DNA of 34,554 nucleotides, taken from NCBI GenBank assembly GCA_013372975.1, contig JABXIS010000052.1:1-34554 (forward strand). Reading direction: 5' to 3'. The notes under the pieces were generated by a model that was not told the origin of the DNA, made no database searches, and saw nothing but the letters and a program-made list of their open reading frames with translations. The stretch's first letter is position 1. Each line of letters opens with the position of its first letter. Position numbers and translations under genes: made by a program. Shown piece after piece: positions 1-34,554 of the stretch. Source of the stretch: Alphaproteobacteria bacterium. GTDB lineage: Bacteria; Pseudomonadota; Alphaproteobacteria; Sphingomonadales; Kordiimonadaceae.

Positions 1-583
<583 letters not shown>

Positions 584-628
584 CTAATGTCAGCGATAAC
601 CTACAGCAAATATATAAGGGAGGATGAA

Positions 629-2155
629 ATGGCGAAGGGTACCAAAAAAATTTTCGGCCTATTTTGTGCGTTAGGTTTGGTTTCAGCCAGCACTTGTGTT
701 CAGGCGAACGATATACAGACCTACCGACAACAACATGAGCTGGAAATCCTGAATGATTTTCGTACCTTTTTGTCCTTCCCAAATGTGGCAACAAACATTG
801 CTGACATGGAAAAAAATGCGCTTTGGATAACCAGCTATATAGCAAAACGCGGCTTTACCTCTGAAATCGTAATTGAGGGAGGAGCTCCCTATGTTATCGC
901 AGAACGAACCAGCCCTGGGGCCACAAAGACCATCTTGATCTATGCCCATTTTGACGGCCAGCCGGTTGCTCCCGAGAATTGGGCGTCGCCGCCCTTTGAA
1001 CCAACATTGCGCACAGCATCAGTAGAAGCAGGGGGTGATATTCTTGACTGGGGTACGGTGCAATCTGTTAACCCGGAATGGCGCATCTTTGGCCGTTCAG
1101 CGGGAGACGACAAGGCCCCTGTCATTGCCCTTATGGCCGCACTTGATGCTCTCGCTGAAGCAGGCACCGAACCCAGCGTAAACATCAAACTTGTTCTGGA
1201 TGGTGAAGAAGAAGCTGGGTCCCCTACCCTTGATCGCATTCTGGCAAAACATGGTGAAAAATTGGCGGCAGACCTGATGCTCTTTTGTGATGGTCCGATG
1301 CACCAAAGCCGCAAACGCCAGCTGGTTTTTGGCGTACGTGGCAGCATGACCGTGGACCTGACTGCCTACGGGCCTTCGCGCCCCTTACATAGCGGCCACT
1401 ATGGTGGCTGGGCACCCAACCCCTCTGAGAAGCTGATGGCCCTATTGGTTGGCATGAAAGACAGCGAAGGAAACATAACAGTGCCCGGCTATTCCGCTCC
1501 GGTACGCCCGATTACGGAAGCGGAACGACGCGCTATCGCAGCACTGCCCAATATGGATGCGTCGTTAAAACAGGAACTCGCCGTTTCCAAAACTGACGGC
1601 AGCGGTAAACGGCTTGAGGAAATTGTGATGGGCCCCTCCATTATCGTGAAAGGGTTCGAAGGTGGCGGAGTCGGGCCAAAATCCAGAAATATAATTATGC
1701 CAAGTGCAACGGCGTCGTTGAACCTGAGGCTTGCACCGGGGCAAACACCTGAGACTGTGAGGGCAGCACTGACTTCCTTTTTCCTGGACAAAGGCTTCTC
1801 AGTATTTGAACGCGAGCCCACCAAAGCTGAAAGAGTTGCTGGCGATGCATTGTATGTTGACTGGCGACCCGGCGCCTATCGGGCTTTCAGGAGCAACCTC
1901 GACAGCCAGGAAGCAGTAAAACTGATCTCAATCCTCAACAGCCTGGATGGAAATAACACCCTGCTTACCCCGACGATGGGGGGAAGTTTGCCGATCTATT
2001 TGTTTGAAGATACATTCCCGGAGATGCCGATAGTACTTTTGCCAATTGCAAATCATGACAACAACCAGCATGGCAGGAATGAGAACTTGCGCATTCAAAA
2101 TCTGTGGGATGCAATCGACATCTATGGTGCAGTTTTAACCCACTATGGCCTTTAG
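629..2155 (+). CDS. Secreted M20/M25/M40-family metallopeptidase
   Basis: A 508-residue zinc-dependent exopeptidase of the M20 clan (dipeptidase/carboxypeptidase/DapE-like). The metal-binding pattern is visible: H107-x-D109 in IYAHFDGQP, the DDK aspartates at 160-161, the catalytic Glu pair in DGEEEAGSP, an Asp in LFCDGPM, and a C-terminal His near residue 481 in NNQHGRNENL. A dimerisation domain begins around VRGSMTVDLTAYGPSRPLHS. The N-terminus (MAKGTKKIFGLFCALGLVSA, then STCVQA) is a Sec signal peptide, so the enzyme should act in the periplasm or outside the cell. The reading frame is open back to 503, but the ATG at 629 has a strong AAGGGAGG site 5 nt upstream and gives the clean signal peptide. 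Its stop overlaps the stop region of the next, convergent gene by 4 nt. Substrate is unknown. Confidence 0.88.
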   Translation: MAKGTKKIFGLFCALGLVSASTCVQANDIQTYRQQHELEILNDFRTFLSFPNVATNIADMEKNALWITSYIAKRGFTSEIVIEGGAPYVIAERTSPGATKTILIYAHFDGQPVAPENWASPPFEPTLRTASVEAGGDILDWGTVQSVNPEWRIFGRSAGDDKAPVIALMAALDALAEAGTEPSVNIKLVLDGEEEAGSPTLDRILAKHGEKLAADLMLFCDGPMHQSRKRQLVFGVRGSMTVDLTAYGPSRPLHSGHYGGWAPNPSEKLMALLVGMKDSEGNITVPGYSAPVRPITEAERRAIAALPNMDASLKQELAVSKTDGSGKRLEEIVMGPSIIVKGFEGGGVGPKSRNIIMPSATASLNLRLAPGQTPETVRAALTSFFLDKGFSVFEREPTKAERVAGDALYVDWRPGAYRAFRSNLDSQEAVKLISILNSLDGNNTLLTPTMGGSLPIYLFEDTFPEMPIVLLPIANHDNNQHGRNENLRIQNLWDAIDIYGAVLTHYGL

Positions 2156-2946
2156 AGCTGATATCTGTCTTCAAGCGCGTAGTTCAGTGTGCGGACGCGG
2201 GTCATAAAGCCGGGTGGCAACGAGCTTGAAACCCCATCAACAATAAGCATTATTTCAGCCTTGAGGGTAGAAAGGTCTTCCCGCTTTTCTTCGCCTTCGG
2301 GCTGATATCGCAAGCGAATTTCAGCCTCCCCAACAACCGCTTCAAGTCTCGGCACCGTCCACATAGCAAAAGTCTCTGAAAACTTACGCAGGTCATAGAG
2401 TGCATCTCGCAGGCTACGCCAATCCATGCCTGCCCCAACAACCCCCAATTCGCGAATACGCATATATAATCTGGCCTTTTCTGCGTCGTCTCCACGGACT
2501 ACCGCTAGAGCTCGTGCCGCGGCAAAAAATTGCTGGGACGACACATAGTCCTCAACCTTCGCTGCCGCATAAGCTGCTTCTACATTCAAGCCGACTTTCT
2601 GCTGCGCAGTTGTCGTACCGACACCATTTGACTGCAATGCCTGCTTCCAAGCCTGAACAACGGCACTCTTGTCGCTTGCTGCTGTAGCGGCGCGGGCTCT
2701 GATCAGAGAGAATTCTGCGGCCAGCGGGTGACCAACACCATATTGTCCAACAAAGGCATCCCAAACCTTATCCAGGCCACTATACGCCTTGGAAAGTGCC
2801 GCCTCATCTCGTTCAAAGCGGTAATTATCCACATACGACTGCGCAGCCGACAATATTTCCGCTGCTTTTTCCTCGGCTGACTTGGCCAAAGTTGCCGTGG
2901 TAACAGATCCAATCAACGCTATAAGGAAAACGATTGTTCTCAACAT
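2152..2946 (-). CDS. Exported helical protein of unknown function
   Basis: I do not recognise this 264-residue protein. It starts with a signal peptide (MLRTIVFLIALIGSVTTATL, then AKSAEEK). The mature part is rich in Ala, Glu and Arg and looks all-helical, with TPR-like stretches such as AAYAAAKVEDYVSSQQFFAA and a later ALAVVRGDDAEKARLYM. No catalytic motif or cysteine pair stands out. An upstream TTG in the same frame (2964) exists, but the ATG at 2946 has an AAGGA site 7 nt upstream and a proper signal peptide, so I prefer it. It is convergent with the M20 peptidase, sharing 4 nt at the stops, and lies downstream of the DUF1304 terminator, so it is probably transcribed alone. A role in envelope or periplasmic scaffolding is only a guess. 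Confidence 0.75.
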   Translation of the reverse strand: MLRTIVFLIALIGSVTTATLAKSAEEKAAEILSAAQSYVDNYRFERDEAALSKAYSGLDKVWDAFVGQYGVGHPLAAEFSLIRARAATAASDKSAVVQAWKQALQSNGVGTTTAQQKVGLNVEAAYAAAKVEDYVSSQQFFAAARALAVVRGDDAEKARLYMRIRELGVVGAGMDWRSLRDALYDLRKFSETFAMWTVPRLEAVVGEAEIRLRYQPEGEEKREDLSTLKAEIMLIVDGVSSSLPPGFMTRVRTLNYALEDRYQL

Positions 2947-3010
2947 TCCAAAGTCCTTATCCAAACAGGCATATTTTACCGCTTATCATGCCATTTGAAA
3001 TGCATAATGC

Positions 3011-3036
3011 AAAAAAGGGGCCGATTGGCTGGCCTT
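3011..3036 (-). terminator. Likely terminator after the pyrG-DUF1304 unit
   Basis: Reading on the minus strand, AAGGCC, an 8-nt loop and GGCCCCTT form an imperfect stem followed directly by six T residues (complement of the A run at 3011-3016). It sits just past the DUF1304 stop at 3054, as expected for an intrinsic terminator. The stem has a two-base bulge or slip, so strength is uncertain. Confidence 0.5.
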
Positions 3037-3053
3037 AGGTAAAATTGCTGATA

Positions 3054-3422
3054 TCAGATTTTCTTTGGCCGGTAGCTAAGCGATACAAGAACAAAAGCAA
3101 TGATGGCAGGCGCTGCCTGTATCCAGATAATGGAAGCCTTGGCTGTCATTCCGCCATAAACCCCGGCAACCACAATGCACGCCAGGAAAAACTGCATGAT
3201 ATCGCGTTTTTCAGAGAAGAGCCCCCAAAACAACCCTGCCGCCAGGAATCCGTTATAGAGACCTTGGTTGGCGGCCATAACAGCCATTGTCTCTGCATCT
3301 TCTGCAGTCAAGCCAAAGGCGTTGCGGCCGATAGGGTGGTTCCATAAAAACATTTCAAGAACCAGAAACCAGATATGAAGGGCTGCAACACAGAACACCA
3401 GTATTTTTGCTGCAGCCTTCAT
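3054..3422 (-). CDS. DUF1304 small integral membrane protein
   Basis: A 122-residue protein with about four hydrophobic segments: KILVFCVAALHIWFLVLEMF near the N-terminus, GLYNGFLAAGLFWGLF in the middle, then FFLACIVVAGVYGGM and IIAFVLVSL. The EMFLW...R..FGLT...A..M..NQGLYNGFLAAGL pattern is the signature of the DUF1304 family, whose function is not established. The ATG at 3422 lies only 13 nt after the pyrG stop, with AAAGGA upstream, so it is very probably co-transcribed with pyrG. It occupies part of the interval where kdsA is usually found in alphaproteobacteria. Confidence 0.85.
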   Translation of the reverse strand: MKAAAKILVFCVAALHIWFLVLEMFLWNHPIGRNAFGLTAEDAETMAVMAANQGLYNGFLAAGLFWGLFSEKRDIMQFFLACIVVAGVYGGMTAKASIIWIQAAPAIIAFVLVSLSYRPKKI

Positions 3423-3435
3423 CTCTCAGGTTCCT

Positions 3436-5067
3436 TTAAACTAGGCGGCTTTGCTTAAGCGCAGCTTCGACGAAGCTTGCAAACAATGGGTGCGGATCAA
3501 ATGGCTTCGATTTCAGCTCGGGATGATATTGCACACCTACAAACCAAGGATGCCCAGGAATCTCCATGATCTCGGGTAATTCACCGTCAGGCGACATTCC
3601 GGAGAACAGAACGCCTGCTTCTTCAAGGCGCTCAACGTAACCAATATTCACCTCATAACGGTGACGGTGACGTTCTTCGATCTCAAGCTTGCCGTATATT
3701 TCTGCTACGTGAGACCCCTCTTTCAGCTTGGCTGGATAAGCACCCAGACGCATGGTCCCGCCAAGGTCTGTATCTTCGGTGCGCTGTTCTACGCTACCGT
3801 CTTCCTTTATCCATTCAGTGATAAGCCCAACAACCGGCTCTTTCTGTTCGCCAAACTCAGTTGAACCAGCATCTTTGACGCCTGCAAGGTGGCGGGCCGC
3901 CTCAACGGTTGCCATCTGCATACCCAGACAAATACCGAAATACGGGATTTTACGCTCACGAGCGAAGCGGGCCGCGGCAATCTTGCCTTCAGTGCCCCGC
4001 TTGCCGAAGCCGCCCGGCACCAGAATAGCATGAACATTTTCAAGCCTGTCAATCGCATCGTCCCGCTCAAAGACCTCTGATTCGATCCATTCGATATTCA
4101 CTTTAACGCGATTTGCGATACCGCCATGAACGATGGCTTCATTCAGAGATTTATAGGCATCTTTGAGGCCGGTATATTTACCAACCACAGCGATAGTTAC
4201 TTCACCTTCCGGATTCTTGATCCGGTCCATAATATCTTCCCAGGTTGCCAGATCCGGACTTTGTGAATGTGCGAGGCCAAAGGCTTTCAACACTTCAGTG
4301 TCCAGCCCCTCTTTATGGTAGGAGATCGGCACTTCATAGATTGAGCTAACATCAAGTGCCGGGATAACGGCCGTTTCCGCCACATTGCAGTAAAGTGACA
4401 TCTTGCGACGGTCACTATCCGGAATCGGATGTTCGGACCGACAAACAAGGATATCCGGCTGAATACCGATGGACCGGAGGTCACGCACACTATGCTGGGT
4501 CGGTTTTGTCTTCAATTCGCCTGCTGCGGCCAGATAGGGCACCAGCGTAAGGTGAACGAACACAGAACGGCCTTTACCCAGGTCAATCGAAAGCTGGCGA
4601 ATGGCCTCCATGAATGGTGCCGCTTCGATATCGCCTGCAGTACCACCAATTTCGCACAGCATGAAATCGATACCGTCCTGCTCAGCGAGGGCAAATTCCT
4701 TGATTGCATCCGTCACATGCGGGATTACCTGCACTGTACCGCCAAGATAGTCGCCTCGGCGTTCCTTCGAGATAATCTGCTGATAGATACGGCCAGATGT
4801 GATGTTATCGCTTTGGCGTGAAGACACACCCGTAAAGCGCTCATAGTGGCCCAGATCCAGATCAGTTTCGGCGCCATCGTCCGTTACAAACACCTCACCA
4901 TGCTGGTATGGGCTCATGGTGCCAGGGTCAACGTTCAAATATGGGTCAAGCTTGCGAAGGCGAACGGAATAGCCGCGCGCCTGCAACAGCGCCCCTAATG
5001 AAGCTGACAACAAACCTTTGCCCAAAGAGCTAACAACACCACCCGTGATAAAAATATAGCGCGTCAT
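3436..5067 (-). CDS. pyrG: CTP synthase
   Basis: Makes CTP from UTP using ATP and glutamine-derived ammonia, the last step of pyrimidine nucleotide synthesis. The 543-residue length is normal. The N-terminal synthase domain begins [19 protein letters not shown] with the P-loop, followed by [20 protein letters not shown] and [15 protein letters not shown]. The C-terminal class I glutamine amidotransferase domain has the nucleophile motif GICLGMQMA and the His/Glu pair in [11 protein letters not shown]. The frame is open upstream to 5103, but the family start [10 protein letters not shown] at 5067 has GAGAGG in front of it and is chosen. It follows secG after a terminator and a leader with an inverted repeat, and leads into a DUF1304 gene 13 nt downstream. 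Confidence 0.98.
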
Positions 5068-5103
5068 GAAGCCTCTCAAAATCTCAAAAAAGCACACCAT
5101 CAC

Positions 5104-5122
5104 CTGACGGACATTCCGTCAG
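5104..5122 (-). promoter_or_regulatory. Inverted repeat in the pyrG leader
   Basis: A perfect 8-bp inverted repeat, CTGACGGA-CAT-TCCGTCAG, lies 37 nt upstream of the pyrG start. On the minus strand a run of six T follows about 12 nt later (5086-5091). It could be an RNA hairpin that tunes pyrG expression or a protein-binding site. It is too far from the T run to be a standard terminator. Confidence 0.45.
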
Positions 5123-5153
5123 ACTACTCATAAAATACTGCCTACACAAAGAG

Positions 5154-5178
5154 AAGCGGGGGCTCTTGGCCCCCGCTT
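5154..5178 (-). terminator. Intrinsic terminator of secG
   Basis: A perfect 10-bp GC-rich stem, AAGCGGGGGC and GCCCCCGCTT, with a 5-nt loop (TCTTG), starts 10 nt beyond the secG stop. The following minus-strand sequence is CTCTTTGTG, a weak T tract, so termination may be partial and may let some transcription pass into pyrG. Confidence 0.75.
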
Positions 5179-5187
5179 TGAAGTCTC

Positions 5188-5514
5188 TTAACCCTCACCA
5201 TCCTCAGGAACGGTCGGGATATCAGGGAGTTGGCTTCCGCCCTCTTCCTGTTCCTGTTCGACCGCCGTCTCGAGGATTGAGCTCTCACCGCTTTTGTTTG
5301 CTGCCAGCCAGCCAAGCGCCAGTGAGTTGGCGAGAAACACAATAGCAAGCCATTTGGTTGTTCTGGTCAGGGCATCACCTGCGCCTCGGGCTGTCATCAT
5401 GCCGCCCTGGCCGCCACCAATACCAAGCGCGCCGCCCTCAGAGCGCTGCAACAAAATCGCAACGACCATTGCAATGGCGACAATCAAATGAATGCTTAGC
5501 AATACCGGTTCCAT
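5188..5514 (-). CDS. secG: Protein-export membrane protein SecG
   Basis: SecG is the small auxiliary subunit of the SecYEG translocon in the inner membrane. This 108-residue protein has the family layout: a first membrane segment (LLSIHLIVAIAMVVAILLQR), the conserved cytoplasmic stretch SEGGALGIGGGQGGMMTARG, and a second membrane segment (WLAIVFLANSLALGWLA), then an acidic tail with QEQEEGG. The tail is of the low-complexity type common in alphaproteobacteria. It lies between tpiA and pyrG, the usual alphaproteobacterial position, and appears to have its own promoter (TATAAT at 5551-5556) and terminator. Confidence 0.95.
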   Translation of the reverse strand: MEPVLLSIHLIVAIAMVVAILLQRSEGGALGIGGGQGGMMTARGAGDALTRTTKWLAIVFLANSLALGWLAANKSGESSILETAVEQEQEEGGSQLPDIPTVPEDGEG

Positions 5515-5550
5515 GTACCTGTCCTACAAACGTTGGCATATTCCAAGCCG

Positions 5551-5577
5551 ATTATACAAATCTGTGCCCGGATTCAA
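5551..5577 (-). promoter_or_regulatory. Putative secG promoter
   Basis: The minus strand has a perfect TATAAT (5551-5556), which would start transcription about 30 nt before the secG ATG. TTGAAT (5572-5577) lies 15 nt further upstream, a shorter spacing than ideal and overlapping the tpiA hairpin. The -10 is convincing; the -35 is not. Confidence 0.45.
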
Positions 5578-5609
5578 AGCGCGGTTTCTAGCTTTCTTTC
5601 CGCGCTTTG
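5575..5609 (-). terminator. Hairpin after tpiA, probable terminator
   Basis: CAAAGCGCGG (5575-5584) and CCGCGCTTTG (5600-5609) form a perfect 10-bp stem with a 15-nt loop, 14 nt past the tpiA stop. There is no T run after the stem on the minus strand, so it may act as an mRNA 3' end barrier or a factor-dependent site rather than a classic intrinsic terminator. Confidence 0.5.
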
Positions 5610-5623
5610 CCAACCCCAAAAAT

Positions 5624-6376
5624 CTATTTTCTATATGCGTCAATGATTCCGTTGAAATCAGAAGCCTTCAGGCTCGCACCGCCAACAAGGGCTCCGTTTA
5701 CGTTGGCGGCATTCATCAACTCGTCAGCATTGGAAGGCTTGACCGAACCACCATAAAGGATGCTGAAGCTGTTCCCTGCCTCACCAAATCGCGCAACCAA
5801 AGCCGAACGAATGGCAGTATGAACCTCTGCTACATCTTCTACCGTTGGCGTGCGCCCTGTGCCAATGGCCCAAACTGGTTCATAAGCAACAACAGTGTTT
5901 GCGGCCGTCGCAGCGTCAGGCAGCGAACCGGCTAACTGGCCCAGAACGATGTCAAGTGTGTTGCCTGCATCACGCTCAGCTTCTGTTTCGCCAACGCAGA
6001 CAATCGCTTTCATGCCTTGCCCATGGACTGCTTCAGCCTTGGCTTTCACGAGGCTATCACCTTCACCGTGGTCTGCCCGACGCTCTGAGTGGCCAACGAT
6101 CACATAAGTGGCACCAGCGTCTTTCAGCATCTCTGCAGAAATATCACCGGTGTGAGCACCGCTTGTATTGGTATGGCAATCCTGCGCACCCACAGCAATG
6201 CCATCAGCGGCATTTGCCGCAAACGCCGCGACAAGGGTAAAGGGTGGGCAAATCAACACGTCACAATCCGCCGGCGCGCCATCAGATAAATAGGTACCTA
6301 AAGCTTCCAGCTCAGCCTGGCTTGCTGCCAGGCCATTCATTTTCCAGTTTCCTGCAACCAAAGCAGTGGGTTTCAT
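5624..6376 (-). CDS. tpiA: Triosephosphate isomerase
   Basis: Interconverts dihydroxyacetone phosphate and glyceraldehyde 3-phosphate in glycolysis. The 250-residue length is normal for this single TIM barrel. All catalytic residues are visible: Lys12 in GNWKMNG, His96 in VIVGHSERR, and Glu166 in [16 protein letters not shown]. The phosphate-binding loops [12 protein letters not shown] and GALVGGASL follow near the C-terminus. It is divergent from the ppiD-like gene across a 236-nt intergenic region and precedes secG, the usual order in alphaproteobacteria. Confidence 0.98.
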
Positions 6377-6612
6377 ATTGGGGCCTCATTAGTTTCTTTT
6401 GAAATTTTAAGCCGGTGATTAGCAAAAAAGCATCCAGCTGGCTAGGTACCAATGCCACATTTAGGCGCCTCAATCACTCTTCTTGCCGCAAAGCCAGATT
6501 TTCCGGCATTTCTGGTGTTGCAGCAATGCCAAAGCCTGCTTATGATGCGCGGCCAATCCGGCGGGAAACCGCCCAACCATACTGTATAGATTTTCAACGG
6601 GAGCTGGGGCGC
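6377..6612. other. Divergent intergenic region tpiA / ppiD
   Basis: These 236 nt hold no gene I can support. The plus-strand reading frame of the ppiD-like gene is open across most of it, but the sequence it would add is not membrane- or domain-like. A small hairpin, GGCGG-GAAA-CCGCC (6560-6573), has a GNRA-type loop and would fall in the ppiD 5' leader. TATAGA at 6585-6590 could be a -10 but has no good -35. Confidence 0.4.
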
Positions 6613-8538
6613 ATGCTGCTCAAACTTCGCGGGGGACTGGATTCCTTCCTTGTAACACTTCTTCTGGGCGTACTTATTGCGGCATTTGCCATCTGGGGCA
6701 TTGGCCCCGGTATGCTTTCCGGCAACACCCAATCGGTAGCCTCTGTAGGTGACACCAAGGTAGCAACGCGCGACTTCAATGCAGCAGTTCAGCGCCGGGC
6801 GCAGGAAATGCAACAACAGCTGGGTGGCCAGTTCACGGCAGAGCAAATCATCAACATGATGCAACTCGATGTCCGCATTCTGGATCAGATGGTACGGCAG
6901 GCAGTTGTGACTGAACGCAGCAATGAGTTGGGGCTTCGTGCAACAAACGATCAAGTCGCGAAATCAATCCGTGGCTTTGCTGCTTTCCAAACACCTGATG
7001 GAAGTTTCAGCCCTCAGATGGTCGCACAAACCCTCAACCAACTGGGTATGACGGAAAAAGAACTCACCCGTGACGTTCGCCGCAGCATCACCAGTGATCA
7101 GCTTATTGGCAGTTTGGTGGCTGGCAATACGGTTCCAAGAAGCCTTGCCGAGAAACTCTATGTCTGGCAGGCCGAGCGCCGCCGGGCCACAATGATCAAC
7201 TTTGCGGCTTCGGACATCACTGATGTTGATGAGCCGACAGAGGAAGAAATTGGCACATACTATGAAGGCAACCAGGCCTCATACATGACGCCTGAGCGCC
7301 GTAGCTACAGCTACATCATGCTCACGCCAGCACAATTTACTGATCAGATAGAAGTGACAGAAGATGACCTTCTTTCCGCCTATGACAGCCGCCGGGATGA
7401 GTATATTCAGGATGAACTCCGTGGCGTGCTTCAGGTTAGCTTCCCAGACGACGCTACCGCCCGCGCCTTTATTGAGCGTGTAAGCGCAGGCGAAGATTTT
7501 GTTACAGTTGGCGCAGAACTTTCCGCTTTCTCGGCAGAGGAACTCGATCTGGGGGATAACAGCAAAAGCGACCTGGCAACGGATTTTGACGAAACGACTG
7601 CAGAGGCTGTCTTCTCGCTTGAAACCGGTGGCGTTACTGCTCCACTTGAGGGGCTGGCAGGCTGGAATGTATTCAAGGTTTCTTCCATCACGGCAGGCGC
7701 CGAACAGACATTTGAAGAAGTTCGCTCAGATCTGGAAGCGTCCGTGAAGGAAGAACTAGCTATTGATGAGATGTACAACTTCCTGCCGGAGCTTGAAGAT
7801 GCAGTGGCAGAAGATGGTATTCTTACGGCAGTTGCTGAAAAATTGAACCTTCAACTTGCAACAGTTACTGGGATCGATTCTCGTGGACAGGGCCCGGAGG
7901 GTACGCCACTTGTTACACAGCAAAACGAATATACCGTAATGCAGGATGCCTTCCGTGCAGAGGTGGGCATGGAACCGATTGTGCGTGACCTTGATCCACA
8001 GGACAGTTCAAAGGGTGTTTACCTTGTTGAGCTCACCGAGGTTTCTGCACCTGAAGTCAGAGCATTGGAAGATGTAAGAGCCGAGATCAAGACGGCAATG
8101 CTTGATGAGAAGCGCCGGGAAAAAGCCGGGGAGATCGCCGAAATAGCGCGCACACGCCTCGCAGCCGGTGAGGAGGCCTCTGCCCTTGCTGAAGAACTTG
8201 GTGGCACATCCTACGAAGCCAAGAATGTAGCGCGTAACGCCGATGGTAATTCGGGCTTGGCGGCTAACATTCGTCGCCTGATCTTTGATCTCGGCGCTGG
8301 CCAGATCGATTCTGAAAGAGCGGCAGACAATAACGGGTATGTGGTGGTTCGTGTTGATGAGATCGTACCCGGCGATCCGGCAACGAATACAGATGCCGTT
8401 GATACGCTGTACAGCGAGATTTCAACACAGTTCAATGATGAGATATTCCAGCAGTTCCAGAACAAGCTTATGGACACTTACAAGCCGGAAATTAACTATA
8501 ACCTCATTAACCAACTGTTCCGCCGCGACGCAGAATAA
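6613..8538 (+). CDS. ppiD: PpiD-like periplasmic folding chaperone (SurA_N domain)
   Basis: A 641-residue inner-membrane-anchored periplasmic chaperone that helps newly exported proteins fold near the Sec translocon. One N-terminal membrane segment (about residues 11-31, with [17 protein letters not shown]) is followed by a SurA-N-like helical domain (through about residue 190) and a parvulin-like region (about 230-350, ending [17 protein letters not shown]). The parvulin signatures (HILV and GGDLG) are degenerate, as in PpiD, so peptidyl-prolyl isomerase activity is doubtful. The frame is open to 6415, but the ATG at 6613 has GGGAG upstream and gives the standard family start [12 protein letters not shown]. 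The stop is 15 nt before trpE, so the two genes are probably co-transcribed. Confidence 0.88.
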
Positions 8539-8553
8539 TTAAGGCCAAAGCCC

Positions 8554-10062
8554 GTGTTCTCAGCAAATGATGTAGAAGCGCAGGCATCGCTTTATCAGGC
8601 TGGCACCCCGCAAGTCGTCGCGACGACGCTGGTTGCCGATCTTGATACACCTGTCTCCGCCTATTTGAAGCTTTCCAAGGACGAGGAATATTCTTGCCTT
8701 TTGGAATCCGTCGAAGGCGGTGAAACCCGCGGACGGTATTCCATAATCGGGTTGCGCCCCGATATTATTTGGCGAAACAGCGAGAATTATGTCGAAATCT
8801 GTCGAAACGCAGATCAGAAAGACCGCATTTTCCAAAAAGTAGATCAACGCCCTCTTGATAGCCTACGTGCACTGCAGCAGGAAAGTCTGATAGACCTGCC
8901 ACATCCCTTACCCCCGATGGCGGCAGGTCTGGTTGGTTATATGGGCTATGATATGGTGCGGGAGATGGAATCCCTTGACGCCAGAAAGCCCGACCCCCTG
9001 GGGCTGGCTACATCGATATTCATTCGTCCAACCGTTATGGCCATCTTCGACAGCGTTACCAATCTTATAACGTTGGTAACACCTGTGAGACCAATCGATG
9101 GTGTAGCCGCAGAAGAAGCATTTGTCCTTGCTGAGAGGCGGCTTGAACTTATGCTTGAAAGGCTGGAGGCCCCACTCCCTCTCAGTGCTGCGGATATTCA
9201 GACCGCCGCTGAGGTTGAGCCTACATCAAATACAGGGCGTGACCGTTTCCACAAGATGGTGAAGAAGGCACAGGAATATATCCTGGCAGGTGATATCTTT
9301 CAGGTGGTACTCAGCCAACGTTTCTCTGTGCCGTTCACGCTGCCGCCTTTTTCGCTATATCGGGCTCTACGACGCACCAATCCCTCGCCTTTCATGTATC
9401 ATTTGGCGTTTGAAGACTTCGCGATAGTTGGTTCCAGTCCTGAAATTCTGGTCAGGCTTCGGGACGAGGAAATTACCATCCGGCCAATCGCTGGAACACG
9501 AAAGCGCGGCACCAATCTCGAAGAAGATATTGCCCTTTCGGAAGATTTGCTTGCTGATCCGAAAGAGCTTTCTGAACACTTGATGCTGTTGGATCTCGGC
9601 CGCAACGATGTCGGGCGTGTCGCGAAAGCAGGCAGTGTTAAGGTTACTGCACGCAATACGATCGAATATTACTCTCATGTAATGCATATCGTTTCCAATG
9701 TCGTTGGCAAGATTGACCCCAAACATGACGCAATTGATGCGCTCGCGGCAGGTTTCCCGGCAGGGACTGTCTCTGGCGCACCCAAAGTGCGTGCAATGGA
9801 AATCATCGACGAACTGGAAGTAGACGCACGAGGCCCGTACGCGGGAAGCGTTGGTTACTTCAGCGCCAACGGTTCCATGGATACCTGTATAGTGCTGCGG
9901 ACTGCCATCGTAAAAGACGGCCAGATGCATATCCAGGCTGGTGCTGGCGTCGTTGCAGATAGTGATCCAGAATCCGAATTCCAGGAGTGCGAAAACAAAG
10001 CACGTGCGCTGGTAACGGCAGCAAAAGAGGCGGTTCGCTTCGCCCGCTCAAACCGGGGATAG
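8554..10062 (+). CDS. trpE: Anthranilate synthase component I
   Basis: Converts chorismate to anthranilate with ammonia supplied by TrpG, the first step of tryptophan synthesis. The 502 residues include the N-terminal tryptophan-feedback motif LLESVEGGETRGRYSIIG and the chorismate-binding core: GDIFQVVLSQRF, PSPFMYHLAFEDFAIVGSSP, IRPIAGTRKRG, DLGRNDVGRV, FPAGTVSGAPKVRAMEII, and QAGAGVVADSDPESEFQEC. The start is a GTG, which fits the family N-terminus (ETPVSAYLKL-type region follows), with AAGG upstream. It follows ppiD by 15 nt with no leader peptide or attenuator between them. The partner gene trpG lies 1.17 kb away, beyond an opposite-strand gene, instead of adjacent. Confidence 0.97.
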   Translation: MFSANDVEAQASLYQAGTPQVVATTLVADLDTPVSAYLKLSKDEEYSCLLESVEGGETRGRYSIIGLRPDIIWRNSENYVEICRNADQKDRIFQKVDQRPLDSLRALQQESLIDLPHPLPPMAAGLVGYMGYDMVREMESLDARKPDPLGLATSIFIRPTVMAIFDSVTNLITLVTPVRPIDGVAAEEAFVLAERRLELMLERLEAPLPLSAADIQTAAEVEPTSNTGRDRFHKMVKKAQEYILAGDIFQVVLSQRFSVPFTLPPFSLYRALRRTNPSPFMYHLAFEDFAIVGSSPEILVRLRDEEITIRPIAGTRKRGTNLEEDIALSEDLLADPKELSEHLMLLDLGRNDVGRVAKAGSVKVTARNTIEYYSHVMHIVSNVVGKIDPKHDAIDALAAGFPAGTVSGAPKVRAMEIIDELEVDARGPYAGSVGYFSANGSMDTCIVLRTAIVKDGQMHIQAGAGVVADSDPESEFQECENKARALVTAAKEAVRFARSNRG

Positions 10063-10075
10063 GTTTAATCCCCGG
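10053..10075. terminator. Hairpin spanning the stops of trpE and the deacetylase gene
   Basis: CCGGGGAT (10053-10060) and ATCCCCGG (10068-10075) form a perfect 8-bp stem with a 7-nt loop. The stem and loop contain the trpE stop (10060-10062) and the convergent gene's stop (10065-10067). It is placed to act as a shared bidirectional terminator, though neither side has a real T run. Confidence 0.5.
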
Positions 10076-11102
10076 CTAACTCTTCATCTAGCAACGCCAA
10101 TCTGTGGTCGCGTTCAAGCTTCTCTTTGATGATCTGGCTGATAGGCACCAACGTAATTCCCTTTGCGGCAAGGGTTTCACGCCATTCTGCAAGAACGTCC
10201 AGGGTCACTGAATAAGGATGGCCGATAGCGATGCCATATCCCCGTTTGCGGGCAATTCTTTCAACTTTTGCCAGTTGTTCCCAGATATCCTCAACACGTT
10301 GAATGTTATCGAGAAAAATATCGCGAGAAACTGTAGGGACCCCGGTCGCCTTGGCCGCGCTCAGTCCAACGCTATTGGCAGAGGTTAAACTGTCCAGAAA
10401 GAGATAGCCGTCTGCCTTAAGGTGCATCATTACCCTGACCATAGGGCCTGCTGCCTCGGTCAGCCTGCTCCCCATATGATTATTGATGCCAACAAAACCA
10501 TCGAATTGCTGAAGGTTCCACTTTATGCGCCTTTCAAATTCGGCTTCCGGCAAGTCAAGCAACAACGCATTGGTGCCAGGATCCGCGGCCACCCCCTTTG
10601 GCTCCATCGGCAAATGTACCATCAACTCGTGGCCTGCCTGTCTTACTTTACCCGTTTGGGCAGGCAAGTCCTCGGCGTAAGGAAGATAGGCAAGTGTGTA
10701 TGGGCCGGGCATTCGCTCAAGCCTGTCCGTTGCCTCTCGGGAAAGCCCTAGGTCATCAATGACAATTGCCACCTCTGGGCCCGTTACTTCTGCCAATGTG
10801 ACCGCATTTTTCTCCCACGACGGCGTCTTTCGTTCAGGGACAAGCTGGTCAAGGCCGGAAACAGGCACTGTAACGGCGCCCTCGTCTCCAAGTTCGGCAA
10901 CCACAGCCAGTACATCTTCATCGATCTTGTTCTCGGTCGCCGGAATTTCTGGCGACCGCACAACAGGTTCATCGAGCATGGAAAATAGCCCGACGCCAAT
11001 ACCCATGATGACAACTGCATATAGACCAATGACGAACGGCTTTATCCGCTTAACAAAGGTATTCCTGTTTTTCTGAGGCTTCTTGTTACTTCTGGCTGTC
11101 AT
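10065..11102 (-). CDS. Divergent polysaccharide deacetylase family protein (YibQ/DUF610 type)
   Basis: A 345-residue protein with a basic N-terminus, one membrane segment (about residues 22-41, with FVIGLYAVVIMGIGVGLF), a low-complexity linker, and a C-terminal NodB-fold domain. Family hallmarks are VAIVIDDLGLS, ELMVHLPMEPKG, GINNHMGSRLTE, LFLDSLTS and GYGIAIGHPYSVTLDVL. The domain probably faces the periplasm. Members are often found beside ctpA and rppH in alphaproteobacteria and are thought to act on envelope polysaccharide, but a substrate is not proven. A GTG at 11159 is an alternative start; the ATG at 11102 gives the better topology. The gene lies opposite to and between trpE and trpG, with 2 nt separating its stop from the trpE stop. 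Confidence 0.87.
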   Translation of the reverse strand: MTARSNKKPQKNRNTFVKRIKPFVIGLYAVVIMGIGVGLFSMLDEPVVRSPEIPATENKIDEDVLAVVAELGDEGAVTVPVSGLDQLVPERKTPSWEKNAVTLAEVTGPEVAIVIDDLGLSREATDRLERMPGPYTLAYLPYAEDLPAQTGKVRQAGHELMVHLPMEPKGVAADPGTNALLLDLPEAEFERRIKWNLQQFDGFVGINNHMGSRLTEAAGPMVRVMMHLKADGYLFLDSLTSANSVGLSAAKATGVPTVSRDIFLDNIQRVEDIWEQLAKVERIARKRGYGIAIGHPYSVTLDVLAEWRETLAAKGITLVPISQIIKEKLERDHRLALLDEELAGD

Positions 11103-11169
11103 TTCAATTTTTCTTAAGCACCGCTCTTCAAACTCTTTTGTAAAACCCGTGAAAATCACCAGTCAGTCA

Positions 11170-11198
11170 TTGACATTCAGGGTGAAAGCCGCATTGTC
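11170..11198 (+). promoter_or_regulatory. Putative trpGDC promoter
   Basis: A perfect TTGACA (11170-11175) is followed after 17 nt by ATTGTC (11193-11198), about 30 nt before the trpG start. The -10 is poor. A promoter here is expected because an opposite-strand gene separates trpG from trpE. No tryptophan-rich leader peptide is visible. Confidence 0.4.
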
Positions 11199-11229
11199 CA
11201 ACTAGTTTGAGAATCAGCGGACTTTATCA

Positions 11230-11817
11230 ATGTATATTCTGATCGATAATTACGACAGCTTTACCTACAATCTGTACCATTATGTGATGGAATTGGGGGC
11301 AGAAGTTGACGTCTGGCGCAATGATCAGATCAGTGTTGAGGAAGTGCTCGCAAAAAAGCCCAAAGGGATCATCATCAGTCCTGGCCCTTGCACGCCAAAC
11401 GAAGCCGGCATCTGTCTGGAATTGATCGAAGCCGCAAAGGGTAAAATTCCTATTTTTGGCGTGTGCCTTGGCTTTCAAAGTATTGGTCAGGTTTTTGGCG
11501 GTACTGTTTGTCGTGCTCCATACGTGATGCATGGCAAAGTCAGCGAAGTCAGCCATACAGGAGAAGGTATTTTCAAAGGTTTGCCGAGCCCCTATTCGGC
11601 AACTCGTTACCATTCCCTGATTGTAGAGCGCAAGAGCCTGCCGGATTGCCTAGAAGTAACTGCTGAAACCAATGATGGGCTTATCATGGCGCTTCAGCAC
11701 AAGGACCTGCCAATATATGGCGTTCAGTTCCACCCGGAGAGCATCGCATCCGAACACGGTCATGCGGTATTCAAAAACTTCCTGGATATCTGCGAGGAGG
11801 CAAGCTGCAATGTCTGA
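11230..11817 (+). CDS. trpG: Anthranilate synthase component II (glutamine amidotransferase)
   Basis: Class I glutamine amidotransferase subunit that releases ammonia for TrpE. The 195 residues begin [19 protein letters not shown]. The catalytic triad is visible as Cys79 in [12 protein letters not shown], His168 and Glu170 in [13 protein letters not shown], and the oxyanion loop is [13 protein letters not shown]. In many bacteria the same subunit also serves PabB in folate synthesis, and that is possible here. Its last 8 nt overlap the start of trpD, and GAGGAGG at 11794-11800 inside trpG serves as the trpD ribosome site, so translation is coupled. Confidence 0.96.
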
Positions 11818-12847
11818 TCTGCGTCCCATTCTGGCACGTCTGGCGGACGGTGAAACGCTCTCCTCGCCTGAATCTGAAGAAGCTTTCAACATTATCATGT
11901 CAGGTGCGGCTGATCTTGCACAGATGGCTGCCTTTATTATGGCGCTTAGGCTGCGTGGCGAAACAGTGGATGAGATCGTTGGCGGTGCCCGCGTTCTTCG
12001 CGCCAAGGCGAGCCGCCTCAACGCGCCAGAAGGCATTGTAGATACGTGCGGCACAGGTGGTGACGGCATTGGCACCTATAACATCTCTACAGCTGCTGCC
12101 TTGGTAACGGCGGCGGCGGGCGTGCCAGTTGCAAAACACGGCAACCGTTCGGTATCCAGCAAATCTGGTTCGGCGGATGTTTTGATGGCGCTCGGTGCTA
12201 ACCTGGAAATGCCAGAGGCTGCCAACGAGGAAAGCCTGCGCACAAACAACTTCGCCTTCATGTTTGCCCCAGCCCACCACCGGGCCATGCGCCATGTGGC
12301 CCCTGCCCGCGGATCGTTGCAGCTTCGTACAATTTTCAATCTCTTGGGCCCTCTCGCGAACCCCGCCCACGCCAAGCGCCAGGTTCTGGGTGTGTTTGAC
12401 CGAAAATGGCTACGCCCAATGGCTGAAGTGCTTCAAAAGCTGGGTAGCGAACATGTATGGGTTGTGCATGGTAGTGATGGCCTTGATGAGGTAACCACAA
12501 CCGGGCCTACCTATGTCGCAGAACTGAAGGACGGCAACATTAGTGAATTTGAAGTCACACCGGAGACATTTGGTCTCAACCGTTCGGACATTGATGCCCT
12601 CAAAGGTGGTGATGCCCTAGTGAACGCTGAGGCAATTCGCAAGCTCCTGGCCGGTGAAAAGTCGGCTTATCGTGACATTGTTCTGATGAATGCTGGCGCT
12701 GCGCTGGTTGTCGCGGGCAAAACGGCCGACCTTGCCGAAGGCGTTCGTCTTGCCGCGGAAACAATCGATAGCGGAAAAGCCAAGAAGGCTATGGAGCTGT
12801 GGGCCAGCTTTACACAGCAATATGCACCGGAGCCGGAAAATGGCTGA
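11810..12847 (+). CDS. trpD: Anthranilate phosphoribosyltransferase
   Basis: Transfers phosphoribose from PRPP to anthranilate, the second step of the tryptophan pathway. The 345-residue length is typical. Motifs are [18 protein letters not shown] (PRPP binding), [20 protein letters not shown] (anthranilate and metal site) and the hinge [15 protein letters not shown]. The frame is open upstream to 11672, but the ATG at 11810 has GAGGAGG 9 nt upstream and the family start [11 protein letters not shown]. It overlaps trpG by 8 nt at its start and trpC by 8 nt at its end. Confidence 0.97.
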
Positions 12848-13643
12848 TATTTTAAGGGAAATCTGCGATCGCAAACGCCTGCATGTCGATGCAAGGAAAG
12901 CCGAGGTTTCTCTGTCCGAGCAAGAAAGCCACGCAAAGGCCGCCAGTGCACCGCGTGGATTTATCAATGCTCTCAAAGCGGCTAAGAATGATGGAAGATA
13001 CGGTTTCATCTGTGAAATCAAGAAAGCCAGCCCCTCGAAAGGCCTGATCCGCCCCAACGATTTTGACCCCGCCACCCTCGCCCAGGCTTATGAGCGCGGG
13101 GGGGCGGCATGTTTGTCGATCCTTACAGATGAGCCCTATTTCCAGGGCCATGACAGCTATCTTCAACAGGCGCGAGCCGCCGTTTCCCTGCCTTGCCTAC
13201 GCAAAGACTTCATGATTGATCCGTATCAGGTCACAGAAGCGCGCGGCCTTGGGGCAGACTGTATCCTGATCATCATGGCGGCCCTATCAGACACACAGGC
13301 TTCCGACCTTGAGGACGCCGCCCATTGCTGGGGTATGGATGTTCTCATTGAAGTACATGATAGCTCCGAACTGGACCGAGCCCTCAAACTCAAGAGCCCG
13401 CTTGTTGGCGTGAACAACCGAAACCTCAAGACAATGGAAGTGTCCCTTGATAATACACTTGCATTGGTGCCAACGTTCCCGCAAGACCGTATAGCTGTTG
13501 CAGAATCAGGCCTAAGAACGGCGGAAGACCTTGCATCCTGTGCCTCTATTGGCGCCAACTGCTTCCTTATCGGAGAAACATTCATGCGCCAGCAGAATGT
13601 TGAAGAAGCCGTTCGGTCACTTCAGAAATCAACGGCAGCGTAG
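12840..13643 (+). CDS. trpC: Indole-3-glycerol phosphate synthase
   Basis: Closes the indole ring, forming indole-3-glycerol phosphate from carboxyphenylamino-deoxyribulose phosphate. The 267-residue single TIM barrel has [17 protein letters not shown] (catalytic Lys region), [44 protein letters not shown] and [12 protein letters not shown]. No TrpF domain is fused. It overlaps trpD by 8 nt in the same ATGNCTGA arrangement as trpG/trpD, and precedes moaC by 9 nt. trpF, trpB and trpA are not in the window. Confidence 0.97.
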
Positions 13644-13652
13644 GGGAAAACC

Positions 13653-14126
13653 ATGAGCAAGCTTACCCATGTGGATGAAACAGGCGCTGCGCGCATGGTT
13701 GATGTTGGCGACAAGGCAAGCACACACCGTATTGCAATTGCAGAAGCGTTTGTTCATATGCGCACAGACACGCTGGGTCTTATTCTGGATGGCAAGCTAC
13801 CCAAAGGGGACGTTTTAGCTGCCGCCCGGCTTGCGGGCATTATGGCAGCAAAAAAAACGAGTGATCTTATTCCGCTTTGTCACCCGCTACCTATAACAAG
13901 CGCCAAACTAGATATCACCAAGTCCTCCGATACCAGTTTAAGAATTGAGGCCTATGTCAAGGTAAATGGCCAAACAGGTGTAGAAATGGAGGCTTTAACG
14001 GCTGCATCAGTTGCATCTTTGACGATCTATGACATGGCCAAGGCATCGGATAAAGCGATGCGCATTGACGGCGTACGCCTACTTAGAAAAGAAGGCGGAA
14101 AATCAGGAACTTACGAGGCAGATTGA
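13653..14126 (+). CDS. moaC: Cyclic pyranopterin monophosphate synthase
   Basis: Works with MoaA in the first stage of molybdenum cofactor synthesis, forming cyclic pyranopterin monophosphate. The 157-residue length is typical. The family start [20 protein letters not shown], the active-site motif [15 protein letters not shown], and [20 protein letters not shown] are all present, as is the C-terminal [19 protein letters not shown] ribosome site precedes the ATG. It lies 9 nt after trpC and 1 nt before moeA, so it is part of the trpGDC-moaC-moeA unit common in alphaproteobacteria. Confidence 0.97.
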
Positions 14127-14127
14127 G

Positions 14128-15324
14128 ATGATCACTGTAGAAGAAGCGTTTCGCCGAATTGTTGAAACAGCAACCCCGCTGACGACAGAAAGGCTACCTC
14201 TTCTGGAATGTTCTGGCCGTGTTCTTGCTGCCCCTCTCACAGCCCGCAGAAGCCAACCTGCGGCCAACCTTTCGGCAATGGATGGCTATGCGGTCAGGTC
14301 ACAAGATCTTGCATCTCAAGGTTCCTCTTCGTTCACTATCATTGGCGAAAGCGCCGCCGGCACTCCCTTCACAGGAGAATGCGGTGCCGGAGAGGCTGTT
14401 CGTATTTTCACGGGAGCCATTGTTCCGAATTCGTGTGATCAAGTGGTTATCCAAGAGGATTGCGAAACCAATGAAGACGGCATCCTGACACATGCCGAAA
14501 GAGAGCCGGGTCGCCACATCAGACCCGCAGGGATCGACTTTGCTGAACGCCAGACAGTCATGGATAAAGGCGCTTATGTCAGCCCCAAATCAATTGGCCT
14601 GATTGCGAGCGCGGGATACGACCACTTGATGGTTCATCGCGCGCCAAAAATCGCAATCATCTCTACCGGAAATGAGTTAGTTTCACCGGAGTCAGACAGT
14701 TTTGAACCCCATCAAACGGTCAATAGCTGTGCCCCTCAGGTCGCCACCCTGCTTTCAGATGCTGGCGCCAATATCATTTACATCGGCACCGCAAGGGATG
14801 AACTGAAAAGCCTGCAGGTTGAGCTGAGAAAATGTGCAGATTGCGATATCCTCATCACCATTGGCGGTGCCTCTGTCGGCGAAAAAGATCTGGTCAAGGA
14901 AGCACTTGACCAAATAGGCATGCAACTGAATTTCTGGAAAGTGGGAATGCGCCCGGGAAAACCTTTGATATACGGAACAATCAATAACAGGCATGTATTA
15001 GGGCTTCCCGGTAATCCTGTTTCTGCCTTCGTCTGTGCCCTTCTTTTCGCGAGGCCATTGGTGGATCAGGTGATGGGCCGCCCTGCGCCATTCCCCTCAG
15101 GTGTTAAGCTTCCCGTCGCTACAGATTTGCCTGCCAACGGTCCACGCCAGCATTACATGCGCGCCCGGCTGATTGGTGAGCCTGGTTCTCGGCACGTAGA
15201 TCCCGCAGCAGCGCAAGACAGCAGCCTTGCCTCTGTTTTGGCCCAGTGTGATGGTCTTTTGGTCCGTGAACCCGGCGCTCCCGTGGCACAGGCCGGTGAA
15301 CTGGTTTCCTTTCTGCCGTTCTAA
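14128..15324 (+). CDS. moeA: Molybdopterin molybdenumtransferase
   Basis: Inserts molybdate into adenylylated molybdopterin, the last general step of molybdenum cofactor synthesis. The 398-residue protein has the MoeA layout: NLSAMDGYAVRSQDL, IFTGAIVPN and VVIQED in the N-terminal half, the MPT-binding domain with ISTGNELV and TIGGASVGEKDLVKEAL, the KVGMRPGKPLIYG segment, and LGLPGNPVSAFVCA, then a beta-barrel C-terminus. The ATG at 14128 sits 1 nt after the moaC stop. lexA follows after 79 nt with its own promoter. Confidence 0.97.
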   Translation: MITVEEAFRRIVETATPLTTERLPLLECSGRVLAAPLTARRSQPAANLSAMDGYAVRSQDLASQGSSSFTIIGESAAGTPFTGECGAGEAVRIFTGAIVPNSCDQVVIQEDCETNEDGILTHAEREPGRHIRPAGIDFAERQTVMDKGAYVSPKSIGLIASAGYDHLMVHRAPKIAIISTGNELVSPESDSFEPHQTVNSCAPQVATLLSDAGANIIYIGTARDELKSLQVELRKCADCDILITIGGASVGEKDLVKEALDQIGMQLNFWKVGMRPGKPLIYGTINNRHVLGLPGNPVSAFVCALLFARPLVDQVMGRPAPFPSGVKLPVATDLPANGPRQHYMRARLIGEPGSRHVDPAAAQDSSLASVLAQCDGLLVREPGAPVAQAGELVSFLPF

Positions 15325-15340
15325 CCAATGTCACATGCTA

Positions 15341-15375
15341 TTGACAAACGCCCAAAAGGTGAACTAAAAGAGAAC
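15341..15375 (+). promoter_or_regulatory. lexA promoter with overlapping SOS box
   Basis: TTGACA (15341-15346) is followed after 18 nt by TAAAAG (15365-15370). The direct repeat GAAC-N7-GAAC (15361-15364 and 15372-15375) covers this -10. It is the complement of GTTC-N7-GTTC, the known alphaproteobacterial LexA operator. LexA bound here would block its own promoter, giving standard SOS autoregulation. Confidence 0.85.
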
Positions 15376-15403
15376 ATAAGGAAAACATTAACCGGAGGAC
15401 TTC

Positions 15404-16087
15404 ATGCTCACATCCAAGCAACATCAGCTTTTGCATTTCATTCAAGAGCGATTGTCTTCTTCCGGAGTTTCACCGTCCTTTGACGAAATGAAGGACGCTC
15501 TTGGTCTTAAATCTAAGTCTGGCGTACATCGATTGATCAATGCACTTGAAGAAAGAGGCTTTATACGCCGGATGCCAAATCGGGCACGGGCTTTGGAAAT
15601 ACTGAAATCCCCCGATCAGGGGCCTGCAACAAACACAAACAATGTTGTTAGCGCGCCTTTCGGAAAAGCTTCTACTGACCGAGTACCTGTTGAAAATGAT
15701 AACAGCGTTGAAATTCCACTCCATGGACGGATCGCTGCTGGGACGCCAATTGAGGCGTTGGAAAATTCTGACAGTTTCATTTCTGTACCCACTGGCATGA
15801 TGGGGCGCGGCAATTGCTTTGCCCTTGAGGTTTCTGGGGATTCTATGGTGGAATTGGGTATCCTGGATGGTGATACAGTTGTTATTGAAAGTGCGGATAC
15901 GGCCCGAGACGGTGAAGTGGTTGTTGCCCTTGTTGACAGGGAAGAAGCAACGCTCAAAACAATTCGACGCAACGGGCAGTTCATTGAACTTGTTCCAGCA
16001 AACAGAGACTATCAGACCCAGGTTTTGGAATCTGGTCGTGTTCAAGTTCAGGGGCGCCTTGTCGGACTAATTCGGCAATACCACTAA
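15404..16087 (+). CDS. lexA: LexA SOS repressor
   Basis: Repressor of the DNA-damage response that cleaves itself when RecA is active. The 227 residues comprise an N-terminal winged-helix domain ([20 protein letters not shown], with recognition region [19 protein letters not shown]) and a C-terminal S24 peptidase domain. The self-cleavage site is Ala112-Gly113 in RIAAGTPIE; the catalytic pair is Ser147 in [10 protein letters not shown] and Lys185 in [14 protein letters not shown] lies 5 nt before the ATG. The gene sits downstream of moeA in the usual alphaproteobacterial order, and its operator is visible in the promoter. Confidence 0.97.
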
Positions 16088-16115
16088 CCTTTTTATAAGT
16101 CATACCGCTTTAGGG

Positions 16116-18188
16116 CTATGGAAGACTGTTCCATGGCCTATTCCCTTGAGGGCGGCTCCAGCTTAATGAACCTGTCGCAAGATCAATAGCTGCCGGGCCC
16201 TTATATTCGATATCTTCTTCGCTAATCTGCAATGCACTTCCTTTGCAGTAGCCCTTCCAACGTCTTGGAAGAACTACAATATTTGATGTAGCGCAATGTT
16301 GACGCAAGGCATCCAGCATTTTCACTATCGCCACTGTTTCGCCGCTTGTCAGCTGAACCACGCATGCTTCCATCGTACATAGTTTTTGCAGCTTCTCCGG
16401 TTCGTTGGCCAAATCATTTCCCCAGAACCTAGCCCAAGCCAAATCCCGAAAGGTTCCTCGCCTTCCTCCTGAAATGGCAAAAGTTTCATCCCCTGACTGA
16501 GCCACAACCCGCCCACCATTATCAATCAAAACGCCGAAGTGAACCGGCCTGAATGATAGCGGAGCAACCAATAGAGCAAGGGCCATGATGCCAACCTGCA
16601 TTCGTCCGCGGGTCAAGAGCACAGATATTAGCCCGAAAGCGCTCACTACCAGAAATATCGGCGTAGTTTGCGGCACATGGAATACTGCATAGTTTTCACC
16701 GCCGAAAAAATGGGCGGTCCACAACAGAACCTGTAGCGCAGGCTCGAGGACCGGCACCACGAGGGATTCCAGCCCAACTGGCAGAAGCAGTGTATAAAGC
16801 AAAAGCAACGGCATAATAACTAAACTCGTAAGCGGCACTGCCAGCAAATTCGCTGCTAGTCCAACCATGGACGTGGCCTGAAAGTGATAAAGGGCAAATG
16901 GAGAGATTGCCAACTCGGCAACGAGTGTCGTCGCTAGGGTCACAAGGAGGAATTTCACTGCCCTCACTACCGGCCCGCCGATATGAATGCGAAATAAGGC
17001 TGAACTACCGTATTTCTCGAAAAAGGCGACTAAAGCGCTGGTTGCAGCAAACGACATTTGAAACCCGACACTCACAACAGATTCGGGCCAGATCGTTAAT
17101 ATAAAAATAGCAGCTAATGCTACACTTCGAAGTGACAAGACCCTTCTATCCAATACCACTGCAAGCAGGCCAACAGAGACCATGATAAACGCCCGTATCG
17201 TGGAGGTTCCTGCACCGGAAAGAAGCAAATACCCTAGCGCAACTATCCAGGCACCAAATGCCGCTGCTTTCTTTGGCTGAAGTCTCAGGGCCCAAATAGG
17301 AACAAACGCAATAACCAGCTCCAGCGTAAAGAAGGCTGCAGCTGTGACAAGGCCCATATGCAGGCCGGAGATAGCCATGAGATGTGCTAGTCCAGCATCC
17401 CTGAAGTCGTCCTTTGTCGCGTTAGATACCTCGTCCCTGCGGCCAACTGCTAGTGCGGCGGCAATCCCCCCAACATCACCGTTCATGGAGTTTAAAAGTC
17501 GATCCGCAACTTGTATGCGGACATTTTGGATCGCGGCCCAAGCCTCAAATTCGTTGCCGTCATCCTCTAAAATGTCAATGGGCCCTGCCACGAAACCCTC
17601 GGCGCCAATACCGCTAAAATATGACCTCCTGGAAAAATCAAATCCGCCCGGTACTATTGGGCCCTGTGGTGGCCTGAGAATAACCGGCAGGCGCACAAGC
17701 GCTCCAACTTTCAGGTTTTCAGGCACATCGCCGCGCGCGATCAGGCGAACCTTTGCTGGAAGGCCCTCTGGAGCGCCATCTATCCTCGTCAGTTCGAGTG
17801 AAAGGCGTGTACTATTTCCGGCACTGCCTTCTATCTCTAACGCCTTTCCCTCTATTTCACGGAAGTGTTCATACTTAACTATGGGGCTATCGATGAATGC
17901 GATGCGTAGCCCTGCACACAATGTTCCTGCAGAAACGGCCGCAAGGAAGACGACCGCTGGATACTTCTGTATACGCAAGACAACACCGGCGAACAGGCAG
18001 GAAAATAATATACCGGTGTGTATCCAAAGAGACGGAAACGGCAGATCGGTGGCAACATACAAGGCGCAACCAATACCAAAGCCCACCACAGGCAGCATTA
18101 ATCGCCATTCGCTATGCATGTGTTGCACTGCGTCAAACTGCCCTAACACAGGCAGGTTTTTCGTAGCCTTTCTCAGCAACAACTGCAT
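16116..18188 (-). CDS. comEC: ComEC/Rec2-type DNA-uptake membrane channel
   Basis: A 690-residue polytopic inner-membrane protein of the family that carries single-stranded DNA into the cytoplasm during transformation. Order: N-terminal membrane helices, a periplasmic OB-like DUF4131 domain (about 90-210, with VRLPVILRPPQGPIVPGGFD), the Competence domain with GLAHLMAISGLHMGLVTAA and many helices, and a C-terminal soluble part of about 150 residues. That last part lacks the HxHxDH zinc motif of the metallo-beta-lactamase domain seen in full-length ComEC, so a nuclease role is unlikely. A GTG two codons upstream (18194) is an alternative start; the ATG has AAAGG 9 nt before it. Whether the organism is naturally competent cannot be judged from this gene alone. 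Confidence 0.9.
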   Translation of the reverse strand: MQLLLRKATKNLPVLGQFDAVQHMHSEWRLMLPVVGFGIGCALYVATDLPFPSLWIHTGILFSCLFAGVVLRIQKYPAVVFLAAVSAGTLCAGLRIAFIDSPIVKYEHFREIEGKALEIEGSAGNSTRLSLELTRIDGAPEGLPAKVRLIARGDVPENLKVGALVRLPVILRPPQGPIVPGGFDFSRRSYFSGIGAEGFVAGPIDILEDDGNEFEAWAAIQNVRIQVADRLLNSMNGDVGGIAAALAVGRRDEVSNATKDDFRDAGLAHLMAISGLHMGLVTAAAFFTLELVIAFVPIWALRLQPKKAAAFGAWIVALGYLLLSGAGTSTIRAFIMVSVGLLAVVLDRRVLSLRSVALAAIFILTIWPESVVSVGFQMSFAATSALVAFFEKYGSSALFRIHIGGPVVRAVKFLLVTLATTLVAELAISPFALYHFQATSMVGLAANLLAVPLTSLVIMPLLLLYTLLLPVGLESLVVPVLEPALQVLLWTAHFFGGENYAVFHVPQTTPIFLVVSAFGLISVLLTRGRMQVGIMALALLVAPLSFRPVHFGVLIDNGGRVVAQSGDETFAISGGRRGTFRDLAWARFWGNDLANEPEKLQKLCTMEACVVQLTSGETVAIVKMLDALRQHCATSNIVVLPRRWKGYCKGSALQISEEDIEYKGPAAIDLATGSLSWSRPQGNRPWNSLP

Positions 18189-18261
18189 AAACACATACCT
18201 TTGCGCGATTTTTCTCCCCTTATGGTGATATACCTGCTCTAAAATAACTGCAAATATCTAA

Positions 18262-18281
18262 AAATTGCTGCACTGCAATTT
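18262..18281. repeat. Inverted repeat in the comEC/gltX divergent region
   Basis: AAATTGC (18262-18268) and GCAATTT (18275-18281) form a 7-bp inverted repeat with a 6-nt centre, within the AT-rich 204-nt divergent intergenic region. A regulator site is possible. No clear promoter can be tied to it. Confidence 0.35.
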
Positions 18282-18328
18282 GTGTTGTGAGAAAACATGT
18301 GATACAAGCCAGACGAACTTTCTTTACA

Positions 18329-18354
18329 AGCGCTTATTCACATTTCCAGCGCTT
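18329..18354. repeat. Paired AGCGCTT repeats upstream of gltX
   Basis: AGCGCTT occurs at 18329-18335 and 18348-18354, so the starts are 19 bp apart, about two helical turns. Each copy contains the palindrome AGCGCT. They lie 39-64 nt before the gltX ATG, a suitable place for a protein pair to bind on one DNA face. No known regulator is recognised. Confidence 0.35.
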
Positions 18355-18392
18355 TATATTTGTTATAAACAACAAGGGTTTAGTTCCTGAGC

Positions 18393-19808
18393 ATGCAAAA
18401 TGACATGCCCAATGTGGTAACGCGGTTTGCGCCGTCTCCAACAGGCTTCCTCCATATCGGCGGAGCCCGTACAGCACTTTATAATTGGTTGTTTGCGCGC
18501 CATCACGGCGGTCAATTCCTTCTCCGTATCGAAGATACCGATCTGAAACGATCCACGCAGGAAGCAATTGACGCGATTATTGATGGTATGAAGTGGCTCG
18601 GTCTTGACTGGGACGGCGAGGCTATCAGCCAGGCTGGCAGAGCAAGCCGTCATGCAGAAGTGGCACATCAGCTTCTGGAAACAGGCAAAGCATATAAATG
18701 CTACGCAACATCGGAAGAGATTGCTGAAGCGCGTGAAAAAGCGCGTGCTGAGGGCAGAAACTTTCTCGGTGATCTTTGGCGAGACCGCGACCCTTCGGAA
18801 GCCCCGGAGGGAGCTCCCTACTCTGTACGCATCAGGATGCCGCGCGAAGGTGAAACTACGCTGCAAGACGCCGTTCAAGGCCCTGTGACTGTGCAGAACG
18901 ACAATCTGGATGATATGATCATCCTGCGGTCGGATGGCACTCCCACATATATGCTTGCCGTTGTAGTGGATGACCATGACATGGGCGTAACCCACATTGT
19001 AAGAGGTGACGACCACCTCAACAATGCCTTCCGTCAGCATCAGATATATACCGCGCTCGGCTGGACCCCACCAACATTGGCCCATATCCCCCTGATCCAT
19101 GGCGGTGATGGTAAAAAGCTGTCAAAACGGCATGGCGCTCTGGGCGTAGAAGCCTACAGGGATATGGGATACCTGCCCGAGGCCATGAGGAACTATCTTC
19201 TTCGCCTGGGGTGGAGCCACGGCGACGATGAAATCATCCCAACCGAACAGGCGATCGAGTGGTTTAATCTCGAGAACATTGGTCGCGGGCCTTCCAGGTT
19301 TGACTTTGACAAACTGGACAATCTGAACAGTCACTATATTCGTGAACTGAATGCAGATTCTCTCTTGTCTCTGATCAGAAACGATCTAGAAAATGAAATA
19401 CAGCATTCTTTGACAAAAATTGAGGAAGAGCGACTGATCAAAGGGCTGCCCGCCCTCGCGGAACGCGCAAAGCGGATGCCGGACATTACAGAAAATGCGT
19501 CGCTATTCTGTAACACTCGCCCGCTAAGCCTTTCAGAAAATGCCCTAAAGGCCCTTTCTGGCGACACGCCGGAGATGTTGGCAAAAGTGGCAAACGAATT
19601 GGAAGCTGTCACGGATTGGAATATGTCTGTGATCAAAGCTGCCATTCTATCCTTTGCTGAAGCAGAGGATCTTAAACTTGGCAAGGTGATGCAGCCGATC
19701 CGAGCCGCTGCAACTGGTGGAAAACAGTGCGGCGACCTCGTAGAGACCCTGGAGATATTAGGCCAGGAAGAAACGATCGGCCGCTTGAGGGACCGCATTG
19801 CCGCATAG
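18393..19808 (+). CDS. gltX: Glutamyl-tRNA synthetase
   Basis: Charges tRNA-Glu with glutamate. The 471-residue class I synthetase has the HIGH-type motif in RFAPSPTGFLHIGGARTALY (His21), RIEDTDLKRSTQEA, the zinc-free insert region, the KMSKS-type motif GKKLSKRHGALG (KLSKR at 242-246), and a C-terminal anticodon-binding helical domain. Many alphaproteobacteria lack GlnRS and use GltX with GatCAB, often with a second gltX; this window cannot tell which copy this is. The ATG at 18393 is chosen; a second ATG four codons later (18405) is also possible. It precedes gltA by 48 nt. Confidence 0.96.
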   Translation: MQNDMPNVVTRFAPSPTGFLHIGGARTALYNWLFARHHGGQFLLRIEDTDLKRSTQEAIDAIIDGMKWLGLDWDGEAISQAGRASRHAEVAHQLLETGKAYKCYATSEEIAEAREKARAEGRNFLGDLWRDRDPSEAPEGAPYSVRIRMPREGETTLQDAVQGPVTVQNDNLDDMIILRSDGTPTYMLAVVVDDHDMGVTHIVRGDDHLNNAFRQHQIYTALGWTPPTLAHIPLIHGGDGKKLSKRHGALGVEAYRDMGYLPEAMRNYLLRLGWSHGDDEIIPTEQAIEWFNLENIGRGPSRFDFDKLDNLNSHYIRELNADSLLSLIRNDLENEIQHSLTKIEEERLIKGLPALAERAKRMPDITENASLFCNTRPLSLSENALKALSGDTPEMLAKVANELEAVTDWNMSVIKAAILSFAEAEDLKLGKVMQPIRAAATGGKQCGDLVETLEILGQEETIGRLRDRIAA

Positions 19809-19812
19809 CCTG

Positions 19813-19830
19813 AACTCGCTTCGGTGAGTT
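19813..19830 (+). other. UUCG-tetraloop hairpin between gltX and gltA
   Basis: AACTCGC (19813-19819), TTCG, and GTGAGTT (19824-19830) form a 7-bp stem (one G-U pair) closed by a C(UUCG)G tetraloop, which is unusually stable as RNA. It sits 4 nt past the gltX stop with only TTTT further on. It may protect the gltX message end or attenuate read-through into gltA. Confidence 0.5.
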
Positions 19831-19856
19831 GATATTTTGATAAAGGAGTTAGGACC

Positions 19857-21143
19857 ATGTCAAATGATCCCCTTAAACTGGCCGGCGCCGGCGCTGACGT
19901 CGACCTTCCAATTATGGAGGGGTCTGTAGGTCCGAAGGTAATGGATATCCGCAAGCTATATGCTCAGACGGGTATGTTCACCTTTGACCCTGGCTTTACA
20001 TCCACTGCAAGCTGTGAATCCAAAATCACCTATATCGATGGCGAAAAAGGTGAACTGCAGTATCGCGGCTACCCTATTGAACAGTTGGCAGCGGACAGCG
20101 ACTTTATGGAATGTTGCTATTTGCTACTCTTCGGTGAGCTGCCAAGCAAAGCCGAAAAGGAAAAGTTTGTATATGACATCACGCACCACACAATGGTGCA
20201 TGAGCAACTTCATCGACTGTTCCTCGGTTTCCGTCGTGATGCACACCCAATGGCAGTAATGGTCGGCGTTGTTGGTGCATTGTCTGCTTTCTATCACGAC
20301 AGCACAGACATCAATGACCCACACCAGCGCATGGTTGCCAGCTATCGCCTGATTGCAAAAATTCCGACAATCGCAGCGATGGCTTACAAATATACCATTG
20401 GCCAACCATTTGTGTACCCTAGGAACGACCTCTCCTATGCGGGTAACTTCCTGCATATGATGTTCTCGGTTCCTGCTGAGGAATATAAAGTGAGCCCAAC
20501 GCTTGAAAAAGCGATGGACCTGATCTTTATCCTTCACGCTGACCATGAACAAAATGCGTCAACCTCGACTGTACGTCTTGCTGGTTCTTCTGGCGCAAAT
20601 CCTTTTGCTTGTATCGCCGCGGGCATTGCATGCCTGTGGGGGCCGGCTCATGGCGGTGCCAATGAGGCATGCCTGAACATGCTAGAGGAAATTGGCACAG
20701 TTGACCGCATTCCTGAGTTTGTCGCTCGCGCGAAAGACCGCAACGATCCATTCCGTTTGATGGGCTTTGGTCACCGGGTCTATAAAAACTTTGATCCGCG
20801 CGCTACAGTTATGCGCGATACAGCGCATAAGGTTCTTGCCGAACTCGGTGTTGATGATCCGCTCTTTGATGTAGCGATGGAGCTGGAAAAAATTGCTCTC
20901 GAAGATCCATATTTTGTTGAGAAGAAGCTTTATCCGAACGTGGACTTCTATTCCGGCATTATCCTGAAAGCCATGGGCTTCCCAACCAGCATGTTTACAG
21001 TGCTGTTTGCTCTCGCCCGCACATCTGGCTGGATCGCACAGTGGAAAGAGATGATCGAAGATCCGACCCAGAAGATCGGTCGCCCTCGTCAGCTCTATAC
21101 CGGTGCGACCAAACGGGATTATGTGTCGATCGACAAACGCTAG
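19857..21143 (+). CDS. gltA: Citrate synthase (type II)
   Basis: Condenses oxaloacetate with acetyl-CoA to citrate, the entry step of the TCA cycle. The 428 residues match the NADH-sensitive Gram-negative type: an N-terminal beta-rich region ([20 protein letters not shown]), [13 protein letters not shown], and active-site motifs [13 protein letters not shown] (His), [14 protein letters not shown] (His) and [14 protein letters not shown] (Asp). The C-terminal [16 protein letters not shown] is standard. A strong AAAGGAG site precedes the ATG. It is convergent with fabZ, with two terminators between them. Confidence 0.98.
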
Positions 21144-21168
21144 ACGCATCCAATTATCGAAAAATAAG

Positions 21169-21196
21169 AAACCAGCTCGCAAGGGCTGGTTTTCTT
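21169..21196 (+). terminator. Intrinsic terminator of gltA
   Basis: AAACCAGC (21169-21176) and GCTGGTTT (21185-21192) form an 8-bp stem with an 8-nt loop, followed by TCTT so that the transcript ends in a TTTTCTT tract. It starts 26 nt after the gltA stop. Confidence 0.8.
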
Positions 21197-21225
21197 GTGC
21201 GCGCTTCCGCCGTCTACTCAAAAGA

Positions 21226-21252
21226 AAAAGGCGGCCAGATCGGCCGCCTTTT
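21226..21252. terminator. Bidirectional terminator between gltA and fabZ
   Basis: AAAAGGCGGCC (21226-21236) and GGCCGCCTTTT (21242-21252) make a perfect 11-bp stem with a 5-nt loop (AGATC). The minus strand continues into a long T-rich tract (TTTTTCTTTT), so it is a strong terminator for fabZ and the whole minus-strand unit. The plus strand ends TTTTCTTC and gives a backup for gltA. Confidence 0.88.
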
Positions 21253-21276
21253 CTTCTATTCACTATAAAACGCGCT

Positions 21277-21714
21277 CTAGTTGGCGCCAAGCATCGCTGT
21301 TAGTTTGGCCTCGGTTACCATCTCGCCACCTACGAAAGCTTGTGCATCAAATTTCCAAACGGCGCCGCCGCCACGGGTTTTGGTCACCTTCATTTCAAGC
21401 ACATCGCCGGGGCCTACAGGCTTCCGGAACTTCGCGCCATCGATCCCCATGAAATAGACGACCTTGCCTTTGGCATCATCACCTAAGAAATCGATTGCCA
21501 GTGCGCCAGCCGTTTGTGCCATTGCTTCCAGGATCAGAACGCCCGGCATCACCGGCTTCTGGGGAAAATGCCCCGGAAAAAATGGTTCATTCATTGTGAC
21601 ACATTTGATACCAGTGGCGCTTTCGCCCGGCACAACATCCACAACCTTGTCCACCAGCAGGAACGGATACCGGTGAGGTATCAGTTCCATAATTTTTTGG
21701 ATATCAAATTCCAT
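21277..21714 (-). CDS. fabZ: 3-hydroxyacyl-ACP dehydratase FabZ
   Basis: Dehydrates beta-hydroxyacyl-ACP in fatty acid elongation. The 145-residue hot-dog fold protein begins [20 protein letters not shown] and carries the catalytic His49 in [16 protein letters not shown] and Glu63 in [30 protein letters not shown] matches the family. It is the last gene of the minus-strand unit, 15 nt after ompH and directly before a strong terminator. In most Gram-negative bacteria lpxD precedes and lpxA follows fabZ; both are missing here. Confidence 0.97.
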
Positions 21715-21729
21715 GACAGCCGCCTTCTA

Positions 21730-22320
21730 TTATTGGTTGCCGCCTTCGGCAGGCGCGTCAGCAGCCGGTGCAGCCTGAGGCATATTGATTGTCACGTTAG
21801 GCAGCTCAGCGTCCAGACGTTCAATAAACTCAGTGGTTACATCAATACCTGCAGCAGAGCCAAGAACCAGACGCTTCAGCATGATTACCTGAGCTTTCCG
21901 GTCGGCCAAAAGCGTACGGATTACAGGTTGGCGCGCGCGTTCCACTTGTACCATTGCTTCCTGACGAAGTTTGTCGAAAGTATATTCAAGTTGGCTCAGC
22001 GCCTGCTGTGCTTGAACATACTGAGACTCCAGCTTCCTCTTTTCTTCTTCGTATTTATCGTTGCCGATAATAGCTTTACGCTTTTCCAGGTCAGCAAGCT
22101 GTTGCTCAACGACACCGCCACGCGTAATGAACTGCCGTAGCTGAAGAATATTCTGGCGCAACTCGGCAGTTTGGAGATTGAAGTCCTTATAGGCAGCAGC
22201 TTCACGCTCAATACGTTCATCGTCTACTGTCAGAATTTGAGCATTCGCCATTGCGGCAAACCCAAGTACAGCGGCCAGTCCCACGGCCGCCATCTTTGCT
22301 GATTTAAACATCTTACCCAT
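21730..22320 (-). CDS. OmpH/Skp-family periplasmic chaperone
   Basis: Skp-type chaperones hold unfolded outer-membrane proteins in the periplasm and pass them to the BAM complex. The 196-residue protein has a signal peptide (KMAAVGLAAVLGFAAMANA, cleaved before QILTVDDERI), a long coiled-coil body (TAELRQNILQLRQFI, LADLEKRKAI, YEEEKRKLESQYVQAQQAL), and a Pro/Ala-rich tail. The ATG at 22320 has an AGGGA site 8 nt upstream. An ATG seven codons upstream (22341) has no ribosome site and almost touches the bamA stop. It lies 23 nt after bamA and 15 nt before fabZ. Confidence 0.9.
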   Translation of the reverse strand: MGKMFKSAKMAAVGLAAVLGFAAMANAQILTVDDERIEREAAAYKDFNLQTAELRQNILQLRQFITRGGVVEQQLADLEKRKAIIGNDKYEEEKRKLESQYVQAQQALSQLEYTFDKLRQEAMVQVERARQPVIRTLLADRKAQVIMLKRLVLGSAAGIDVTTEFIERLDAELPNVTINMPQAAPAADAPAEGGNQ

Positions 22321-22343
22321 TGTTAGTTTCCCTATTGTCATTC

Positions 22344-24950
22344 TTAGAAGGTGGTACCCACGTTGAATTGCAACGTTTGTGTACGGTCACCCAGTTGTTT
22401 CTTGAGTGTTTTTGCAAGGTCAATTCGGAACGGACCGAATGGCGACTGCCAAGAGAAGCCGATACCCACAGATATCCTTGGTGCAGCGCTATCACCCGCA
22501 ATACAGTTCAATGTAAGGTCGCTTGTTGTTCCGTCTTCGACAGCCAGATCATAGTCAGCTTGTGTGAAAGCACATTTCGGCAGTGAATCCTCCTGCCCCC
22601 GGAAAAGCGAGCCAACGTCAATGAATGCAGAAGCATTGATGCCCGATTCCAGTGCCGCATCGCCAAGTGGGAAGAAGAGTTCGCCTCGCCCGATATAGAA
22701 TGCGGTACCACCGATTGAAGAACGGCTATTGGATGTGCTGCCAGCAAACTGGCGTGGACCAATACCACCTGTATCGAAGCCGCGAATACGCGGGCCACCG
22801 ATGAAGAAGCGATCTGAAAGACGAATATCCTGGCCGAGGCCATGAATGATGCCTGCCTCACCGCCTACGCGGAAAGTCCAGCCCTGCCATGGTGTCCAAT
22901 AGTTATCAAAGTTAACCGAAGACCGCAGATACTTCACATCGCCGCCTAGACCGGCAAAGTCCTGACTGAAATAGAAGCTGTGCCCGCGTGTAGGTCGGAT
23001 GACGCTATTTCTTGTATCAAAACCAATGGTATAACCAAGGATCGACTGGAAGCGCTTGCCATCGGCCTCCTGATACGACTGAGGCAACGTTGCGAGCAAT
23101 TCGTCTCTATCCAAGTCGGAGATCGAGGCGGAACCACTACCATCCAGATCATAATCTGCCAGATCAACTGCGCCGTCGCCATTGCGATCATATGCTGCAA
23201 CACGGGCATCAATTTCCGCATCGGTAAGAGGCGTAGGATCACTGCCATCAAAATTATTCAACCGCAGATCTTCTACTGTGGTTTGAATATCCAGTGTGGA
23301 ACGGAAGAAGGAATCAAGTGCACTGTCTACGATTGTCACATCGTCCTGACGAAGCGTATACCGCGTCGACAGCGTCCAATATTCGCTAATGGCCATACCA
23401 GCACGCAGAGAGAAACCAAGAGATTTGGTTTCAAATCCAGATCCTGTAAGGCCGGATTCAACATTGCGCGCGAAGATGTCAAAGCCTGCAGCAACACGAC
23501 GTCCCATAAAGTATGGCTCCGTGAAGCCAAAATCGATTTCCTGGCGGTTGCCTGAAAGGCGAAGTCCCAAACGGAGGTCTTGCGCCTTACCTCGGAAGTT
23601 CCGCTGGCGGATGGAGAAATCGAAAATAAAGTTCTCCAGGCTAGAGAAACCAGCACCCAAGTTAAGTTCACCGGTAGCCTGCTCTTCTACAGCGACGTCC
23701 AGCACCATACGATCTGGCTCTGAACCCTGCAGCTGTTCAACAGTCACTTCGCGGAAGAAATCAAGGCGCTTCAGCCGGTTTTCGGAACGTGTAACCAACG
23801 CCGAGTTGAATGCATCGCCTTCCTGAAGGCGGAATTCACGCCGTATAACGCGGTCCAAAGTAACGACATTACCTGTTACATTGATGCGTTCCACATAAAC
23901 CCGTGGGGCATCCAATACCCGAAAAGTGATGTTGATCTTGCGGTTTTCCCTATCGCGGTTAATTTGTGGACGGACGTCCACAAAAGCATAACCGAGCAAA
24001 CCGGCAGCATTTGAAAGAGATTCGATCGTTTTTTCGATTGCTTCAGCATTGTAAGTCATGCCCTCGCGCATCAATAGGAACGCTCGGAACAAACTCGCAT
24101 TTACGTCCCTGATCTCACTTTCAACGTCGATGGTACCAAACTCGTAAATTTCACCCTCTTCAATCGCGAAAGTGATGAAGAAGTCTTCCCGATCAGGCGT
24201 CAGCTCGGATACGGCAGAAACCGTACGGAAGTCTGCGTAACCTTCATTGAGATAGTGTTGGCGAAGAACCTGCTGATCGTATGCAAGGCGGTTGGGGTCA
24301 AAGGTATCGTTAGACGAAAAGATTTTCCACCAACGCGATTCCTTGGTCGCAAGTACGTCCCGCAGGTCACCATCACTGAAACTCTCGTTACCAATGAAGT
24401 TGATGCGGCTAACCTTGGTTTTCGGCCCTTCCTGGATTTCATAAACCACATCAACGCGGTTTTGCTCCAGCTGAACAACTTTTGGTTCGATGATGGCCGC
24501 AAACCGACCGGAACTACGATATTGTTCCATCATGCGCTGCACGTCAGAGCGTACTTTCGCACGGGTAAAGACCTGGCGGGGGCGCAAACGGGCCTCTTCC
24601 AAGAGATCTTCCCGGTCCAGCTTCTTGTTTCCTTCAAAGATAATTCGGTTGATTATCGGGTTCTCGACCACCCTAACAACCAAGGCCCCTTGGCTTTCCG
24701 AAAGCTCTACGTCAGAAAACAGTCCTGTCGCAAAAAGGTTTTTAAGGCTGATGTCCAGCTTGGCTGGGTCAAAGGGTTCGCCAGGACGCACCGCCAGATA
24801 GGAGGCAATCGTTTCTGGTTCAACCCTCTCGTTACCGACCACACTAATCTGCCGGATAATAGGAATCTGTTGAGCAGCCTGCTCTTGTGCCGAAACTGGC
24901 ACCGAAACAGACATTCCCCCGATCATCAGCGCTGCAATGAAGCGCGACAT
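22344..24950 (-). CDS. bamA: Outer-membrane protein assembly factor BamA, with an EF-hand-like barrel insertion
   Basis: Central subunit of the BAM complex, which inserts beta-barrel proteins into the outer membrane. About 868 residues: signal peptide (MSRFIAALMIGGMSVSVPVS), five POTRA domains (to about residue 420), and a C-terminal Omp85 barrel ending in aromatic QFNVGTTF. The lid-loop motif is present in GGPRIRGFDTGGIGPRQ. Two loops are unusual: residues about 588-612 hold back-to-back DRNGDGAVDLAD and DLDGSGSASISD, which resemble calcium-binding EF-hand/dockerin loops, and a later loop has two cysteines (KCAFTQADYD ... LTLNC) that may pair. A TTG at 24974 with AGGA upstream is an alternative start; the ATG at 24950 gives the cleaner signal peptide. 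Confidence 0.95.
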   Translation of the reverse strand: MSRFIAALMIGGMSVSVPVSAQEQAAQQIPIIRQISVVGNERVEPETIASYLAVRPGEPFDPAKLDISLKNLFATGLFSDVELSESQGALVVRVVENPIINRIIFEGNKKLDREDLLEEARLRPRQVFTRAKVRSDVQRMMEQYRSSGRFAAIIEPKVVQLEQNRVDVVYEIQEGPKTKVSRINFIGNESFSDGDLRDVLATKESRWWKIFSSNDTFDPNRLAYDQQVLRQHYLNEGYADFRTVSAVSELTPDREDFFITFAIEEGEIYEFGTIDVESEIRDVNASLFRAFLLMREGMTYNAEAIEKTIESLSNAAGLLGYAFVDVRPQINRDRENRKINITFRVLDAPRVYVERINVTGNVVTLDRVIRREFRLQEGDAFNSALVTRSENRLKRLDFFREVTVEQLQGSEPDRMVLDVAVEEQATGELNLGAGFSSLENFIFDFSIRQRNFRGKAQDLRLGLRLSGNRQEIDFGFTEPYFMGRRVAAGFDIFARNVESGLTGSGFETKSLGFSLRAGMAISEYWTLSTRYTLRQDDVTIVDSALDSFFRSTLDIQTTVEDLRLNNFDGSDPTPLTDAEIDARVAAYDRNGDGAVDLADYDLDGSGSASISDLDRDELLATLPQSYQEADGKRFQSILGYTIGFDTRNSVIRPTRGHSFYFSQDFAGLGGDVKYLRSSVNFDNYWTPWQGWTFRVGGEAGIIHGLGQDIRLSDRFFIGGPRIRGFDTGGIGPRQFAGSTSNSRSSIGGTAFYIGRGELFFPLGDAALESGINASAFIDVGSLFRGQEDSLPKCAFTQADYDLAVEDGTTSDLTLNCIAGDSAAPRISVGIGFSWQSPFGPFRIDLAKTLKKQLGDRTQTLQFNVGTTF

Positions 24951-25024
24951 CACGCAAATCTTTAAAAAACGCAACTTTTCCTGCCCATTCTTATTTCTTT
25001 AGCGACAATGGCGGTGAAATTGGC

Positions 25025-26134
25025 CTAGAGCGCCATGGATTGCAAGTCATTCAGTGTTACAATCAGCATAAAAATCAACATCAGGGCAAATCCGGCGACA
25101 AAACCGGCCTCCTGTGCCTTTTTACTGATTGGTGAGCCCTTGATTGCCTCGAGCCCGTAGAAAAGAAGATGCCCTCCATCAAGTACCGGAATCGGCAATA
25201 GATTCACAATACCAAGATTGAGGGACAACATTGCGAGCATCCAGATAAAATACTGGAAACTAATATTGGCGGCTTCTCCAATAGAATTGGCTATTCTGAG
25301 AGGCCCACCTAATTCTTTTACGGAACGTATGCCCAGGATCATTTGCCCCAGGGTCGTAAATATCATCTTGGTGCTGCCAACTGTCTGCCGAGCGCCCTCG
25401 CCTATTGCGCCCATAGGGCCTAATTCAATGATTTCGCTAGTATGGGACCGGACGCCAAGAAAACCCTGCGGATATCTATTCCCGAACCGATCTTCAAGGT
25501 AGGAAGTTCCAATCTGGGCCCTCAAAACAATTTCCCTGTTGTCCCGTAGGACGCCAAACTCAATCACCTGATTGGGATGCAGTTTTACGATACGGGCGAT
25601 ATCCGAAAATCGGTCAACCGCTGCGCCATCAACATTGAGGATGCGATCCTCTGCCTGAAAACCAGCCTTCTCTGCGGGCGTTTCGGCATGGACTTCGGCA
25701 ACGACTGGCTCAGAAATTCGGATGCCGTTATTGTAAGACAAAACAGCGAAAACCAAGACAGCCGCAATCAAATTTACTGCCGGGCCAGCAAAAACAATCA
25801 AGGCGCGCTGCCACAAAGGCTTGAAGTGGTAGCAAACTGCCCTTTCCTCGGCAGACATTCCCTGTGGAATTTCCCCCGGATTACTGGCAGCTGATGCATC
25901 ACCAAAAAATTTCACATAGCCACCAAGAGGCACTGCACTTATCTTCCAGCGTGTGCCACGTTGGTCAGTCCTGCCAAACAGTTCTTTCCCCATGCCAATG
26001 GAAAATGTGTCGATACGGACGCCAAAAAGCCGAGCAACAATATAGTGGCCCCACTCATGAATGAAGACGAGCAGACTGAAGCCTCCAATAAAGGCAACTA
26101 TCGTGAACAGTAGTCCTGGACCTTCAGTTTCCAT
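25025..26134 (-). CDS. rseP: RIP-type site-2 zinc metalloprotease RseP
   Basis: Intramembrane protease that cuts anti-sigma factors and leftover signal peptides. The 369-residue protein has the zinc motif HEWGH (His26, Glu27, His30) in the first membrane helix, FIHEWGHYIVARLFGV, then the conserved PLGGYVKFFGD, a second helix (FAGPAVNLIAAVLVFAVLSY), one PDZ domain (about 125-205, with AETPAEKAGFQAEDRILNVD), and the C-terminal LDG motif in LLPIPVLDGGHLLFYG. It lies 15 nt after dxr and 74 nt before bamA, matching the usual order. Confidence 0.96.
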   Translation of the reverse strand: METEGPGLLFTIVAFIGGFSLLVFIHEWGHYIVARLFGVRIDTFSIGMGKELFGRTDQRGTRWKISAVPLGGYVKFFGDASAASNPGEIPQGMSAEERAVCYHFKPLWQRALIVFAGPAVNLIAAVLVFAVLSYNNGIRISEPVVAEVHAETPAEKAGFQAEDRILNVDGAAVDRFSDIARIVKLHPNQVIEFGVLRDNREIVLRAQIGTSYLEDRFGNRYPQGFLGVRSHTSEIIELGPMGAIGEGARQTVGSTKMIFTTLGQMILGIRSVKELGGPLRIANSIGEAANISFQYFIWMLAMLSLNLGIVNLLPIPVLDGGHLLFYGLEAIKGSPISKKAQEAGFVAGFALMLIFMLIVTLNDLQSMAL

Positions 26135-26149
26135 AACTCAACACCTCGC

Positions 26150-27319
26150 CTAGGCAAAGGACGCAGACAGCGCTTGCGCAACTCTGCGCGCTTCAGCATC
26201 AATTTCGAATACATTTGTCAGCGATTGTGGCGCTTTCATGTCGCAACGAGCAAGAGATTCCTCGACCAATGCTGAAATTTCCAGAAACCCCAATCTTTCC
26301 TTGAGAAATGCATCGACAGCTATCTCATTGGCCGCATTCAATATTATTGGCGCCGCGCCGCCTAACATCATCGCATCCCGCGCCAGAGCCAGGCACCTAA
26401 AGGCGTCATAATCAGGCTCAATGAAGCTTAGCGTACCGATTTCAGCCAATGACAAACGCTTTACAGGCACTTCGATACGCCCCGGCCAAGCCAAACTATA
26501 TGCAATTGGGATTCGCATATCTGGTGAGCCCAACTGCGCCAACACACTACCGTCATGATATTCCACCAAAGAATGAATAACAGATTGTGGATGGACAACG
26601 ACTTCTATCTGCCGCTTTTCAACGGGAAACAAATGATATGCCTCAATAACTTCGAGGCCCTTGTTCATCATAGTTGCGGAATCAACTGATATTTTTGCCC
26701 CCATATCCCAGTTTGGGTGGGCTACAGCTTGTGACGGCGTAACTGCCGACAGTTCGGAGCGTCTCCGGCCAAGGAAAGGTCCCCCTGACGCTGTCAGGAC
26801 CAGCCTGGACACAGATTCCGCGGCGTTAAAGTCAAATACCTGATAGATCGCATTATGCTCGGAATCCACCGGTAACAAGGTCGCGCCATGTTCCTCGACT
26901 TCCGCCATAAGCAATTCGCCGGCACAAACAAGGCATTCCTTATTTGCAAGCGCAATTGTCGCACCCCGCCTGACAGCTGCCATCGTCGGGCGCAAACCGG
27001 CGGCTCCGACAATAGCTGCCATAACAATATCTGAAGGTCGCGAAGCAGCTTCAATGATGGCTTTTTCTCCGCTGGCTACTTCAATATCTGTACCAGCAAG
27101 TAATTCCTGCAATTTGCCAAATTTGCTCTCATCGCCAATCACTGCAAGGCTGGCTCTAAACTGTTTGGCAGCTAAGGCAAGTTCCTCAACTCGACTATAA
27201 GCAGTGAGAGCTATTACCTTAAAAGAATTAGGGTTTCTCGAAATTACATCAAGCGTGCTTTGCCCAACCGAGCCAGTTGCACCGAGAATGGAAACTGTCT
27301 TAACCGTACTATTCATCAT
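26150..27319 (-). CDS. dxr: 1-deoxy-D-xylulose 5-phosphate reductoisomerase
   Basis: Converts DXP to 2-C-methyl-D-erythritol 4-phosphate with NADPH, the first committed step of the MEP isoprenoid pathway. The 389 residues include the NADPH fold VSILGATGSVGQSTLDVI, IALANKECLVCAGEL, the metal-site PVDSEHNAIYQ, and VDSATMMNKGLEVIEAYHLF with VHPQSVIHSLVEY. It starts in a 4-nt ATGA overlap with cdsA, so translation is coupled. Its isoprenoid product feeds UppS, encoded two genes upstream. A second ATG directly follows the first. Confidence 0.98.
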   Translation of the reverse strand: MMNSTVKTVSILGATGSVGQSTLDVISRNPNSFKVIALTAYSRVEELALAAKQFRASLAVIGDESKFGKLQELLAGTDIEVASGEKAIIEAASRPSDIVMAAIVGAAGLRPTMAAVRRGATIALANKECLVCAGELLMAEVEEHGATLLPVDSEHNAIYQVFDFNAAESVSRLVLTASGGPFLGRRRSELSAVTPSQAVAHPNWDMGAKISVDSATMMNKGLEVIEAYHLFPVEKRQIEVVVHPQSVIHSLVEYHDGSVLAQLGSPDMRIPIAYSLAWPGRIEVPVKRLSLAEIGTLSFIEPDYDAFRCLALARDAMMLGGAAPIILNAANEIAVDAFLKERLGFLEISALVEESLARCDMKAPQSLTNVFEIDAEARRVAQALSASFA

Positions 27320-28125
27320 CCCGTCAACTCGACACCAAACAAGGGCATATAATATAGAATTAGCGCAACAGCCGGGGCAACGAATACCAGCCCGTCCACC
27401 CTGTCCAACAATCCCCCGTGGCCCGGAATCAAGCCACCAGAATCTTTTACATTGAAGTGCCTCTTAATGCCGCTTTCAACAAGATCCCCTACTTGCGCCC
27501 ATGCCGCCAGTGCCGCCGCAAAATGCCAGTTATATTCGTGTAACCCTAGCACTTCAGCCATGCCTATACTGACCAAAGCCGCCAACGCCATACCGCCCAG
27601 CAGGCCGGCCCAGGTCTTTTTGGGACTTATTCTGGGGGCAAGCTTGGGCCCACCGATGCCTTTTCCGGCAAAATATCCACCTACGTCTGTTGCCCAGACA
27701 ATTAAAAACACCCAGAGTACCAAAATTGAGCTGGCTTCCCTTAGTACACTCAACGCAATAAGTGGCAGCGTTACATACCCAATGCCCGCAAACCACCAGC
27801 CTGGTACAGGCCGCACTTTTGAAAATAAGCATCCAGCAACAAACAGTATCCCCATACCGGAAATTGATTGCTCGCCCCCGCCTAAGCCGCTCCCAATAAA
27901 AGACAGGAGCAAAAATAATGCACCAAACGGCAGGGAAAGCCTTATCAGCTTACCGGTATCAGGTAGTGTCAAAGCCCCCCACTCTAGCGCCATCAACACA
28001 CCGCCTAAGGAAAGCAACGCCCAAAACCAAATCCCGCCAGCATAAATTGGGTATAATGCGATGGGCAGAAGCAGCAAAGCTGACACTATTCGTTTGATTA
28101 AGTTATCTGACATTCCAAGTGCCAT
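27316..28125 (-). CDS. cdsA: Phosphatidate cytidylyltransferase
   Basis: Makes CDP-diacylglycerol from phosphatidate and CTP in the inner membrane, supplying all phospholipid synthesis. The 269-residue protein has about eight hydrophobic segments, starting IVSALLLLPIALYPIYAGG, and the C-terminal CDS signature GIKRHFNVKDSGGLIPGHGG followed by LLDRVDG. WATDVGGYFAGKGIGGPKLA also matches. The ATG at 28125 has an AGGG site 5 nt upstream; the ATG at 28113 is less well placed. It lies 11 nt after uppS. Confidence 0.96.
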   Translation of the reverse strand: MALGMSDNLIKRIVSALLLLPIALYPIYAGGIWFWALLSLGGVLMALEWGALTLPDTGKLIRLSLPFGALFLLLSFIGSGLGGGEQSISGMGILFVAGCLFSKVRPVPGWWFAGIGYVTLPLIALSVLREASSILVLWVFLIVWATDVGGYFAGKGIGGPKLAPRISPKKTWAGLLGGMALAALVSIGMAEVLGLHEYNWHFAAALAAWAQVGDLVESGIKRHFNVKDSGGLIPGHGGLLDRVDGLVFVAPAVALILYYMPLFGVELTG

Positions 28126-28136
28126 TGTTACCCTAT

Positions 28137-28880
28137 CTATTGAGGGCGAGCACCGTATCGGCGATCACGTGTTTGGTATTCTGAAACTGCGTCTTGAAAG
28201 GTTTCTTTCGAAAAATCCGGCCACAGCAAATCAAGGAACAGAAACTCAGAATATGCAGCCTGCCACATCAAGAAGTTTGAGAGGCGCTGCTCACCACTTG
28301 TTCGGATAATCAGGTCAGGATCAGGCAAGGAAGAGGTCATTAGCTCATCAGCTAATACATCTTCCGTGATATCAGATGCCGAAATCTTGCCTTCAAGCAC
28401 CTTCCCGACAAGTTTCTTTGCTGCCTCAACAATTTCGTCACGGCTTCCGTAACTAAGCGCAATAACAAGTGTCAGTCTTGAATTTTCAGCCGTTAAAGTT
28501 TCCGCTCTGGAAATCATCTCACGAATATCGGAGGAAAGCATCTCCTTGCGGCCAATAACCTGAAGGCGCACCCCCTGCTTGTGCATCGTCTTTACCTCAC
28601 GGCTGAGGTAAAGTTTCAATAGCCCCATGAGATCCGAGACCTCATCCTGTGGACGGTTCCAGTTTTCAGACGAGAAGGCATAAAGTGTCAAATACTCTAC
28701 GCCCGAATTAAGCGCACCTTCAATGGCTTCACGCACAGCCTCAGCACCCCGTTTGTGGCCAACGGAACGGGGCTTATTGTGGCGGACGGCCCACCGGCCA
28801 TTTCCGTCCATGATAATGGCAACATGCCGGGGCACTGCGAGCCCCGGACCTGAAATTGCCGGCTGCGATTGCGCCACCAT
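28137..28880 (-). CDS. uppS: Undecaprenyl diphosphate synthase (cis-prenyltransferase)
   Basis: Builds the C55 undecaprenyl diphosphate carrier for peptidoglycan and surface polysaccharides. The 247-residue protein has the catalytic Asp25 in HVAIIMDGNGRWA, GAEAVREAIEG, YAFSSENWNRP, ALSYGSRDEIVEA, and the C-terminal LPDPDLIIRTSGEQRLSNFL. All invariant regions are present. One nucleotide separates its ATG from the frr stop, and cdsA follows after 11 nt. Confidence 0.97.
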   Translation of the reverse strand: MVAQSQPAISGPGLAVPRHVAIIMDGNGRWAVRHNKPRSVGHKRGAEAVREAIEGALNSGVEYLTLYAFSSENWNRPQDEVSDLMGLLKLYLSREVKTMHKQGVRLQVIGRKEMLSSDIREMISRAETLTAENSRLTLVIALSYGSRDEIVEAAKKLVGKVLEGKISASDITEDVLADELMTSSLPDPDLIIRTSGEQRLSNFLMWQAAYSEFLFLDLLWPDFSKETFQDAVSEYQTRDRRYGARPQ

Positions 28881-28881
28881 A

Positions 28882-29445
28882 TTAAACCTGCATGATTTCT
28901 TTTTCTTTGGCGCTTAGCTGCGCGTCGATATCGCCAACATACTTGTTGGTAAGCTCTTGCACTTCATCAGCGTACATTTTGTGGTCGTCTTCGCTGATAG
29001 CTTTGTCTTTTTCCATGCGCTTAAGCTGATCCATGCCGTCGCGACGCACGTTACGGATCGCAATACGGCCTTGTTCTGCATACTTCGCAGCCACTTTTGC
29101 AAGCTCTGCGCGGCGCTCCTCGTTCAGCTCAGGGATGGGAATACGCACAAGTTGGCCATCGATCATTGGATTGAGCCCCAGACCGGAATTGCGAATAGCC
29201 TTTTCCACAGCCGAGACATTCGACTTGTCCCATACTTGAACAGAAAGCATGCGAGGCTCAGGAACACCAACCGTACCCACCTGATTGAGGGGCATATTTG
29301 CGCCATATACGTCAACTGTCACAGGGTCCAGCAAGCTCGTTGTTGCCCGGCCAGAACGCAAACCACCAAACTCATGCTTGAGTGCTTCGACAGCACCTTT
29401 CATGCGGCGTTCAATATCGCCAAGATCCAAATCTTCATCGCTCAT
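28882..29445 (-). CDS. frr: Ribosome recycling factor
   Basis: Splits post-termination ribosomes together with EF-G. The 187-residue protein has the RRF fold motifs: an N-terminal helix ([20 protein letters not shown]), [47 protein letters not shown]-type segment ([17 protein letters not shown]), and [20 protein letters not shown]. It lies 2 nt after pyrH and 1 nt before uppS, so these genes are one transcription unit. Confidence 0.98.
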
Positions 29446-29447
29446 AA

Positions 29448-30170
29448 TCAGTCCTCACCCACAATCGTACAGGTGCCCTCGCCCTTCAAAACGTTCACGA
29501 GTTCATCCTGTGCATGAATAGAAAATACAACAATCGGAATATTGTTTTCCCGGCTCAGAGAAATTGCCGACGCGTCCATAACTTTCAGGTCCTGCCTCAG
29601 CACATCCATATAAGACAAACGGTCGTAACGCACTGCCGTCGGGTCCTTTTTTGGATCTGCGTTATATACGCCGTCAACCTGCGTACCCTTAAGGAGGGCA
29701 TTACAGTTCATCTCGGCGGCACGGAGCGCGGCCGCTGTATCCGTTGTAAAGAACGGGTTGCCGGTGCCGGCCGCAAATATCACGACGCGCCCTTTTTCAA
29801 GGTGCCTGATTGCTCTGCGCCGGATATAGGGCTCGCTAACACTTGCCATTGGAATTGCGGAAAGCACCCGTGTATCTACGCCAACTTTCTCCAATGCATT
29901 CTGAAGCGCCAAGGCATTCATCACGGTTGCCAACATACCCATATGGTCAGCAGTCGACCGATCAAGGCCTTCCGCGGCGCCCTTGATACCGCGGAAGATG
30001 TTCCCACCGCCTACAACTACACAAACCTCAGTACCAATTTCACGTGCGCTTTTGATTTCCCGCGAAACGCGATTTGCAGTCTCGGGATCTATCCCGTAAC
30101 TGCCCTTACCCATCAAGGCTTCGCCTGAAAGTTTCAACAGAACGCGCTTAAATCGTGGCTCAATGGACAT
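29448..30170 (-). CDS. pyrH: UMP kinase
   Basis: Phosphorylates UMP to UDP. The 240-residue amino-acid-kinase-fold enzyme begins [20 protein letters not shown], then has [57 protein letters not shown] and [19 protein letters not shown]. It is the first gene after the tsf terminator, so transcription of the pyrH-frr-uppS-cdsA-dxr-rseP-bamA-ompH-fabZ unit probably begins in the roughly 145 nt upstream, although I see no clear promoter there. Confidence 0.98.
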
Positions 30171-30315
30171 CAGCCGAAATCTCCCCTTACACCTTGAAAC
30201 TTGGTGCTTATTCTTGCCCGCAGCAGCTTATCCGCTTGAACTCAACAAGGCTACCGAAGTTTTAAATAAAATTCATCTCTGGGAAAGCGTAACTTGCGCT
30301 GAGCGCCTCACTTTC

Positions 30316-30348
30316 AAAAAAAAGCCCAGGAGAAATCTCCTGGGCCTT
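30316..30348 (-). terminator. Strong intrinsic terminator of rpsB-tsf
   Basis: On the minus strand a perfect 9-bp stem (GCCCAGGAG and CTCCTGGGC, 30324-30332 and 30337-30345) with a 4-nt loop is followed directly by eight T residues. It lies 21 nt past the tsf stop and separates rpsB-tsf from pyrH. Confidence 0.93.
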
Positions 30349-30369
30349 CCAATTGTTTCTGAAGAAAAT

Positions 30370-31296
30370 CTAGACGCCAGCTGCGGCAGCAACTTCCGCT
30401 GCGAAGTCGTCTTCTTTTTTCTCAAGGCCTTCACCCATTTCCATGCGTACAAAACCAGTCATCTCGATTGCCGTACCAGCGTCTTTTGCCGCTTTTGCAA
30501 TCACGTCTTCGATCTTGGTTTCGCCGTCGATCACGAATGTCTGCTTGAGGAGAACGATCTCTTCAAGGAACTTACGCATGCGGCCAACGATCATCTTCTC
30601 GATGATTTCCATTGGCTTGCCTGATTCTTTGGCTTTCTCGATCTGAACCTGCTTCTCACGCTCAACGATTTCCTGATCCAGGTCATCTTCGCTCATGGAA
30701 GCCGGGTTTGCAGCAGCGATGTGCATTGCGAGTTGCTTGCCAAGCGGTGCCAGGACGTCTTCGCCCGCATCAGACTTAAGAGCAACAAGAACAGCAATTT
30801 TACCCATGCCGTCAGCAACAGCACCGTGAATGTAAGATGCAACGTGGCCGGCCTCAACTTCAGCAACAGCGGCACGACGGATTGTCATGTTTTCGCCGAT
30901 TTTTGCAATGTTGTCAGTCAGAACTTCAGAAACAGGCTTCGCAGAACCTGGATATGTTGCTGCAGAGATTGCTTCAACGTCAGTACCAACTTCGAGAGCA
31001 ACGCCCGCAAGGTCACCAACAAATTTCTGGAACTGTTCGTTACGTGCTACGAAGTCAGTTTCAGAGTTAACTTCAATAACCGCAGCTTTGGTGCCAGCAG
31101 CTTTAACAGCAACCAGGCCTTCTGCAGCCACACGGCCTGATTTCTTCGCAGCAGCTGCAAGGCCTTTTGTGCGAAGCCAATCAACAGCGGCTTCAAGATT
31201 GCCGTCTGTTTCAGCAAGAGCTTTTTTACAGTCCATCATGCCTGCGCCGGATGTTTCACGCAGTTCTTTCACGAGTGCGGCAGTAATTTGTGCCAT
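30370..31296 (-). CDS. tsf: Elongation factor Ts
   Basis: Nucleotide exchange factor that regenerates EF-Tu-GTP. The 308-residue protein begins with the UBA-like module [20 protein letters not shown] with [13 protein letters not shown], has the EF-Tu-contact motif [13 protein letters not shown]-type ([17 protein letters not shown]), the core domain [11 protein letters not shown], and a C-terminal coiled-coil portion. The frame is open upstream to 31320, but the ATG at 31296 has AAGGGGA 6 nt before it and is the family start. It follows rpsB after 90 nt that contain a hairpin. Confidence 0.98.
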
Positions 31297-31340
31297 CTGA
31301 ATTCCCCTTAGGATCTTCAACCATCAATTTTAGGTATGAT

Positions 31341-31374
31341 AATGCCCCCGAAAGCAGAAACTATCGGGAGCATT
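31341..31374 (-). other. Hairpin between rpsB and tsf
   Basis: The arms at 31341-31351 and 31364-31374 pair over 11 positions. The one imperfect position is a C-A mismatch if read from the plus strand but a U-G wobble in minus-strand RNA, so the structure is favoured in the rpsB-tsf transcript. No T run follows. It probably tunes mRNA stability or partial termination between the two genes. Confidence 0.6.
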
Positions 31375-31386
31375 ACAAGATAATTG

Positions 31387-32187
31387 TTACTCTGCTTTTG
31401 CAGCTTCAGCTTCTTCTGCTGGCGCTTCTACAGCTTCCTCAGCAGCAGCTTCTTCAACAGGCGCTTCCTGGGCACCAAGGTCCACACCTTGCGCAGCCAG
31501 CTCAGCCTGAATGCCGTCCAGTGCAGCTTCAGCAAGCATATCGCAGTACAGGCGCAGCGCACGAGTTGCGTCATCGTTACCTGGAACCGGGAAATCAACG
31601 CCTTCTGGCTTGGAGTTGGTGTCGATAACGCCAACAACAGGAATACCAAGACGGTTAGCTTCAGCAATCGCAAGGTCGTCACGGATCACGTCAACAACAA
31701 CGATGATGTCAGGCAGGCCGCCCATGTCTTGAATACCGCCAAGAGACAGCTCGAGCTTGTCACGCAGACGAGTAAGCTGCAGTGTTTCTTTCTTGGTAAG
31801 GCCGGTGTGCTCTTGACCGAGTTGTTCGTTCAGCTGCTTCAGGCGCTTGATGGACTGGCTGATAGTCTGCCAGTTGGTCATCATGCCACCGAGCCAGCGG
31901 TGGTTTACATAGTACTGACCGCAACGCTTTGCAGCTTCAGCAATGATTGGGGAAGCCTGACGCTTCGTGCCAACGAAAAGCACGCGACCACCGCCCGCAA
32001 CTACGTCACGAACAGCCTGCAGCGCACGCTGGAAGTATGGAACTGTCTGAGACAGGTCAATGATGTGAACGCCGTTACGCTCGCCGAAGATAAACGGCGC
32101 CATTTTCGGGTTCCAACGGTGTGTTTGGTGACCAAAGTGTACGCCTGCTTCCAAGAGGGCGCGCATGTCGACTACTGGCATTGCCAT
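31387..32187 (-). CDS. rpsB: 30S ribosomal protein S2
   Basis: S2 is a late-assembling protein of the small ribosomal subunit. The 266-residue protein matches throughout: [60 protein letters not shown], and [20 protein letters not shown]. After the core there is an acidic Ala/Glu tail ([18 protein letters not shown]) of about 25 residues that the E. coli protein does not have; such tails are common in alphaproteobacteria. AAGGAG lies 7 nt before the ATG. It has its own promoter and a structured leader. Confidence 0.98.
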
Positions 32188-32219
32188 GATACTACTCCTT
32201 TTCCGGTTAAGCCTCCGCA

Positions 32220-32299
32220 GGTGTGCGTTCTGAAACCATTCTCAGAACACCGGATGGCGGCCTGCCAACTCAGCAGGAAGCCTTCACCCGCGTGTGAAG
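32220..32299 (-). promoter_or_regulatory. Structured leader of rpsB mRNA
   Basis: Between the predicted transcription start (near 32301) and the rpsB start, three short hairpins follow one another: CTTCAC/GTGAAG (32282-32299), CCTGC/GCAGG (32261-32277), and GTTCTGA/TCAGAAC (32227-32248, 8-nt loop). Ribosomal protein operons are often controlled by the product binding its own leader, so this is a candidate S2-binding autoregulatory element. Pairing was found by eye only. Confidence 0.5.
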
Positions 32300-32307
32300 T
32301 CGCGCGT

Positions 32308-32336
32308 CGTATAGGCCGTGAACGAAGGAAGATCAA
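32308..32336 (-). promoter_or_regulatory. rpsB-tsf promoter
   Basis: On the minus strand TTGATC (32331-32336) is followed after exactly 17 nt by TATACG (32308-32313), a good sigma-70-type promoter. The TGA stop codon of the NUDIX gene (32333-32335) lies inside the -35 box. Transcription would start near 32301, giving a leader of roughly 110 nt. Confidence 0.65.
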
Positions 32337-33100
32337 GCTTTTTTTGCTACACCACCCGCTTCAACGGAAAGTTCTTTTTTTGTAGCGGCCGTCACGCCGT
32401 AGCCTGATTCTGGCGGGATGGACAAACTTACCCCGGCATCATTCATGTCTACCACAGGTAAAGTCCTGATAACTTTAGCTCTTTTTGCCTGTCGCAAAGC
32501 TTCCGCCACAGTTGAGGCACGGGCCAGTTTCATCAAATTCAAGCGAGTTGGAAACATAAGGGGTATCTGATCGTTTTCCCAATCGCTCAAGACTCGTTTA
32601 GGATTCACCCAACGGAATGATATTGCCTCGTTGCCATCATGAACAGCCTCCTGCCCATTGTGAGGCGCCAGATAGAAATGTGTGTCAAAACGCCTCGGCA
32701 TCGGCTCTGGCGTCACCCAATGCGCAAAGGGAACCAGATTTTCAATATCAAGTTTGATGCGTGCCTGGCGGATCATTTGCGAGAACGGTGCCATTGTCAG
32801 CGAGCTGGTATCAACCGCTTTATTAGATAGAAGGATGCCAGCTTCCTCAAACAACTCTCTAATTGCGGCAACCCTGAAGGAGAAGTCTCTGAACACCCCC
32901 CTACCCGTAGTGATACCCTGCCAGCGCCAGTTTCTCATATCCGACGGGTCTACCTTCCCCCCGGGAAAGACAAAAGCACCCGGGGCAAACTTCATGGTTT
33001 TGGCGCGCTCGATCATCAAAACCTCCAGGCCTCTGCTCCCGTCGCGTATCAACAGAATGGAGGAAGCAGGTTTTGCTTCTGCAATGGGCCTTGAGTTCAC
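32333..33100 (-). CDS. NUDIX hydrolase, NUDT19-like with extended Nudix box
   Basis: NUDIX enzymes cut a nucleoside diphosphate linked to another group. This 255-residue protein has the Nudix core: PGAFVFPGGKV at about 39-50 and RELFEEAGILL at 81-91. The canonical spacing from the box glycine to REx2EE is 14 residues; here it is about 33, because a stretch with DMRNWRWQGITTGRG is inserted. This layout resembles the NUDT19 (CoA/acyl-CoA diphosphatase-like) group, so a CoA-related substrate is plausible but not shown. The start is GTG, 3 nt after the dnaE stop, with GAGG 8 nt upstream, so it is coupled to dnaE. Its stop lies in the rpsB promoter. Confidence 0.85.
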   Translation of the reverse strand: MNSRPIAEAKPASSILLIRDGSRGLEVLMIERAKTMKFAPGAFVFPGGKVDPSDMRNWRWQGITTGRGVFRDFSFRVAAIRELFEEAGILLSNKAVDTSSLTMAPFSQMIRQARIKLDIENLVPFAHWVTPEPMPRRFDTHFYLAPHNGQEAVHDGNEAISFRWVNPKRVLSDWENDQIPLMFPTRLNLMKLARASTVAEALRQAKRAKVIRTLPVVDMNDAGVSLSIPPESGYGVTAATKKELSVEAGGVAKKA

Positions 33101-33103
33101 CAG

Positions 33104-34554
33104 TTACACCTCTTCCACGGACATCACTCCAATTTCCGCCGCAACTGCTTGCTTCAACTCAGGCGTAATCTTGTATTTGCCGGACAAGCGGAATTCGGCA
33201 AAACGTTTGCTCTCGGCAACCGGAACACGCATGGTAACACGCCCTTTTCCGCCCTGTTTCCGATCTAGCGCCGCCTTCACCGAAGTAAAGGCATTCTCGC
33301 TTTCGATTTCTATGAAAAGCCCCTTGGAAGACTGAGACGCCACATGTTCAAGGCTTTCAATGCCGCGGCAGGAAAGGCCAATGCTGTCGTCGTCATCTCG
33401 TTTCCTGATCTGCACGGTAACCACAACAGGAGAGCCCTCCTCCACCCGTGCGCGAATGCTATCGAGGTCGTCTTCGAATGCCATGATCTCAAATGCGTCG
33501 GATCGATCAGAAAGAGTTAGCCGGCCAAACTTGCTCCCTCTTTTGGTGTTACCCTCACGGTACCCTGCGATCGCCCCAGCCATACGCACGGTTTGACCAA
33601 CCAAACCCGGGTCAGTGTATACTTCTTTGGCCGGGATAATACTTTCGCGCTGCAAAATGGTGTCATAGGTATCCAGCGGATGTGCGGAAATGTAGAAACC
33701 AACCGCACTCTTTTCACTTTCCAGAAGTTCCGTATCAGTCCAGCTACGCACAGAAGGCAGGCTTGGCCGATCCACGGTGGCAGCCATATCACCACCAAAC
33801 AGATTTACCTGGTCACTCTCTCGTTCTTTGGCCTCCATTTGGGCCATACGCATCACGATTTCTGCAGCAGCATAAGCTTGCGCGCGATCATCCAGCAAAC
33901 AATCAAAAGCGCCTGCGGAAGCAAGCCGCTCTATCTGGCGCTTGTTCAAAAGCTTGGGATCAACGCGTTCTGCAAAATCGAAGATGTCCTTGTAGGGCCC
34001 ATTGGCCTGGCGTTCTTCGACGATGGCTTCCATTGCCTTCTCACCAACGCCTTTGATGGCACCCAGCGCATACCTGACACCCAGATTAAAACGCGGATCT
34101 TCTTCATCACAGTATGGCTCTTCAACCTTTTCAACCACAAATGCGACGTCGGATTTGTTGATATTAGGCAGGAGGAGCGGAACCTCCATACGCTGAAGTT
34201 CCTGCTTGAAAGCCGCCAATTTGTCGGTATTACCGAGGTCCAGCGTCATGATTGCCGCCATGAACTCAACAGGGAAATTGGCTTTAAGGTATGCGGTATG
34301 GTAGGCAACCAGCGCATAGGCCGCAGCGTGTGATTTGTTGAAGCCGTAGGATGCAAATTTTGTTACCAAATCAAAGATATAACTGGCTTTTTCAGCATCG
34401 ATACCCCGTTCGACAGCACCATCACAGAAACGGCCACGCTGCTTGTCCATCTCCTCTTTAATCTTCTTACCCATGGCGCGTCTGAGGATATCCGCTTCAC
34501 CCAGACTGTAGCCTGACATCACCTGTGCGATCTGCATCACCTGTTCCTGGTAGA
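33104..34554 (-). CDS. dnaE: DNA polymerase III alpha subunit, C-terminal part (5' end outside window)
   Basis: The replicative polymerase subunit. About 483 C-terminal residues of a roughly 1150-residue protein are present. The first visible part, YQEQVMQIAQVMSGYSLGEA then DILRRAMGKK, belongs to the fingers domain; FDLVTKFASYGFNKSHAAAY follows. Next come the helix-hairpin-helix region (RFNLGVRYALGAIKGVGEKA, LLNKRQIERLASAGAFD), the OB fold (VRMAGAIAGYREGNTKRG with FGRLTLSDRSDAFEIMAFED), and the C-terminal domain ending IGVMSVEEV. It is followed at 3 nt by the NUDIX gene. Confidence 0.97.
   Translation of the reverse strand, partial: YQEQVMQIAQVMSGYSLGEADILRRAMGKKIKEEMDKQRGRFCDGAVERGIDAEKASYIFDLVTKFASYGFNKSHAAAYALVAYHTAYLKANFPVEFMAAIMTLDLGNTDKLAAFKQELQRMEVPLLLPNINKSDVAFVVEKVEEPYCDEEDPRFNLGVRYALGAIKGVGEKAMEAIVEERQANGPYKDIFDFAERVDPKLLNKRQIERLASAGAFDCLLDDRAQAYAAAEIVMRMAQMEAKERESDQVNLFGGDMAATVDRPSLPSVRSWTDTELLESEKSAVGFYISAHPLDTYDTILQRESIIPAKEVYTDPGLVGQTVRMAGAIAGYREGNTKRGSKFGRLTLSDRSDAFEIMAFEDDLDSIRARVEEGSPVVVTVQIRKRDDDDSIGLSCRGIESLEHVASQSSKGLFIEIESENAFTSVKAALDRKQGGKGRVTMRVPVAESKRFAEFRLSGKYKITPELKQAVAAEIGVMSVEEV

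Follow-up and report, generated by a model that had tools for sequence, protein, structure and literature searches.

Genomic context of bamA

The DNA analyzed here is a stretch of 34,554 nucleotides (hereafter the window), which covers positions 1 to 34,554 of contig JABXIS010000052.1 in assembly GCA_013372975.1 from a member of Kordiimonadaceae. On the minus strand, the gene order pyrH-frr-uppS-cdsA-dxr-rseP-bamA-(skp-like)-fabZ was identified, with gltA on the plus strand (Table 1). The genes lpxD, lpxA, and lpxB, which usually follow fabZ in an operon of this type, were not adjacent to fabZ at this locus.

The bamA product contained five POTRA stretches (PF07244) and matched the Omp85 domain over its full length (PF01103, 236 bits), the domain combination that defines BamA. 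In addition, it matched the BamA family TIGR03303 with 722 bits (cut-off, 297). Named records with 64–80% identity included Kordiimonas, Pseudokordiimonas, Eilatimonas, and Kordiimonadaceae MAGs. BamA is an essential protein that is exposed at the cell surface and serves as a drug target; to our knowledge, its mode of action in LPS-free membranes is little understood.

In two genomes of the order outside Kordiimonadaceae, EF-type loops were observed in a frame beside bamA: DTDNNGQLSQAE in L143 (2484–3281, plus strand), where the frame showed 43.9 bits to OmpH (PF03938), and DTNGDGQLDQTE in L144. A similar EF-type motif was found in none of the genes downstream of bamA at the named loci (0/78).

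Table 1. Features of the window discussed in the text.
Feature	Residues	Position	Strand	Basis or remark
fabZ		21277..21714	minus	next gene is gltA (plus strand)
skp-like gene		21730..22341	minus	PF03938, 17.5 bits, below the cut-off of 32.4
bamA, five POTRA stretches and Omp85 barrel domain	876 aa	22344..24974	minus	ORF from TTG start; Pfam and TIGR03303 matches
EL4 insertion	546–640	23055..23339	minus	sequence alignment; break against 9cmw
Segment EIDARVAAY before loop 1, resembling EF-hand helix E	587–595	23190..23216	minus	residue pattern only
Calcium-type loop 1, DRNGDGAVDLAD, canonical	596–607	23154..23189	minus	sequence motif
Calcium-type loop 2, DLDGSGSASISD, non-canonical in the window	609–620	23115..23150	minus	sequence motif
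Alternative position-12 ligand of loop 2 (five-residue insertion assumed)	E625	23100..23102	minus	second lowest nonsynonymous change among 79 EL4 columns

Two consecutive calcium-type loops in EL4

The alignment of the window BamA with the best-matching solved BamA (9cmw) was interrupted by an insertion (query residues 535 to 642, chain residues 528 to 566), bounded by ...YTLRQDD and QSILGYTIGFDTRNS. We take this insertion to be extracellular loop 4 (EL4) of BamA. Measured from YT.R.D to QS, EL4 comprised 80–104 residues in 27 BamA of the family, the window having the longest, whereas 9cmw has 37 residues between the aligned segments. The GC content of the insertion (0.505) was equal to that of the bamA gene (0.507).

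As a preliminary description of this DNA had reported, two consecutive calcium-type loops were present in the insertion (23115–23189, minus strand), lying between barrel strands and at the surface position it had proposed. The location it gave was right, and its residue numbers were 8 lower than ours, presumably counted from Met9. The two loops had been described as patterned alike, which was true of loop 1 and partly of loop 2. Loop 1 was a canonical EF-hand loop, with ligands at positions 1, 3, 5, and 12, glycine at position 6, and a hydrophobic residue at position 8. Loop 2 had serine at position 5 and failed PS00018 (used here in what we take to be the PROSITE form of the EF-hand pattern) owing to alanine at position 8. 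Its position-12 ligand was ambiguous, being D620 when read without gaps or E625 if a five-residue insertion is assumed, as in the MAFFT alignment.

The loops were separated by a single residue, Y608, which gives a spacing of 13 residues. Paired EF-hands lie about 36 residues apart, so that the two loops do not form a standard EF-hand pair, in agreement with the preliminary description. Such a contiguous double calcium-type loop is an unusual arrangement.

The tandem in EL4 is not a chance occurrence. Loop 1 was the sole PS00018 match in 21,369 amino acids translated from open stretches in all six frames (minimum length, 100 residues), many of which do not represent genes. When the window EL4 was shuffled 100,000 times, the single pattern arose 454 times and the 13-spaced tandem 0 times. 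Across 29 Kordiimonadaceae genomes, matches covering both loops were, among the matches listed, found only in BamA (20 genomes), and the best single-loop match outside BamA had an E-value of 8.2e-4. An origin of the insertion as a copy from another protein was rejected, as no further tandem was present among the matches listed for these genomes. No plasmid match was found for one 38-residue segment of the insertion. The idea that calcium loops are general to the outer-membrane proteins of this cell was likewise rejected: no calcium loop was present in the proteins compared, namely LptD (L188) from the same genome as the window and three Omp85 proteins (L112–L114, presumably TamA) from relatives.

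Comparison with EF-hand, dockerin, and other profiles

Profiles of known calcium-binding families were compared with 19 EL4 members. Pfam EF-hand_6 matched 18 of them at E ≤1 and the best EF-hand E-value was 1.7e-7, although an acidic loop can score partly by composition. The window EL4 itself scored under every listed cut-off of the Pfam EF-hand families (best, 16.7 against 25.4 bits). Dockerin (PF00404) matched 9 of the 19 at E ≤1 (best, 2.8e-5), the window not being included. The thrombospondin type 3 repeat, considered as a further candidate, was absent from the nine Pfam families matched by these members at E ≤1. Among NCBIfam profiles, the calcium-binding family XopAW matched eight members (best, 9.5e-5), deiodinase_rel five, and BamM one; none of these three matched the window EL4. 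The single BamM match was weak (E 0.013) and probably reflects motif likeness only.

Against the PDB, the EL4 profile retrieved 537 sequences at E ≤1, the best 60 of which were calmodulins (some of them chimeras) and centrin/caltractin. In the five PDB alignments printed, no second calcium loop stood opposite loop 2. A profile of the loops alone retrieved 407 sequences at E ≤0.1, and in the best 60 of the 407 no best stretch extended over both loops.

Loop 1 shares with EF-hands (PF00036, PF13405) the ligand pattern, Gly6, the hydrophobic residue at position 8, and an aromatic residue at position 13. In contrast to EF-hands, loop 2 of EL4 begins one residue after loop 1, leaving no space for a full helix. 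In 25 rows anchored on the loop 1 pattern, position −4 before loop 1 was L, V, F, or I in 25/25, and position −1 was F or Y in 22/25. Because the residues preceding loop 1 are spaced as in the entering helix of an EF-hand, the EL4 unit may be described as a helix-loop-loop-helix, EF-hand-like with a doubled loop, in which the helices and the fold are predicted from the residue pattern.

Conservation and selection in Kordiimonadaceae

BamA was obtained from 27 of the 29 Kordiimonadaceae genomes (all but G022 and G024). The preliminary description had suggested checking the acidic positions in relatives, and this comparison supported it: by eye and by pattern, at least one loop was present in 26 of the 27 BamA and both in 20. 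Five had loop 1 only (L009, L018, L019, L024, L026), one had loop 2 only (L027), and one had neither (L028). By pattern alone, a PS00018 loop was present in 24 of the 27 EL4, the strict 13-spaced tandem in 18, and a looser tandem in 20. At loop 2, just L013 and L022 of 28 EL4 passed PS00018, and most kept the ligand letters. Since loop 2 was lost or degraded in 6/27 and loop 1 in 2/27 (L028 being in both counts), the pair is not essential.

A tree was built with EL4 left out from 34 rows, comprising 28 family rows (including L044, outside the 27) and 6 outgroups. The state with both loops was found on most deep family branches, with three changes in this state, four in loop 2 states, and one in loop 1 states, on a tree made by a quick method with SH-aLRT only and with 11 of 31 inner branches open. 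L027 and L028 formed long branches of unsure placement. From these state changes, the pair was probably ancestral in Kordiimonadaceae, with later losses.

Sequence conservation was markedly uneven. When the sequences were aligned without anchoring on a motif, mean pairwise identity was 0.323 in EL4, against 0.784 in POTRA, 0.705 in the barrel before EL4, and 0.682 in the barrel after it. Within the loops, it was 0.751 for the loop 1 ligand columns and 0.556 for those of loop 2, compared with 0.212 for the other loop columns. D596 and D607 were each aspartate in 25/27 rows, and the aspartate codons were mixed (GAT/GAC in the 25 anchored rows: 12/13 at D596 and 11/14 at D607).

The EL4 columns with residues in 24 or more of the 27 rows (79 columns) were ranked by nonsynonymous change with all 27 rows included, and seven ligand columns took ranks 3, 4, 6, 7, 9, 11, and 25, the last being ligand 613, which is moderately conserved. 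The D620 column, where the aligner opens a five-column gap, is unreliable and was left out of this ranking. Only 2 of 200,000 random column sets were as good, by a statistic that ignores shared ancestry.

Further, pN/pS was 0.056 for the loop 1 ligands, 0.216 for the loop 2 ligands, and 0.857 for the other loop codons, in 25 of the 27 rows (without L027 and L028) whose anchoring by the loop 1 pattern favors loop 1. The corresponding values were 0.165 for POTRA, 0.275 for the barrel after EL4, and 0.70 for the EL4 stretch before the loops (identity, 0.24), so that the loop 1 ligand codons were tighter than POTRA; all are uncorrected proportions, with pS above 1 for two-fold codons. Such constancy of the ligand columns is what selection on metal ligands looks like in an alignment. 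The tandem calcium-type loops in EL4 of BamA are real and conserved, and their ligand positions are under purifying selection.

As EL4 diverged more than any other region in the comparison and several members had degenerate loops, EL4 might be an acidic, fast-changing decoy under phage or predator pressure, with motifs that no longer bind metal or never did. In a decoy, however, constancy of the metal-ligand positions alone, with synonymous codons mixed, would be unexpected, and we consider this explanation improbable.

Distribution beyond the family

In samples of 385 class and 398 phylum genomes, the EL4 profile with its flanking strands matched 4 and 8 genomes, respectively, at E ≤1e-5, all of them in this order. 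Within the order, 148 of 296 genomes matched at E ≤0.001, including 27 family members at E 1.4e-8 or better; with these flanks the profile could miss calcium loops in other parts of BamA. The weak matches belonged mostly to one family (f5, taken as Sphingomonadaceae), and some lay outside BamA.

Forty BamA regions of the order were fetched, of which 32 were readable. Sixteen of these represented six further families of the order, and none of the 16 had a calcium motif in EL4, which was excised whole by script in 13 and read by eye in L157, L145, and L173. EL4 in these families was mostly about 26–34 residues long, and that of L146 (f3), at about 62 residues, had an acidic stretch without the motif.

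The Sphingomonadaceae-type EL4 is the same loop of the same protein. Of 53 such sequences, 28 carried the motif D.[DN].[DNS]G, 17 of them among the 37 named loci and 11 among the 16 fetched regions; for distinct EL4, the count was 24 of 47. The 16 fetched regions had been chosen partly as profile matches and by their cysteine motif, a selection that does not affect the 37 named loci. The Sphingomonadaceae-type EL4 differs from the Kordiimonadaceae EL4 in having one short loop with two cysteines and no tandem. In a profile comparison, this loop was aligned with loop 2 at a probability of 90.6, with ten rows chosen for the motif and a tail that is common to many BamA. At least two cysteines were observed in all 53 sequences (e.g., L142, L174, L176), including all 37 named loci, which suggests a surface disulfide in Sphingomonadaceae-type BamA.

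Lipid A and sphingolipid genes

LpxC was not found over the cut-off in any of the 29 Kordiimonadaceae genomes, one of which (G010) gave a partial match below it. In the order, 0 of 296 genomes had LpxC over the cut-off, against 117 of 142 class genomes. Serine palmitoyltransferase (NF047599) was over the cut-off in 29/29 family genomes, against 2/14 control genomes. Because of these counts, the outer membrane of Kordiimonadaceae is likely to lack lipid A and to contain sphingolipid, and the LPS-poor surface proposed in the preliminary description is probable. LptD was kept in 25 of the 29 family genomes, the four misses being genomes of 76–93% completeness; in these LpxC-less bacteria it may carry another glycolipid. 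Kordiimonas in combination with calcium, LPS/sphingolipid, or lipid A yielded nothing relevant among the titles and abstract openings listed from the open-access literature.

The order set used for LpxC, 276 genomes of which are not itemized, agreed in size and in number of genera with that used for the EL4 profile, the list of which includes other families. Judged from these gene searches, other families of the order very probably share the absence of LpxC but not the loops. Loss of LPS was therefore rejected as a sufficient cause of the loops and would be a permissive background at most, so that the link between LPS and the loops in the preliminary description holds only in this weaker form.

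Calcium-bound EL4 might also be a docking platform, which would hold a surface protein or bridge anionic sphingolipid headgroups in an LPS-like role. The lipid gene counts are compatible with the second of these roles. For the first, the BAM complex of Flavobacterium johnsoniae offers a parallel, as BamM is bound there on a 76-residue extension of BamA L5 and carries, in its C-terminal domain, seven ions that were assigned as calcium, according to the sections of PMC12611786 used here; the BamM match noted above points the same way. On the other hand, this match was weak and limited to 1 of 19 members, the stretch before the loops evolves almost freely, which makes a conserved protein partner less likely, and BamA of other families in the LpxC-less order lacks the loops. 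Docking is accordingly an unlikely function.

The two systems are alike in having a lineage-specific extracellular elaboration of BamA in which calcium is, or in EL4 would be, involved. They differ in that L5 of F. johnsoniae, as described in the same sections (PMC12611786), is a beta-sheet platform with calcium in the separate subunit BamM, whereas EL4 of Kordiimonadaceae carries the loops itself. Besides this Bacteroidota paper, no report of calcium in BamA was found among the titles and abstract openings listed from the open-access literature, and the word "calcium" occurs 0 times in a Chem Rev 2026 review of BAM.

A putative calcium-stabilized cap

On the residue patterns and their conservation, the EL4 loops probably bind Ca2+, and if they do, the role of the ion is likely structural. 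We propose that EL4 is probably a calcium-stabilized cap domain rather than a sensor. The extracellular mini-domain would begin and end with a helix, with loops 1 and 2 between them joined by a single aromatic residue. Every intact loop would take one Ca2+ from the cell exterior, and EL4 would be folded into the cap by two ions, or by a single ion in members with a degenerate loop 2, perhaps including the window. By rigidifying a long, acidic, and fast-evolving loop, Ca2+ would place the cap over the barrel mouth, and the essential BamA would be kept ordered on a lipid-A-free surface.

There are precedents for such a role. Calcium-binding Dx[DN]xDG loops occur in many different folds, with structural or regulatory roles, an example being an irregular insertion in a subtilisin that is stabilized by four Ca2+ (sections of PMC3123361 used here). 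The outer-membrane barrel BtuB has an extracellular loop that is restrained and ordered by calcium, as would be the case in EL4. BtuB is, however, a different protein, with two sites in a five-aspartate cage and no tandem DxDxDG loops described in the sections of PMC7360065 used here.

The preliminary description had also raised calcium sensing, for which we found no evidence. As a switch, calcium binding would move EL4 and tune or gate the folding activity of BamA, and the contiguity of the loops could give cooperativity. Sea-water Ca2+ is nearly constant, leaving little to sense. The antibody MAB1, an inhibitor of BamA in an E. coli strain with truncated LPS, binds to EL4, and its binding is disrupted by H555Y in this loop, according to the sections of PMC6287456 used here; BamA is therefore inhibitable via EL4, and EL4 can influence BamA function. 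Against a switch in Kordiimonadaceae, the loop 2 states require four changes on the tree, probably reflecting repeated loss, and no regulatory evidence was found. We regard a switch as very improbable. The steady marine Ca2+, the losses of loop 2, and the fast-evolving surroundings of the loops favor stability, as in the proposed cap, over sensing or conserved docking.

A broader and rather doubtful reading is that Kordiimonadaceae replaced the cation-bridged LPS around BamA with a doubled-loop EF-hand, which would use sea-water Ca2+ as a structural cofactor and tie BamA to a sphingolipid outer leaflet. If the proposed cap exists, a conserved metal-binding domain would lie on the outer face of BamA in a probably lipid-A-free, sphingolipid lineage. 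Such a domain would make it possible to test cleanly whether BAM function is shaped by extracellular loops and divalent cations.
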